The notes under the pieces were generated by a model. The model was not told the DNA's origin, ran no database searches, and saw only the letters and a list, made by a program, of their open reading frames with translations. From Sutcliffiella horikoshii (GTDB lineage: Bacteria; Bacillota; Bacilli; Bacillales; Bacillaceae_I), in contig KV440964.1 of assembly GCA_001636495.1 (NCBI GenBank), forward strand, positions 1,132,666 to 1,196,665: a DNA stretch of 64,000 nt. Direction: 5' to 3'. The position numbers were made by a program, and so were the translations under genes. This document shows, one piece after another, positions 1 through 64,000 of the stretch; the first letter of the stretch is position 1, and every line of letters begins with the position of its first letter.

Positions 1-110
1 TTGGGCGTGCAAATGTGTTCGGCACCCAGTTTCACCCGGAAAAAAGCAGCAATGTCGGCTTGGCAATCTTAGAGAACTTTGTAAACCTTGTGAAGGAAGA
101 GGAGCGATAA
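1..110 (+). CDS. hisH: Imidazole glycerol phosphate synthase subunit HisH, C-terminal end (partial)
   Basis: The frame opening at base 3 encodes 35 residues and a stop at 108-110; the gene runs off the left edge. The residues include TQFHPEKS, which carries the His and Glu of the class I glutamine amidotransferase triad. HisH releases ammonia from glutamine and passes it to HisF for imidazole ring closure in histidine synthesis. hisA starts 2 bases after the stop, so the gene is inside the his operon. Identification rests on the motif and on the hisA-hisF neighbours. Confidence 0.9.
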
Positions 111-111
111 T

Positions 112-843
112 ATGAGTTTTACCATCTATCCGGCAATTGATATGCGCGGCGGAAAATGTGTGCGCCTGCTGCAAGGCGACTATAGCAAGGAAACGGTTTA
201 CGGCGATTCCCCGTTTGATATGGCGAAAACGTTTGTGGAGCAGGGAGCGGAGTGGATTCATATGGTGGACCTGGACGGTGCGAAGGCAGGTTCTCCTGTT
301 AATGATCGGTTTGTGCTGAAGGTGGCCAGCGAGTTGTCTGCAAAGGTGCAAATCGGCGGTGGCATCCGGACTGCAGCGGATGTTGGGCACTATTTATCGA
401 ACGGAGTGGACCGGGTCATTTTAGGGAGTGCTGCAATCAATGATCCATCCTTCGTTCGTGAGATGCTTGCGAGGTATGGTGGTTCCCGTATAGCAATCGG
501 CCTTGATGCCAAGGACGGCTATGTGGCAACAGAAGGCTGGGTGGAGACATCCACGGTAAAGGCGACCGTGCTTGGAAAAGAGCTCGCGGACGCCGGAGCG
601 GATACGTTCATTTTTACGGATATCGCGACGGACGGTATGCTTTCCGGTCCGAATGTAGAGGCGACGGTCGAGCTTGCCCGTGTGACAGGGGCTTCGGTTA
701 TTGCCTCAGGTGGAGTGAGTTCCGTTGAGGATCTATTGGCATTAAGAAAGTTTGCGGCCGATGGCGTGTCAGGTTCCATTGTCGGGAAAGCGATCTACAC
801 GGAGAAAATCAACCTTGCCCAAGCATTGGAAGAGGTGAAATAG
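112..843 (+). CDS. hisA: Phosphoribosylformimino-AICAR ribotide isomerase HisA
   Basis: The product has 243 residues, the usual family length. HisA performs the Amadori rearrangement of ProFAR to PRFAR, the fourth step unit of histidine synthesis, in the cytoplasm. It is a TIM barrel with the two half-barrel signatures expected: Asp10 in the AIDMRGG stretch and Asp132 in GLDAKDG are the likely acid/base pair, and IGGGIR and IASGGVSS are phosphate-binding loops. The ATG follows GGAGCGATAAT and sits 2 bases after hisH; hisF starts directly after its stop. It is co-transcribed with the other his genes. Confidence 0.97.
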
Positions 844-1602
844 ATGCTGACGAAACGAATCATACCTTGCTTGGATGTAAAAGAAGGACGTGTTGTAAAG
901 GGCGTCCAATTTGTGGAGCTTCGTGATGCAGGCGATCCGGTCGAGCTTGCCGCTTTTTATGATGAAGAAGGGGCCGACGAGCTGGTATTTCTGGATATCT
1001 CCGCATCCCATGAAGGTAGGGAAACGATGGTGGATGTGGTCGAGCAGGTGGCGGCAAAATTGGCCATACCGTTTACGGTCGGAGGCGGTATCAACTCCAT
1101 CGAAGATATGAAACGATTATTGCGTGCCGGTGCAGATAAAGTTTCCTTGAATACGGCGGCATTACTGAACCCTTACTTGATTCAGGCTGGAGCGGATTAC
1201 TTTGGCTCGCAATGTATTGTTGTTGCAATTGATGCAAAGTATGACGAGAGCCTTGGATCTTGGAGAGTTTACACACACGGTGGCCGCCGAGAAACGGATC
1301 AGGAAGTGGTGCAATGGGCTCGTGAAGCTGTCCGGTTGGGGGCAGGAGAGATATTATTGACGAGCATGGACAGCGACGGCGAAAAGAAGGGCTTCAACCT
1401 GGCGCTGACAAAAGCGGTGAGTGAAGCTGTATCTGTGCCGGTCATTGCCTCTGGCGGTGCCGGGGAAGCGTCGCATTTCCTTTCGGCGTTTGAAGAAGGT
1501 GCGGCAGATGCAGCATTGGCCGCCTCCATTTTCCACTATAAAGAAACGAGTGTAAAAGAAGTGAAAAGCTACTTGAAGGAGAAAGGGGTGCAGGTTCGAT
1601 GA
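844..1602 (+). CDS. hisF: Imidazole glycerol phosphate synthase cyclase subunit HisF
   Basis: This 252-residue TIM barrel forms IGP and AICAR from PRFAR using ammonia supplied by HisH. The catalytic aspartates Asp11 ([15 protein letters not shown]) and Asp130 (VVAIDAK) are in place, as are the phosphate loops TVGGGI and IASGGAG. The ATG directly abuts the hisA stop, and the stop overlaps the hisI start in an ATGA arrangement, so translation is probably coupled. The product AICAR links the pathway to purine synthesis. Confidence 0.97.
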
Positions 1603-2288
1603 TCAATCTTGAAGCGATTAGGTTTGATGAAAAGGGGCTTGTCCCAGCAATCGTGCAGGATGCTTCTAGTAAGGAAGTGTTGACGCTCGCTTATATGAAC
1701 GGGGAGTCCTTGGTGAAAACGGTGGAGACCAGGGAAACTTGGTTCTGGAGCCGTTCTCGTAGTGAGCTATGGCATAAAGGGGCAACTTCCGGTAACACGC
1801 AGCGTGTTGTGGAGATGCGCTATGACTGCGATCAGGACGCAGTGCTTGTGTTGGTGGAGCCAAAAGGGCCAGCATGTCATAAGGGAGAGTCGACTTGTTT
1901 TCATGAGGTGGTGCTGGCTGGTGAGGCTGGAACTTCTGGCGCTTCTGGAACTGGTGTGAGCGTTGGGGCTTCCGGTTCGGCATCTGGTATTTTAGCTCAG
2001 TTGGAGTCTGTGATTGCATCCCGGGCTGTGGATAAACCAGAAGGATCTTATACAACCTATCTTTTTGAAGAAGGTGTGGATAAGATTTTGAAAAAGGTTG
2101 GCGAGGAAGCGGCGGAAGTAATCATTGCTGCAAAAAACCGTGACCGCGGAGAACTTACATGGGAAGTTGCCGATCTGTTTTTCCATGTGATGGTGCTACT
2201 GCGTGAGCAGGATGTAAGCTTGGATGAGGTCTTGGCTGTGCTGGAGAAGCGGCACGCTGGGAAGAAGCTTGATGGGATGGTTGAATAG
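1599..2288 (+). CDS. hisI: Bifunctional PRA-cyclohydrolase / PRA-ATP pyrophosphohydrolase HisIE
   Basis: The protein has 229 residues and two domains. Residues 1-107 are the PRA-CH domain, with [12 protein letters not shown] and the zinc ligands in the DCDQDA and CHKGESTCF segments. Residues 131-229 are the helical PRA-PH domain, with the acidic EEAAEV motif. Together they perform steps 2 and 3 of histidine synthesis. The joining segment (about 108-130) is made almost only of Gly, Ala, Ser, Thr and Val and is unusually long and low in complexity. The ATG overlaps the hisF stop. It is the last gene of the his operon here. Confidence 0.96.
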
Positions 2289-2760
2289 ATCATTCGAATG
2301 GAAAATTTGACGCTTTCTTGGTTGCTTGTTGGCAGCTGGGGAGGTGTTTTTTTGTATAGGGATGTTGGGGGAGAGGGAAGGGTTATGGGGGGAATAATCC
2401 AATAAATGGACTCTCCTAAATTAAGAATTCCCTTAATGAGGGTAAAAATGTTTCAAAAACTAATGTCCCAAGTGCTTTTTCAAATAGAGCAAACCATTCT
2501 CTCTCATTTTCTACAATAGCATCTTTAAAACAAACGTTTGAATAATGGAAAATGGAAAGTCAATTGTACGAAGGGGTACAGCTGGTGAAGTAGGAATTAA
2601 CTTTTGAGATTGCTATCTTGAGAAAGTTTTTTTGGGGAGGTAGTATGGAAGCACTTCTCCAAAGGATGGAATTCCGCCACACATCAAAATTTCCCACCTC
2701 CCTTTCAAAGCGGTGTTGTGTTATACTACGAACGGTAAGTAAGTTTGTATGGAGGCTATA
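2289..2760 (+). other. Intergenic region between hisI and yvcD
   Basis: I see no convincing gene in these roughly 470 bases. Near the right end an extended -10 element, TG-T-TATACT (2719-2727), lies about 35 bases before the yvcD start and may be its promoter, but no good -35 box is present. A short palindrome CAAACGTTTG at about 2531-2540 was noted. No strong U-tailed terminator for the his operon is obvious. Confidence 0.35.
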
Positions 2761-4197
2761 ATGGGAAAAAATCCGAATGTGAAACAAGTTGCTAAGATCA
2801 TCCCATTTGCGCAGAATGGCGATTATTTTTTTCAAAAGGGCATCCGCGCTTATCGGAAGCGGGATTTATATAAGGCAAGAAAATGGCTACAGCGTGCGGA
2901 GGCGATGAAGCCGAGTGATGCATCGATTATGTGTCAGCTGGCGATTGTTTTAACCGAGCTTGGCGACTATCAGCGTTCCAATGAACTTTTAGAGGATATA
3001 ATAGAAGATTTGGCACCGGATATGCATGACTGCCATTACTTTATGGCGAACAATTATGCATATTTAGGTTTGTTCCAGGAAGCTAGAAAGCATGCCGAGG
3101 AATACTTGACGATGGAGCCGGACGGGGAGTTCGTAGAGGACACAGAAGACCTGATTGATCTTCTGGAAATCGAAACGGACGAAGCGGAGGATTATGTGGA
3201 AGGACAGGATCACCTAATAGTCATGCAAGAGAATGCGAGAGGCCTGCTTGAAAAAGGTGAGCTTGATGAAGCATTGGCATTGCTGGAGCAGATTATCGAG
3301 GAGTATCCGCAATTTTGGTCCGCCTACAATAACCTGGCGCTTGCCTATTTCTACAAGGGCAACCTAACAGAGGCGCGAGATGTGCTCGAGGATGTACTGG
3401 AGAGGAACCATGGCAATCTGCATGCGCTTTGCAATCTGCTTGTATTTTTCCATTACGAAAACAATGTAAAGGAAATGAATGAGCTTGCAACAAGGCTTGA
3501 AAAGGTGACACCAATTCTGGTAGAGCACCGTTATAAGCTTGGCGCGACTTTCGGGCTGATCGGCAGATATGAGTTATCCTTCAAATGGTTGCGTTCCTTG
3601 CAGAAAAACGGATTTCAAGGTGATGGCACGTTTTACTTCTGGCTGGCGAATGCGGCCTATCATACGGAGAGGTCTACGGTTGCCGAGCATGCTTGGGCGA
3701 AAGTGCTTGAGATGAACCCTGAGAAGGCTGGGACAGAGCCATGGAACCATATGGGAGATAAAACGGTCGAGGAAGAAGAGGCGGAACAGCTTTACCGCAT
3801 TTTCCAATCGAGCTTCTCGAGTAAGACAACGGTCAAAAATGTGTTAGAGCAATCCTTTGTCACATCGTCTGTACGCGAATTTGCCATGTTTGCCTTATTG
3901 AATCGTAAAGATGTTCCGGTCAATGTGGTAAATGGGTATGAAATTGCAACACTTTTAAAAAATAAACAAGTGGATTCGATCGTAAAAGAGTGGTTTGATC
4001 TTTATGCACGCGCATCAAAGCAATCCATCACTTTCACGAATGCACCTGCATGGGCGGGCGCTTTTGCCTACGTCTGGAGCAAGGGGAACGGCTATGCCGT
4101 AACTCAGAAAGAGCTGGTGGAAACATATGAGATTTCTGCAAGCACTTTAAGGAAATACATTAAAAGAGTAGAGGAACTAGTTGCTACCTTTTCTTAA
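2761..4197 (+). CDS. yvcD: Tetratricopeptide-repeat protein YvcD
   Basis: The protein has 478 residues and is soluble, with no signal peptide. It contains several TPR-like helical pairs: residues about 20-130 (GIRAYRKRDLYKARKWLQRA) and about 160-290 (LLEKGELDEALALLEQ, and LALAYFYKGNLTEARDVLED). The C-terminal 60 residues carry a short helix-turn-helix-like segment (YEISASTLRKYIKRVEEL). The B. subtilis homologue lies at the same place before trxB; its function is not known. I chose ATG 2761 because GGAGG at 2751-2755 gives good spacing, whereas an upstream in-frame ATG at 2749 overlaps that site. Confidence 0.85.
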   Translation: MGKNPNVKQVAKIIPFAQNGDYFFQKGIRAYRKRDLYKARKWLQRAEAMKPSDASIMCQLAIVLTELGDYQRSNELLEDIIEDLAPDMHDCHYFMANNYAYLGLFQEARKHAEEYLTMEPDGEFVEDTEDLIDLLEIETDEAEDYVEGQDHLIVMQENARGLLEKGELDEALALLEQIIEEYPQFWSAYNNLALAYFYKGNLTEARDVLEDVLERNHGNLHALCNLLVFFHYENNVKEMNELATRLEKVTPILVEHRYKLGATFGLIGRYELSFKWLRSLQKNGFQGDGTFYFWLANAAYHTERSTVAEHAWAKVLEMNPEKAGTEPWNHMGDKTVEEEEAEQLYRIFQSSFSSKTTVKNVLEQSFVTSSVREFAMFALLNRKDVPVNVVNGYEIATLLKNKQVDSIVKEWFDLYARASKQSITFTNAPAWAGAFAYVWSKGNGYAVTQKELVETYEISASTLRKYIKRVEELVATFS

Positions 4198-4228
4198 AAA
4201 CCGGGCCGGAATATGGCTCGGTTTTTTT
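4196..4228 (+). terminator. Rho-independent terminator after yvcD
   Basis: The stem AACCGGGCC pairs with GGCTCGGTT around a short loop and is followed by a run of seven T. It begins inside the yvcD stop codon region and ends the transcript before trxB. Confidence 0.85.
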
Positions 4229-4253
4229 GCTGACTTCCCTCATGAGCAAAAAG

Positions 4254-4361
4254 TTGGACGCACAGCCTGCCTGTTATATAGGATAGTAACTGGGAATACT
4301 TTAAAAGTGTATTCCGTAAATATATATCTAAAATTGGATGAAAATAGGGTTATCATAATAG
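4254..4361 (+). promoter_or_regulatory. Candidate SigA promoters upstream of trxB
   Basis: Two weak candidates can be read. The first is TTGGAC (4254-4259) with a -10-like TATATA or TATAGG at 4275-4282. The second is TTGGAT (4334-4339), a 16-base spacer and TAATAG (4356-4361). Because a terminator precedes this region, trxB must have its own promoter. I cannot decide between the two. Confidence 0.35.
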
Positions 4362-5348
<987 letters not shown>

Positions 5349-5491
5349 TGGGTATGTCGAACTATAAAAGAAGCTGTCGAAACATCCCCTTAACCAAAAC
5401 GTAACTGCGCCTTAACGCATCTGTAACAGCTTTGAAACAATAATCGGTTATTATATAAATAGTAATTGACCCCCTTTTATAAATATAGTGG

Positions 5492-5527
5492 ATGACACGG
5501 GTTCCCTTTTTCCCGTGTCCTTTTTTT
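5492..5527 (+). terminator. Rho-independent terminator after trxB
   Basis: GACACGGG (5494-5501) pairs with CCCGTGTC (5512-5519) and is followed by eight T. It lies about 145 bases after the trxB stop. Confidence 0.85.
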
Positions 5528-5636
5528 ATGCCTTTTTTGGATACAGAATAACCCCCCCTGCTATCGCCCAAATGTACAACCTTCCAAGTAGAACATTCGA
5601 AAAGCATTTCCCTACAAATTGATTGGAATACAAGGT

Positions 5637-5665
5637 TTGTTTAATCTCTTAAAGAAAGCTATGAT
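5637..5665 (+). promoter_or_regulatory. Candidate SigA promoter of the yvcI-rapZ-yvcK-whiA-crh operon
   Basis: TTGTTT (5637-5642), a 17-base spacer and TATGAT (5660-5665) follow the trxB terminator. A 13-base palindrome TTCCAAATTGGAA lies at 5697-5709, just after the expected start site. The leader to yvcI would be about 330 bases and would carry the repeat at 5841-5966. Confidence 0.5.
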
Positions 5666-5840
5666 ATACTTAAAAAAAGCGTTTACACGTATTTGTTTCC
5701 AAATTGGAATCGATACCTGTCAGGAATCCTTACATAGAGTTCGCTAATTTGTAGAACTTTCTTGTGTCTTAATAAGTGCATTTGCTGTAAAATAAAAATG
5801 ATACACTTGGCTAGTTTTATTTTTGATATTGAAATACCAC

Positions 5841-5966
5841 CTATAGATTGCAGTGCAAGGTGTGAGACTCCTGCGGGAGGTAGCGGTAGGTTGAGACCCC
5901 GCAACGAAGTGAGGAGGCTCAAGCACCGCCCCGCGGAAAGCGAACACCTGAAACGGAGATCTATAG
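5841..5966 (+). repeat. Nested palindromic repeat, copy 1 (126 bp)
   Basis: The outer arms begin and end with CTATAG and match over about 23 bases (CTATAGAT ... AGGTGT against its complement). Inside are the conserved blocks GACTCCTGCGGGAG, TTGAGACCCCGC, GAGGAGGCTCAAG and CCCCGCGGAAAGCG. This copy is in the leader of yvcI. Spurious short reading frames cross it. Confidence 0.9.
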
Positions 5967-6005
5967 GGGTTCTATAGACATCTAAGAACAAAAGGGGTTG
6001 TAACC

Positions 6006-6464
6006 ATGCAAAGAGTAACAAATTGTGTGCTAGTAAAAGATGACCAAGTGCTACTATTGCAAAAACCGCGTCGTGGTTGGTGGGTTGCACCTGGTGGAAA
6101 AATGGAGCACGGAGAATCGGTAAAAGATACGGTCGTGCGTGAATATCGTGAAGAAACAGGCATCTACTTAAAAAATCCTGCCCTTAAGGGTGTTTTTACA
6201 TTTGTGATAAAAGAGGGGAAGGACATCGTGTCTGAATGGATGATGTTCACCTTCCTTGCAACGGAGTATGACGGACAGAATGTGAAGGAATCAGAGGAAG
6301 GGAAAATCGAATGGCATAAGCAAGAAGATATCGCAGCACTTCCTATGGCGCCAGGGGATTTTCACATTCTCGATTACCTCATTAAAGGATCTGGCATGAT
6401 TTTCGGGACGTTCACGTATACGCCGGATTTCGAATTGTTGTCCTACCGTCTGGATCCAAATTGA
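6006..6464 (+). CDS. yvcI: Nudix hydrolase YvcI
   Basis: The protein has 152 residues. The complete Nudix box G-x5-E-x7-REYREETGI lies at residues 31-53, with the metal-binding glutamates REYREE. Its N-terminal half resembles the MutT/8-oxo-dGTP group, but the true substrate cannot be read from the sequence. The ATG follows AAAGGGGTTG. It is the first gene of the block yvcI-rapZ-yvcK-whiA-crh, which is strongly conserved in Bacillus; rapZ begins 40 bases later. Confidence 0.9.
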   Translation: MQRVTNCVLVKDDQVLLLQKPRRGWWVAPGGKMEHGESVKDTVVREYREETGIYLKNPALKGVFTFVIKEGKDIVSEWMMFTFLATEYDGQNVKESEEGKIEWHKQEDIAALPMAPGDFHILDYLIKGSGMIFGTFTYTPDFELLSYRLDPN

Positions 6465-6504
6465 TTGGCGTATAAAAAGCCAGAATTAAAGGAGTGAAAA
6501 CAAT

Positions 6505-7395
6505 ATGAGTGCAGGTACGAGCAGTGATGTGGAATTGGTGATTATCACTGGGATGAGCGGAGCGGGAAAAACTGTTGCCATCCAAAGCTTGGAGGATCTT
6601 GGCTTTTTCTGTGTCGATAATCTTCCTCCGACGTTGCTTCCAAAGTTTTTAGAGCTGATGGAAGAGTCGGGCAATAAAATGAATAAAGTGGCATTGGTCA
6701 TGGACCTGCGCGGGCGTGAGTTTTTCGACAGCCTGTTTGAAGCGCTGGATGACATATCAGAATTATCTTGGGTGACACCACAGATTCTATTCCTGGATGC
6801 GAAGGATTCGGTTCTTGTTAGCCGTTATAAGGAGACAAGAAGATCACATCCATTGGCAAAATCGGGACTCCCGCTTGAAGGAATCGAGCATGAGCGTGAG
6901 TTGCTAGAAGAACTGAAGGGCCGTGCGCAACTAATCTTGGATACTTCCAACTTAAAGCCACGTGAACTCAGAGAGAAAATCCTCAAACAATTTGCTACAC
7001 ACTCCAAACAGACTTTCAAATTGAATGTTGTTTCCTTCGGGTTCAAGTACGGACTTCCCATTGATGCAGACCTAGTATTTGATGTGCGATTCTTGCCAAA
7101 TCCTCATTATATTGATCATATGAGACCGATGACAGGACTCGATGAAGAAGTATCGTCCTATGTGCTGAAATGGACGGAAACGCAGAAGTTCATTGAAAAG
7201 CTGGGCGATTTGTTAAGCTTCATGCTTCCGTATTACAAGCGGGAAGGGAAGAGCCAGCTGGTGCTTGCCATAGGATGTACAGGTGGGCAGCACCGTTCCG
7301 TAACCTTGGCAGAGTACTTCGCAAAGCATTTTAAGGATGAATATGATACACTCCTTACACATCGAGATATCGAAAAACGAAAGGGTAAACACTGA
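6505..7395 (+). CDS. rapZ: RNase adapter / nucleotide-binding protein RapZ (YvcJ)
   Basis: The 296-residue protein has a P-loop GMSGAGKT at residues 16-23 near the N-terminus and the conserved RapZ C-terminal domain ([10 protein letters not shown] near residue 255). YvcJ of B. subtilis binds and hydrolyses nucleotides and affects competence; in enterobacteria the homologue guides RNase E on small RNAs. The ATG is preceded by AAAGGAGTG. The stop overlaps the yvcK start by one base, indicating coupled translation. Confidence 0.94.
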
Positions 7396-8357
7396 TGAAA
7401 CGTCAAAAGGTACCCAAAATTGTCATTATCGGAGGGGGAACGGGGCTTCCTGTTCTTCTCCGTGGATTGAAACATTATGATGTCGATATAACAGCGGTGG
7501 TAACGGTTGCTGACGATGGCGGAAGCTCCGGAAGATTGCGTGATGAGCTCCATATTCCTCCACCGGGGGATGTCCGCAATGTCCTGGCAGCGTTATCGGA
7601 TGTGGAACCCCTGATTGAGGATCTGTTTCAGCACCGCTTTGCAACTGGTAACGGGTTATCCGGTCATTCACTCGGTAATTTGCTGCTAGCAGCCATGACG
7701 ACGATAACAGGGGACTTTGTCCACGCGATTCGTGAAATGAGCAAGGTGCTGAATGTGCGAGGCAAGGTACTGCCGGCTGCTAATCAAAGCGTTGTATTGC
7801 ATGCAGAGATGGGGGACGGTTCCATTGTTACAGGAGAATCAAAAATCCCCACGCATGGGCAGAAAATCAAACGGGTGTTCCTTACGCCAGAGAACGTCGA
7901 GCCATTGCAGGAATCAGTAGAGGAGATTGAGAAGGCAGATCTTATCATCGTGGGTCCTGGAAGCCTTTACACCAGCATCCTGCCGAACCTTCTTGTTCCA
8001 AAGATCGGCGAGGCGGTGTGCAATGCCCATGCGAAAAAGGTGTATATCTGTAATGTCATGACACAGGCTGGCGAGACTTTGGAGTACACGGCAAGCGACC
8101 ATGTCAAAGCACTTTACGATCACCTTGGCTGCCGTTTCATGGATACCATCCTTGTAAATGAGGAAGGGATTCCTGAAGAGATCGCCATTCGCTATAAAAA
8201 AGAATCTGCAACACCGGTTGTATACGATATCGCGGCCTTGTCAAACCTGGGGCTAGAGATTATGCATGACAAAATCATTCGCTATGAGGACGGGGTCATC
8301 CGTCATGACACCCAAAAGGTGGCGGCACTCTTATATTCGATGATAAAGGACAAATAG
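7395..8357 (+). CDS. yvcK: Gluconeogenesis factor YvcK (MgfK family)
   Basis: The product has 320 residues and belongs to the CofD-like family. It shows the N-terminal nucleotide-binding loop IGGGTGLPVLLRGLK (about 12-26) and VADDGGSSGRLR. In B. subtilis YvcK binds UDP-sugars and is needed for normal morphology and growth on gluconeogenic substrates. The start overlaps the rapZ stop by one base. The gene order before whiA and crh supports the assignment. Confidence 0.94.
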   Translation: MKRQKVPKIVIIGGGTGLPVLLRGLKHYDVDITAVVTVADDGGSSGRLRDELHIPPPGDVRNVLAALSDVEPLIEDLFQHRFATGNGLSGHSLGNLLLAAMTTITGDFVHAIREMSKVLNVRGKVLPAANQSVVLHAEMGDGSIVTGESKIPTHGQKIKRVFLTPENVEPLQESVEEIEKADLIIVGPGSLYTSILPNLLVPKIGEAVCNAHAKKVYICNVMTQAGETLEYTASDHVKALYDHLGCRFMDTILVNEEGIPEEIAIRYKKESATPVVYDIAALSNLGLEIMHDKIIRYEDGVIRHDTQKVAALLYSMIKDK

Positions 8358-8472
8358 ATAGATGCAAACGGATGCATCGCTGGTGGTACCGGTGAGGGGG
8401 ATGGCCTGGGCTGTTTAAAGCTTTTGCATACCTCTACCACACCAAGTAAACTCACACTGGGGGTGATCAACG

Positions 8473-9417
8473 ATGTCCTACGCTTCTGAAACGAAAAAAG
8501 AACTAACAACCATAGAAACCAAAGACTGTTGCGTAAAGGCAGAGCTTGCGGCACTTATCAGGATGAACGGGTCACTGTCCTTTTCCAATCGGAAACTGAT
8601 CCTAGATATCCAAACTGAAAACGCAGCAATTGCCCGCAGAATCTATACGTTGACAAAAAGGATATACGATGTTCGTGTCGAATTGCTTGTACGTAAGAAA
8701 ATGAGATTGAAGAAAAACAACGTCTATATCGTCCGGTATGCCGAGCAGGCCCATTACATCTTGGATCAACTGAAAATATTGAAGGATGGTTTCACCTTCG
8801 TCCGAGATATATCAGAGGATCTGATTGCCAAAAAATGCTGCAAGCGCTCGTATTTACGTGGTGCCTTTTTAGCTGGGGGCTCTGTCAATAATCCGGAGAC
8901 ATCTTCTTATCATCTTGAAATCTTTTCGCTCTACCATGAACATAATGAATCTTTGTGCGAGCTTATGAATATGTTTCACTTAAACAGTAAAACATTGGAG
9001 CGTAAGAAGGGCTATATCACATACCTGAAAGAGGCGGAAAAGATTGCGGAGTTTCTTAGTATCATTGGCGCCCATCAGGCGTTGCTGAAATTCGAGGACA
9101 TCCGGATTGTTCGCGATATGCGGAATTCTGTCAACCGACTGGTGAACTGTGAGACCGCCAATCTCAATAAAACGATTGGTGCCGCCATCAGGCAGGTGGA
9201 AAACATCCGCTTCATCGACAGCACGGTCGGGCTCGGAATTCTGCCTGACAAGCTCCGCGAAATTGCCGAGCTACGTGTTACCTACCAGGATGTAACACTG
9301 AAGGAGCTTGGTGAAATGGTATCAAGTGGGACCATCAGCAAATCAGGCATCAATCACCGACTACGAAAAATAGATGAAATTGCCGATAAACTACGTGCAG
9401 GGGAATCTGTTAAATAA
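8473..9417 (+). CDS. whiA: DNA-binding protein WhiA
   Basis: The 314-residue protein has an N-terminal domain related to LAGLIDADG homing endonucleases (about 20-220, without a visible nuclease role) and a C-terminal helix-turn-helix ([18 protein letters not shown], about 275-305). WhiA acts in sporulation septation in Streptomyces and affects cell division and chromosome segregation in Bacillus. The ATG follows GGGGTGATC. It is separated from yvcK by 115 bases in which I see no clear signal, and is followed by crh. Confidence 0.94.
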
Positions 9418-9493
9418 AGCTGAGTCAGGCAAACTCGTTGTTTGTGAGACTGCTTCGACCAGCCAACATAAATTGGATAGAGGAGGAATACAC

Positions 9494-9751
9494 ATGGTAC
9501 AAAAACAAGTGGATGTTCGTTTGAAAACGGGCTTACAAGCACGTCCGGCTGCCCTTTTCGTACAGGAAGCAAACCGCTTCTCAAGCGAGGTTTTCTTAGA
9601 AAAAGACGGTAAAAAAGTAAATGCGAAAAGCATCATGGGCCTAATGAGCCTTGCAATCAGCTCTGGCACGACGATTACTTTAATCGCTGATGGTCACGAC
9701 GAAGAAGATGCAATTGCTGCATTGACTGAATACGTGCAACAAGAGAACTAA
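9494..9751 (+). CDS. crh: Catabolite repression HPr-like protein Crh
   Basis: The protein has 85 residues. It keeps Ser46 (NAKSIMGLMSL), the site of HPr kinase, but has Gln15 in TGLQARPAA where HPr has the catalytic His15. This is the defining difference between Crh and HPr. Phosphorylated Crh is a corepressor of CcpA. I chose ATG 9494, preceded by AGAGGAGGAAT; an upstream in-frame ATG at 9374 lies inside whiA and has no site. It is the last gene of the yvcI operon, and the cre sites further right are its expected indirect targets. Confidence 0.96.
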   Translation: MVQKQVDVRLKTGLQARPAALFVQEANRFSSEVFLEKDGKKVNAKSIMGLMSLAISSGTTITLIADGHDEEDAIAALTEYVQQEN

Positions 9752-9787
9752 AAAACCGGGTCTCCCCTTGATGGGAAGCCCGGTTTT
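9752..9787. terminator. Bidirectional terminator between crh and clpP
   Basis: AAAACCGGG pairs with CCCGGTTTT, with a second short TCCC/GGGA stem inside. It has A and T runs on both sides and serves the convergent crh and clpP genes. Confidence 0.9.
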
Positions 9788-9791
9788 ACTT

Positions 9792-10379
9792 TTATTGGTT
9801 GTTATTACGGATTACTTTGTCGATTAGTCCGTATTCAAGTGCGCGGTCAGCTGTCATGAAGTTGTCGCGGTCTGTGTCGCGGGAAATCACTTCGATTGGC
9901 TGGCCAGTTTGCTCAGATAGGATTGTGTTCAATTTTTCGCGTAGGAACAAGATGCGTTTTGCTGCAATCTCGATTTCCGTTGCTTGACCTTGTGCTCCAC
10001 CAAGTGGTTGGTGAATCATGACTTCACTGTTAGGAAGCGCGAAACGCTTGCCTTTAGCTCCAGCAGCAAGTAAGAATGCTCCTATGGAAGCGGCCATACC
10101 CACACACATTGTGCTAACATTCGGCTTAATGAAGTTCATTGTATCGTAGATAGCCATACCAGCTGTGATGGAACCACCCGGGCTGTTGATGTAAAGGGAG
10201 ATATCTTTATCAGGATCTTCCGCTGCCAAGAATAGAAGCTGAGACACGATGGAGTTAGCCACATTGTCATCAATTGCACTTCCAAGCATGATAATACGGT
10301 CTTTTAATAAGCGGGAGTAAATATCGTACGCGCGCTCCCCACGGCTTGTTTGTTCAATAACTGTAGGAATTAAGTTCAT
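9792..10379 (-). CDS. clpP: ATP-dependent Clp protease proteolytic subunit ClpP
   Basis: The 195-residue serine protease forms the tetradecameric chamber used by ClpC, ClpE and ClpX. The triad is visible: Ser98 (GMAASIGAF), His123 (MIHQPLGG) and Asp172 (RDTDRDN). The start ATG follows AAGGAGGAAAAGTGAG on the minus strand. A promoter overlapped by a CtsR operator lies about 120 bases upstream, so class III heat-shock control is expected. Confidence 0.98.
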
Positions 10380-10498
10380 CTCACTTTTCCTCCTTGAAAT
10401 TTAAGTTTTCTATCGACATAGGCTCCTATGTAAAAATGGGAAAAACTTAGGCGAACCTATACCAATTAGTAAGTATTACTAAATCTTTATGTACTTTT

Positions 10499-10527
10499 AT
10501 CATACATACAAGGTCAAGAATGGTCAA
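10499..10527 (-). promoter_or_regulatory. SigA promoter of clpP
   Basis: Read on the minus strand, TTGACC (10527-10522) is followed by a 17-base spacer and TATGAT (10504-10499). The leader to the clpP ATG is about 110 bases. Confidence 0.75.
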
Positions 10528-10528
10528 A
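10512..10528 (-). promoter_or_regulatory. CtsR operator at clpP
   Basis: On the plus strand it reads GGTCAAGAATGGTCAAA, a match with one mismatch to the CtsR tandem heptad GGTCAAA-NAN-GGTCAAA. It covers the -35 box of the clpP promoter, as expected for repression. Confidence 0.8.
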
Positions 10529-10662
10529 TAAAAACCATCGCAAAAACCCCCATTTTTCCCCATGTAATAATCATATCCAGTATGTGGTGTGATTAAACTT
10601 CAAACGGGCGTTACCGAACGGCCTCTTCATAAAAGTTATTTCCTTAAGTATGTGACTTCCTG

Positions 10663-10692
10663 TTGCCCGCCTCTCGACATCTGGTGTATAAT
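10663..10692 (+). promoter_or_regulatory. Promoter of the tRNA-Arg gene
   Basis: TTGCCC (10663-10668), an 18-base spacer and a perfect TATAAT (10687-10692) lie 32 bases before the tRNA. Confidence 0.65.
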
Positions 10693-10724
10693 TTGGTATA
10701 TTAATAAAGTTCCATTTGCAGTGT

Positions 10725-10802
10725 GCGCTCGTAGCTCAGGGGATAGAGCGGTGGTTTCCGGTACCGCGTCATGCGGGGGTTCGAATCCCTCCGAGCGCGC
10801 CA
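10725..10802 (+). tRNA. tRNA-Arg (anticodon CCG)
   Basis: The acceptor GCGCTCG (10725-10731) pairs with CGAGCGC (10792-10798); the discriminator G and an encoded CCA follow. The anticodon arm is GTGGT-TTCCGGT-ACCGC, giving anticodon CCG for codon CGG. The T-arm is GGGGG-TTCGAAT-CCCTC. It is a single tRNA gene with its own promoter. Confidence 0.95.
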
Positions 10803-10906
10803 TTTTAATTCTATATTGGAAAAACTTACTTTTGAAATTAAAACGACAAGCATGTTATATTATTACTTGTAACGGACAAGCGCCGTTATCTTATATGATC
10901 TATTCA

Positions 10907-10932
10907 CCCAGTGTCGGCACACTGGGTTTTTA
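10907..10932 (+). terminator. Terminator after tRNA-Arg
   Basis: CCCAGTGT pairs with ACACTGGG around CGGC and is followed by TTTTTATTTT. It lies about 105 bases after the tRNA. Confidence 0.75.
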
Positions 10933-10940
10933 TTTTGTCC

Positions 10941-10980
10941 AAAAGAGGCATCCCACTTTAATGAGGGATGCCTCTTTTTA
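10941..10980. terminator. Second hairpin terminator after tRNA-Arg
   Basis: AAAGAGGCATCCC pairs perfectly with GGGATGCCTCTTT across a 10-base loop, with T and A runs on either side. It may act in both directions. Confidence 0.75.
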
Positions 10981-11090
10981 CATAGTTTAATATTTTTTTA
11001 AAAAAAAGTGATCCAAGATAAAACCCTCTCCGTTAGGTAGATAAGAAAGGCAAAACGGGGCATGTCCCCTAAAAAAGGAGAGGAAGAGGA

Positions 11091-12416
11091 ATGATGAAGA
11101 AATTGATGGCTTTAGTCATGGCATTTACTTTACTTGTACCAACATTTGCTTTTGCGAATGAGGTGAAAACACCTGCAGCAGATTTGAGGGCGACGTTGGA
11201 TCATCTTCTATCCGAGCATTTTGTTTTAGCGGTAGCATCCATGCAGAAAGCATATGATGGAGATGAAGATACGGTAGCAGTTTTAGCGGCACTCGATCAG
11301 AACGCGGCTGACATGCAAGTGGCAGTGGAGTCCGTGTATGGTGCGGAAGGTGCTCAACAATTCAACGATATTTTTGCAAGTCATAATGATTACACAGACG
11401 ATCTAGTGAACGCAGCAAAAAATGAAGATGAAGAAGCCCGTCAAGCAGCGGAAGCGGAAATCGAAGAATTTGTCGTAGAGTTCTCTACATTCTTAGATGC
11501 AGCTACGGAAGGTAATCTTCCACAAGCGGCAGCAGAAGAAGTTATCCGTGCACATGAAGCGGATGTATTAAAAGTATTTGATAACTATGTAGCTGGTGAG
11601 TACGAAGCAGCGTACATGGCGTATAGAGAAGGATATGCACGTATGTTTGATATCGGGAAGGCTTTATCCGGCGCGATTGTTACACAGATGCCTGATAAGT
11701 TCGAAGGTTCGACAGTTGATACACCTGCAGCAGATTTACGAGCTACTCTAAACAAATTGGCAGCAGAACACACTACTTATGCAACAATTGGCATGCAAAA
11801 AGGTTTTGATCAAAAAGAAGATGTAGATTTTATTAACTGGGCGGAAGATGCACATACAGCTGACTTTAAAGCAGCGATTGCGTCAATCTATGGAGACGAG
11901 GGTGCAGCACAGTTTGAAAAAGTATGGCAGGCAAATCACATTGATGCACAAAGCATGATCGTAGCTGCAGCTTTGGAAGAGGACGAAGCGGCTAGAACAG
12001 AAGCGGAAGAGCAATTAAAAACTTTTGCTAAAGACTTTGGTGGATTCCTTGGTGCGGCAACAGAAGAAAACTTACCTTCTGATGCAGCAACTGAAGCGGT
12101 ATGGGCACATGAAGAGTTGGTATTAACTTCTTTCGATCAGTATGTAGCTGGTGATTATGAGGCAGCATACGATACTTTCCGCGAGAGCTATGCATTCATG
12201 TTCGGAATTGGTGAAACCCTTGGTGGAGCAATCGTCACACAACATCCTGATAAGTTCGGTGGAGAAACAATGCCAAGTGAAATGCCGAATACAGGAATGG
12301 GTGGAGGAAGCACAAACAATACTTCCATTACGTTAATTGCAACAGTTCTTGGAGCAATGTTCGCTATCACTGCATTCGTGATGGTTCGTCGTAAAAAAGC
12401 TTCTGAACAAGCATAA
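11091..12416 (+). CDS. Two-repeat secreted protein with MPNTG sortase motif
   Basis: The 441-residue precursor has a signal peptide (MMKKLMALVMAFTLLVPTFAFA). Two related helical repeats follow, about 27-200 and 209-385. Each begins with TPAADLRATL and ends with a segment like AYREGYARMFDIGKALSGAIVTQMPDKF. A wall-sorting signal ends the protein: MPNTG at residues 398-402, a hydrophobic helix and the tail RRKK. Both repeats are acidic and rich in Ala and Glu. The next gene is a sortase, its likely anchoring enzyme. I do not recognise the repeat family; a surface or spore-associated role is inference. GAGAGGAAGAGGA precedes the ATG. Confidence 0.75.
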   Translation: MMKKLMALVMAFTLLVPTFAFANEVKTPAADLRATLDHLLSEHFVLAVASMQKAYDGDEDTVAVLAALDQNAADMQVAVESVYGAEGAQQFNDIFASHNDYTDDLVNAAKNEDEEARQAAEAEIEEFVVEFSTFLDAATEGNLPQAAAEEVIRAHEADVLKVFDNYVAGEYEAAYMAYREGYARMFDIGKALSGAIVTQMPDKFEGSTVDTPAADLRATLNKLAAEHTTYATIGMQKGFDQKEDVDFINWAEDAHTADFKAAIASIYGDEGAAQFEKVWQANHIDAQSMIVAAALEEDEAARTEAEEQLKTFAKDFGGFLGAATEENLPSDAATEAVWAHEELVLTSFDQYVAGDYEAAYDTFRESYAFMFGIGETLGGAIVTQHPDKFGGETMPSEMPNTGMGGGSTNNTSITLIATVLGAMFAITAFVMVRRKKASEQA

Positions 12417-12458
12417 TAGACTGGAAAAACAATAGTTTGAAAAACCTTAGGCAGGTAA

Positions 12459-12486
12459 AAGAAGAGGGCGATTCTCTCTTCTTTTT
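12459..12486 (+). terminator. Weak hairpin between surface protein and sortase
   Basis: AGAAGAGGGCGATTCTCTCTTC followed by TTTTTG can fold into a short stem. It could attenuate transcription into the sortase gene. Confidence 0.45.
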
Positions 12487-12509
12487 GCCGTAATTAGGAG
12501 TGTGTGGTG

Positions 12510-13469
12510 ATGTATAAAAAAACGCTAGCTGCGGCGGGGGTTACCGGAATTATATTTTTTGGAATAGGCTGTCAGGCGGGATTCATCGGGTCGACCCTTC
12601 AAGATGAAGTGATGGTAGATTCTGAAGTTGCATCAGTGGAAGAGGTCGGGGCGATCGACCTGGGTGATGAATTTGTTAAATTGAGAAATGAGCAAGAGGA
12701 CAAGGAAGGGGAGGAGCAGGAGATAGGAATCATTCCTGCCAATCTGAAAATTCCTTCCATCGAGGTGGATGCCACCGTCCAAAAAGTCGGATTGTTGGAT
12801 AATGGCCAAATGGGCGTCCCAGATAACGAAGAGGATGTTGCCTGGTTTGAACCTGGGACAAAGCCTGGGAACAAAGGGAACTCGGTTATCGCAGCCCACG
12901 TCGATTCACGGGAAGGACCAGCCGTGTTTTGGGACCTGAAGAAACTGGAAACTGGTGATGAGATTATCGTTACGGATGAAGAAGGAAGTGAATTGACTTT
13001 TGTGGTCAATAGAGTAGAAAGATACAAAAGGAATGAAGCTCCGATTGAAGAGATTTTTGGGAGTGCGGACTCCAAAAGCTTGAACCTCATCACATGTACA
13101 GGAACATTCGACCGTGCAAATGGTGGTCATGAGGAGCGTCTTGTTGTTTATTCGGAGTTAAAAGATTCCCAGTTAGTCGTGGAAATCGAGCAACCTACAG
13201 CACCAACCAATGTAGTTGTGCATGAGGGGCATATCACATTCCATGCAGTCCGGGAAGAAGGGATTGTCGGATACCGTGTCTATCGTGCGGGGGATGACGG
13301 GGAGTTTGAACATGTCACAAGCATATCCTCCCATCAACGAAAGAGCTACACAGATCCTGATGCCCCGAACTATTCCTACTACGTGACGTCCATCAATGCG
13401 CAAGGCGGGGAATCGGAGCCTTCGGAGGTGGCGTCACTGGATAGAGAAGAAGAGGATAAAGTAGATTGA
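12510..13469 (+). CDS. Sortase (class D-like) with C-terminal fibronectin type III-like domain
   Basis: The protein has 319 residues: an N-terminal hydrophobic helix (about 5-22), a linker rich in Asp and Glu, a sortase domain (about 70-220) and a beta-rich C-terminal domain (about 225-305). In the sortase domain His130 (AAHVDS), Cys196 (LITCTG) and Arg210 (EERLVV) form the expected catalytic set. The C-terminal part (VGYRVYRAGDDGEF ... SYYVTSINAQGGESEPS) looks like fibronectin type III, an uncommon addition to a sortase. I chose ATG 12510 with TTAGGAG upstream; GTG 12504 is the alternative. FGIGC at its N-terminus is a poor lipobox. Its substrate is probably the preceding MPNTG protein. Confidence 0.85.
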   Translation: MYKKTLAAAGVTGIIFFGIGCQAGFIGSTLQDEVMVDSEVASVEEVGAIDLGDEFVKLRNEQEDKEGEEQEIGIIPANLKIPSIEVDATVQKVGLLDNGQMGVPDNEEDVAWFEPGTKPGNKGNSVIAAHVDSREGPAVFWDLKKLETGDEIIVTDEEGSELTFVVNRVERYKRNEAPIEEIFGSADSKSLNLITCTGTFDRANGGHEERLVVYSELKDSQLVVEIEQPTAPTNVVVHEGHITFHAVREEGIVGYRVYRAGDDGEFEHVTSISSHQRKSYTDPDAPNYSYYVTSINAQGGESEPSEVASLDREEEDKVD

Positions 13470-13509
13470 GGTTTGGAATAGTATATATATGAAGATTGCA
13501 GCAGTAGGA

Positions 13510-13554
13510 AAGCAGGAAAGAAACCCATCGAGGTTTAACTTTCCTGCTTTTTTG
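13510..13554 (+). terminator. Terminator after the sortase gene
   Basis: AGCAGGAAAG-AAACC pairs with GGTTT-AA-CTTTCCTGCT, followed by TTTTTTG. Confidence 0.85.
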
Positions 13555-13652
13555 TTTGATTTCACCAAATTTAAGAATGACCATAACAAAACCACAATAA
13601 AATAGAATGGCAGAAATATAATGAATAACTTCGACATAAGTGCGGAAATTCC

Positions 13653-13673
13653 TTTTGGGGTCTGACCCCAAAA
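13653..13673. repeat. Perfect GGGGTC/GACCCC-type palindrome upstream of rpoN
   Basis: TTTTGGGGT-CTG-ACCCCAAAA is a 21-base palindrome with 9-base arms. It lies about 115 bases before rpoN with no T-tail, so it is not a standard terminator. A weak TTACAA-N16-TAGAAT promoter-like pair follows at about 13700-13728. Confidence 0.5.
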
Positions 13674-13786
13674 GTGATTTATAGGAATATTTTTAAAGCT
13701 TACAAGATCCCGAAAGTCATGTAGAATAAGGGTAGATACCGGAAATGGGCAACGGATGAAGAGTGGCCGGAGGAGGAATGGGAAGT

Positions 13787-15121
13787 ATGAAGCAGTCTGT
13801 TGGTTTGTATCAGGAGCAGTCGTTGAGGCTTGCGATGACGCAGGAGCTGAAGCAGGCGATTACGTTGTTGCAGTATTCAACGCTTGAGATGGTTGATTTC
13901 CTGAAAGAGCAATCGCTAGAAAACCCGCTTATGGATTTGAAAATACCGACCACACAAAGGGAACTTGCCTCTTCACGTGTGCAGCGTTTAAAGCCCAAGA
14001 AAATCGGGACTACCACCTCACAAACCTTTTCCATTGAGAATTTTAGTAAGCATGGAGAATCCCTTCAACAATATATAGAGCAACAGCTGGTCGACAGCCC
14101 CCTTTCTCAAGAAGAGAGGCAGCTTGCAAAACGAGTCATCCAGTACATGGATCCCAATGGCTACATTCAAGAGGAGCCGTCAACCATTGCCGAGCAATTA
14201 AAAAGACCGATAGAAACAATAGAAGACTTGCTTAACAATATCAAACAACTCGAACCTGCAGGAATCGGCGCCGGCAGTCTGCAAGAATGTCTTTTGCTCC
14301 AGTTAAGACGCCAACCGAACCGTAACGAAATGGCAGAAGCTATACTGGAAAATGACTTCACCCTTTTCGCTGAGAAAGCGTGGAAAATATTAGCTAAGAA
14401 ATATTCCATCAGTCTCAAAGAGATACAAGCGATTCACGATGAAATTGTAAAATTGAATCCTCGTCCAGGAAACAAATATGAAACAACAGAAAGGCCGAAA
14501 TACATCATTCCGGACCTGGTCGTCCAAAAGCATCAAAATCAATTTATTGTTTCATTGAACGAAGAAATCATCCCACAGGTTCATATAAACAAACAATACG
14601 AGGCGGCGCTTAAAAGCAAAAATGAACTGGAATCCTATCTGCAGGAAAAGCTGCAACAATGCCAATGGATTGTCAAAAGCATGGAGCACCGCAAATACAC
14701 ACTCGTAAAAGTGATGGAAGAGATCCTCCTCGCTCAGCAGTCTTTCTTTTTCAACGGACCATCATTTTTGAAACCGCTGACATTAAAGGATGTTGCGATA
14801 AGACTTGATATTCATGAGTCCACGGTGAGCCGGGCCACAAAGGAAAAATATGTGCAAACACCGTACGGACTGTTTGAACTGAAATACTTTTTCAGTCAGG
14901 GTCTTAGTGGGCAGTATGAAGAGGAAACGTCGACAAAGCAAGTGCAGCAGCTAGTGGATGAGCTGATAAAAAAAGAAAATAAGCAGAAGCCTTTGTCCGA
15001 TCAGCAGCTGACAAACATCCTGCAAAAGCAGTATCATATAAACATCTCACGGAGGACGGTGGCAAAGTACAGAGATCTTTTAAATATCCCAAGTTCCTCC
15101 ATGAGAAAAAGGTATGACTAG
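13787..15121 (+). CDS. rpoN: RNA polymerase sigma-54 factor (SigL/RpoN)
   Basis: The 444-residue protein has the three sigma-54 regions: the N-terminal activator-interacting segment (SLRLAMTQELKQAITLLQYS), the core-binding region (about 90-280) and the C-terminal DNA-binding part. That part has an HTH (VAIRLDIHESTVSRAT) and the RpoN box SRRTVAKYR near the end. It recognises -24/-12 promoters and needs an enhancer-binding activator. I chose ATG 13787, 10 bases after GGAGGAGG; GTG 13763 and ATG 13778 are poorer. A glutaredoxin-like gene follows after 23 bases. Confidence 0.95.
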   Translation: MKQSVGLYQEQSLRLAMTQELKQAITLLQYSTLEMVDFLKEQSLENPLMDLKIPTTQRELASSRVQRLKPKKIGTTTSQTFSIENFSKHGESLQQYIEQQLVDSPLSQEERQLAKRVIQYMDPNGYIQEEPSTIAEQLKRPIETIEDLLNNIKQLEPAGIGAGSLQECLLLQLRRQPNRNEMAEAILENDFTLFAEKAWKILAKKYSISLKEIQAIHDEIVKLNPRPGNKYETTERPKYIIPDLVVQKHQNQFIVSLNEEIIPQVHINKQYEAALKSKNELESYLQEKLQQCQWIVKSMEHRKYTLVKVMEEILLAQQSFFFNGPSFLKPLTLKDVAIRLDIHESTVSRATKEKYVQTPYGLFELKYFFSQGLSGQYEEETSTKQVQQLVDELIKKENKQKPLSDQQLTNILQKQYHINISRRTVAKYRDLLNIPSSSMRKRYD

Positions 15122-15144
15122 ATAGAAAGGCAGATGCGAGAAAA

Positions 15145-15387
15145 ATGAACCTTCAATTTTATACAAAAGTGGATTGTCCACTATGCGACAAGGCGAAAGC
15201 AAAGCTTAACGAACTGCAATCCGAACTGAATTTTACGATAGAAGAATTTGATATCTATAAAGATGACTCATTACTGGAAAAATATCAGCTGATGATTCCA
15301 GTAGTGGAGCATGATGGCGAAATGCTTGCATATGGGCAAGTGAACAAAGAAGAAGTAAGAAAGCGTTTACTTGAAAAAATCCGCTAA
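15145..15387 (+). CDS. Glutaredoxin-like thiol protein (DUF836/YruB type)
   Basis: The 80-residue protein begins MNLQFYTKVDCPLCDKAK, with a CPLC redox motif after the first beta strand of a thioredoxin fold, and has the conserved cis-Pro segment (MIPVVEHDG). Its role is a probable thiol-disulfide exchange; the partner is unknown. It sits between rpoN and cggR, as in many Bacillus genomes. A terminator lies about 20 bases after the stop. Confidence 0.8.
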   Translation: MNLQFYTKVDCPLCDKAKAKLNELQSELNFTIEEFDIYKDDSLLEKYQLMIPVVEHDGEMLAYGQVNKEEVRKRLLEKIR

Positions 15388-15394
15388 ACCCTAG

Positions 15395-15423
15395 TTGCAT
15401 AAGGGTTTCACCTTTGTTACAAT
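15395..15423 (+). promoter_or_regulatory. SigA promoter of the cggR-gapA operon
   Basis: TTGCAT (15395-15400), a 17-base spacer and TACAAT (15418-15423) give a start near 15430, upstream of the CggR operator. The -10 box lies inside the hairpin that terminates the preceding operon. Confidence 0.7.
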
Positions 15424-15450
15424 CAACTTGTAGCAAGGGTGATTTTTTTT
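15409..15450 (+). terminator. Terminator of the rpoN-glutaredoxin operon
   Basis: TCACCTTTG pairs with CAAGGGTGA (one G-T) across a 17-base loop, followed by eight T. The loop and left arm overlap the cggR promoter. Confidence 0.7.
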
Positions 15451-15458
15451 ACCGCTAC

Positions 15459-15494
15459 TGGGACATAATATGTCACAGTGGGACGTTACGTGTC
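15459..15494 (+). promoter_or_regulatory. CggR operator
   Basis: TGGGAC-N6-TGTC (15459-15474) is repeated after 4 bases as TGGGAC-N6-TGTC (15479-15494). This is the direct-repeat pattern known for the B. subtilis CggR target. It lies just after the transcription start, where bound CggR blocks elongation until fructose-1,6-bisphosphate is present. Confidence 0.9.
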
Positions 15495-15569
15495 CAACTA
15501 ACGGTCAGAAACCAAACTTGGCATCAGGAGTCCATCAGGTAAAATACACACTCTGAAGGGGAAGCTATA

Positions 15570-16589
15570 ATGAAACAGATTATTGAAGTACAAAAGAAAT
15601 TGTTGCCTGATCTTCTTTCCATTATGCAGAAGCGATACGAGATCCTTAGATACATAAGGTTGATGCAGCCGATTGGAAGAAGAAGTTTGTCAGGCAGTCT
15701 AGGTTTGAGTGAGCGGGTGCTGAGAGGGGAAGTTGATTTCCTTAAAGCGCAGAACCTGATTCACGTCAGTGTTGCCGGCATGACATTGACGAAAGAAGGG
15801 GAATACCTCATTAAAGATCTAGAAGAGGTTATGAAAGAGGTTTCCGGTTTAAAGCAACTCGAAGCGGGAATAGAAGAAAAGTTAGGAATTACAAAAGTTG
15901 TCGTGGTTCCGGGTGACAGTGACCAATCCCCTTGGGTGAAAAAGGAACTCGGCCGAGCATGTGTATCAGCCATGCGAGAACGATTCCATGATGACAATGT
16001 CATTGCCGTGGCAGGTGGAACGACCGTTTCGTCAGTAGCGGAAATGATGACTCCCGACACGAAAAACCGTAATCTGCTGTTTGTCCCTGCTCGAGGCGGA
16101 CTAGGGGAGAAGGTGCAAAATCAGTCGAACACCATTTGTGCCACCATGGCAGAAAAGGCATCTGGCGACTACAGGCTCCTACATATCCCAGATTCGCTGA
16201 GTCATGAATCCTACCAGTCAATGATTGAGGAGCCTTCTATAAAAGAAGTAATTTCACTCATTAAAAATTCTAGTATGGTTATTCATGGAATTGGAGACGC
16301 TAAAACAATGGCAGAGCGCCGTAAAACAGCGCCGGAAAATATGCGTAAGATCGAACAAACCCATGCGGTAGCTGAAGCTTTCGGGTACTATTTCAATGAA
16401 GCCGGAGAAGTGGTGCATAAAGTTCAGACAGTTGGAATGCAACTCGCAGATTTGGAAAAGATAGAATGTGTGATTGCAGTAGCCGGCGGTGCCTCAAAGG
16501 CAAAAGCGATTCAAGCGTATCTAAAAAAAGCTCCCCACACCATCCTCATAACGGATGAAGGAGCAGCAAAAGAGTTAATTAGGGACTAA
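15570..16589 (+). CDS. cggR: Central glycolytic genes regulator CggR
   Basis: The 339-residue repressor belongs to the SorC family. It has an N-terminal helix-turn-helix (SLSGSLGLSERVLRGEVDFLK, about 39-59) and a C-terminal sugar-phosphate effector domain (about 90-339, with AGGTTVS and VAGGASKAKAI). CggR represses its own operon and is relieved by fructose-1,6-bisphosphate. Its operator is present upstream at 15459-15494. The ATG follows AAGGGGAAGCT. In B. subtilis the cggR-gapA message is cleaved between the genes; here a palindromic repeat lies in that gap. Confidence 0.96.
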   Translation: MKQIIEVQKKLLPDLLSIMQKRYEILRYIRLMQPIGRRSLSGSLGLSERVLRGEVDFLKAQNLIHVSVAGMTLTKEGEYLIKDLEEVMKEVSGLKQLEAGIEEKLGITKVVVVPGDSDQSPWVKKELGRACVSAMRERFHDDNVIAVAGGTTVSSVAEMMTPDTKNRNLLFVPARGGLGEKVQNQSNTICATMAEKASGDYRLLHIPDSLSHESYQSMIEEPSIKEVISLIKNSSMVIHGIGDAKTMAERRKTAPENMRKIEQTHAVAEAFGYYFNEAGEVVHKVQTVGMQLADLEKIECVIAVAGGASKAKAIQAYLKKAPHTILITDEGAAKELIRD

Positions 16590-16640
16590 ACATCCCTTCT
16601 ATAAAGGCTGTGTTACACAGGATGCTTAACACGTTCTCAG

Positions 16641-16764
16641 CATTTGATTGGAATAAAAGGCGTAGACTCCTGCGGGAGGAAGGGACATGGGAGACCCCAC
16701 AGGCGAAGCCGAGGAGGCTCCCGGACCGCCCGCGGAAAGCGGAGCCTTTTATGGAGATCAAATG
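16641..16764 (+). repeat. Nested palindromic repeat, copy 2 (cggR-gapA gap)
   Basis: The arms are CATTTGATT-GGAATAAAAGGC and its near complement ending in CAAATG. The pairing can be extended outward: GGCTGTGTT at 16606 and AACACAGCC ending at 16780. The central blocks TGCGGGAGG, GAGACCCCAC, GAGGAGGCTC and CCGCGGAAAGCGG are conserved. Confidence 0.9.
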
Positions 16765-16790
16765 CGTGTTCAACACAGCCACCCAAATAA

Positions 16791-17831
<1,041 letters not shown>

Positions 17832-17854
17832 TTTTTCATAGCAATAGATATTGC

Positions 17855-17883
17855 TTGGATAAACCTTATCAGCATTCTATAAT
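17855..17883 (+). promoter_or_regulatory. Internal SigA promoter before pgk
   Basis: TTGGAT (17855-17860), a 17-base spacer and a perfect TATAAT (17878-17883) lie in the gapA-pgk gap. B. subtilis also has a constitutive promoter ahead of pgk, so this fits CggR-independent expression of the lower genes. Confidence 0.75.
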
Positions 17884-17897
17884 AAGACATGTGAAGT

Positions 17898-17935
17898 AGA
17901 GGGGGATTGGGGAACACACCCCTCCCTCTTTTCAT
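17898..17935 (+). terminator. Hairpin (partial terminator or mRNA stabiliser) between gapA and pgk
   Basis: AGAGGGGG pairs with CCCCTCCCTCT around an A-rich loop, followed by TTTTCATGTTTT. It could end most gapA transcripts. It also lies at the extreme 5' end of messages from the promoter at 17855-17883, where it could protect them. Confidence 0.6.
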
Positions 17936-17976
17936 GTTTTTAAAACAAAATTTCCTTTCAAGGGAGGCCGTTCAAG

Positions 17977-19161
17977 ATGAACAAGAAAAGTATTCGTGAC
18001 ATCGACGTCAAAGGCAAACGCGTATTTTGCCGTGTGGACTTTAACGTACCGATGAAGGACGGACAAGTAACAGACGAAACCCGTATCCGTGCTGCACTAC
18101 CAACAATCAAGCACCTAGTGGATAACGGCGCGAAAGTCTTGCTTGCAAGCCACTTAGGACGTCCAAAAGGGCAAGTAGTCGAAGAGCTTCGCTTAAACGC
18201 GGTTGCAGCTCGTCTACAAGAGCTTCTTGGAAAAGATGTGAAAAAAGCGGATGAAGCTTACGGAGATTCCGTAAAAGCCATCGTAAACGACATGAGCGAG
18301 GGAGACGTACTTTTACTTGAAAACGTTCGTTTCTACCCTGGTGAAGAGAAAAACGATCCAGAACTTGCAAAGGCGTTTGCTGAGCTTGCAGATGTGTATG
18401 TAAACGACGCATTCGGCGCTGCACACCGTGCACATGCTTCCACAGAGGGTATCGCCCAGCACTTACCGGCAGTAGCAGGCCTCTTAATGGAAAAAGAATT
18501 AGAAGTACTAGGAAAAGCCCTTTCAAACCCTGAGCGCCCATTCACGGCAATCATCGGTGGAGCAAAGGTTAAAGATAAAATCGGTGTGATTGAAAATCTT
18601 CTAAACAAAGTGGACAACCTAATCATCGGCGGTGGACTTGCATACACGTTCATCAAAGCGCAAGGACACGATGTAGGGAAATCATTACTAGAAGAAGACA
18701 AAATCGACCTTGCTAAATCCTTCATGGAGCAAGCAAAAGAAAAAGGTGTGAACATGTACATGCCTGTGGATGTTGTTGTTGCAGATGATTTCTCCAACGA
18801 CGCAAACACAAAGATCGTACCTATTGATGAAATTCCAAGCGACTGGGAAGGCCTTGATTGCGGACCTAAATCCCGTGAAATCTACGCGGATGTAATCAAA
18901 AACTCCAAGCTTGTCATCTGGAATGGACCAATGGGAGTATTCGAACTTGATGCATTTGCTGGCGGAACAAAAGCAGTAGGTGAAGCCTTAGCAGAAGCTA
19001 CCGATACATATTCTGTCATCGGTGGAGGAGACTCTGCGGCTGCTGTTGAAAAATTCAACCTCGCAGACAAAATGAGCCATATCTCAACTGGTGGAGGCGC
19101 ATCCCTAGAATTCATGGAAGGCAAAGAACTTCCAGGAGTAGTAGCGCTGAACGATAAGTAA
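17977..19161 (+). CDS. pgk: Phosphoglycerate kinase
   Basis: The 394-residue, two-domain kinase makes ATP from 1,3-bisphosphoglycerate. RVDFNVPM (about 18-25) is the PGK signature in the N-terminal, substrate-binding half. The C-terminal half has the nucleotide-binding GPMGVFE and [12 protein letters not shown]. The length is standard. The ATG follows AAGGGAGGCCGTTC. It is transcribed from the CggR-controlled promoter and probably from the internal promoter as well. Confidence 0.98.
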
Positions 19162-19198
19162 TTTAAGTATTTTTCTTTAGTATTAAAATAGTTTCTAG

Positions 19199-19324
19199 CT
19201 GTTGATTGGAGCAAAGGGCGGAGACTCCTGAGGGAGATAGCGCTAGGTGGAGACCCCGCAGGCTTGCCGAGGAGGCTCCAGCAGCGCCCCTAGGAAAGCG
19301 AAGCCATTTGCGGAAATCAACAGC
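19199..19324 (+). repeat. Nested palindromic repeat, copy 3 (pgk-tpiA gap)
   Basis: The outer arms are GCTGTTGATTGGAGC and AAATCAACAGC. The inner blocks are GACTCCTGAGGGAG, GGAGACCCCGC, GAGGAGGCTCC and CCCCTAGGAAAGCG. The changed CTGAGGG/CCCCTAGG pair shows compensatory variation against copy 1 (CTGCGGG/CCCCGCGG). Confidence 0.9.
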
Positions 19325-19331
19325 GGAGTAA

Positions 19332-21660
<2,329 letters not shown>

Positions 21661-21674
21661 TAGCTGATTTCTAG

Positions 21675-21800
21675 CTATAGATTGAAGTGCAAGGTGTGAG
21701 ACTCCAGCGGGAGGTAGCGGTAGCTTGAGACCCCACAGCGAAGCGAGGAGGCTCAAGCACCGCCCCGCGGAAAGCGAACACCTGGAACGGAGATCTATAG
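21675..21800 (+). repeat. Nested palindromic repeat, copy 4 (gpmI-eno gap)
   Basis: It is nearly identical to copy 1: 126 bp, CTATAGATTG start, GATCTATAG end, and the blocks GACTCCAGCGGGAG, TTGAGACCCCAC, GAGGAGGCTCAAG and CCCCGCGGAAAGCG. Its close match to copy 1 (5841-5966), 16 kb away, suggests recent spread. Confidence 0.9.
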
Positions 21801-21842
21801 CGGTGTTAAAGCAGTAAACAATAAAAATAATTTTATTCCTAA

Positions 21843-23153
<1,311 letters not shown>

Positions 23154-23165
23154 TTACTTCTACAT

Positions 23166-23196
23166 GAGGACCCGACTTCGGTTGGGTTCTTTTTTG
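23166..23196 (+). terminator. Terminator of the glycolytic operon
   Basis: GGACCCGAC-TTCG-GTTGGGTTC is followed by TTTTTTG. The tetraloop is UUCG. Confidence 0.85.
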
Positions 23197-23212
23197 TTTA
23201 TTTGACTTCTAA

Positions 23213-23338
23213 GCTGTGGATTGGAGCAAAAGGCGAAGACTCCGAAGGGAGATAGCGGTAGCTTGAGACCCCGCAACGAAGTGAGGAGGCTCAAGCACCG
23301 CCCCTCGGAAAGCGAAGCCTAGTGCGGAAATCAACAGC
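23213..23338 (+). repeat. Nested palindromic repeat, copy 5 (eno-secG gap)
   Basis: The arms are GCTGTGGATTGGAGC and AAATCAACAGC. The blocks are GACTCCGAAGGGAG, TTGAGACCCCGC, GAGGAGGCTCAAG and CCCCTCGGAAAGCG. It lies after the eno terminator and before the secG promoter. Confidence 0.9.
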
Positions 23339-23382
23339 GGTGATAAAGAGGATAACCTACCTCTCATTTCCTCTTGTCCACC

Positions 23383-23411
23383 TTGTCATAATGTGGTACA
23401 TTTAATATAAT
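23383..23411 (+). promoter_or_regulatory. SigA promoter of secG
   Basis: TTGTCA (23383-23388), a 17-base spacer and TATAAT (23406-23411) give a start about 25 bases before the secG ATG. Confidence 0.85.
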
Positions 23412-23445
23412 CAGATATGTACGTTCCGCAGGAGGTGTAGTTTAC

Positions 23446-23676
23446 ATGACGTTATTTCTTACTATTTTACTTATTATCGTAGCAATCTCTTTGATCACAG
23501 TAGTACTACTTCAATCAGGTAAAAGTGCAGGTCTTTCAGGAGCAATCTCCGGTGGAGCAGAAACACTTTTCGGAAAACAAAAAGCACGCGGCCTAGACCT
23601 TGTTCTACACCGTACGACAGTTGTTCTTTCTGTATTATTCTTCATCTTGACGCTGTCCATCGCATACTTCGCATAA
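23446..23676 (+). CDS. secG: Preprotein translocase subunit SecG
   Basis: The 76-residue membrane protein has two transmembrane helices (about 3-22 and 56-74). Between them is the conserved cytoplasmic loop [24 protein letters not shown]. It is the auxiliary subunit of the SecYEG channel. The ATG follows AGGAGGTGTAG. It has its own promoter and terminator, so it is probably monocistronic, and it lies before est-rnr-smpB as in related genomes. Confidence 0.96.
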
Positions 23677-23681
23677 TAAAT

Positions 23682-23716
23682 AAAACCACTTTCCGAATCT
23701 GGAAAGTGGTTTTTTG
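23682..23716 (+). terminator. Terminator of secG
   Basis: AAAACCACTTTCC pairs with GGAAAGTGGTTTT around GAATCT and is followed by TTG. Confidence 0.9.
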
Positions 23717-23727
23717 CTGTTATTATC

Positions 23728-23757
23728 AAAAAAGCCTTGGTCACTTAACGACCAAGA
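23728..23757 (-). terminator. Terminator of the minus-strand sinR-like/sinI-like pair
   Basis: On the minus strand CTTGGTCG-TTAAG-TGACCAAG is followed by GCTTTTTTGA. The right arm overlaps the end of the SinI-like gene. Confidence 0.7.
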
Positions 23758-23875
23758 CTTCCTTGTTCTGTTCACTTGTCTTCTGGAGGAAGACTCGCAC
23801 CTCTTCAATGGAAATTCCATAAGTTCTGGCCAATGTTAACAGGTCTACCCATTCTATATCCATTTCCTTATTCAA
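23741..23875 (-). CDS. SinI-like antirepressor (second copy)
   Basis: The 44-residue protein (40 if started at ATG 23863) consists of the SinI helical hook: EWVDLLTLARTYGISIEEVRVFL lines up with the SinI segment that replaces the SinR dimer interface. I favour TTG 23875 because GGAGG (23890-23886) is correctly spaced and the codon is 2 bases from the sinR-like stop, indicating coupling. Its gene order, repressor first and antagonist second, is the reverse of normal sinI-sinR. It probably binds the adjacent SinR-like protein or SinR itself. Confidence 0.75.
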   Translation of the reverse strand: MNKEMDIEWVDLLTLARTYGISIEEVRVFLQKTSEQNKEVLVVK

Positions 23876-23877
23876 GC

Positions 23878-24249
23878 CTATTCTTCCTCCTTTTTATTAC
23901 TTGTCTTCTTCTCACCCTGCTGCCATTTCTGAAATTCCATGTACTCCTTAAAATGAATAAAATCCTCTTTGCTCAGGCCCTCTGAGATTGCCCGCTGCAC
24001 CAACCGTCTCCATTCCTCATCCAGCACCTGTAAATCTGTTTTTTCAGCTTCAGACTCACCGACTAACAAAAATTCCAAGTCTGTCTCAAGCGTAACGGCT
24101 ATCTTATTTAAAAATTGTAGAGAAGGATTCGTCTGGATATTCCTCTCTAAATAACTCAAATAAGATTTCGACACACCAGCCAGTTCCGAGAGTTCACTCA
24201 ATGAATAGCCCTTCTTCTTCCTCAACCTCTTTAAGCGCTCACCAAGCAT
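23878..24249 (-). CDS. SinR/SlrR-like HTH repressor (second copy)
   Basis: The 123-residue protein has a Cro/C1-type HTH (LKRLRKKKGYSLSELSELAGVSK and onward, residues about 4-58). Its C-terminal SinI-binding type domain contains LDEEWRRLVQRAISEGLSKEDF, followed by a charged tail. It is clearly related to the SinR at 24726-25058 but more divergent. ATG 24249 has AAGGGGACGAG upstream; further in-frame codons to 24294 lack a site. It may act as a SlrR-type partner in biofilm and motility control. Confidence 0.8.
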   Translation of the reverse strand: MLGERLKRLRKKKGYSLSELSELAGVSKSYLSYLERNIQTNPSLQFLNKIAVTLETDLEFLLVGESEAEKTDLQVLDEEWRRLVQRAISEGLSKEDFIHFKEYMEFQKWQQGEKKTSNKKEEE

Positions 24250-24264
24250 ACTCGTCCCCTTAAT

Positions 24265-24281
24265 AACATATGACGTATGTT
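24265..24281. promoter_or_regulatory. Palindrome in the leader of the SinR-like gene
   Basis: AACATA-TGACG-TATGTT is an inverted repeat with 6-base arms, lying 16 bases before the ATG of the SinR-like gene. TATAAT on the minus strand lies just upstream. An operator for self-control is possible. Confidence 0.4.
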
Positions 24282-24437
24282 CATTATATAGCACATTCTA
24301 TTCTTTATAAAAAACAAAATATTAAGAAAATAGAAGCATATGGGAGAAAACAAGTCTTTTTTGTTCTTTATTAAGAAAAAACAAACTAATTTAAACTTTT
24401 TCTTCTAAAGGAATTTAAGGTAAACTAATGATATTGC

Positions 24438-24453
24438 GTTCTTTAAAAAGAAC
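24438..24453. promoter_or_regulatory. SinR-type operator before the zinc-ribbon gene
   Basis: GTTCTTT-AA-AAAGAAC is a perfect inverted repeat of the known SinR half-site GTTCTYT. It ends about 5 bases before the AAAGGAGG ribosome-binding site of the gene at 24472. Another GTTCTTT lies at 24363-24369. Confidence 0.6.
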
Positions 24454-24471
24454 AAAAAAGGAGGAGTCTGC

Positions 24472-24678
24472 TTGTATATGAAATTATGTTCTAAGTGTCA
24501 AAATACCTCTTATAGCAGCTGTTCAAAATATGAGTGGGCATGTCCATCCTGCGCAGAAATTATTACATTGAGTAAGGAAAGGTACGTGCAAAATTCTATA
24601 CAGAAACCTGTAAACTATAATAGATATAAAAAGATGACGCTAAAAGTAACAAAGAGAATTATTGATATTACCATATGA
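24472..24678 (+). CDS. Small zinc-ribbon-like protein, putatively SinR-controlled
   Basis: The reading frame has 68 codons. It has two CxxC pairs, CSKC at 6-9 and CPSC near residues 24-27, spaced like a small zinc ribbon. The lysine- and arginine-rich C-terminal half (KKMTLKVTKRIIDI) could bind nucleic acid. AAAGGAGGA precedes TTG 24472 by 7 bases; ATG 24478 is the other possible start. It is the only plus-strand gene between the two minus-strand sin pairs. I do not recognise its family. Confidence 0.55.
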   Translation: MYMKLCSKCQNTSYSSCSKYEWACPSCAEIITLSKERYVQNSIQKPVNYNRYKKMTLKVTKRIIDITI

Positions 24679-24718
24679 AAAGCGCCCATGCTGAAATTCT
24701 AAGGCATGGGCGCTTTTC
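24676..24718. terminator. Bidirectional terminator between the zinc-ribbon gene and sinR
   Basis: AAAAGCGCCCATGC pairs perfectly with GCATGGGCGCTTTT around a 13-base loop. It serves both convergent genes. Confidence 0.9.
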
Positions 24719-24725
24719 TCTATAA

Positions 24726-25058
24726 TTATTTTTCCTGATTGATTTTCCATTTATTAAATTCCAAAAACTCTCTAAACTGATCCTTGGTAACCCCGGAATC
24801 CATGGCTTCTTTGACGAGAGTGGCCCATTCGCGATCAAGGTTTTCTTTGGAGTTTGCTTCGTCTTCATCGTGTAAAAGGGTGTTAACCGTTACACCCAAA
24901 ACTGATGAGACCTTTTCGAGAAATTGAACGGATGGATTAGATTGTAGATTCCGTTCGATGGAGCTAAGGTATGATTTAGCCACTCCGGCGCGTTCGGCTA
25001 ATTCAGACATAGACATTTTACGTTGTTCTCTATATTTTTTAATTCGTTCACCAATCAT
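24726..25058 (-). CDS. sinR: Biofilm and motility master repressor SinR
   Basis: The 110-residue protein matches SinR through its length: MIGERIKKYREQRKMSMSEL opens the HTH domain (1-60). The C-terminal tetramerisation/SinI-binding domain has LDREWATLVKEAMDSGVTK and FREFLEFNKWK. SinR represses matrix operons in Bacillus. ATG 25058 follows AGGAAGGTG; a GTG at 25067 lies inside that site. It has its own extended -10 promoter and follows sinI. Confidence 0.93.
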   Translation of the reverse strand: MIGERIKKYREQRKMSMSELAERAGVAKSYLSSIERNLQSNPSVQFLEKVSSVLGVTVNTLLHDEDEANSKENLDREWATLVKEAMDSGVTKDQFREFLEFNKWKINQEK

Positions 25059-25082
25059 GGCTTTCACCTTCCTATCATGCTT

Positions 25083-25091
25083 ATTATAGCA
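25083..25091 (-). promoter_or_regulatory. Extended -10 promoter of sinR
   Basis: TGC-TATAAT on the minus strand lies 25 bases before the sinR ATG, in the sinI-sinR gap. This parallels the separate sinR promoter of B. subtilis. No good -35 box is seen, as is common for TGn promoters. Confidence 0.6.
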
Positions 25092-25147
25092 TATAACGAA
25101 GGGATTGTTAGATATTTAGAACGAAAATACGTTAATATTCACAAAAA

Positions 25148-25294
25148 TTAGAGTTTAAATGATGAATGATTACGATAATTATGTAAGAAATCTCTAATTT
25201 CTGCAGAGGAAATGCCCATTTCTAGTGCGTTTGTAATTAGATCTACCCACTCCTTATCTAAGTTTTCCGTCATTTCAACTGCTACTTTTTCCAT
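25148..25294 (-). CDS. sinI: SinR antagonist SinI
   Basis: The 48-residue protein contains LDKEWVDLITNALEMGISSAEIRDFL, shown here only in outline, the helix-loop-helix by which SinI captures SinR. ATG 25294 is preceded by AGGAGGGAAAAGAAGG; upstream codons to 25342 lack a site. It precedes sinR as in the classical operon. In B. subtilis sinI is switched on by Spo0A-P; a Spo0A-box-like TGTCGAA lies at 25539-25545, too far away to be convincing. Confidence 0.9.
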   Translation of the reverse strand: MEKVAVEMTENLDKEWVDLITNALEMGISSAEIRDFLHNYRNHSSFKL

Positions 25295-25343
25295 CCTTCT
25301 TTTCCCTCCTAAAATACTTTGTATTTCAGGCAGCCCAGCCATC

Positions 25344-25478
25344 TTAATTAGTAAAAGGAATTACTCTTTTCCATTTACACAATCTTAGATCTGTTGACTT
25401 TGCGTCCTTGCCTTTCAGCAAGTTTGCCTTTGACTGTTGTTTCGAATAATCGATATACAACTTTGGTATTACTACCAT
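25344..25478 (-). CDS. Possible 44-residue ORF upstream of sinI
   Basis: The frame starts MVVIPKLYIDYSKQQSKANL and ends VIPFTN. It is basic, has no recognisable domain, and runs in the same direction as sinI, ending 49 bases before it. AGGAAGG lies only 3 bases before the ATG, which is tight. It could be a real small gene of the sin operon, or chance. Confidence 0.3.
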   Translation of the reverse strand: MVVIPKLYIDYSKQQSKANLLKGKDAKSTDLRLCKWKRVIPFTN

Positions 25479-25902
25479 TGTCCTTCCTGTACCCCAAATT
25501 TATTATAAAATAACTAAAAATGGAATGTTGCTGATTAGTGTCGAATGGTTCAAATTATTTTACTAAAGTTTATTCCCATTAAAGAGTGCTAATTTATGTG
25601 ATATATTAACATGCAGTTGTTTGATTTTGAATAGTAAATCATACAGTTTTTTGGGTTTTTAATTTTTGAGAAAAGACATTATTTTTGTCGATTATCTCCT
25701 ACTAAACATTCATTTTTGGTACATCTTTAAAATTGACCCCCTAAAACGGTAACATTCTTACGTATGTAAGTTGACTAAACCTTTCCTGAAAGCTATTCCT
25801 ACCCCATTATGGTAAAATGTTCTTTTCGGACTAATCATATCTGATATTTGACTAAAAGTTGCATACTATAAATACATGAGTAAGAAAGGATGTTCTAACG
25901 TG
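25479..25902. other. AT-rich intergenic region between the sin locus and est
   Basis: About 420 bases without a supported gene. A Spo0A-box-like TGTCGAA lies at 25539-25545. TTGACT at 25848-25853 with TATAAA at 25867-25872 is a poorly spaced promoter candidate for est (13 bases). Confidence 0.35.
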
Positions 25903-26643
25903 ATGAAAGTGAAGCTGCCAAAGCCTTTTACGTTTGAAGGTGGAGATCGTGCGGTATTAATGTTACATGGGTTTACAGGGAATTCGGCAGATGTTCGAAT
26001 GATGGGCCGTTTTCTTGAAAAAAGAGGGTATACGTGCCATGCGCCACAGTATAAAGGTCATGGTGTTCCGCCGGAGGAATTGGTCCATACTGGTCCTGAG
26101 GATTGGTGGGAGGATGTAATGGAAGCCTATCAGTTTTTGAAAGATAAAGGTTTTGAAAGCATTGCGGTTGTTGGCCTGTCTTTGGGCGGGGTTTTCTCCT
26201 TAAAACTAGGTTACACAGTTCCTGTGAAGGGTATTGTGCCTATGTGCGCGCCGATGTATATCAAAAGTGAAGAGACTATGTATCAAGGTATCCTCGAATA
26301 CGCGCGTGAATTCAAACGCCGTGAAGGTAAAAGTGCGGAGCAGATTGAACAGGAAATGAAAGAGTTTGAGAAGACGCCAATGGGAACACTGAGGTCGTTG
26401 CAGGAATTGATTGCGGACGTACGGAATAATGTAGATATGATTTATTCTCCAACGTTTGTGGTACAAGCTCGTCACGACAACATGATCAACACGGACAGTG
26501 CCAACATCATTTACAATGAAGTGGAGTCGGACGATAAGAAAATTAAATGGTACGAAGAATCCGGACATGTGATCACCTTAGACAAAGAACGAGAGCAACT
26601 GCACGAAGACGTATACGAGTTTTTAGAATCGCTGGATTGGTAA
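25903..26643 (+). CDS. est: Carboxylesterase (Est30-type alpha/beta hydrolase)
   Basis: The 246-residue hydrolase resembles Est30 of Geobacillus stearothermophilus in nearly every block, including LLHGFTGN-like oxyanion loop [13 protein letters not shown] and [10 protein letters not shown]. The nucleophile is Ser93 in GLSLGGVF; Asp in ARHDNMI and His in SGHVITLD complete the triad. It cleaves short-chain carboxyl esters. I chose ATG 25903 by comparison with Est30; GTG 25900 and ATG 25876 are possible. It is followed after 40 bases by rnr, an arrangement common in Bacillus. Confidence 0.93.
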
Positions 26644-26683
26644 TACTAATAGGAAGAAACCCGAAATAGGGGAGGGATATTTT

Positions 26684-29065
26684 ATGGAAGAAATTATTCA
26701 ACAGCATGTAGATAAACTTCTATCCTACATGAAAGATGAGGCCTACAAGCCACTAACTACAAAAGAACTCGAACAAGCTTTTGGCATAAACAATTCAGAG
26801 GAATTCAAGGACTTCGTAAAAGCCTTGGTGTACATGGAAGATCAGGGGCTCGTAGTACGTACGCGCAGCAACACCTATGGCCTTCCTGAAAAGATGAACC
26901 TGATCAAAGGAAAAGTGATCGGTCACTCCAAAGGCTTTGCATTTGTTATGCCTGAAGAGGCGGATATGGACGATGTGTTCATACCACCAAATGAGCTGAA
27001 TAACGCAATGCACGGAGATATCGTGCTTGTGCGGGTAAGCAGGAAAGCCGCCGGTGATTCGCGCCAGGAAGGGACGGTCATCCGTATCGTCGAGCGTGGG
27101 GTCAAGGAGATTGTTGGTACATACACCGAAAGCAAGAACTTTGGTTTTGTCATTGCCGATGACAAGAAGATTGCCAATGATATTTTCATTCCGAAAAGTG
27201 CGAGCCATGGAGCAGTGGAAGGGCATAAGGTCGTTGTAAAATTGGTCACGTATCCGGAAGGCCGCCTAAGTGCGGAAGGAGAAATTATCCGTATTCTCGG
27301 ACATAAAAATGACCCTGGTGTGGATATATTGTCTGTCATCCATAAGCACGGCCTGCCTCAGGAGTTCCCGAAAGAAGTGCTGGACCAAGCGAATGCGACA
27401 CCGGATGAGATTGATGAAAAAGATCTAGGTGACCGCCGTGACCTGCGCGACCAGGTAATCGTGACGATTGACGGAGCGGATGCAAAAGACCTGGATGATG
27501 CGGTAACGGTGACAAAATTGGATAACGGTAACTACAAGCTTGGCGTCCATATCGCGGATGTCACACATTATGTGACAGAAGGTTCACCAATTGATTTGGA
27601 AGCACAGGAGCGTGGGACAAGTATTTATCTGGTGGACCGCGTAATCCCGATGATTCCCCATCGCCTTTCCAACGGTATCTGCTCGTTGAACCCGAAAGTC
27701 AACCGCCTCACCATTTCTTGTGAGATGGAGATCAATGATGCTGGTGAAGTTGTGAAACACGAGATTTTCCACAGTGTAATCAAGACAGCGGAACGAATGA
27801 CTTATACAGATGTCAAAAAAATTCTAGTGGATAAGGACGAGGAAGTAACGGCTCGTTATGAACCATTAGTGCCGATGTTCCAGCTCATGGAGGAGTTGGC
27901 TGCTGTCCTCCGTAAAAAGCGGATGATCCGTGGAGCCATTGACTTTGACTTTAAAGAGTCCAAAGTAATCGTGGATGAAGATGGAGCACCAAAGGATGTT
28001 GTTCTACGTGAACGTTCCGTTGCCGAGCGTCTGATTGAGGAGTTCATGCTTGTTGCGAACGAAACGGTTGCCGAGCATTTCCACTGGATGAATGTACCGT
28101 TCATTTATCGTGTCCATGAGGATCCGAAAGAAGAGAAGTTGCAACGCTTCTTCGAATTTATCACGAACTTCGGCTATGTGGTAAAGGGAAAAGGTAATGA
28201 GATTCACCCGCGTGCGCTTCAGGAAGTAATTGAAGCGGTACAAGGGAAGCCAGAAGAGATGGTTGTTTCGACCGTCATGCTACGTTCTATGAAGCAGGCA
28301 AAATATGATGAGGAAAGCTTGGGACACTTTGGACTGTCCACTGAGTTCTACACGCATTTCACCTCACCGATTCGCCGTTATCCTGACTTAATTGTGCATC
28401 GTCTAATTCGCACCTACCTGATTCAAAAGAAACTTGATGCGAAGACTCAGGAAAAGTGGAGCGAAAAGCTGCCGGAAATCGCCGAGCATTCCTCCAATAT
28501 GGAACGCCGTGCGGTAGATGCTGAGCGTGAAACAGATGAACTGAAAAAGTCCGAGTACATGCTTGATAAAATTGGCGAAGAGTACGATGGCATCATCAGT
28601 TCTGTTACCAACTTCGGCATGTTCGTCGAGTTGCCAAATACCATTGAAGGTCTTGTCCATGTAAGCTATCTGACAGATGACTATTACCGCTACGATGAGC
28701 GTCATTATGCGATGATTGGGGAGCGTACGGGGAAAGTGTACCGTATTGGGGACGAAATCACCGTTCGTGTCATCAACGTTAATAAAGATGAGCGCTCCAT
28801 TGACTTTGAAGTAGTCGGTATGAAGGGGACTCGTCGCCCAGATACGAAGAGTGCACCGCGTGTTATACAAAGCGAACGCAAGAAACCTGCCAAAGGTCGC
28901 AGTCAGAAGCGTAAAGACGAAAGCAATATCGATGATTACACGTTTGAAATCGGCTGGACGACTAAGGGACCAGGTACTGGTAAGCCTGGCACTGGTAAAA
29001 AGAAAAAGAAAAACAAGAAGTTCTTTGAAAACGCGCCGAAACAGAAGCGTAAAAAGAAGAAGTGA
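26684..29065 (+). CDS. rnr: Ribonuclease R
   Basis: The 793-residue 3'-5' exoribonuclease has an N-terminal helical region (1-65), two cold-shock-like RNA-binding domains (about 70-225) and a large RNB domain (about 255-590) with the metal-binding [12 protein letters not shown]. An S1 domain (about 635-715, [16 protein letters not shown]) follows, and the tail is very rich in lysine. RNase R degrades structured RNA and works with tmRNA and SmpB on stalled messages. smpB and ssrA follow. The ATG has GGGGAGGGATATTTT upstream. Confidence 0.96.
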
Positions 29066-29186
29066 TAAGATTCGGGATGAGTAGAGCCTTTTTACAAGAG
29101 GAGGCTCTTCTTTCTTGTAGAGGAGTGGTGTATTTGGTAAAATATTCACTACCGCTATGAAACATTAGAGAAAGGGGGAAACAGCC

Positions 29187-29654
29187 ATGCCGAAGGGGAC
29201 AGGAAAGGTCATCAGTACCAATAAAAAAGCCAACCACGATTATTTCATCGAACAGACATATGAAACTGGTATGGTATTGCAAGGTACGGAAATCAAATCC
29301 ATGCGAGCGGGTCGCGTAAACTTGAAGGATTCCTTTGCACGCGTGCAGAACGGGGAAGTATTTTTACACAACTTGCACATCAGTCCGTATGAGCAAGGAA
29401 ACCGATATAACCATGATCCGCTTCGTACACGCAAGCTGCTTCTTCACCGCAAACAGATCAATCAGCTGATAGGTCTTACAAAAGAAGAAGGGTATGCATT
29501 AGTACCTTTGAAAATCTATTTGAAAAATGGCTATGCCAAGCTGTTAATCGGTCTGGGTAAAGGGAAAAAGAAATACGACAAGCGTGATGACTTGAAGAAG
29601 AAAGAAGCGAAACGCGATATTGAGAGAGCGTTCCGTGAACGTCAAAAGGAATAG
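29187..29654 (+). CDS. smpB: SsrA-binding protein SmpB
   Basis: The 155-residue beta-barrel protein binds the tRNA-like part of tmRNA and carries it to stalled ribosomes. It shows the [19 protein letters not shown] opening, [14 protein letters not shown], and the basic C-terminal tail ([21 protein letters not shown]) that enters the empty mRNA channel. The ATG follows AAAGGGGGAAACAGCC. It lies between rnr and ssrA. Because its ligand gene is interrupted by an intron here, it depends on splicing of the tmRNA precursor. Confidence 0.97.
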
Positions 29655-29681
29655 TGTAGTGTATTTTACATTAACTTACAA

Positions 29682-29709
29682 TTGCAAAGTTATGTGAGTG
29701 TGCTATAAT
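29682..29709 (+). promoter_or_regulatory. Promoter of ssrA
   Basis: TTGCAA (29682-29687), a 16-base spacer and TATAAT (29704-29709) with a TGC extension give a start near 29716. The precursor would have about 120 extra bases at its 5' end. Confidence 0.8.
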
Positions 29710-29929
29710 AAGGATGTCGCTAAGATAACAGCGGCGCTTTGATAATTGAATAGCCAACTAATTGGCTTGATTATCTTTCCCGTAGAACCTCGTGCTGCTC
29801 TTTGTTGATTTAAATTTCAACAGAGACATTCTAATCGAGGGGACGTTACGGATTCGACAGGGATAGTTCGAGCTTGGGTTGCGAGTCGGGGGGATCGTCC
29901 TCGTCATCAACGTCAACGCCAATATAACT

Positions 29930-29968
29930 GGCAAAGAAAACAACAACTTCGCTTTAGCTGCTTAATAA
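29930..29968 (+). other. tmRNA tag-peptide reading frame
   Basis: GGC AAA GAA ... GCT GCT encodes GKENNNFALAA followed by two TAA stops. With the alanine from the charged tmRNA the tag is 12 residues. The ALAA end is the ClpXP degron. The tag is shorter than the 15-residue B. subtilis tag. Confidence 0.9.
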
Positions 29969-30186
29969 CAGACTATAGCGGTTCCTCCCTCCATCGCCCA
30001 TGTGGTAGGATCAGGGACTCACTCTAAGTGGGCTACGCCGGAGATCGCCGTCTGAGGTCAAAGGAAGAGCACAATCAGGCTAGCTGCCAGGATGCCAGTC
30101 AATAGGCGGAACGGTCAGCGAAATACTAATATATTGACTACACTCGTAGATGCTTAAGTGGCGATGTTTCTGGACGTGGGTTCGAT

Positions 30187-30466
30187 TAATTATTAGTCGC
30201 CTTACATGGTAACATGTAAGTGAAAATCTGGCTTTATCGGTGAAACCTAAGTCGTATTTTTACGATAAGGCAATGCCGAGCGGTATGTGGAGCAATCCAA
30301 CAGCCGTGTATCGACTCATAGGTTGCCACATCTGTGGTAATACTAGGATGCGGAACTGCTAGTTGCAGTTGCAACTAAAAAACTTAGTTCGCATAATACG
30401 CCAGAGGGCCTCCATAGTGAGGTTCAAGATATAGTCAGTGCCATGACGAAAGCATGGAATTGCACG
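30187..30466 (+). other. Group I intron in the T-loop of ssrA
   Basis: The self-splicing type RNA has 280 nt and no ORF. P1: exon CGAT (30183-30186) pairs with GTCG (30196-30199), with the splice-site U opposite G. P2: CTTACAT/ATGTAAG at about 30201-30220. P element ATCGGTGAAACC (about 30236-30247) and Q element GGCAATGCCGAGC (about 30269-30281) form P4. R element GCCGTGTATCGACTCA (30303-30318) and S element AAGATATAGTC (30426-30436) form P7. P9 hairpin CCATG/CATGG (30441-30457). It ends in G (30466), the omega-G. Joining the exons restores GTGGG-TTCGATT-CCCAC exactly. It is also possible to place the ends one base to the right, but that loses the U and G rule. Confidence 0.92.
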
Positions 30467-30494
30467 TCCCACCGTCTCCATTATATTACTAAAT

Positions 30495-30545
30495 AAAAAA
30501 ATCGTCTTTCTTGAGATATAACTCTCTTGAAGACGATTTTTTTTT
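30495..30545 (+). terminator. Terminator of ssrA
   Basis: AAAATCGTCTT pairs with AAGACGATTTT across a 22-base internal segment and is followed by more T. It ends the spliced precursor. Confidence 0.85.
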
Positions 30546-30555
30546 GCATAATAAA

Positions 30556-30843
30556 TTATAAGTTCTGGTTCGGGTTCGTATCAGAAATTTTACGAATATG
30601 AGCTAAATGCTCTTGCATCTTAAATTGTACAATTAATAATTCACAATAAATACGAGTTAAGAAAGGTCCGAGAAATAAAAATACAATTCCCATGAAAACT
30701 TGAGCGCCGCCGCCGTAATAACTGTTCACTCCAGATATTATCATGATAATTCCGCCAATTATACTCAGTGCACAACCTATGTAAAAAATGATTTTAATAA
30801 GTGTTGGGGTAATCATCTTATCAAAGCTTAGAAATTCCTGCAT
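30556..30843 (-). CDS. DUF4282 small membrane protein
   Basis: The 95-residue protein has two transmembrane helices (about 14-38 and 47-70) joined by a glycine-rich turn. The conserved sequence blocks are FLSFDKMITPTLIK at the N-terminus and FLGPFLTRIYCELLIVQFK after the second helix. These match the DUF4282 family as I recall it; function unknown. The ATG is preceded by AAAGGAGGAC on the minus strand. It is alone, convergent with ssrA and divergent from the kinase gene. Confidence 0.75.
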   Translation of the reverse strand: MQEFLSFDKMITPTLIKIIFYIGCALSIIGGIIMIISGVNSYYGGGAQVFMGIVFLFLGPFLTRIYCELLIVQFKMQEHLAHIRKISDTNPNQNL

Positions 30844-31196
30844 TAAATTGTCCTCCTTTCCAAAATAGGATATGTTTACTAGTTTAGCATAACTAAAAGT
30901 GCGTTTGTATAACTTTCGCCATTTATTTCCCTTTTTTTCTATCTTTTGTATTAGTTCGAATTACATGCTAATAAGGAGTATCATTGAATCAAGAGGGTAT
31001 TACAGCAAATAGGTTATAAATTGATTCACTGGAGGTTATTTTGTACTTAGGAATTTCCAATACAAAACCGTCATAGAAGGAGAGATTTTTAAAACCATCA
31101 AAAATGACGCTTCCCAATCTTTCATCGTTTCATCTCCACTCTCAGTAGTATATACTTTTTAGTATAAGCAAATTACAAGTCTTAAAGGATGATAGC
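30844..31196. other. Intergenic region between DUF4282 gene and histidine kinase
   Basis: I find no intact gene. It contains a short remnant (31031-31074) like the start of the SDR gene at 32779, and a small inverted repeat AGTATATACTTTTTAGTATA near 31146-31165, just before the kinase. Confidence 0.4.
31031..31074 (+). pseudogene. Remnant resembling the 5' end of the SDR gene
   Basis: GAATTTCCAATACAAAACCG and the next bases TCAT match GAATTTCCAAAACAAAACTG and TCAT at the SDR start (32781-32804) with two changes in 24 bases. A GGAGGT site lies at a similar distance upstream in both. The start codon is lost and the similarity stops soon after. It may be a trace of a duplication. Confidence 0.35.
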
Positions 31197-32750
31197 ATGC
31201 TAGAAGAATATATAACAAAGATGCGCGAGCGTTGCCATATCAATAAATTAGATCCACATGTCATCCCCACTTTTAATAGCTTATCGGATGAAGAGTTATC
31301 AAAAATACAAAGTGAATACAAGGATACATTGGATATTATAAGACTGTTTATGAATACATTTTTAGAAAAGTGCAAAGGTATACCTATACTTGTGTCTGTT
31401 ACGGACGAAAAAGGGAATATAATTGAATATCTTGGCGATCCAAGCATGAAGGATACCGTTGTTAACCAGGTCGGTCTGAAAAAAGGCGTGCAATTCAGTG
31501 AAGCGCAAGCAGGGGTTAACTCTGTTTTAGCTGCACTAGATCTTGGAATTCCCGTACAGATAATTGGAGAGGAACACTACTATTACTTTCTACATCAGAC
31601 GGCATGTTACAGTGCACCTTTATTTCATAAAAACCAAGTGGTTGGTACGATTTCCATGATGACGTTTATTCAAGTCGCGAACCCGCTTATCATGGCTTCT
31701 TTGGAAACAGTCGTAGATTCTATTCAGAGGGAATTGAACCTTTTGGAAAAAAATCGCTACTTAAATCAAATGAACCATATGGTGCTGGAGCAATCGAATA
31801 CCGGCTATATTGTGGTAGAGAAAAACAAAAAAATTGTAAGGGTTAACCCTAAAGCTAGGGGTATTTTAGGTTTGCCACATGACAATGAACCCTTCACTAT
31901 TGATGAACTAAAGTTGTTGAGCCGTGTTCATGACCTATACGTAAAAGGAGAAGTTATCCAGGATTACAAAATTATCTTTCAAAATAAACACGAGACAAGA
32001 ACATGTTTGGTAGATTTTTTCCCTTTTCAAGAAGGGACGTTGATTCAGCTTCACGATATAAGTGAATATACAAAAACCGAATCCTATATTCAAAATGCCG
32101 AAAAGCTTGCAATTGTGGGGCAGATGGCAGCAGGAGTTGCCCATGAAATAAAGAATCCACTTACTACTTTGAAAGGCTTTATACAGCTGTGTAAAGAAGG
32201 TGGACCAAGTAGTGCATTCCCAGAAATCATGTTGAAAGAAATTGAAAGGATTGATCAGATCACCAACGAGTTCCTTGTACTCTCAAGGCCGACCGTTCAG
32301 AAAAAGGACTGGCATGATGTTCGTGATCTTATCAATGAAATAGAAGTATTATTATCGAGCTTTGCCATTATTAAAAATGTCCAAATTCTGTATGATTTTC
32401 AGGATGTTAAACCTATCTATAGTGATGGCAATCAAATGAAGCAGGTGTTTATCAATCTGGTGAAAAATAGTGTGGAGTCGGTGGAACAGAACGGAAAACT
32501 CACCATCAGTGTAAGACCACATGGTGATGATCAACTTTCGGTCTGTTTTAATGATGATGGGAATGGGTTCCCTGATCAAATTTTGCACAGAATGGGTCAA
32601 CCATTTCTAACAACCAAAAAAGACGGCAATGGCCTGGGATTAATGATCTGTAAACGTGTGGTAGAAGAGATTCATAATGGTAAACTCTATATCCAAAATA
32701 ACCCTAATGGTGGGGCGGTAGTCGATATGATTCTGCCTTGTAATGGCTAG
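31197..32750 (+). CDS. Cytoplasmic sensor histidine kinase (GAF-PAS-HisKA-HATPase)
   Basis: The 517-residue kinase has no transmembrane helix. Residues about 30-180 resemble the GAF-type sensor of sigma-54 activators such as AcoR (LVSVTDEKGNIIEYLGD). A PAS domain follows (about 195-295). The H-box GVAHEIKNPLTTLKGF places the phosphorylated His at 316. The ATPase domain has the N-box (INLVKNSVES), DDGNGFP and GNGLGL. It resembles sporulation-type kinases. No response regulator is adjacent, so it is an orphan and might feed the Spo0F phosphorelay; this is inference. AAAGGATGATAGC precedes the ATG. Confidence 0.85.
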   Translation: MLEEYITKMRERCHINKLDPHVIPTFNSLSDEELSKIQSEYKDTLDIIRLFMNTFLEKCKGIPILVSVTDEKGNIIEYLGDPSMKDTVVNQVGLKKGVQFSEAQAGVNSVLAALDLGIPVQIIGEEHYYYFLHQTACYSAPLFHKNQVVGTISMMTFIQVANPLIMASLETVVDSIQRELNLLEKNRYLNQMNHMVLEQSNTGYIVVEKNKKIVRVNPKARGILGLPHDNEPFTIDELKLLSRVHDLYVKGEVIQDYKIIFQNKHETRTCLVDFFPFQEGTLIQLHDISEYTKTESYIQNAEKLAIVGQMAAGVAHEIKNPLTTLKGFIQLCKEGGPSSAFPEIMLKEIERIDQITNEFLVLSRPTVQKKDWHDVRDLINEIEVLLSSFAIIKNVQILYDFQDVKPIYSDGNQMKQVFINLVKNSVESVEQNGKLTISVRPHGDDQLSVCFNDDGNGFPDQILHRMGQPFLTTKKDGNGLGLMICKRVVEEIHNGKLYIQNNPNGGAVVDMILPCNG

Positions 32751-32778
32751 TAATACCTATTCAAAGGAGGTAATCTCT

Positions 32779-33510
32779 ATGAATTTCCAAAACAAAACTG
32801 TCATCATAACTGGTGCGGCAAATGGAATCGGTAAAGGAATTGCAGCGGCCTACGTAAATGTCGGAGCACGCGTGGTACTAGCTGACAAAGATGAAAAAGC
32901 AGGACAGGGTCTTCAACAGGCGCTAGGAGACAAAGCGATTTTCGTCAAAACAGACGTGAGAAAAGAAGAGGACATTCAACACTTGATGACTAACACCATC
33001 AGACACTTCAACCAGATTGATATCCTTATCAATAACGCAGGAGTATCCCGATTTACTCCACTACATGACCTTACTGTGGACGCTTGGGACGATGTAATCA
33101 ACACGAATCTGCGCAGTGTGTTCATTGCCTCCAAAGAAGCATCTAAGTACATGAAAAGTGGTGGCTCTATTGTAAATATCGCCTCCACAAGGGCGTCGAT
33201 GTCTGAACCAAATTCAGAAGCCTATGCTGCAACCAAGGGAGGTATTGTGGCGCTGACACATGCGCTGGCAGCTTCCTTAAGTGAGCGGGATATTACAGTA
33301 AATGCTATATCACCTGGATGGATCCAGAATGAAAATTATGAAGAGCTAAGAGATAAGGACCATGCACAGCATTTGTCCAATCGGGTCGGGAAACCATCAG
33401 ATATTGCAAAGGCTTGCTTGTATCTTACTGACTCCGAAAACAATTTTGTCAACGGCGAAAATATTACGGTGGACGGCGGCATGACAAGAAAGATGATTTA
33501 CGAGGGTTAA
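32779..33510 (+). CDS. Short-chain dehydrogenase/reductase (SDR)
   Basis: The 243-residue classical SDR has TGAANGIG (11-18) for cofactor binding, NNAG (86-89), and the catalytic set Ser136, Tyr149 and Lys153 (YAATK). Asp38 to Asp40 after the second strand favours NAD over NADP. The substrate cannot be told. ATG 32779 lies after AAAGGAGG; upstream in-frame codons overlap the kinase gene. The 28-base gap suggests co-transcription with the kinase and the DUF962 gene. Confidence 0.88.
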   Translation: MNFQNKTVIITGAANGIGKGIAAAYVNVGARVVLADKDEKAGQGLQQALGDKAIFVKTDVRKEEDIQHLMTNTIRHFNQIDILINNAGVSRFTPLHDLTVDAWDDVINTNLRSVFIASKEASKYMKSGGSIVNIASTRASMSEPNSEAYAATKGGIVALTHALAASLSERDITVNAISPGWIQNENYEELRDKDHAQHLSNRVGKPSDIAKACLYLTDSENNFVNGENITVDGGMTRKMIYEG

Positions 33511-33516
33511 CTAAGT

Positions 33517-33825
33517 ATGAGAGAAAAAGTTAAAAATGATTTGCTCTTATATCAAAAAGCACACGAGAACAAATGGAATCAGCTTCTGCACTATTTTGCT
33601 TTTCTCTTTGCTTTCTTGGCCTGGATTTTTATATTTATAAATTTTTGGGTAACCTTGGTGTTAGCTTTACTACATTATGTCTTTTCCTGGATTGGCCACT
33701 TTTATTTTGAAAAGAATAAGCCTGCGTCATTTAGGTACCCACTCATTGGCTTTTATGCCGGTTTCAGTTGGTTTTTCTTAAAAACGTTTGAGTTGATTTC
33801 AGGTAAAAGAATCCTGCCCAAATGA
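33517..33825 (+). CDS. Mpo1-like/DUF962 small membrane protein
   Basis: The 102-residue protein has three hydrophobic segments (about 24-42, 43-58, 75-92). Conserved residues include the early HENKWNQLLHY and WIGHFYFEKNKPASFRYP, as in the DUF962 family. Yeast Mpo1 is an iron-dependent dioxygenase of 2-hydroxy fatty acids, with metal-binding histidines like those seen here (HY and GHF). Activity in bacteria is not shown. It begins 6 bases after the SDR stop. Confidence 0.75.
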   Translation: MREKVKNDLLLYQKAHENKWNQLLHYFAFLFAFLAWIFIFINFWVTLVLALLHYVFSWIGHFYFEKNKPASFRYPLIGFYAGFSWFFLKTFELISGKRILPK

Positions 33826-33832
33826 ATCTAGA

Positions 33833-33868
33833 CGCTTCAAGAACCTTCATGGTTCTCGAAGCTTTTTT
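33833..33868 (+). terminator. Terminator of the kinase-SDR-DUF962 operon
   Basis: GCTTCAAGAACC pairs with GGTTCTCGAAGC around TTCAT, followed by TTTTTT. Confidence 0.9.
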
Positions 33869-33884
33869 AAAATTGTTAAACACC

Positions 33885-34013
33885 GCTGTTGATTTCCGCA
33901 CTAGGCTTCGCTTTCCTAGGGGCGTTTGGGGAGCCTCCTCGGCTTGCGCCTGAGGGGTCTCCCCTAAACGCTATCTCCCTCAGGAGTCTTCGCCTATTGC
34001 TCCAATCAACAGC
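33885..34013 (-). repeat. Nested palindromic repeat, copy 6 (inverted orientation)
   Basis: Read on the minus strand it has the same layout as copy 3: GCTGTTGATTGGAGC, GACTCCTGAGGGAG, the central GAGACCCC/GAGGCTC pair, CCCCTAGGAAAGCG and AAATCAACAGC. It is the only copy in this orientation and lies between convergent genes. Confidence 0.9.
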
Positions 34014-34057
34014 TAGGTTGCTGCAAAAAAAACAGTATGCTTTAACAGAGCCAAATA

Positions 34058-34471
34058 TTATTGTGTTTTTGTATAATTTAAATCCCATTTCACACCAAAG
34101 GAATCCTGAACACTTCCGTACCGCGCCCCCCAGAAGGTATCTTGGAGTTCCATCAATACTTTACCGTTCTCGCTTAGGCGAGCGTAAAGGGTGTCGACCT
34201 GTTCCTCGCTTTCCATTTCAAGCATCAGTGAGACGTTGCCACCAATCTCCACTGTTTGACCCGGGAATGAATCAGATGCCATCAGTGTTAAATTTCCTTT
34301 TTCAAACCGCGCGTGCATGACAAGATTGTCCGCTTCAGGTGGAGTAGGAAAATCTGCTTCTCCAAAGGTCATGATGCCTGTGATCTCGCCTTCAAAAACC
34401 TCTTTGTAAAATTCAAGTGCCTGTCTTGCATTGCCGTTAAATGATAGATAAGGTACAGCTTCATACTTCAT
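34058..34471 (-). CDS. VOC family protein (PhnB/glyoxalase-like)
   Basis: The 137-residue protein begins MKYEAVPYLSFNGNARQALE, typical of PhnB-like VOC proteins. It has paired beta-alpha-beta-beta-beta modules (LTLMASDSFPG, VSLMLEMESEEQVD) and ends with GVKWDLNY. Members bind metals or small ligands; this group is usually of unknown function. ATG 34471 follows AAAGGAGTG on the minus strand. It stands alone and is divergent from the esterase operon. Confidence 0.85.
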   Translation of the reverse strand: MKYEAVPYLSFNGNARQALEFYKEVFEGEITGIMTFGEADFPTPPEADNLVMHARFEKGNLTLMASDSFPGQTVEIGGNVSLMLEMESEEQVDTLYARLSENGKVLMELQDTFWGARYGSVQDSFGVKWDLNYTKTQ

Positions 34472-34579
34472 TATTAACACTCCTTTTGAATAGGTATGTA
34501 CTTACTCCTTCATTATATTTTGCTATAAATCAAAAGTAAAGAACATACGTTCGACAAACTAGGATTTCTAATAAATATA

Positions 34580-34608
34580 TTGAAAGCGAATTCATCACCT
34601 CGTATAAT
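34580..34608 (+). promoter_or_regulatory. SigA promoter with overlapping cre site (esterase operon)
   Basis: TTGAAA (34580-34585), 17 bases and TATAAT (34603-34608). TTGAAAGCGAATTCA (34580-34594) fits the CcpA cre consensus WTGNAANCGNWNNCW at every fixed position and covers the -35 box, so carbon catabolite repression is expected. Confidence 0.75.
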
Positions 34609-34618
34609 GATAAAAGTC

Positions 34619-34628
34619 GAAACGTTTC
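34619..34628. promoter_or_regulatory. GAAACGTTTC operator at the esterase operon
   Basis: The perfect 10-base palindrome starts 10 bases after the -10 box, over the transcription start. The same palindrome occurs at the sugar-transport operon, the GH3 gene and lacI. Confidence 0.65.
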
Positions 34629-34656
34629 AATAATTTAGAAAAGGGATGTGAGAATC

Positions 34657-35412
34657 ATGGCTAGAATAACATGTGACTTTTTCTCGGAGGCTTTACAATG
34701 TTCCACCTCAATGACTGTCCTGTTGCCACAGCCGAATTCACAAAATGGGGTATCAACAGAAGTTAAACAAAAGAAACATCCAACTCTCTATCTACTGCAT
34801 GGCCTTTCAGATGACCATACGATTTGGACGAGATTTACGTCAATAGAACGTTATGCCTCTGCCATGGGCTGGGCGATAGTAATGCCAGCTGCAGGAAGAA
34901 GCTTTTACACGGACATGGAGCATGGGTATGATTTTTATAAATTTGTTAGCAAAGAGCTTCCTACCCTAGCCCAAAGCTTTTTTCCGCTTTCTGATAAAAG
35001 AGAAGAAAACTTTATCGCTGGACTTTCCATGGGTGGTTATGGTGCTTTCAAGGTGGCATTGAGGAATCCGGACAAGTTTGCAGCTGCAGCAAGCATGTCG
35101 GGTTCAGTGGATATTAACGAACGTCTACCCGCATTCCCGAGGGATTTTAAGTACATATTCGGTGATCGTCCTATTTTGGGAAGTGAGGACGATCTTTATC
35201 ATCTTACATCAAAAATAGGGGAGAACGCTCCTAAGTTATATCAATGTTGTGGAACGGAAGATCATAACTATGAAGCGAATATCCGTTTCAGGGATCATGC
35301 CATCCAAGCAGGGTTAGATCTTACTTTCTCTGATGGTCCTGGTGGACATGATTGGGGTTATTGGGACAAACATATACAGGATGTGTTGGCATTTTTTGAA
35401 CAACAGCTTTAA
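34657..35412 (+). CDS. Acetylesterase, esterase D / tributyrin esterase family
   Basis: The 251-residue alpha/beta hydrolase has LYLLHGLSDDHTIW near the oxyanion hole, the nucleophile Ser124 in GLSMGGYG and His in GGHDWGYWD. Related proteins remove acetyl groups from sugars or split small esters. ATG 34657 follows AAAAGGGATG; GTG 34648 lies in that site. The promoter has a cre site and a GAAACGTTTC operator, tying it to the sugar region downstream. The ABC exporter starts 12 bases after the stop. Confidence 0.85.
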   Translation: MARITCDFFSEALQCSTSMTVLLPQPNSQNGVSTEVKQKKHPTLYLLHGLSDDHTIWTRFTSIERYASAMGWAIVMPAAGRSFYTDMEHGYDFYKFVSKELPTLAQSFFPLSDKREENFIAGLSMGGYGAFKVALRNPDKFAAAASMSGSVDINERLPAFPRDFKYIFGDRPILGSEDDLYHLTSKIGENAPKLYQCCGTEDHNYEANIRFRDHAIQAGLDLTFSDGPGGHDWGYWDKHIQDVLAFFEQQL

Positions 35413-35424
35413 AAGGGGGACTAT

Positions 35425-37617
35425 ATGTCGTTTATTGAATCGTGTCACTTTCAGGTACTTTTAGATGGGAAGTTACTATTCTTTGCGAAAACAGATATGG
35501 ATGGTGATGGCCAGTTTGGAGAAAGCTGGCTAGCCCTATCCGATAAAGAGATTCAAGTTTTGTCAAACCGGAGAGATTTGGTGAAGAAAGTAGAGTTAGA
35601 CAACGTCCGTTCGGCCAAACTGGAACAATATGTTGGGGCCGGGGCTTTAATTATTGCTATTGGTGATGATGAGGAAAATGAGGTGCTTGTTCGGTTCTCC
35701 TCTTCTTATATGCAAAAATTTTCGATCGCGGAAAAGTTCATAAACTGCTTAGTTAAAAGTGAGGAAATTCCGCAGTTATCTAAAGCAGATAAGCCGAAGC
35801 TTTGTCAAAAGTGTCAGCGACCATTTGAAGAGGGGACAGATGTTTGTTCTGTTTGTGTGGATAAGAAAAAAGTAATCGGTAGAATATTAGATTTCACAAA
35901 ACCATATCGTGGAAAGGTTATTCTTGCTGTAGTGTTCTTGTTGATTGCAACGCTTTTAGAACTGGCACCGCCGTACTTGACGAAAATTATTGTGGATGAT
36001 GTGTTAGAGCCGAAAGAGCTAGGCAGCTCCTTATTCATTCTTGTTTTACTTTTAGGTGTCACAGGTATGGTTCTCGCGCTCATGCAATTCTTAAAAGGGA
36101 TATTGGGTGTTTGGATTGGAAGCGAGATAATGGGGGATATGAGAAAAGAAATTTATCAATCGCTCATGCGCCTTTCTGTCAGTTACTTCGATCGAAGGCA
36201 AACATCACAATTTATCGGGAGAGTAAACAGTGATGCGGAATCCATCAGGCAGTTTCTAACGGATGGAGTTTTATATATAATCGGGCAAGTTATGCTCTTA
36301 CTTGCCATCATTGTGATGATGTTTAGTTTGGACTGGAAACTTGCTTTATTCGCCCTTTTACCGTCACCAATCGTATTGCTTTTCTCTGTTTTCATTTGGC
36401 CACGCGTCCAGCACCTTTGGTATAAGCAATGGCAATCAATCAATAAGTTGAACATGATTGTCGGGGATACTCTTCAGGGGATACGAGTGGTGAAGGCTTT
36501 TGGTCAGGAAGGGCAGGAGCAGAATCGTTATATGGATGGGAATCAAGCTGTTGTAAATCAGACCATGAAAACGGATGGACTCTGGCAAGGGGTATTCCCG
36601 TTATTCTCCTTCATTACCGGGTCAGGCATGTTGCTGGTATGGTATTTTGGTGGTTTGGCCGTCATTAGTGATGATATAACACTTGGGACCTTACTAGCAT
36701 TTGTTGCTTATCTCGGGATGTTCTTTGGTCCGTTGCAATGGTTCAATCAAATGATTAGTTGGGTGACTAGAGCCATCTCATCAGCAAACAGGATTTTTGA
36801 AATCATTGATAGTCCCTCTGAAGTTCCAGATAAGAAGCACGCTACCATATTAGATGAGATAAAGGGGCATGTTCAAATAGAAGGGGTGACTTTTGGGTAT
36901 GAAAAGCATCAGCCTGTCATCAAAAACATTAACCTTGATGTAACATCAGGGGAAATGATCGGTCTTATTGGCCATTCGGGGGCAGGGAAGTCTACTTTAA
37001 TCAATTTGATTACCCGTTTTTATGATCCGAATGAAGGAAGGATTTTACTCGATGGTGTTGATTTAAAAAATTTAAAGCAGGATCAGCTTCATAAGAGCAT
37101 CGGGGTGGTATTGCAGGAGACGTTCTTATTTGATGGGACAATCTCAGAAAATATTGCTTATTCCAAGCAGGATGCGACACCAGAGGAAATCATGCTAGCG
37201 GCTAAAATAGCCAATGCCCATGAGTTTGTGGTGAAAATGTCAGATGGCTATGATACGAAAGTCGGAGAACGAGGTCACCGCTTATCAGGCGGGCAAAAGC
37301 AGAGGATTGCCATCGCAAGAGCAATATTGCACGATCCTCGAATTCTTATTTTGGATGAGGCGACTGCGTCTGTTGATACCGAAACGGAGAGAAAGATCCA
37401 AGTAGCCATTTCAAGACTTGTAAAAGGAAGAACCACCTTTGCTATTGCCCACCGATTATCGACCCTGCGCAATGCTGATCGACTGGTAGTAGTGGATAAA
37501 GGTGTTATTGCAGAGATTGGGACGCATGAGGAATTGCTTGAAAAAGAGGGAATCTATTATAAGCTTGTGGAAGCGCAAAAAGAACTGTCACAAATTAAAG
37601 AAGTTGAGGTTCGATGA
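35425..37617 (+). CDS. ABC transporter fusion (permease-ATPase) with N-terminal zinc ribbon
   Basis: The 730-residue protein starts with a soluble domain (1-115), then a zinc ribbon with Cys127, Cys130, Cys141 and Cys144. A type IV (exporter) membrane domain of six helices spans about 155-450, and a nucleotide-binding domain about 485-725, with GHSGAGKST, signature LSGGQKQR and Walker B ILILDEATAS. Such half-transporters paired with DUF1854 proteins are sometimes labelled cyanophycin-associated, but no cyanophycin gene is here. It overlaps the next gene by 4 bases, so the two probably act together. The exported substrate is unknown. Confidence 0.88.
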   Translation: MSFIESCHFQVLLDGKLLFFAKTDMDGDGQFGESWLALSDKEIQVLSNRRDLVKKVELDNVRSAKLEQYVGAGALIIAIGDDEENEVLVRFSSSYMQKFSIAEKFINCLVKSEEIPQLSKADKPKLCQKCQRPFEEGTDVCSVCVDKKKVIGRILDFTKPYRGKVILAVVFLLIATLLELAPPYLTKIIVDDVLEPKELGSSLFILVLLLGVTGMVLALMQFLKGILGVWIGSEIMGDMRKEIYQSLMRLSVSYFDRRQTSQFIGRVNSDAESIRQFLTDGVLYIIGQVMLLLAIIVMMFSLDWKLALFALLPSPIVLLFSVFIWPRVQHLWYKQWQSINKLNMIVGDTLQGIRVVKAFGQEGQEQNRYMDGNQAVVNQTMKTDGLWQGVFPLFSFITGSGMLLVWYFGGLAVISDDITLGTLLAFVAYLGMFFGPLQWFNQMISWVTRAISSANRIFEIIDSPSEVPDKKHATILDEIKGHVQIEGVTFGYEKHQPVIKNINLDVTSGEMIGLIGHSGAGKSTLINLITRFYDPNEGRILLDGVDLKNLKQDQLHKSIGVVLQETFLFDGTISENIAYSKQDATPEEIMLAAKIANAHEFVVKMSDGYDTKVGERGHRLSGGQKQRIAIARAILHDPRILILDEATASVDTETERKIQVAISRLVKGRTTFAIAHRLSTLRNADRLVVVDKGVIAEIGTHEELLEKEGIYYKLVEAQKELSQIKEVEVR

Positions 37618-38108
37618 GTGAACAATATGCTATCACATACTTTGATCCGAAAGAGCTTCAGTTCTTTTATGATGATGGTACAACTATACACTTCGAGTAT
37701 AGAGATAAAGTTTATCACAATGTGAGTATCTTTCGCACTTTTCCATTTTCTCGACCTTATGAATATATCTCTATCTGGGATGGGGACACAGAACTTGGTG
37801 TCATAAAGAGTGTGGAGCAATTAAATGCCGAAAGTGTAACGGTGCTCAAAAGGGAATTGCATGTTCGTTATGTTGTCCCAGAGGTAAAAAAAATACTATC
37901 CATTAAGGAAGAACCGGGTCTGTGGATCTTTGAGCTTGATACAGATAGAGGCCCATTGAAGCTGATTATGCGAAACATTCATGAACACCTTGACCTGCTT
38001 CCGCCAAATCGAATCATCATTACTGACATGGACGGAAAGAGGTGCGAAATTACAAGCTATAAAGAACTAGATATGCACAGTAGAAGAGAGTTATCAAAAG
38101 TTATCTAA
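37614..38108 (+). CDS. DUF1854 protein, partner of the ABC transporter
   Basis: The 164-residue soluble protein is rich in beta strands and contains FRTFPFSRPYEYISIWD, LGVIKSVEQL and a C-terminal IIITDMDGKRCEI. These are features of DUF1854. Such proteins nearly always neighbour an ABC half-transporter with an extra N-terminal domain. The 4-base ATGA overlap supports a shared complex. Function is not known. Confidence 0.78.
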   Translation: MSEQYAITYFDPKELQFFYDDGTTIHFEYRDKVYHNVSIFRTFPFSRPYEYISIWDGDTELGVIKSVEQLNAESVTVLKRELHVRYVVPEVKKILSIKEEPGLWIFELDTDRGPLKLIMRNIHEHLDLLPPNRIIITDMDGKRCEITSYKELDMHSRRELSKVI

Positions 38109-38150
38109 TAAGTAAGCTCTGACAAGGTTGAATAATGAAAAGAGTTTTCT

Positions 38151-38174
38151 AGCCTTTTGCGGAAATCAACAGCG
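38151..38174 (+). repeat. Remnant of the nested palindromic repeat (right end only)
   Basis: AGCCTTTTGCGGAAATCAAC and AGCG match the right arm of copies 3, 5 and 6. The rest of the element is missing, probably by deletion. Confidence 0.7.
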
Positions 38175-38194
38175 GTGATTAACAGAACGAATAA

Positions 38195-38241
38195 GTAAAA
38201 ATCGAATCGATTCTATTCTTAAGAATGGAGTCGATTTTTTC
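38195..38241 (+). terminator. Terminator after the DUF1854 gene
   Basis: AAAAATCGA and ATTCT pair with AGAAT and TCGATTTTTT across TTAA, followed by T-rich sequence. Confidence 0.75.
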
Positions 38242-38342
38242 TTTTTCACATACTTAGAAATAGAGGAAATAGCTTCCAAACCCTATAAACAAAGGTTTTC
38301 ACGACTATTCTCTTAAACTACAAAAATATTTCGAAAATAATA

Positions 38343-38371
38343 TTGTAATCGTTTTCAAGAGAGAGTATAAT
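38343..38371 (+). promoter_or_regulatory. SigA promoter with overlapping cre site (sugar-transport operon)
   Basis: TTGTAA (38343-38348), 17 bases and TATAAT (38366-38371). TTGTAATCGTTTTCA (38343-38357) fits the CcpA cre consensus at every fixed position and covers the -35 box. The leader to the first gene is about 125 bases. Confidence 0.8.
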
Positions 38372-38380
38372 GACGGTAGT

Positions 38381-38390
38381 GAAACGTATC
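38381..38390. promoter_or_regulatory. GAAACGTATC operator variant
   Basis: This one-mismatch form of GAAACGTTTC lies 10 bases after the -10 box, in the same position as the operator of the esterase operon. Confidence 0.5.
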
Positions 38391-38453
38391 AATTGCAGAT
38401 AGAACAGGTGTAAAAGGTTGAGTAATCTCCCTTTTTATTTTTACGAACAAATT

Positions 38454-38463
38454 GAAACGTTTC
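38454..38463. promoter_or_regulatory. GAAACGTTTC operator in the leader of the transport operon
   Basis: A perfect palindrome within ATTGAAACGTTTCGAT, 73 bases after the first variant site. Two sites about seven helical turns apart could support looping by a LacI-type tetramer or dimer pair. Confidence 0.6.
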
Positions 38464-38503
38464 GATAAAAGCGGTGAAATACTAATTAAGGGGTGTTTGG
38501 TTC

Positions 38504-39880
38504 ATGAAGTGGATGAAATCTAGTATTGCTATTGTAGCTTCGTTCATGCTTGTGGTTGGTTGCAGTAATTCTAATAACGCATCAAACGATGAAAGCAAGG
38601 AAGCGAATAACGAAGATCAAGTAACCATTAAATTTGCAAGCTGGGCGCTTGGAACGGAAGAAGATCAAAATATTGAGCGTCTGATGATTGACGAGTTTGA
38701 AGGAAAATATCCGAATATCAACGTGGAAATTGATGAGTCTATCGCAACAGATGACTGGAATAATTCCCTTTCCTCTGCTGCAAGTGCCAATGCTATGCCA
38801 GACGTTTTCATGGTATCTCAAGTACCGACTGGACTTGCGAATGACTGGTTGTTAGATGTAACAGAACTGACTGCTGAGGACGAAGACTTTGCAAACATTC
38901 CTGAAGTTGTAACAGATTCTGTTACATACAATGATGCTGTTTATGCCATTCCTAGTGCACAGCATTTCCTTGGTTATTTTGTAAATAAAGATTTATACAA
39001 CCAGGCAAACCTGGATGTTCCTGAATATGGCATCTCTGTTGATGACTTTACGGAATCTGTTCGTTCCGTGACAAACGTAAACAGTGGAGTGGTTGGGTTG
39101 AATAATCCATTTGCCATTGTGGATTGGTATCCTTCTTCTGTAAACGAAGATATTGGCTGGTATACATTCAGTGAAGATGAGTATCACCTAAACAGCAATG
39201 AATTTATTTCTGGTGTTAATCTTACAAGCAACTTTGTAACAAACGGTTATTCTTATGAAAATTTATCTGATGAGCAAAAAGCTAACTTCAATGGTGAGAA
39301 TGCAGGAGAAGTATTTGCCGGCGGTGGAATCGGACTTACCTGGGATGGTACATGGGCAGTGGAAAACTTCTCTACTAACCTTGATTTTGATTGGGACTTC
39401 GTTGGAACTCCTGGTGGAAGAACAGTTATCGTAAATGATTTCATGGGAATCTCTAAATCTACGAAGCATCAAGAGGAAGCATTCTTATTCGCTAAATGGA
39501 TGAGCTTTGGAAAAGAAGGATTCTTGAAGCGTATTGATTTAGCGGTAGAGCATGACAAGGCATTGAACAACCTTCCTGTAACACAAGATGAAGAAGTATT
39601 GGATGCATTCTTTGAAGTTCAGGATATTCCTGGATTACGTACAGCATATGACAATCTTGAGAACGGTATCGTCGAGCCGGTGAAAACTGTTCCAGGTTTC
39701 GTACAATCAAGATGGGAAGCGCCAACTGGTGTAGCGGTTGGGGAAGAGCCAAATGCAAATATCGCAGCATTGATTGATGCGAGTGTAAGAGGCGAGATCA
39801 AGATTGAAGACTATGCGGCACAAATTAATGAATTGGCAAATCAAAAGTATCAAGAGGGCAAAGAAGCGATTGGTCAATAA
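38504..39880 (+). CDS. Sugar ABC transporter solute-binding lipoprotein
   Basis: The 458-residue protein has a lipoprotein signal ending in LVVGC with Cys20 as the lipidated residue. The remainder is a family 1 solute-binding protein (WALGTEEDQNIERLMIDEFEGKYP at the start, MPDVFMVS, GIGLTWDGTWAVENF). It would deliver oligosaccharides to the membrane permeases 42865-44866. It lies first in the operon. By locus comparison it may be the counterpart of the sophoro-oligosaccharide binding protein of Listeria innocua. The start is preceded by AAGGGGTGT. Confidence 0.88.
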   Translation: MKWMKSSIAIVASFMLVVGCSNSNNASNDESKEANNEDQVTIKFASWALGTEEDQNIERLMIDEFEGKYPNINVEIDESIATDDWNNSLSSAASANAMPDVFMVSQVPTGLANDWLLDVTELTAEDEDFANIPEVVTDSVTYNDAVYAIPSAQHFLGYFVNKDLYNQANLDVPEYGISVDDFTESVRSVTNVNSGVVGLNNPFAIVDWYPSSVNEDIGWYTFSEDEYHLNSNEFISGVNLTSNFVTNGYSYENLSDEQKANFNGENAGEVFAGGGIGLTWDGTWAVENFSTNLDFDWDFVGTPGGRTVIVNDFMGISKSTKHQEEAFLFAKWMSFGKEGFLKRIDLAVEHDKALNNLPVTQDEEVLDAFFEVQDIPGLRTAYDNLENGIVEPVKTVPGFVQSRWEAPTGVAVGEEPNANIAALIDASVRGEIKIEDYAAQINELANQKYQEGKEAIGQ

Positions 39881-39935
39881 GAAATAGTAACAATATTTTA
39901 GAAAAGAGCTTAGCTGTGAAGGGGATGGATTAGAT

Positions 39936-42875
39936 ATGAAACGTAAAATGATGTTCTGGTCTTTAATACTGCTATTGCTGGTACCAGGCCAATTCGCATT
40001 TGCTGATGAAGAGAAGAGCCTTGAGCAGGTGGCAGAACAAGTCATTGAGCCTCGCTATCTATCAATCCTTAAGCAGTGGAATGAAGCGGGACATGACAAC
40101 GTGCAGGATTTTGAGCGCGTTGTCACACCCGCTGATTTTTTATCCATTGATGAGAATAGCCTGCTTTCAAGCGGAGAGAGCAAGGAGTATGGTGATCAGG
40201 TTTACAACTGGGGGAACCAGGGAGCTGTCACGATTGAAGTGGAAGTAGAGGAAGCAGGATTATATGAGTTAGGCTTTGACTACTATCCTCTAGGAGAAGG
40301 AATTGTACCCGTAGAAGGCTCTATTTTAGTAAATGGGGAATTTCCGTATTTTGAGAGTCGCAGGATCATCTTCCCTAAAGATTGGAGAAGTGCAACAAAT
40401 GAGTTTGAACAGGATCGTTTCGGAGATGAAATCATTCCAGAACAGTTGCCGCTGGAAGAATGGCATTTTATCAAGGCCGAGGATTCCAGTTATCTGCAAG
40501 CAAGACCATTAAAGTATCTTTTAAAAGAAGGAAAAAACACCATCACGTTAGAGAATATCCGGGGAGAAATGTTGCTTGGAAATATATATGTGAGTGGTGT
40601 GGGAACGATCCCTACATATGAAGAATATAGAGAGAACCAACCAGGGGATCTCACTGAAACAAGCAATATCACGATAGAAGCGGAGCACCCGCTTAAGAAG
40701 AACAGTTCTTTTATCAGACCTGTGAATAGACAGGATGCGTCTGTTGTTCCTTACAAACGTGATAAGCGCCTATTGAATGCTATAGGCGGGGAATCATGGG
40801 AAACGAGTGGGCAAACGGCTACATGGGAAATGGAAGTGGAGGAAGCGGGCTACTACCAGATTTCCTTGAAAGTTTTACAAGAGAAGCAATCAGGCTTTCC
40901 GGTGTTCCGAACAGTCATTATTAACGGGGAAGTACCTTTTGAAGAAGTAGAAAGCTATTCTTTCCAACAAAAGAAAAGCTGGGTGAATGAAACAATTAGC
41001 AACGAAGACGGGGAACCGTATTATTTTTATTTAGAAAAAGGGGAAAATACCCTGACACTTAAGGGTGATGCGTCGCCTGTAAATCGCACGTTACTCGAGA
41101 TGGATGAAGTGATGAAGGGCATTGAACAGCTCTCCTTATCTATTAAACGATTAACTGGTAACAATCAAGATCGCTCTCGCGGATGGAGAATAACCGAGTA
41201 CATGCCTGAAATTGAAGGGGAACTTACTTCCTGGGCGGATACGCTTGAAGGAGAAAGTGAGTACCTACTTGGGTTAAGTGATGGGAAAGAATCAGTGGAG
41301 ATTGTATCGCTCAACATTGCCGTCGAACGGTTAAGGGAGCTGGCGGGAGATCCTGATAAAATCCCTGCACGATTGACTCAACTTTCAGAAGGTTCAAGCT
41401 CTGTCGCACAGCTTCTTGGAAATGCAACACTGGACTTGAAAAAACAGCCATTGATAATGGATCGAATATATATTCACGGTGACGAAACGTTGCCAAAACC
41501 TGAACTTGGATTTTTCGCAAAAACAAAAGAATCTGTCTTGAAATTCTTCCATTCCTTCCAATCCAATACATTGGCTACGGAAAAAGTGGACGATGATGTG
41601 GTGGATGTGTGGGTAAACAGACCACGTCAGTATGTAGAATTAATGCAAAATATGGTGGACCAGAACTTTACCCCTAAAACAGGAATAAAAGTTAGATTTT
41701 CCATCATGCCTTCCGAACAAAAGCTGATTTTGGCGAATGCGGCAGACAGTCAGCCGGATCTTGCGCTTGGAATCAGTAGCTGGCTGCCATATGAACTTGC
41801 TATCCGTGGAGCTGCATATGACTTAAGACAGTTTGACGACTTCAATGAAACACTTGGTCATTTCTCCCCTGGAGCGTTCTTGCCAATGATGATTGAGGAT
41901 GAAGTATATGGTTTACCAGAGACGCAGGATTTCTTTGTTCAGTTTTATAGAAAAGATATTTTAAATGCCTTAGATGTTCCTGTACCTGATACATGGGAGG
42001 ATGTAGTCGATGTTTTGCCGGAACTGCAGCGCTTTGGATTGAACTACTATACACCGATTGCTGGCGCGGTTGCGTTTAAACCATTCCAGGCAACGTCTCC
42101 TTTTATCTATCAACATCAAGGGGACTTGTATAAAGAGAATGGAATGGGGACAACGATTGATAGCGATGAAACGGTTCGCGGCATTCAGCTGATGACGGAT
42201 TTGAACACGATATACAGTACGCCATTGCAGGTACCGAATTTCTATAACCATTTCCGCTACTCCACGTTGCCGGTTGGCGTTTCCAACTTCCAGACATATG
42301 TAGAGCTTACATCTGCAGCACCGGAAATCTCCGGTTGGTGGGATATCTCCCTTCATCCTGGGGTGGAAAATGAAGATGGCGAAGTGGAAAGATGGGCAAC
42401 TGGTTCAGGGCAGGCTGGGATGATTTTTAACGGCAGTAAAGATAAGGACGAGGCATGGCAGGTCCTTAAATGGTGGATGTCGACAGAAACACAGACCAAC
42501 TTTGCCACCACCCTGCAGATCATGTACGGTCCATCTTATATGTGGAATACGGCCAATCTAGATGCCTTTAAACAATTGCCGTGGCCAGAGGAACATAAGG
42601 AAGTCATCCTCGAGCAATGGGAACATTTAAGGGAAGTGCCGAAAACGCCTTATACCTATATGGTAGAGCGTGAGATCAGTAATATTTGGAACAAGGTTGT
42701 CTTTGACGGGGAGAATACCCGATCTGCCGTAGACGATGCGGTGGTGACCATTGACCGTGAGATGAGACGGAAGATGGAGGAGTTCGGATATATGAAAAAC
42801 GGAAAAATCGTTAAAAACTATCCGATTCCAACGATTGAACAAGTAGAAAGCTGGGTGGAAGAAAATGAGGAGTAG
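39936..42875 (+). CDS. Large secreted binding protein: two beta-sandwich modules fused to a solute-binding domain
   Basis: The 979-residue protein has a signal peptide (to about residue 24, AFA-DEE) without a lipobox. Two related carbohydrate-module-like segments follow: about 85-230 ([27 protein letters not shown]) and about 260-400 ([23 protein letters not shown]). Then comes a helical spacer (about 400-540). The C-terminal 430 residues are a solute-binding protein ([40 protein letters not shown], and [10 protein letters not shown]). Such size is far above the usual 400-450. It may capture long glucans at the wall and hand them on. It overlaps the permease by 11 bases. Confidence 0.8.
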
Positions 42876-43758
42876 CCTTCAAAAGCATGCAAGTACATCG
42901 ATCTTTCTTGCACCATATTTAATCTTTTTCTTTACCTTTATCATCATCCCGGTGGTAGTGGCAATCCTCCTGTCGTTCACGTATTTCAATGCGATTGAGA
43001 TGCCGAGCTTCATCGGGCTTGCCAACTATGTCAGTGTACTTACGCAGGATGAAGTATTTATGCAGCGTGTCCTGCCGAATACATTGATGTTTGCTGTCAT
43101 TGTCGGGCCTGGAGGGTATGTATTATCCTTCCTGCTCGCATGGATGCTTGCGCAGATCTCCAAAGTGCCGCGTACAGTATTGGCGCTTATCATCTATTCC
43201 CCATCCATGACTGCCGGGATCGCAATGGCGGTGGTTTGGACGATTATATTCAGTGGTGACCAAACGGGTTACTTGAATAGCTTATTGATTACGATCGGGG
43301 TAATACTGGAGCCTGTTCAATGGCTGCAATCCCCAGATCACTTAATGACCATCATGATTGTTGTTACCCTTTGGGGGAGCATGGGAGTAGGATTCCTTGC
43401 TATGCTGTCAGGTGTTTTGAATATTAATAGAGAAATCTATGAAGCTGGTTATATTGACGGCATCAAAAATAGATTCCAAGAAATCATTTATATCACCATT
43501 CCATCGATGAAACCACAGATGCTGTTCGGGGCCGTGATGGCTGTGGTCGGGACGTTCCAGGCAGGCGCCATCGGGGTTGCCTTATCCGGTGCCAACCCGA
43601 CACCTCAATATGCAGGTCAGTTAATGGTCAACCACTTAGAAGACTATGGATTCATCCGCTACGAAATGGGATATGCAGCAGCAATATCCGTTCTATTACT
43701 ATTATTCGTGTATATCTTCTCAAAAATCGCCTGGCGTTTATTCGGAGAAAAAGACTAA
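42865..43758 (+). CDS. Sugar ABC transporter permease (MalF type)
   Basis: The 297-residue membrane protein has six predicted helices. The cytoplasmic EAA loop [21 protein letters not shown] lets it bind an ATPase. The ATG overlaps the end of the preceding gene. With the permease at 43988 it forms the first of two permease pairs. No ATPase gene is in the region; a shared MsmX-type ATPase from elsewhere is expected. Confidence 0.9.
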
Positions 43759-43792
43759 ATGGAGATGGCTGTTTTTAAGGAGAACATTGAGT

Positions 43793-43922
43793 GGATTGGA
43801 GCGGAAGTCACTTGAATCCTGCGGGAGAGTAGCGACAATGTTGAGACCCCGCAACGAAGTGAGGAGGCTCAAGGTCGCCCCGCGGAAAGCAAGTGACTGC
43901 AGCGAAAAGGAACGGCCAATCT
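43793..43922 (+). repeat. Nested palindromic repeat, copy 7 (between two permease genes)
   Basis: The arms GATTGGAGCGGAAGTCACTTG and CAAGTGACTGCAGCG pair imperfectly. The blocks are ATCCTGCGGGAGAG, TTGAGACCCCGC, GAGGAGGCTCAAG and CCCCGCGGAAAGC. Its outer arms differ most from the other copies. It separates genes that are otherwise tightly packed. Confidence 0.85.
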
Positions 43923-43987
43923 TCAAAGCAATTAACAAAGCTGAAAACAGTCTAGCTATAAACTTCTAAATGTAGGGAGTGAATGAT

Positions 43988-44866
43988 GTGTCGGCATTCC
44001 ATGGAACGAAAATCAATCCAGACCGTTTTCACAAAAGCCAATTAAAGTTCTATGCATTTCTAATACCGCTCGCCATCTTTATGGCCATGCCAATCGTCTT
44101 TGTCTTTTCCCACGCCTTCAAGCCGATCGATGAGCTTTTCGCTTATCCACCGCGCTTTTTTGTGCAAAAGCCGACGATGCAGAACTTCATAGACTTAATG
44201 AACAACACAAGTACATCGGGCGTTCCGATGTCCCGTTACTTGTTTAACAGTATTTCCATCACCCTGATTGTCGTATTTGTAACGGTTCTTATCAGTACGA
44301 TGGCAGGATATGCACTATCGAAAAAACGATTCAGATTAAAGAAAACCATCTTTGAAATCAACACACTTGCCTTGATGTTCGTTTCGGCGGCAGTCGTCAT
44401 TCCAAGATATTTACTAATCGAAAAAGTGGGATTGTTGGACACGTTCCTTGTTCATATTTTCCCGCTGATCGCGATGCCGATCGGGCTTTTCCTAGTAAAA
44501 CAATTTATCGATCAAATACCGAACGAATTAATAGAAGCTGCCCAGATGGACGGGGCGACGGACTATCAAATTTTCCGAAAAATCATTATTCCGCTTGTAA
44601 AGCCGGCGATTGCCACTATTGCGATCTTATCGTTTCAGCTTGTCTGGAATAACACGGAAACCTCGACATTGTTTGTCGATAATGAAAACTTGAAGACCTT
44701 TGCCTTTTACATGTCTACCTTAACGGCGACCTCTAGTGGTAACACGGTTGCAGGTCAAGGGATGGCGGCAGCAGCATCATTGATTATGTTCTTTCCAAAT
44801 TTAATCATCTTTATCATCTTACAAAGTCAAGTCATGAATACGATGGCACATTCAGGTATCAAGTAG
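43988..44866 (+). CDS. Sugar ABC transporter permease (MalG type)
   Basis: The 292-residue protein has six predicted helices and the EAA loop [21 protein letters not shown] chose GTG 43988, 8 bases after AGGGAG; GTG 43979 is the alternative. It is the partner of the permease at 42865, from which it is separated by a repeat element. Confidence 0.88.
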
Positions 44867-44884
44867 AAGGGGGAGTAAAAGAGT

Positions 44885-46909
44885 ATGAAACGCATATTCA
44901 TTGGTTTAATGACTGTATGGTTAATCCTCCTTTCTCCTTTGCAATCCTTTGCAGCCCTGTCTGTTCCGTATAAAACGGAAACGATATCAACAGAATGGGA
45001 TATCGTTGAAACACAGACCGCATACATTCCCGTCGGCCTGTTCGGAAGTACGAGTGAGATAGTCAGTCCTGAGGACGTTTATATTGATCAGAACAATGAT
45101 GTTTATGTGGCTGATTCCGGTACAAAAAAGGTCACGAAGTTCGATGAAAACGGAAGAAAGCTATTAGAGATCGGAGAAGGAATTCTGCAAATGCCAACAG
45201 GTATTTTTGTAGATGAAGAACAGCAAGTTTATGTAGCGGATTATACAAATGAAACAGTTTATCGCTTCTCTGAAGACGGGGAAATGCTCCAAGAATATGG
45301 GAGGCCAGATTCTCCCTTGTTTGGAACCAGAACCCCGTATAAACCGCAAAAAATCACCGTGGACAAACGGGGTAACCTCTACATAATAGGAGAGGGTTCG
45401 ACAAACGGGATCATCCAGGTGGGTCAGGATGGAACATTCCTTGGATTCTTCGGGGTGAACCGAACCAGGCCATCATTAATGTCAGTGGTTCAGGACGCTT
45501 TGACAACGGATCAACAGCGTTCAAGCATGTTCTTGCGGGTTCCGCCCGCACCGTCCAATATTGCGATTGATGAAAAAGGGCTGGTGTACACCATAACAGC
45601 AGGGACAAGCTTTGAGGTCATTCGAAAGCTGAACATTGCTGGCGGGAATATATTCCCCCCTTATATTTCTGAGATAACAAATCTGCAGGATATCACCATC
45701 GGTCCGCTTGGCAATTTTTTTACCATTGCTAACGATGGAAGAATTTATGAGTATGATAGTTTTGGCAATCTATTGTTTATTTTTGGCGGAAAAGATGATG
45801 GGACAAACCGACTTGGTTTATTCATGGATCCATCAGGAATTGCAACCGATAATCTTGGTCGGATTTTTATAACAGACCGCGAACGAGGCACGATTCAACT
45901 GTTGGAGCCGACTGCATTTGCGGAAATGCTCCATGGCGGAATCGCGTTGTATGCACAAGGATTATATATTGAAAGTGAAAAGTATTGGAGCGAAGTCCTC
46001 CGAATGAATTCTTCCATTGCCCTTGCACATAATGCGATGGGGGAAGCCTATTACAAGCAGCAGGATTATGAAAAGGCATTGGAATCATTCGAGCTTGTAG
46101 GGAATGTGGTCGGTTACTCCGACTCCTTCTGGGAGATCCGAAACGAGTGGATGAACGAAAATTTGGGCATTGTATTTGCGATATTAATTGGATTATTTGC
46201 AATCAGGGCAACCTTGCTTTTCGCAGATAAAAGAAAAGGTATTCTGGCACCTGTTCGAAAAAGGTGGCAAGTCATTAAAACCAGGAAACTATTAAGTGAA
46301 TTACTATTCCTAGGAAAGTTTTTACGTCATCCAATTGACAGCTTTTATTATATTAAAAGGCAAAGAAGGGTCTCTGTCCTATCTGCGACCATCCTTTATG
46401 TCATCCTTTACCTAGAGTTTTTATTTATGAAATATTTTACAGGATTCATTTTCACAGGTGGCGTGTCGTTGGATCAGATTAACTTCGGAATGGAATTGAT
46501 CTTATTATTCCTGCCAATCATTCTGTTCATTGTATCTAACTATCTGGTCAGCACTATCAATGATGGGGAAGGAAGATTCTCTGATATTTACATTGGAACC
46601 ATTTATTCTTTAGCACCGATTATTGTGCTCTTGGTTCCGATAACGCTCATGTCGAATGTCCTTACGTTGAATGAATACTTCTTGTATGTATTTTCCGTTC
46701 AAGTGATGGTCGGTTGGTCACTCATCATCCTGTTCATCATGATAAAGGAAATTCATGCCTTTGAATTCTGGGGAACAGTACGAAACATCTTTACCACGAT
46801 TTTCTGTATGATCATTATCGTGTTAGTTTGTTTCATCATCTACGTATTGATGGATCAGGTCATTGATTTTGTAACAGCAATCATTCAGGAGGTGATTCTC
46901 CGTGTATAA
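44885..46909 (+). CDS. NHL beta-propeller / TPR / Yip1-domain membrane protein
   Basis: The 674-residue protein has a signal peptide (1-23). An extracellular NHL propeller spans about 55-340 (repeats such as PEDVYIDQNNDVYVADSGTKKV, and FMDPSGIATDNLGRIFITD). A short TPR-like segment lies at about 350-415 (YWSEVLRMNSSIALAHNAMGEAYYKQQDY), then a helix (about 425-445), a basic cytoplasmic stretch and a C-terminal Yip1-type membrane domain of five helices (about 480-670). The combination is unusual. It starts 18 bases after the permease and overlaps the next gene by 8 bases, so it belongs to the uptake system; its function there is unknown. Confidence 0.78.
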   Translation: MKRIFIGLMTVWLILLSPLQSFAALSVPYKTETISTEWDIVETQTAYIPVGLFGSTSEIVSPEDVYIDQNNDVYVADSGTKKVTKFDENGRKLLEIGEGILQMPTGIFVDEEQQVYVADYTNETVYRFSEDGEMLQEYGRPDSPLFGTRTPYKPQKITVDKRGNLYIIGEGSTNGIIQVGQDGTFLGFFGVNRTRPSLMSVVQDALTTDQQRSSMFLRVPPAPSNIAIDEKGLVYTITAGTSFEVIRKLNIAGGNIFPPYISEITNLQDITIGPLGNFFTIANDGRIYEYDSFGNLLFIFGGKDDGTNRLGLFMDPSGIATDNLGRIFITDRERGTIQLLEPTAFAEMLHGGIALYAQGLYIESEKYWSEVLRMNSSIALAHNAMGEAYYKQQDYEKALESFELVGNVVGYSDSFWEIRNEWMNENLGIVFAILIGLFAIRATLLFADKRKGILAPVRKRWQVIKTRKLLSELLFLGKFLRHPIDSFYYIKRQRRVSVLSATILYVILYLEFLFMKYFTGFIFTGGVSLDQINFGMELILLFLPIILFIVSNYLVSTINDGEGRFSDIYIGTIYSLAPIIVLLVPITLMSNVLTLNEYFLYVFSVQVMVGWSLIILFIMIKEIHAFEFWGTVRNIFTTIFCMIIIVLVCFIIYVLMDQVIDFVTAIIQEVILRV

Positions 46910-49163
46910 AAAAATTCTGCTAGCTATGTTTATCGCCATACTTCCAGTGTCGGTATTCGCTGAATCGTTAACATCAAAGGAAGAGTTGGAAGAGATCGAA
47001 GTGGAAACAGAGCTCGGAGAAGAGACCCTCCGCTTTGATTCCAATCAATTCACACAGCCAGAGGGAGAAAACAAACCTCTGCCGGAAGGAAGCCTTGATG
47101 GCTTTACAAAGGTTACGGAGAACGACAAGCTTGCTCTATATCTACAAGAAGAGTCGTTGGCAATCAAAATTCAAAACAAAGAAACAGGCTATATCTGGCA
47201 CTCAGGTGTGGATAATGCCGAGAATTATCGTTTGAATAACACATGGACAGATTTGGTGCAATCGGCCATCACGATTGATTACCTAGATCGACGCGGAAAT
47301 ATTAAGACTGAAAGTATCTTGACGGAAGACACGAAGCCAAGCATTCAGATGAATGCAAATGGCTTTACAGCAGAGATTGATTTCCGTGGTTCAAGCATTG
47401 AAATAGAACTTAACGTGACCCTTGAAGAAGAAAGCATCGTCATTGATGTTCCAAACGAAGGGGTCCAGGATGGCACCTACAATAAGATAGTAGCCATGAA
47501 GGTTTATCCATTCCTTGGTGCAGCCCATATGGATGACATCACAGGCTATTTGTTCATCCCTGACGGAAGCGGGGCGCTGATGCGTTTTGAAAAAAGCGCT
47601 TTCCGTTCAGACACACCATTCATCGGTTCCATCTATGGAGAAGATGAAGGATTTTCAAGGCCGAAAAGCACAGAGAATGTCTACACGTATCCGGCACAGA
47701 CGATTTCTGTTCCTGTATACGGTGCGGTGCATGGCGTTAAACAGAATGCCTTTATCACTTCCATTGAGGAAGGGCAAAGTTATGGAAGGATTCTTGCTTA
47801 TCCGTCCGGTGCTTCCACTGACTTCTTTTGGGTAACATCTGATTATCAATATCGCTTTCATTATTTTCAGCCGACAAGTAAAAGCATGGGTGGTTTTAAC
47901 GTCTATCAAGATGAAAAGAACCGTTTCAATATTAAACAAAAGGTCATGTTCCTTTCAGATGAAGAAGCGGATTATGTGGGCATGGCGAACAGATATCAGC
48001 AGCATTTAGAGGACAAAGGATCTCTATCTGGCAACAACGAAGACAAGGTAGATCTTCGCCTTGAGCTTTTAGGTGGCGAAACAAAGAAAGGCTTGATCTG
48101 GAGTTCCGTGCAGCCGATGACAGAAATGCAAGACATTCCAGCTTTTGTAGAGGAATTGGAGCGCAACGATGTCGATAATCTTCATGTTGTGTTAAGGGGT
48201 TGGACAAAAGGTGGATTGACTGGAACGCTGCCGCAGAAATTCCCACTAGAAAAGAAGGTTGGCAGTAAAGGGGACTTGGAGGAAACGCTCCAAACTTTAG
48301 GGGAAAAAGACATTCCTTTCTATCTCCACACCGACTTCACTACCGCTTATGACGGGGCCTCCGGTTTTTCCGGAAGCAAAGATGTGAGCAAAAAGATAAA
48401 CGGCCAACCGATGACGAAAAGTCAGCACGGTTATAGCAGTTACTATCTCAGTCCAACGAAATCTCTTGAATTCGCCAAAAAGGATGCCGTTGATTTCAAG
48501 GATCATGGGGTAGATAACATTGCCATTGAAACGACAGGAAGTAAATTATTTTCTGATTTTAATAAAGGAATGTCCTCTTCAAGAGCAGAGATGATCGATC
48601 TAAATCAAGAATTGTTTGCACACTATCAGGAACAGGATATCAATTTATCCTTATACAGACCGAACGATTATGCTTGGGGTTATATGGACAAGTACTTGGA
48701 TATGCCTATGTATTCCTCGAATTATATGTTTGTGACGGATACAGTACCGTTTCTACAGATCGTATTGAAGGGGAATACACCATATTATGCAACATTCTCA
48801 AACTTCTCCCATAATCCAACGGAAGAAGTGTTAAGGATGATAGAGTTTGGTGCATACCCATCCTTCTACTTAACCAGGGAGTCTGCACAGCTATTAATGA
48901 AAACACCATCAAGAGGTTTATATACTTCCGAGTTTGATAGTTGGAAAGAAGAATTAATCAGTCAATACAGTCAAATTAAAGATAGTCTCGGAAAAGTGGA
49001 GAACAGCTCTATCATGGATCGTATCGTCCACCAGCCGGGAGTTTCTGAAGTCATTTACGAGAACGGTGTCTCCATCATCGTAAATTATACGGACACAGAC
49101 GTTACCATTGAGGGAACAACGGTGGATGCTACGTCATTTAGTATAAAAGAAAGGGGGAATTAA
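46902..49163 (+). CDS. DUF5696 secreted protein
   Basis: The 753-residue protein has a signal peptide (to about residue 20, VFA-ESL). A beta-rich N-terminal part (about 60-380) is followed by a segment that looks like a TIM barrel (about 400-690): DNLHVVLRGWTKGG, PFYLHTDFTTAYDG, NIAIETTG, NLSLYRPNDYAWGYMDKYLDMP. This is the DUF5696 layout; glycosidase activity is plausible but not shown. GTG 46902 follows AGGAGGTG. It lies between the Yip1 protein and the second permease pair. Confidence 0.75.
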   Translation: MYKKILLAMFIAILPVSVFAESLTSKEELEEIEVETELGEETLRFDSNQFTQPEGENKPLPEGSLDGFTKVTENDKLALYLQEESLAIKIQNKETGYIWHSGVDNAENYRLNNTWTDLVQSAITIDYLDRRGNIKTESILTEDTKPSIQMNANGFTAEIDFRGSSIEIELNVTLEEESIVIDVPNEGVQDGTYNKIVAMKVYPFLGAAHMDDITGYLFIPDGSGALMRFEKSAFRSDTPFIGSIYGEDEGFSRPKSTENVYTYPAQTISVPVYGAVHGVKQNAFITSIEEGQSYGRILAYPSGASTDFFWVTSDYQYRFHYFQPTSKSMGGFNVYQDEKNRFNIKQKVMFLSDEEADYVGMANRYQQHLEDKGSLSGNNEDKVDLRLELLGGETKKGLIWSSVQPMTEMQDIPAFVEELERNDVDNLHVVLRGWTKGGLTGTLPQKFPLEKKVGSKGDLEETLQTLGEKDIPFYLHTDFTTAYDGASGFSGSKDVSKKINGQPMTKSQHGYSSYYLSPTKSLEFAKKDAVDFKDHGVDNIAIETTGSKLFSDFNKGMSSSRAEMIDLNQELFAHYQEQDINLSLYRPNDYAWGYMDKYLDMPMYSSNYMFVTDTVPFLQIVLKGNTPYYATFSNFSHNPTEEVLRMIEFGAYPSFYLTRESAQLLMKTPSRGLYTSEFDSWKEELISQYSQIKDSLGKVENSSIMDRIVHQPGVSEVIYENGVSIIVNYTDTDVTIEGTTVDATSFSIKERGN

Positions 49164-49165
49164 GC

Positions 49166-50029
49166 ATGAAGCAGCTATCCATGCGCTCTAAGAATTCGCT
49201 GACAGGATTATTATTCATCTCACCATGGATTATCGGGTTTCTCTTATTCACGGCTTATCCCCTTTTCTATTCTTTGTACTTAAGCTTTCAAAAGGTGCGA
49301 ATCACCACAGAGGGGATTCAGACGACCTTTGTGAAATTTGATAATTTCAAACATGCCTTTACGGTGGATGCATTGTTCACGCAAAAGCTATTGACGTTTG
49401 TACAGGAGCTCGTGCTATCGGTTCCAATCATCATCGTCTTTTCACTTATCATTGCGATTCTATTGAATCAGCCGATCCGCTTTCGCAATTTCTTCCGGAT
49501 GATTTTCTTTCTTCCGGTCATCATTGCCAGTGGGCCGGTGATCAACGAGCTGATTTCACAAGGCGTTACATCGATCCCTTCCATTAAGGACTATGCGGTG
49601 TTTCAAACGTTGCTCTCTGCGGATTCCTTATTTAGCAGTGTGCTCCTGTATTTGATGGACAACCTGATCATCATCTTATGGTTTTCCGGAGTGCAGTTCT
49701 TAATTTTCCTTGCAGCCTTGCAAAAAATAGACACGCAAGTCTATGAAGCTGCAAAAATCGACGGCGCATCGAACTGGGAATGCTTTTGGAAAGTAACACT
49801 GCCAAGCATTTTCCCAATGATTGTCGTTAACACGGTTTATACCATTGTGACTTTCTCGATATTCTCGTTAAATCCAGTCATCGAGCATATTCAAACGAAT
49901 ATGTTTCAAATCAATACAGGCTTTGGCTATGCCTCAGCTCTATCATGGATCTACTTCTTATTGATTGCAGCCGCACTGGGGATTTCAGTAGCTTTGTTAA
50001 CAGTTAGAGGAAGAAAAAATTATGCTTAA
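49166..50029 (+). CDS. Sugar ABC transporter permease (MalF type, second pair)
   Basis: The 287-residue protein has six predicted helices and the EAA loop EAAKIDGASNWECFWKVTLP. It begins 2 bases after the DUF5696 stop. It differs clearly from the permease at 42865, so the operon carries two separate heterodimers. These may serve the two binding proteins. Confidence 0.9.
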   Translation: MKQLSMRSKNSLTGLLFISPWIIGFLLFTAYPLFYSLYLSFQKVRITTEGIQTTFVKFDNFKHAFTVDALFTQKLLTFVQELVLSVPIIIVFSLIIAILLNQPIRFRNFFRMIFFLPVIIASGPVINELISQGVTSIPSIKDYAVFQTLLSADSLFSSVLLYLMDNLIIILWFSGVQFLIFLAALQKIDTQVYEAAKIDGASNWECFWKVTLPSIFPMIVVNTVYTIVTFSIFSLNPVIEHIQTNMFQINTGFGYASALSWIYFLLIAAALGISVALLTVRGRKNYA

Positions 50030-50043
50030 AGGAGGCCGTTATC

Positions 50044-51003
50044 ATGGCAAGCGAATCGCTGACTAACCGCAAACCAAAAGGGACAGGCATCGTAACCAGG
50101 TTGAAAAAGCTCGCTTTCGGAATGAAAGGGAACGACGGCCTTCTTTTTAAGCTATTCATTTACGGTTTGTTGATCGGAATCGGCTTTGTTTATTTATTTC
50201 CGTTGCTCTACATGGTTTCTTACAGTTTGAAAAGTTTGGATGATATTCTGAATCCACTTGTAAACTGGATTCCGACGCAAGTTTATCTGGACAACTATCA
50301 ATCTGCTTATACCGTGCTGAAATTCCTGCCTACATTAGTGGAGTCCTTATATGTAACGGCAATTCCAGCAATTGTCCAAACAGCCGTATGCGCGGTTGTA
50401 GGATATGGTTTTGCACGCTTTGCCTTTCCGTTCAAACGGACGATGTTCGTGCTGGTATTGATGACTTTCATCATACCGCCTCAAGTAACCGTCATCCCTC
50501 GTTATGTATTTTTTAACGAGATTGGCATTCTAGGGAGCATTCAGGCTTTCTTGTTTCCTGCCTTGCTTGGACAGGGGATCAACAGTGCAATATTCATTCT
50601 GATTTTCTATCAATTCTTTAAAATGATGCCTAAAGCGCTTGAGGAAGCCGCCCAGCTTGATGGTGCAGGATACTTACGGATCTTCTTGACACTTGCGCTT
50701 CCTATGGCCGCGCCAGCCATCATCATTTCATTCTTATTCTCATTTGTTTGGTACTGGAATGAAACATATTTAGCGGCGATCTATTTTGGTAACTCATTAA
50801 CCACCTTACCGCTTGAGCTGCAAAAGTTCGTAGCGACCTATCAACAGATGTACCCGCAAAGTGGCGGGGAAGCATCTGAAATCAATGAAGGCATCAATAT
50901 GGCAGGCACCGTTATGACAATCTTGCCGATGCTTGTTGTCTATGCCATCACGCAACGCTGGTTTGTCGAAGGTGTAGACCGCTCTGGTATAGCGGGTGAA
51001 TAA
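50044..51003 (+). CDS. Sugar ABC transporter permease (MalG type, second pair)
   Basis: The 319-residue protein has an N-terminal basic extension, six predicted helices and the EAA loop EAAQLDGAGYLRIFLTLALP. It has AAAGGAGG upstream and pairs with the permease at 49166. It ends the transport operon; the GH3 gene follows after operator sites. Confidence 0.9.
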   Translation: MASESLTNRKPKGTGIVTRLKKLAFGMKGNDGLLFKLFIYGLLIGIGFVYLFPLLYMVSYSLKSLDDILNPLVNWIPTQVYLDNYQSAYTVLKFLPTLVESLYVTAIPAIVQTAVCAVVGYGFARFAFPFKRTMFVLVLMTFIIPPQVTVIPRYVFFNEIGILGSIQAFLFPALLGQGINSAIFILIFYQFFKMMPKALEEAAQLDGAGYLRIFLTLALPMAAPAIIISFLFSFVWYWNETYLAAIYFGNSLTTLPLELQKFVATYQQMYPQSGGEASEINEGINMAGTVMTILPMLVVYAITQRWFVEGVDRSGIAGE

Positions 51004-51046
51004 ATGGGTAAAGAGTGCCATTAAGGCCTCTTTATCGAAATAAATA

Positions 51047-51056
51047 GAAACGTTTC
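51047..51056. promoter_or_regulatory. GAAACGTTTC operator before the GH3 gene
   Basis: A perfect palindrome in ATAGAAACGTTTCGACA, 112 bases before the GH3 ATG. A related AAAACGTTTC lies at 51114-51123. A weak promoter TTCGAC-N18-TATAGA (51054-51083) overlaps the first site. Confidence 0.6.
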
Positions 51057-51113
51057 GACAATGGTTGTCGATTATAGTATAGAAATGCTTAATTTTATTC
51101 ATTTTTTTCAGTA

Positions 51114-51123
51114 AAAACGTTTC
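51114..51123. promoter_or_regulatory. AAAACGTTTC operator variant before the GH3 gene
   Basis: A one-mismatch copy 67 bases after the first site and 36 bases before the start codon. Confidence 0.4.
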
Positions 51124-51158
51124 GTGTGTGGATGACGCGATCTGGGAGGTTATCAGGA

Positions 51159-53317
51159 ATGGCTAAAAACATGGAAAGTCTGTTAGAACAAATGACGTTA
51201 GAGGAAAAAATAGCCCAGCTCATGCAGTTGGCAACATTCTTCTATAAAGGTGCAGCAGGGGATGGAGAAATTACCGGCCCTCTTGAGGATATGGGGATTT
51301 CGAATGAAGTGGTGCAAAACAGCGGATCCGTTCTTGGTGCATCGGGGGCATGGGAAGTTGCCAATATTCAACGTGAGCATCTTGCGGAGAACCGTTTAGG
51401 TATTCCTCTACTGATGATGGCAGATATCGTCCACGGATTTAAAACCATCTTTCCGGTGCCTCTTGCAATCGGGTGCTCATGGGATGCAGAACTTGCGGAA
51501 AAGAGTGCAGAAATTGCGGCAAAAGAAGCTGCTGTTTCAGGCGTACATGTCACGTTTGCACCAATGGTCGATTTAGTTCGTGATCCAAGATGGGGACGTG
51601 TGATGGAATCAACCGGGGAAGATCCTTATCTGAACAGTGTCTTTGCCAAGGCCTTTGTACGAGGCTTTCAAGGAGAGGACTTGACCAATGACACTCACCG
51701 GGTTGCAGCATGCGTGAAGCATTTCGCAGCATACGGCGCACCAGAAGGAGGCCGTGACTATAATACGGTCAACATGTCAGAAAGACAGCTTCGCGAATCT
51801 TACTTGCCAGCTTACAAAGCGGCACTTGATGAAGGCTGCGAAATGGTGATGACCGCTTTTAACACGGTTGACGGCATCCCTGCATCTGGAAACAAAAAGT
51901 TGATGAGAGACTTGTTACGCTCAGAATGGGGATTTGACGGCGTGATGATCTCCGACTGGGGAGCCGTGAAAGAACTAATTCCACACGGTGTAGCAGAAGA
52001 CGAACGGGAAGCTGCTTTAAAAGGATTGGAAGCCAGCGTGGACATTGAAATGATGACCGCCTGTTACGTGAAAAATCTTGGAGACCTTGTGGAAAGCGGC
52101 GGGCTTTCGGAAGCACTGATCGATGAATCAGTCTTACGTATTCTCAATTTGAAAAATAAACTAGGACTTTTTGAAAATCCTTACCGAGGGACGAGCGAAG
52201 AACTAGAAGAAGAAGTGATCATGTCCGAAGATCATCGCCAAGTGGCAAAGGAACTTGCCATCAAATCTTGTGTTCTCTTAAAAAATGATGAGGTCTTACC
52301 GTTGAACAAAGAACAGAAGGTCGCACTAATCGGACCTTTTGCGAAAAATGGGGACGTGCTTGGACCATGGTCCTGGCAAGGCTCAAAGGAAGCGGCTGTG
52401 CAAGTATATGATGGATTACTCGCAAAAACATCAGAGGCTAACCTTTTGGCGGCACAAGGGTCTGATATCGAAACGGTGACAGAAGAGCAACTGGCTCAAG
52501 CTGTTAAGACAGCAAATGGTGCCGATGTCATCGTCCTGGCCCTTGGGGAAGCCTCCGAAATGAGTGGGGAAGGTGGTTGCAAGCGGATATCCGCCTTCCG
52601 GAAGCACAAATAAAACTTGTTGAGAAAATAAAAGAGCTTGGAAAACCTGTCGTGACGGTTCTTTTCAATGGACGTCCGTTAGATTTACATGGAGTGATTG
52701 CTGAATCCGATGCCTTGCTTGAAGCATGGTATCCAGGAACAGAAGCCGGTTCAGCCATAGCAGATTTGTTGTTTGGAGATGCGAATCCATCAGGAAGACT
52801 AACGATGAGTTTCCCGTATTCGGTCGGACAGGTTCCGGTCTACTATAACTGCTTCAACACAGGACGCCCTCAAGGAGAAAACAAGCAGGAGCGTTATGTG
52901 ACACATTATCTTGATATTCCAAATGAGCCTTTACTGCCGTTCGGCTTTGGATTAAGTTATACCACGTTTGATTACAGTGGTATGTGTCTTTCAGCACATA
53001 GCCTGACTGAGGACTCTAGCATCGACGTTTCTGTAAACGTGACGAACACCGGTGAGGGTGCCGGGGAAGAAACGGTTCAATTCTATATCCGTGACCTCTC
53101 AGGCGAAATCGTCCGCCCGCTTAAAGAACTTAAAGGCTATGAAAAAGTATGGCTAACGCCTGGTGAAACAAAGCAAGTCACCTTCACCATCACAGAAGAC
53201 CAGCTCCGATACTACCATTCGGACCTGACCTTCCAAAGCGACAAAGGCAAATTCCACGCCATGATCGGCCCAAACAGCAACGAATTGACAATAATAGAGT
53301 TCATTTTAAATAAGTAG
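51159..53317 (+). pseudogene. GH3 beta-glucosidase, frameshifted
   Basis: The first frame (51159-52613) encodes the GH3 TIM barrel with KHFAAYG and the nucleophile in MISDWGAV, then the start of the second domain up to SGEGG. The rest (NGRPLDLHG, WYPGTEAGSAIADLLFGDANPSGRL, and a fibronectin-like end) continues in another frame to 53317. A one-base loss near 52577-52584 would explain it: between SGEGG and ADIRLPEAQI the frame changes. Repaired, it would have about 719 residues, normal for GH3. ATG 51159 lies after GGGAGGT. The Listeria relative splits sophorose. It may be a recent mutation or a sequencing error. Confidence 0.85.
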
Positions 53318-53340
53318 TCTTTAACTAAAGTGCAGTATTA

Positions 53341-53469
53341 GCAGATGATTGGAGAAAAAGGCGTAGACTCCAGCGGGGGAGTAGCGGCAATGTTGAGACC
53401 CCGCAGGCAAAGCCGAGCAGGCTCAAGGCCGCCCCGCGGAAAGCGAAGCCTTTTTCGGAAATCACCTGC
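53341..53469 (+). repeat. Nested palindromic repeat, copy 8 (GH3-GH94 gap)
   Basis: The arms are GCAGATGATTGGAGAAAAAGGC and GCCTTTTTCGGAAATCACCTGC. The blocks are GACTCCAGCGGGG, TTGAGACCCCGC, GAGCAGGCTCAAG and CCCCGCGGAAAGCG. A spurious in-frame extension of the next gene runs through it. Confidence 0.9.
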
Positions 53470-53509
53470 GTCGTATTATCAGCAACAAAGATTAAAGGAG
53501 GACTTTAAT

Positions 53510-56500
53510 ATGCAAACAACAACAGCCAATCAAAAGATTAATATAGAAGCAGGAGACGTCCGCTTCACCTTCCTAAACAGCGGGGACCTCTTCGAAGCAA
53601 CACACAAAGAAATCATGATCAACCAATGGATGTCCAACCTGATCGACGGTGCACTGAACAATCTATACCTTCGCGTTCACAGCGAAAACGGCATCAAAGC
53701 CTACCCGCTACTAGGCGTAAAATCCACCAGCAACACTAGCCATTCCCAAAACGAAATCAAATGGGAAGGCACCGTTGCAAACATCGACTATTCCGTAAAC
53801 TTCCGTCTATCAGAAAAAGGCATCTGGTTCTGGGATGTAAAAGTGAATGGCGCAGGCCAAACAGTCGATATCGTTTACAGTCAAGACGTTGGAATCGGAA
53901 GCAAAGGACTTGTACGTACAAACGAATCCTACCTGTCTCAATACATCGACCACACCGTATTTGAAAACGAGCAAAATGGCTATGTTGTTTGCTCCCGCCA
54001 GAACCAGCCGCAACCAGGAGGTTTCCCATACCTGCAGCAAGGTTCCCTGACAAAAGCAGTGGGTTATTCCACAGATGGCTTCCAATTCTTTGGGCTTTCT
54101 TACAAGGAAACAAATGAGCCTGAAGTGCTGACAAAAGAAACACTTGCCAATGAAATCTATCAATATGAATTTGCTTTTACAGGACTGCAATCAGAAAAGG
54201 TTGTGCTTGATGGACAAGAAAGCTTTGTCTTTTACGGCTTATTTAAAGAAAATCATCAGGAAGCTGTGACAGAGCTTGAGTTTGTTGATGAAGTTGCACG
54301 AGCTTGGGAAGAAGTGAAGGGGCTTGTTTCTGACTCTTCTGAAGAGCTTGCAAAAGTCAGTGCTAACGCAAACCTGTCCGGTGTGCTTTCCGGGTCTTCT
54401 TTTACAAAAGAAGAGTTAGATAAATACTTCCCAGTTCGACAGCAAGAAGAATGGGAAGGAGAAACGTTGCTATCTTTCTTCACTGATACGTATGAGCACA
54501 TCGTGTTAAAAGAAAAAGAGCTTATCGTGGAACGTCCGCACGGCCATATCATCATGTCTGGCAATAATGACAAAATGACGGAAAACATCATCACCTCCAC
54601 ATCTTATATGTACGGAATCTTCAATTCACAGCTTGTGGTAGGAAACACTTCTTTCCATAAGATGATGACAAATGCTCGTAACGCATTGAATGTCATGAAA
54701 ACTTCCGGACAGCGCATTTATGTAGAGGTGGAAGAACAGTACAAGTTATTAACGATGCCTACCTTGTTTGAAATCGGTTTTAACTATTCTCGCTGGTATT
54801 ATAAAACGGCAGACGATGTAATCGTAGTAACAAACTATACGGTCGTAGATTCTCCGGACATTCAACTGGAAGTAGCTTCTGAAAACGGCAAAAACTATCG
54901 TTTCCTTGTTACGAATCAAATCTCCATGAATAACAACGAGCTGGTTGTTTCCTATGATATGAAACAGAATGGCAAAGTACTGACGTTCACAGCAGTGGAA
55001 GGGTCTGACAGCAAGCATGTATATCCTGATCTGGCTTATAAGCTGACTGTGGAAGGCGCAGACTTTACGGTTAGTGATGAAACAAAGCTTGCAGAAGGGG
55101 TGGCTCCTGGATCTGCTTCCCTTGTGGTATTGGAAACAGAAGCAACAACAAGCTGGACGATGACGGTTCAAGGGTTGTTACACGGTGAAGAGAGGGAATT
55201 TGTGACTTCGAACTTTGCTACAGAGGTAGAGCGTTTTCGTGCATTTTTTGAAAAAGTGATGAACGGCTTCAAGTTGTCATTGGGTAATGAAAGCAAGGAA
55301 GAGCTTGAAAAAATGAATGCCACTGCATGGTGGTACACGCACAACATGCTGGTTCATTATTCTGTGCCACATGGCCTGGAGCAGTACGGTGGAGCGGCAT
55401 GGGGAACGCGTGATGTTTGCCAGGGGCCAACGGAGTACTTCATGGCAACGCAAAACTACGATAGCGTGAAGGAAATCATCAAAAAAGTTTACACCCATCA
55501 ATATGAGGATACTGGAAACTGGCCGCAATGGTTCATGTTTGATAACTACAACCGTATCCAAAGTGAAGAGAGCCATGGAGACATCATCGTTTGGCCACTT
55601 AAAGTGTTAAGTGATTACCTGACGATTACAAAGGACTACTCAATTTTAGAAGAGAAGGTTCCTTACACTGTTCGCGGTGCGTTCCATTTCACAGAGGAAA
55701 AAGCTACTGTGTTAGAACATGCGAAAAAAGAAATTCAATATATTAAGGATCACTTCCTACATGATACATTTTTATCTTCCTATGGGGATGGAGACTGGGA
55801 TGATACGCTGCAACCTGCAAATGCCCAACTGAAGCAATACATGGTATCGAGCTGGACCGTTTCCTTGACATACCAAGTATTGAACACTCTTTCCAAAGCA
55901 CTTGAGGAAGTATTGACAGATGAAGCAGAAGATCTGAAGGCTTTGGCAAAAGGAATTGAAATCGACTTTAACAAATACATGCTTGCATCTGATGTAATCC
56001 CTGGTTTTGTCTACATGGAAGAACAGGACAAACCGGAATTGATGGTACACCCTGAAGATACGAAAACCGGCATTCATTATCGTTTGCTACCGATGACTCG
56101 CAGTATGATTAGCGAACTATTGACACCAGAACAGGCGAAAGCACACTTTGAACTTATCAAGAAAGAGTTGTACTGCCCAGACGGCGTGCGCCTTATGAAC
56201 CGCCCGGCAAACTATGCAGGAGGGGTCAGCACACACTTCAAACGTGCAGAGCAAGCGGCAAACTTCGGCCGTGAAATCGGACTTCAATATGTGCATGCAC
56301 ATATCCGTTACGTGGAAGCGATGGCGAAGCTTGGTAAGACAGATGAAGTGTGGAATGGTTTGAATACCATCAACCCAATCAACATCCAAAAGGCTGTTCC
56401 AAACGCAGAACGTCGCCAAAGCAATGCATACTTCAGCTCTTCTGACGGCCAGTTCAACGACCGATATGAAGCGCAAGAGCAATTCGGGAAGCTGCGCGAC

Positions 56501-56854
56501 GGCTCTGTCAAAGTAAAAGGCGGCTGGAGAATCTACTCTAGTGGACCTGGTATCTACATGAATCAATTGATCTCCAACTGCCTTGGCATCCGTTTCCAAG
56601 CTGGAGACCTTGTAGTGGATCCTGTATTACCAGCAGATATGAACGGCCTTCATTTTACTTATAAAGTGAATGGGCATGATGTTCAGTTTGTTTATCACTT
56701 AGATCAAGAGCAGAAGCAAGTTAGGGTGAATGGCAAAACGGTGGATGGAGCAGAAGTGTCCAACCGCTACCGGAACGGTGGGTTTGTCATCAGCAAATCC
56801 GTATTGGAACAACATTTGGTTGAAGGTGAAAATAAAATCGAGGTATTTATCTAA
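53510..56854 (+). CDS. GH94 phosphorylase, probable 1,2-beta-oligoglucan phosphorylase
   Basis: The 1114-residue protein has an N-terminal beta-sandwich half (about 1-620) and an (alpha/alpha)6 barrel (about 640-1030) with DGDWDDTLQPAN near residues 760-771, where the DWxD motif holds the general acid of GH94. WYTHNMLVHYSVPHGLEQYG opens the barrel. Length and layout match the Listeria innocua enzyme that splits beta-1,2-glucans with phosphate to glucose-1-phosphate. ATG 53510 follows AAAGGAGGA; the frame extends to 53345, but only through a repeat. It is cytoplasmic and follows the GH3 gene as in Listeria. Family confidence is high, linkage specificity moderate. Confidence 0.82.
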   Translation: MQTTTANQKINIEAGDVRFTFLNSGDLFEATHKEIMINQWMSNLIDGALNNLYLRVHSENGIKAYPLLGVKSTSNTSHSQNEIKWEGTVANIDYSVNFRLSEKGIWFWDVKVNGAGQTVDIVYSQDVGIGSKGLVRTNESYLSQYIDHTVFENEQNGYVVCSRQNQPQPGGFPYLQQGSLTKAVGYSTDGFQFFGLSYKETNEPEVLTKETLANEIYQYEFAFTGLQSEKVVLDGQESFVFYGLFKENHQEAVTELEFVDEVARAWEEVKGLVSDSSEELAKVSANANLSGVLSGSSFTKEELDKYFPVRQQEEWEGETLLSFFTDTYEHIVLKEKELIVERPHGHIIMSGNNDKMTENIITSTSYMYGIFNSQLVVGNTSFHKMMTNARNALNVMKTSGQRIYVEVEEQYKLLTMPTLFEIGFNYSRWYYKTADDVIVVTNYTVVDSPDIQLEVASENGKNYRFLVTNQISMNNNELVVSYDMKQNGKVLTFTAVEGSDSKHVYPDLAYKLTVEGADFTVSDETKLAEGVAPGSASLVVLETEATTSWTMTVQGLLHGEEREFVTSNFATEVERFRAFFEKVMNGFKLSLGNESKEELEKMNATAWWYTHNMLVHYSVPHGLEQYGGAAWGTRDVCQGPTEYFMATQNYDSVKEIIKKVYTHQYEDTGNWPQWFMFDNYNRIQSEESHGDIIVWPLKVLSDYLTITKDYSILEEKVPYTVRGAFHFTEEKATVLEHAKKEIQYIKDHFLHDTFLSSYGDGDWDDTLQPANAQLKQYMVSSWTVSLTYQVLNTLSKALEEVLTDEAEDLKALAKGIEIDFNKYMLASDVIPGFVYMEEQDKPELMVHPEDTKTGIHYRLLPMTRSMISELLTPEQAKAHFELIKKELYCPDGVRLMNRPANYAGGVSTHFKRAEQAANFGREIGLQYVHAHIRYVEAMAKLGKTDEVWNGLNTINPINIQKAVPNAERRQSNAYFSSSDGQFNDRYEAQEQFGKLRDGSVKVKGGWRIYSSGPGIYMNQLISNCLGIRFQAGDLVVDPVLPADMNGLHFTYKVNGHDVQFVYHLDQEQKQVRVNGKTVDGAEVSNRYRNGGFVISKSVLEQHLVEGENKIEVFI

Positions 56855-56905
56855 GCTTTTTTACCACAAAAGGGTAAAATAGGAAGATGCCAATTAAATT
56901 ATGGG

Positions 56906-56938
56906 ATACGGCGTAGAGTTATGTGCGCCGTATTTCTT
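56906..56938 (+). terminator. Hairpin after the GH94 gene
   Basis: ATACGGCG (56906-56913) pairs with CGCCGTAT (56926-56933), followed by TTCTTTG. The T-run is weak, so read-through into the oxidoreductase is possible. Confidence 0.5.
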
Positions 56939-56955
56939 TGTGAGGAGAGAAAGTC

Positions 56956-58071
56956 TTGAAAAAAGTGAAAGTAGGCGTCATCGGGACCGGCACCATCAGC
57001 GGAATTTATTTAGAAGCGCCAACCAAATTTTCCATCTTGGACATTGTGGCAGTGGCAGACTTGAATTTAGAACGTGCGAAAGAAAGGGCAGCAGAATATA
57101 ACGTGGAGAAAGTCTACACGGTCAAAGAAATGCTGGCAGATCCGGAAATAGAAATGGTCATCAACCTGACCATTCCAAAAGCACATTACGAAGTGACACT
57201 TGCAGCACTTGAAGCCGGCAAGCACGTATTTGTTGAAAAACCACTGACGATAGAAGTGGAAGAAGGGAAAAAACTATTAGAGCTGGCTGAGCAAAAGGGG
57301 CTGCGTATTGGTTGTGCCCCAGATACCTTCCTTGGCGGCGCGCTGCAAACCTGCCGCAAGCTTATCGATGAAGGTGTGATTGGCAAGCCGGTTGCTGCAA
57401 CAGGTTTTATGCTTGGAGCAGGTCCGGAAGGCTGGCATCCAGCACCTGACTTTTACTACCAAAAGGGTGGCGGGCCAATGTTTGACATGGGACCGTATTA
57501 TTTAACGGCTTTCATTCACCTTTTGGGGCCAATCAAACGAGTGGCTGGTTCGACTCAATCAGCCTTTGAAAAGCGGACTGTGACAAGAGAAGAAGATTAT
57601 GGACGTCAAATTCCAGTAGAAACACCAACACATGTCACAGGTTTGCTTGATTTTGAAAATGGAGCGGTAGGAACGCTAATCACAAGTTTTGATGTGATGG
57701 GCGGCACCCAGCTTCCTTGCATGGAAATCTACGGCACAAAGGGAACATTAAGTGTTCCTGATCCGAATAATTTTGGCGGTGCGATTCGCGTCCGAGAATT
57801 TGGGGAGAACGATTTTAAGGAAGTTCCACTGGAATATGGGTACACAGATAACAGCAGAGGAATCGGTGCGGCTGATATGGCCCATGCCATCAGAGCAGGC
57901 AGAGCTCATAGGGCAAATGGACATATGGCCTTGCAGGTTCTAGAGGTAATGCATGCCATCCACGAGTCTTCTGTGGAGGGAAAATATATGCACATTGAAA
58001 ATGTCTGTTCACGCCCAGAAATCCTGCCTTATGGATTGAACCAGAAAAATCAGGATTTGTTTGAAAATTAA
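56956..58071 (+). CDS. Gfo/Idh/MocA family oxidoreductase (first)
   Basis: The 371-residue protein has an N-terminal Rossmann fold (VGVIGTGTISGIY, 7-19), the family EKP motif (HVFVEKPL) and a C-terminal beta-sheet domain with PMFDMGPYYLTAF. Members oxidise or reduce sugars with a tightly held NAD(P), often at C3. TTG 56956 lies 9 bases after GAGGAG. It stands between the phosphorylase and lacI. It is more distant from the second oxidoreductase at 60439 than a recent duplicate would be. Confidence 0.88.
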   Translation: MKKVKVGVIGTGTISGIYLEAPTKFSILDIVAVADLNLERAKERAAEYNVEKVYTVKEMLADPEIEMVINLTIPKAHYEVTLAALEAGKHVFVEKPLTIEVEEGKKLLELAEQKGLRIGCAPDTFLGGALQTCRKLIDEGVIGKPVAATGFMLGAGPEGWHPAPDFYYQKGGGPMFDMGPYYLTAFIHLLGPIKRVAGSTQSAFEKRTVTREEDYGRQIPVETPTHVTGLLDFENGAVGTLITSFDVMGGTQLPCMEIYGTKGTLSVPDPNNFGGAIRVREFGENDFKEVPLEYGYTDNSRGIGAADMAHAIRAGRAHRANGHMALQVLEVMHAIHESSVEGKYMHIENVCSRPEILPYGLNQKNQDLFEN

Positions 58072-58115
58072 GCAGTCTATTCTTCTAGAAAACCCTCTAT
58101 GGAAGCTATAAACTA

Positions 58116-58144
58116 TTGAATAATAACAACGTTTACATTATGCT
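58116..58144 (+). promoter_or_regulatory. SigA promoter of lacI-type regulator
   Basis: TTGAAT (58116-58121), 17 bases and TATGCT (58139-58144). A perfect operator follows 14 bases later, so self-repression is likely. Confidence 0.65.
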
Positions 58145-58158
58145 AGAGATAGGAGATT

Positions 58159-58168
58159 GAAACGTTTC
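58159..58168. promoter_or_regulatory. GAAACGTTTC operator of the regulator gene
   Basis: A perfect palindrome in ATTGAAACGTTTCGAAA, same flanks as at 38454. It lies between the promoter and the coding region of the LacI-type gene. Confidence 0.65.
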
Positions 58169-58233
58169 GAAAAGGACAGATTCACTTGTTGATTTTGGAC
58201 AACGCGCCTGTCTTTAAAAGGGGGTTAAGCAAG

Positions 58234-59220
58234 GTGGCAACAATTAAAGATGTGGCAAAGCTAGCAGGAGTGGCTGTTTCAACCGCTTCCTATGCACTGA
58301 ATAATGTAAACAAAGTCAGTCCGGCTACGATGAAAAAGGTGCAGGAAGCCGCGAGGGAACTGAACTACTTCAAAAACGGCTTTGCATCTGATTTAAAAAG
58401 AACCAAAACAAACACAATTGCACTCATTTTAAGAGATCTATCTGGACCTTTCTATTCCGAGCTCATCAAAGGGGTACAGGAAGTGACAACAGCAAATGGG
58501 TATGACCTGATAGCATGCAGTTCTGTCGGTGGAGCGCAATCAACGGCAGCAAAATTTTTAAAAGAAAAAAGGGTGGATGGAGCAATTATCCTTGCCCATA
58601 ATATAACAAATGATATTGTCCTAGAATCAGCGCGCGAAGGCTTCCCAATCGTGGTACTTGACCGAAAACTTAATCACGAGTTTGTGTATCAAGTGGAAGT
58701 GGACAATATTCACGGCGGATATGCAGCAACAGAATACTTAATTAATAAAGGATTTAGCGAAATTGGCTATGTGAGCGGACCAATGAACTCGCATGATAAC
58801 GAGATGCGTTTTGCCGGTTACATGGCTGCCTTAAAGGACCATGGTATCCAATTCCAGAACAAATGGAAGCTATCCGGAGATTTCACTCGTGAAGGCGGCT
58901 ACCGGGCAACGAAAATGATGATTGCACAACGCCAGCTACCGAAAGCCCTTTTCTATGCCAACGATGAGATGGCGATCGGTGGCTTGCAAGCATTCAAAGA
59001 AAATAAAATCAACGTGCCTGATGATATTTCCATCATCGGTTACGATGATATCCAGCTGGCTGAATATGTGAGTCCGCCTTTGACAACAGTAAGACAACCG
59101 AAGTATGAAGTAGGGGCATTAGCGGTACATGTTGTGTTCCAAGCTTTAGCCAAAGAGGAGACGGTGGAGAACTACTATAACCTTTCTACCGAGATCGTGG
59201 AGCGTAAGTCGGTGAAATAA
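58234..59220 (+). CDS. LacI-family transcriptional regulator
   Basis: The 328-residue repressor has an N-terminal HTH (ATIKDVAKLAGVAVSTASYALN, 2-23) and hinge, then a periplasmic-binding-like sugar domain (about 60-328: IALILRDLSGPFYSELIKGV, IGYDDIQLAEYVSPPLTTVRQP). GTG 58234 lies 9 bases after AAAGGGGG and at the usual family start; TTG 58186 would add an odd leader. It is the best candidate for the protein that binds GAAACGTTTC. The inducer is probably a sophoro-oligosaccharide or a derived sugar. Confidence 0.9.
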   Translation: MATIKDVAKLAGVAVSTASYALNNVNKVSPATMKKVQEAARELNYFKNGFASDLKRTKTNTIALILRDLSGPFYSELIKGVQEVTTANGYDLIACSSVGGAQSTAAKFLKEKRVDGAIILAHNITNDIVLESAREGFPIVVLDRKLNHEFVYQVEVDNIHGGYAATEYLINKGFSEIGYVSGPMNSHDNEMRFAGYMAALKDHGIQFQNKWKLSGDFTREGGYRATKMMIAQRQLPKALFYANDEMAIGGLQAFKENKINVPDDISIIGYDDIQLAEYVSPPLTTVRQPKYEVGALAVHVVFQALAKEETVENYYNLSTEIVERKSVK

Positions 59221-59229
59221 GATAAACGC

Positions 59230-59267
59230 TGGGCCTTTCCTGTTGATATGACAGGAAGGGCTTTTTG
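59230..59267 (+). terminator. Terminator of the lacI-type gene
   Basis: GGGCCTTTCCTGT pairs with ACAGGAAGGGC around TGATATG, followed by TTTTTG. Confidence 0.85.
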
Positions 59268-59304
59268 TTTGATTGGTGGAGGAGTTTGATGGGAGGATTC
59301 GGCG

Positions 59305-59440
59305 TTTATCCATTGTAAAAAGAATTTATCCATTGTTCAGAGCCATATATCCATTGTAAAAAGATATTATCTATTGTAAAAAAAATATATCCATTGTAAA
59401 AGCGAATTATCCATTTATACAATGCACTTATCTATTTTCC
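59305..59440 (+). repeat. Tandem array of seven 20-21 bp units (TATCCATTGTAAAA)
   Basis: TATC(C/T)ATT units begin at 59307, 59327, 59348, 59368, 59388, 59408 and 59429, a period of 20 or 21 bases. The consensus core is TATCCATTGTAAAAA. Units differ by a few changes each. It lies between the lacI terminator and the thuA promoter. Another pair of 20-base units, TCGGAATTTTA and TCGGACTTTAA, lies at 59511 and 59531. Confidence 0.8.
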
Positions 59441-59543
59441 TCGTTCCCATCAAGTTCACGCCAGTCATCTTCCTTCCCCTTCCCTGTACTCCCACCCTTG
59501 ACGCGAAAAGTCGGAATTTTACCATCTAGTTCGGACTTTAACA

Positions 59544-59572
59544 TTGAAAACGCTTTATTATCCATTTATAAT
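59544..59572 (+). promoter_or_regulatory. SigA promoter of the thuA operon, with cre-like site
   Basis: TTGAAA (59544-59549), 17 bases and TATAAT (59567-59572). TTGAAAACGCTTTAT overlaps the -35 box and misses the cre consensus at one fixed position. Confidence 0.65.
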
Positions 59573-59613
59573 GTAGAAGAGTTATCTGGAGACGTTACTT
59601 GAATCGCAATATG

Positions 59614-59623
59614 GAAACGTTCC
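59614..59623. promoter_or_regulatory. GAAACGTTCC operator variant before thuA
   Basis: A one-mismatch form of GAAACGTTTC, 41 bases after the -10 box and 80 bases before the ThuA start. Confidence 0.4.
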
Positions 59624-59702
59624 CACACCCAGCACCACAACAAAAAAATAGAGTTAGAGATTTTACAAAAATAGATTACAAGCAAGGGAAGGAGAAACAA
59701 AA

Positions 59703-60425
59703 ATGATCAGAGTAACAGTATGGAATGAAAACCGCCATGAACAAACAAACGAAAAAGTAAGAGAAGTATATCCAGAGGGTATCCACGGTGCCATCGCTTC
59801 CTTCCTAAAAGAAGAAGACTATGAAGTAAGAACCGCAACATTGGACGAGCCGGAGCACGGACTTACCGAAGAAGTACTGAATAACACAGACGTTCTTTTA
59901 TGGTGGGGACATGTGGCGCATGATGACGTTGCAGATGAAATCGTCACTCGCGTAAAAAATAGAGTACTAGACGGAATGGGATTAATCGTTCTTCATTCTG
60001 GACACTTCTCAAAGATTTTCAAAACATTGATGGGTACGACTTGTGACCTGAAATGGAGAGAAGCGGACGAAAAAGAGCGCATCTGGGTAGTATCACCAGG
60101 CCATCCAATCGCAGAAGGAATCGGGGAGCACATCGATATCGAGCGCGAAGAAATGTATGGCGAGCACTTTGATATTCCAGATCCGGACGAGCTAGTGTTT
60201 GTAAGCTGGTTTGAAGGCGGAGAGGTTTTCCGCAGCGGTTGCACATATAAGCGCGGGAGAGGGAAAGTATTCTACTTCCGTCCAGGACATGAAACATACC
60301 CGACTTATTATCATGAAAAAGTACAAAAAGTTATCAAGAATGCCGTTAACTGGGCAAAACCGACCACAATCGGCGATGTATACTACGGAAATGCAAAACC
60401 ATTAGAAGAAATCAAAAGCAAATAA
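59703..60425 (+). CDS. ThuA-like sugar utilisation protein
   Basis: The 240-residue protein has the glutamine-amidotransferase-like fold of Thu[22 protein letters not shown] at the start, [27 protein letters not shown], and a C-terminal [19 protein letters not shown]. It lacks a proper Cys nucleophile at the elbow. ThuA works with a Gfo/Idh enzyme on 3-keto-disaccharides in trehalose-using bacteria. It is the first gene of the operon thuA-oxidoreductase-isomerase. The ATG follows AAGGAGAAACAAAA. Confidence 0.85.
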
Positions 60426-60438
60426 GGGGGATAAGAAA

Positions 60439-61476
60439 ATGAAGAAATTACGTGTTGGAGTAGTAGGTTGCGGAAGTATCGCAAAGCACCGCCATTTACC
60501 GGAGTACCATGCAAACCAAAATGTGGAGCTAGTTGCACTATGTGATGTAGTTTTAGAACGCGCGGAGCAAGCAGTTGAAACATATGGTGGGAAAGCATAT
60601 GAGAGCTATCAAGAAATGATCGACCGTGAAGAATTAGATGTTGTAAGTGTGTGCACACCGAACTACCTGCATGCGCCAGTATCCATCTATGCTTCCAAAG
60701 CTGGAGCACACGTATTATGTGAAAAACCGATGGCAACGTCTAAAGAAGAAGCGGACGAGATGATCGCTGCTGCTAAAGCATCTGGCAAAAAGCTGATGAT
60801 CGCACACAACCAACGTTTTGTTCCATCTCACCAAAAAGCAAAACAACTGATCGAAAACGGTGAAATCGGGAAGATTTACAGCTTCCGTACGGCATTCGGA
60901 CACCCTGGACCAGAAGGTTGGAGTGTGGACGGGAAAGACAGCTGGTTCTTCCGTAAAGAAGAAGCATTCATCGGCGCGATGGGTGACCTTGGCGTACATA
61001 AGTCCGATCTGATGCGTTACCTTTTAGGGGAAGAAATCGTGGAAGTAGGAGCATTCATCGAAACTTCTTCAAAAGAAAACACAGATGTGGATGACACGGC
61101 AGTTTGCGCGCTAAGAACAGAAAGCGGCATCGTTGGTACTTTAGCTGCAAGCTGGTCTTACAAACGTGAAGACAACTCCACCATCATTTATGCGGAAAAA
61201 GCGGTCCTTCGTTTAGAAGACGATCCGACTCACTCTTTAGTCGTACAATATGCAACTGGTGAAACAGTTCGCTACGAATTAGGCAAAATTCAAAGCAATG
61301 ATGCAGGCGGACAAACAGGTTCTCATGTGGTTGACCATTTTGTAGCAAGCATCTTGGAAGACAAAGAAGTACTAGTGGACGGAAACGAAGGAAAGAACTC
61401 CTTGATGGTTATTTTAGGAGCGCTAGAATCCAACGAAACGAAGAAGATTGTCAACATCCAAAACGAATTGAACTAA
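60439..61476 (+). CDS. Gfo/Idh/MocA family oxidoreductase (second)
   Basis: The 345-residue protein has the Rossmann motif VGVVGCGSIAKHRHLP (6-21), the motif AHVLCEKPMA and the active-site region GDLGVHKSDLMRYLLG with its Asp/His pair. It probably oxidises a glucoside or disaccharide with NAD. It starts 13 bases after ThuA and 15 bases before an isomerase, forming a tight operon. Its neighbours suggest a ThuB-like role. Confidence 0.9.
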   Translation: MKKLRVGVVGCGSIAKHRHLPEYHANQNVELVALCDVVLERAEQAVETYGGKAYESYQEMIDREELDVVSVCTPNYLHAPVSIYASKAGAHVLCEKPMATSKEEADEMIAAAKASGKKLMIAHNQRFVPSHQKAKQLIENGEIGKIYSFRTAFGHPGPEGWSVDGKDSWFFRKEEAFIGAMGDLGVHKSDLMRYLLGEEIVEVGAFIETSSKENTDVDDTAVCALRTESGIVGTLAASWSYKREDNSTIIYAEKAVLRLEDDPTHSLVVQYATGETVRYELGKIQSNDAGGQTGSHVVDHFVASILEDKEVLVDGNEGKNSLMVILGALESNETKKIVNIQNELN

Positions 61477-61491
61477 GGAGCGTGAACACTT

Positions 61492-62460
61492 ATGAAACTA
61501 GGCGTATTTACAGTCCTTTTTGCAAATAAATCTTTCACAGAAATGCTTGATTATGTGAAAGCGGCAGGGTTGGAAGCAGTAGAAATCGGTACAGGCTGCT
61601 ACCCTGGAAACAACCATTGTCCTTTGGATACTCTTCTTGAGGATGAAGGGGCACGCAATGCTTATATGGAAGAAATTCATTCCCGCGGTTTGCAAATCAG
61701 TGCATTCAGTTGCCACGGTAACCCAATTTCACCTGATGAGGCTTTTGCAAAAGAATCTCATGAGACGTTACTAAAAACGATTGACCTTGCTGCTTTAACA
61801 GGGGTAGAAGTAGTGAACTGCTTCTCAGGAGTTCCTGGTGACAGCGAAACGGCGAAAGCGCCTAACTGGCCTGTTGCACCTTGGCCAAATGAGTATGGCG
61901 ACGTTCTTACATGGCAGTGGGAAACGAAGTTGGTTCCTTACTGGAAAGAAGTAGGGAAGTACGCGGAAGAGCGCAATATCAAAATCGGTCTTGAGTTACA
62001 TGGCGGATTCTTGGTACATACGCCACACACGATGCTGAAACTTCGTGAGTTAACGTCTCCTGCGATTGGTGCAAACCTTGATCCAAGTCATCTTTGGTGG
62101 CAAGGAATTGATCCTGTTGCAGCAATCAAGATATTAGGAAAAGCTGGCGCGATCCATCATTTCCACGCAAAAGACACGTACATCGATCAGGATAATGTGA
62201 ACATGTACGGCTTGACGGACATGCAGCCATACGGCGAAGTACAGACTCGTGCATGGAGCTTCCGTTCTGTCGGATGCGGCCATAGTGTCCAAGAGTGGTC
62301 GGACATGATGAGTGCCCTGCGCACTTATGGCTACGATTATGTTGTCAGCATCGAGCACGAAGATCCGATCATGTCGATTGAAGAAGGCTTTGCACGTGCA
62401 GTGACGAACCTTCAATCTGTATTAATAAAAGAACAACCTGCTGATATGTGGTGGGTGTAA
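61492..62460 (+). CDS. Sugar phosphate isomerase/epimerase family TIM barrel (first)
   Basis: The 322-residue protein has the AP-endonuclease-2-like barrel: LGVFTVLFANKSF at the start, metal ligands in IGLELHGGF, GANLDPSHLWW, and HHFHAKDTYID, and a final SIEHEDPIM. These bind a divalent metal. Members act as keto-sugar isomerases, epimerases or 3-keto-glycoside lyases. It follows the oxidoreductase by 15 bases. A terminator-like hairpin separates it from the next gene of the same superfamily. Confidence 0.88.
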   Translation: MKLGVFTVLFANKSFTEMLDYVKAAGLEAVEIGTGCYPGNNHCPLDTLLEDEGARNAYMEEIHSRGLQISAFSCHGNPISPDEAFAKESHETLLKTIDLAALTGVEVVNCFSGVPGDSETAKAPNWPVAPWPNEYGDVLTWQWETKLVPYWKEVGKYAEERNIKIGLELHGGFLVHTPHTMLKLRELTSPAIGANLDPSHLWWQGIDPVAAIKILGKAGAIHHFHAKDTYIDQDNVNMYGLTDMQPYGEVQTRAWSFRSVGCGHSVQEWSDMMSALRTYGYDYVVSIEHEDPIMSIEEGFARAVTNLQSVLIKEQPADMWWV

Positions 62461-62473
62461 GGATATAACAGAA

Positions 62474-62506
62474 ACAGCAACCAAGGCTCTTGGTTGCTTG
62501 TTTTTA
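62474..62506 (+). terminator. Hairpin between the two TIM-barrel genes
   Basis: GCAACCAAG-GCT-CTTGGTTGC is followed by TTGTTTTT. It should end most transcripts of the thuA operon, but read-through to the next gene, 22 bases further on, seems likely. Confidence 0.75.
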
Positions 62507-62527
62507 TAAAACTGGAGGCGAATGAGG

Positions 62528-63286
62528 ATGAAACATAAAATAGCTGCGCAACTATACACAGTACGTGATCTATTGGAGAAAGATTTTATCGGCGTATTAA
62601 AAGAACTAAAAGACATGGGTTTTGCTGGTGTGGAAATGGCAGGACTGTACGGCCATGATCCAAAGGAAATCGCCGCTGCCTTGAACGAATTGGAATTATC
62701 CGTTGCAGGTATGCACGTAGGGGTAGATCGATTACGAAATGAGCTTCCTGCGGTTTTGGATGAAGCAGAGCTCTTCGGTACAAAGCACCTTGTTATGCCG
62801 TATGTGGTGGAAGAGGACCGCACAGAGGATTATTATGTTTCTTTGAAGGCTGAGCTGAACGAACTTGCTGCTGTGTTGAAAAAAGACGGTTACACCATCA
62901 GCTATCATAACCATGATTTTGAGTTTGAGACAGGTGTAGATGGGCAGGTTGCATTGGAATATCTATTGGAACCAAGTCCTGATAACTTGATACATGCTGA
63001 ATTAGATGTGTATTGGGTAACCAAAGCCGGCCACGATGTTCTGGAATTTTTGTCACCATTAGCGGGGCGTGTTCCGACGTTACATATGAAAGATATGTCT
63101 CCTGGTGAAGAAGGAAACTTTGCTGAGGTAGGTACAGGTGTTATCGACTTTGAACCGGTATTGCGTTGGGGAGAAGAGAACGGTGTGAAGTGGTATATCA
63201 TCGAGCAAGACGTATGTCCGGGGAATCCCTTGGACAGTTTGCGTGTAAGTATTGGGAATTTGAAAGGGATTATGGAGAAAATTTAA
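62528..63286 (+). CDS. Sugar phosphate isomerase/epimerase family TIM barrel (second)
   Basis: The 252-residue protein has the same fold: AAQLYTVRDLLEKDF at the start, YHNHDFEFE, HAELDVYWVTKAG, LHMKDMSPG, and IIEQD as metal ligands. It is shorter than its neighbour and of another subgroup. I chose ATG 62528, 8 bases after GGAGGCG; ATG 62522 is closer to that site. It ends the plus-strand sugar genes of the window. Confidence 0.86.
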   Translation: MKHKIAAQLYTVRDLLEKDFIGVLKELKDMGFAGVEMAGLYGHDPKEIAAALNELELSVAGMHVGVDRLRNELPAVLDEAELFGTKHLVMPYVVEEDRTEDYYVSLKAELNELAAVLKKDGYTISYHNHDFEFETGVDGQVALEYLLEPSPDNLIHAELDVYWVTKAGHDVLEFLSPLAGRVPTLHMKDMSPGEEGNFAEVGTGVIDFEPVLRWGEENGVKWYIIEQDVCPGNPLDSLRVSIGNLKGIMEKI

Positions 63287-63369
63287 TCCTAAGTGTACGT
63301 AGAGAGTATGCTTGCTTAAAGTAGCGCGGAATGTGACGGTAAGTGTCGAATGGCATTTATCTGCACCGA

Positions 63370-63431
63370 GTCGGCTTATAAATCTAAAAGTTGGCTTATA
63401 AAAAGAAAAGTTGGACTATAAATTCGGAAAA
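63370..63431 (+). repeat. Short array of three 20-bp units (GGCTTATAAA)
   Basis: CGGCTTATAAAT, TGGCTTATAAAA and TGGACTATAAAT begin at 63372, 63392 and 63412, an exact 20-base period with AAAAG joining them. It lies in the gap between two convergent genes. The unit differs from that at 59305 but the period is the same. Confidence 0.65.
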
Positions 63432-63478
63432 GGATGAGAAACCCTAAACCAATTTTCCCACAGTATTAAAATTTCTTA

Positions 63479-63524
63479 CAAAAAGAGAGGACCGAGCCCA
63501 CTATTAAGGCTGGTCCTCTTCTCT
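63479..63524. terminator. Bidirectional terminator at the right end
   Basis: AAAAGAGAGGACC-GAGCC pairs with GGC-TGGTCCTCTTCTCT. Read on the minus strand it ends in CTCTCTTTTTG, right after the stop of the minus-strand gene. Confidence 0.8.
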
Positions 63525-64000
63525 ATGCAAAATAAACAACAAGCTTATCATCGATTTTTCCATGTTTTTTTGAAACTATGATAATCTTTTCGTCTCTTGA
63601 TTCAACTAAGTAGTCATTACTTCCGACAATTTCGCGATCTGTCACCAAACAAATCATATCCTCACTTTGAGTAAGCCTAAATTCAAGGGTATTCTCCTCA
63701 ACCTTCAAGATTTCAGCAGTAGAATACACTATTTTCACTCCCAGTTTCTCAAACGTAACATTCATCGGAAGCATCACACCATCTTTACTTTGCAGGGTGA
63801 GCTTACGGCCTTCCAGAAACTTTTCATCCCCTAATCGAACTTGAATTTCTTTTTCAAATCCGTCCAAATTCAACAGATGAATAAAACGCTCATCGCCATT
63901 AGAAACCGAAGTCGAGAATATTCCATGGTACTCGCAGTCATGGGTTAGACCCGCAACGGAACCAAGTCGACCCAAGGCTGTTTTGAAAAGGTCGATATCG
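63523..64000 (-). CDS. Glycoside hydrolase C-terminal part, probably GH35 beta-galactosidase (partial)
   Basis: The minus-strand frame is open to the right edge, so the gene continues beyond the window. About 158 residues are visible, with DIDLFKTALGRLGSVAGLTH, ERFIHLLNLDGFEKE and a beta-rich end. This resembles the C-terminal domain of long bacterial beta-galactosidases of family GH35, as far as I can judge without the catalytic part. GH42 or another sugar enzyme is possible. It is convergent with the isomerase genes. Confidence 0.5.
   Translation of the reverse strand, partial: DIDLFKTALGRLGSVAGLTHDCEYHGIFSTSVSNGDERFIHLLNLDGFEKEIQVRLGDEKFLEGRKLTLQSKDGVMLPMNVTFEKLGVKIVYSTAEILKVEENTLEFRLTQSEDMICLVTDREIVGSNDYLVESRDEKIIIVSKKHGKIDDKLVVYFA

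Follow-up and report, generated by a model that had tools for sequence, protein, structure and literature searches.

The ssrA locus and its interruption

We analyzed a stretch of 64,000 nucleotides of Sutcliffiella horikoshii (hereafter the window), in which the tmRNA gene ssrA is preceded on the forward strand by rnr, encoding RNase R (positions 26684-29065; Pfam RNB 6.5e-119, CSD and S1), and by smpB, which encodes the partner protein of tmRNA and is located just upstream of ssrA (29187-29654; Pfam SmpB 1.4e-62). The ssrA gene occupies positions 29839-30480 of the same strand, starting with GGGGACG at 29839 and ending with ...CGTCTCCA at 30480, and is interrupted by 280 nt (30187-30466) after the sixth base of the T-loop (TTCGAU/U). 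The 5' exon (29839-30186, 348 nt), which ends with ...GTGGGTTCGAT, contains the 5' strand of the acceptor stem, the tag frame GKENNNFALAA, the pseudoknot region, the 5' strand of the T-stem and the T-loop bases TTCGAT. The interrupting sequence, a group I intron, starts with TAATTATTAGTC and ends with AATTGCACG, its first base being a U and its terminal base a G. The short 3' exon (30467-30480) starts with TCCCACCGTCTCCA and provides the remaining T-loop U, the T-stem strand CCCAC, the acceptor strand CGTCTCC and the discriminator A. The T-loop bases 6 and 7 that flank the intron are U30186 and U30467.

Upstream of ssrA, a candidate sigma-A promoter (TTGCAA-16-TATAAT) is present at positions 29682-29709 of the forward strand, a weak call given that three such sites were found versus 2.8 expected by chance. 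A terminator-like hairpin followed by a U run is located after the gene, on the same strand (30495-30542; fold z -6.65), and is absent from the output of a simple terminator scan. Between this hairpin and a kinase gene lies a small ORF on the reverse strand (30556-30843) whose product resembles DUF4282 membrane proteins (Pfam). The window also contains a c-di-GMP-I riboswitch (25326-25438, reverse strand, 65.1 bits). The terminal CCA is not encoded by ssrA (window positions 30477-30483) in any of 18 genomes of the family, with or without the intron, and is encoded at 59 of the 62 other ssrA loci read.

ARAGORN did not detect a tmRNA in the window or in the unspliced ssrA stretch. When positions 30187-30466 were deleted, the same program reported a complete tmRNA of 362 nt with the tag GKENNNFALAA. 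The default Rfam scan of the window returned a truncated tmRNA match (RF00023, 154.1 bits) that stops at the intron; the intron itself was missing from the list because its score of 41.8 bits is below the Rfam gathering score of 50. This score was obtained in a permissive Rfam scan of 421 bases, in which Intron_gpI (RF00028) matched positions 30177-30457 over the complete model (1-253 of 253; E 1.8e-9, and 4.4e-9 when the whole genome was searched). The nine interrupted ssrA loci of the genus score between 36 and 46 bits with this model.

The original prediction, made from the letters of the window, had described an ssrA gene with a normal body and tag frame whose T-arm is split by 280 bases, and had stated that removal of the insert restores the T-arm and the acceptor stem and yields an RNA of about 362 nt. 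The predicted break is exact to the base. ARAGORN recovers the intact tag, the complete tmRNA and the predicted length from the spliced sequence, and all 12 acceptor/T-stem pairs form. The proposed Rfam comparison gave the tmRNA match and an end-to-end Intron_gpI match, though the latter falls below the curated score. There is a lesson for annotation here: an intron-split ssrA escapes ARAGORN, and default Rfam yields a truncated tmRNA and no intron.

Structure and covariation of the intron

A group I structure was drafted from the sequence of this intron and then scored on an alignment of 67 distinct related introns. Part of the material came from 22 named contigs containing the 24-nt junction, of which 19 could be resolved, all of them interrupted; the three unresolved loci were left out, and five duplicates were removed before alignment. 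Across the 67 introns, 98.4% of 4463 cells are paired and 28 of the 67 pairs are altered on both sides. On each of five measures, all 500 shuffles scored lower than the real alignment. Controls in which the pairing partners were slid gave 31-41% paired cells, and the excess of the drafted structure over them is partly explained by the fact that a near-consensus structure was derived from one row. The single-strand fold of the intron has a z of -6.5 versus 100 shuffles.

The helices, all on the forward strand, are arranged as follows. P1 (30184-30198) is formed by the exon bases GAU and the intron bases UA pairing with UAGUC, and places a U(-1).G pair at the 5' splice site; its five pairs, including U(-1).G, are identical in all 67 distinct introns. 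P2 (30201-30220) is a hairpin of 8 bp with a GUAA loop that is 100% paired, three of its pairs having changed on both sides. The two strands of P3 (30227-30232 and GCCAGA at 30400-30405) are 168 nt apart, and nevertheless 100% of their cells are paired, with compensatory changes at four of the six pairs. P4 (30237-30241/30275-30279), P5 (30246-30270), P6/P6a (30280-30307) and P8 (30407-30424) were likewise drafted and scored on the alignment, as was the P9 hairpin with its GAAA loop (30441-30457). P7, which we take to be the guanosine-binding helix, pairs GACU (30313-30316) with AGUC (30433-30436), the latter lying in the S element AAGAUAUAGUC and within the Rfam match; it is 100% paired and invariant in 67/67 introns. 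Being invariant, P1 and P7 yield no covariation support. Between P7 and the 3' strand of P3 are two helices of variable length whose pairs do covary, P7.1 (30323-30340) and P7.2 (30348-30352/30390-30394), presumably a feature of subgroup IA. The lowest pairing values were those of P5 (93.9%), P8 (97.3%) and the tip of P7.1 (75.6%).

The intron termini are T...G in 72 of 72 introns; the boundary finder gave a small bonus to such ends, and the 12 of 12 stem pairs were decisive. The longest ORF with an ATG, GTG or TTG start that overlaps the intron has 46 codons' worth of product (46 aa), and the longest stop-free stretch in any of the 67 distinct introns corresponds to 97 aa; an endonuclease gene is absent.

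Most of what had been predicted for the insert is recovered here. The P, Q, R and S elements are covered by the full-length Intron_gpI match, and the core pairs covary except for the invariant P7. The P9 hairpin, the P1 helix with U opposite G and the terminal G (G30466) are all present, and the description of the intron as compact and endonuclease-free agrees with its ORF content. The central claim, a group I intron in the T-loop of a tmRNA gene, is backed by the Rfam match, by covariation that includes the long-range P3 helix, and by the empty alleles that the genus contains. At the level of the sequence, the boundaries, a group I core with the P3/P7 pseudoknot, the U(-1).G pair, the terminal G, intact exons and the empty alleles of the genus are established.

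Distribution and inheritance

The search for uninterrupted ssrA genes in relatives that accompanied the original prediction was carried out in 16 genomes of the genus. Nine have the interrupted T-arm and seven an intact one with exactly the predicted empty site; none of the 16 contains both forms together or one form twice. The intron is also present in two further genera of the family, represented by one genome each. In an evenly drawn sample of the host order, the exact P1-P2 junction pattern was found in 85 of 397 genomes and 36 of 135 genera, the former being a lower bound since the exact pattern was required, and the reversed-pattern control was absent from the matches listed. The intron is therefore common in the host order.

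We then read 80 ssrA loci, of which 53 are interrupted and 27 uninterrupted; these numbers give no prevalence because the loci were chosen and not drawn (40 with a tmRNA match ending at the intron site, 20 from the genus, the family and their neighbours, and 20, mostly with a complete match, from a listing limited to the top rows of 393). Pairing across the junction is complete at 80/80 loci (12 acceptor/T-stem pairs each), and the P1-P2 junction pattern is present at all 53 interrupted loci and at none of the 27 uninterrupted ones. Two introns that sit among those of Cytobacillus carry organism labels that look wrong: that of L071 (Pseudomonas sp. ISL-84), placed there in the intron tree, and that of L053 (Paenibacillus sp. 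FSL R5-0490), which is identical to the intron of L122.

In the intron tree, all 11 introns from the family group together in a single clade (support 98/96). In addition, a derived compensatory pair in P7.1 is U-A in exactly these 11 introns and C-G in 55 of the 67. Taken from the sequences, this speaks for one old acquisition of the intron in the family. On a tree of 18 genomes, its presence nevertheless requires at least five changes; 6 of the 15 inner branches of this tree have weak support, and one of its rows is filled to only 21%. At least 19 changes are required on a rapidly built host tree of 76 selected rows, from which four of the 80 loci were omitted because the fetched stretch had no SmpB. 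Several weak forks in the genus tree leave the number and direction of the changes uncertain, and the counts do not distinguish gain from loss. Because the introns of the family form a single clade, it is simpler to suppose that they were repeatedly lost or replaced. The intron is most likely a near-neutral resident, inherited in the family and on several occasions lost or displaced by an intronless allele.

Distances between 47 introns were compared with those of their hosts, based on SmpB and RNase R. The two are correlated (Mantel r 0.67, a value reached in none of 999 permutations; Spearman 0.47), and for 34 of the 47 the nearest intron sits in one of the three nearest hosts. These comparisons suggest that inheritance of the intron is likely to have been mostly vertical, with some exchange possible. 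As a separate observation, the intron of G008 (L150) is unusually divergent, with distances of 0.125-0.146 from the introns of its very close relatives G006, G010, G012 and G013, the host distances being 0.012-0.016.

The base at position -1 is a U in 53/53 interrupted alleles versus 7/27 uninterrupted ones, 20 of the latter having a C. Among 13 independent pairs, the association of U(-1) with the intron has the same direction in about 8-9 and is never reversed. This association is expected because splicing needs U(-1). Less expected is that the same intronless arm, GAGGG-TTCGAC-TCCCTC, is present in G003 (L145), G011 (L153) and G014 (L156), on three different backgrounds. Over the exon flanks compared (75 nt before the site and the first 30-odd nt after it), G014 differs from its sister G008 in only three respects: the intron is gone, a T-stem pair is flipped (GUGGG/CCCAC to GAGGG/CCCUC), and position -1 is C instead of U. 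One could imagine that a lineage-old intron was purged repeatedly by very short exchanges within ssrA that imported a ready-made T-arm, for instance via the attachment sites of integrating elements, leaving a C allele that is intron-proof; we regard this as rather unlikely. If true, the C(-1) allele could no longer be entered by the intron.

We rejected the idea that a resident integrative element gave rise to the intronless alleles of the genus. Inspection by eye of the ORFs (100 aa or longer) in the 9 kb downstream of eight alleles (the seven intronless ones and that of the window) revealed no integrase, and a search of the 16 genomes that allowed up to one mismatch gave no further copy of the ssrA 3' end. 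In G003, G005, G011, G014 and G000, the genes after ssrA belong to a shared kinase/dehydrogenase neighbourhood; in G004, G009 and G015 they differ. The intact-arm pattern had five matches in viral contigs, three of which are the 3' ends of phage tmRNA genes that ARAGORN finds complete and two of which lie in large phage tRNA arrays; as far as these stretches show, none is an attachment site of Bacillaceae. Carriage of the intron by a phage or plasmid was rejected as well, since blastn of positions 30180-30480 against 50,697 phage and 72,556 plasmid records was negative. The P1-P2 junction pattern occurs in five viral contigs, and these matches are due to chance, because all five lack a tmRNA, a GGG arm and any Rfam match.

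Predicted splicing, ribosome rescue and relation to known introns

Intron-form tmRNAs with the intron at position 7 of the T-loop were reportedly described by Williams in 2002. In the account by Nawrocki, Petrov and Williams (2025; PMC11915505), 883 unique intron-form tmRNAs are given, all interrupted in the T-loop and most at position 7; they are predominantly from Bacillota, 4.1% carry an endonuclease, and 843 founding introns have a mean length of 293 bp. The Sutcliffiella intron resembles them in its site between T-loop bases 6 and 7, the U at -1, the terminal G, the lack of an endonuclease gene, its length of 280 nt and its Bacillota host, and we found no departure from the class. It is also similar, by description, to the 287-nt group I intron in the tmRNA gene of another species, Clostridium botulinum, which is described as previously shown to be self-splicing (PMC2729099) and which an older review also lists (PMC1995217). 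The original prediction had itself voiced doubt about novelty, and rightly so, given a published class of 883 unique sequences (PMC11915505). In the openly accessible literature, searches for work devoted to Bacillus tmRNA introns or to how such introns are regulated yielded only the 2025 paper as a treatment at length.

Two more group I introns of the same genome exceed the Rfam cut-off, and both have protein-coding hosts. One (L192; G000:C1:1082136-1082465) is located in a flagellin gene (Pfam Flagellin_N/C), and only about 40 nt of it align with the tmRNA introns, at 80%; the other (L193; G000:C1:2032329-2032657) lies beside a piece of the ribonucleotide reductase large subunit (Pfam Ribonuc_red_lgC) and has no stretch that aligns. 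Among the other Rfam matches of the genus, the six that were compared with the tmRNA intron share at most about 40 nt with it.

We are highly confident that the insert is a compact, endonuclease-free group I intron at the main known tmRNA intron site, between T-loop bases 6 and 7, that would be spliced by group I chemistry and is most likely a near-neutral resident. According to established group I chemistry, the pre-tmRNA would fold the group I core, and guanosine bound in P7 would attack after U30186, at the site marked by the U.G pair in P1. The released 5' exon would then attack after the terminal G30466, so that the T-arm closes and the 362-nt tmRNA with the junction GGGUUCGAU-UCCCAC is freed. 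In the minimum-energy fold, the T-stem and the acceptor stem are paired across the intron; such pairing would keep both exons together and, if the model holds, may favour the T-loop as a landing site.

Since the genome has only one tmRNA locus above the cut-off, a functional tmRNA presumably requires splicing; the other 23 tmRNA matches listed are weak, all below the cut-off, and look like cross-matches to tRNAs. Ribosome rescue would then presumably depend on splicing, and it is reasonable to suppose that it might also depend on guanosine, temperature or antibiotics. A gene of the RqcH family (NFACT) is present, so tmRNA is possibly not the sole quality-control route. The single tmRNA locus would also suit an intron acting as a condition-sensitive switch, in which guanosine/GTP, temperature, Mg2+ or a ligand limits splicing and sets the tmRNA level to the benefit of the host, and a precedent exists in the ligand-controlled group I intron of C. 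difficile (PMC3984707). However, no aptamer-like or other Rfam element was found inside or adjoining the intron, the window's c-di-GMP-I riboswitch lies 4.7 kb off and on the opposite strand, the most variable parts of the intron are the peripheral loops (P5 tip, P7.1, P7.2 and P8), and the intron is dispensable, being missing from 7 of the 16 genus genomes. We therefore consider a switch improbable. That the intron has decayed, leaving ssrA dead or crippled in this strain, would fit its sub-cut-off Rfam score and the fact that splicing is predicted from the sequence; but all core pairs form in its own sequence, the nine interrupted loci of the genus score 36-46 bits, and the exons, the tag frame and the adjacent smpB are intact, which makes decay very unlikely. 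Two-piece tmRNAs do exist (PMC11915505), yet excision without ligation, as for rRNA intervening sequences or permuted tmRNAs, can be practically dismissed here, as the gene order is standard and not permuted and the insert combines a full group I core with the signals of both splice sites.

The Sutcliffiella ssrA intron, spliced in our reading as a group I intron, is an ordinary member of a described class, and its kind was already known; it will not surprise a specialist, and the original prediction overstated its importance. What is added here is the evolutionary picture: a single clade, repeated changes in presence, and the U/C difference at -1. The case is a sound one and offers a useful series of sister alleles. 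The occurrence of interrupted and clean alleles in close relatives within one family shows how a single-copy quality-control RNA keeps and loses an intron, and these sister alleles are natural pairs in which its cost or gain in trans-translation could be measured.
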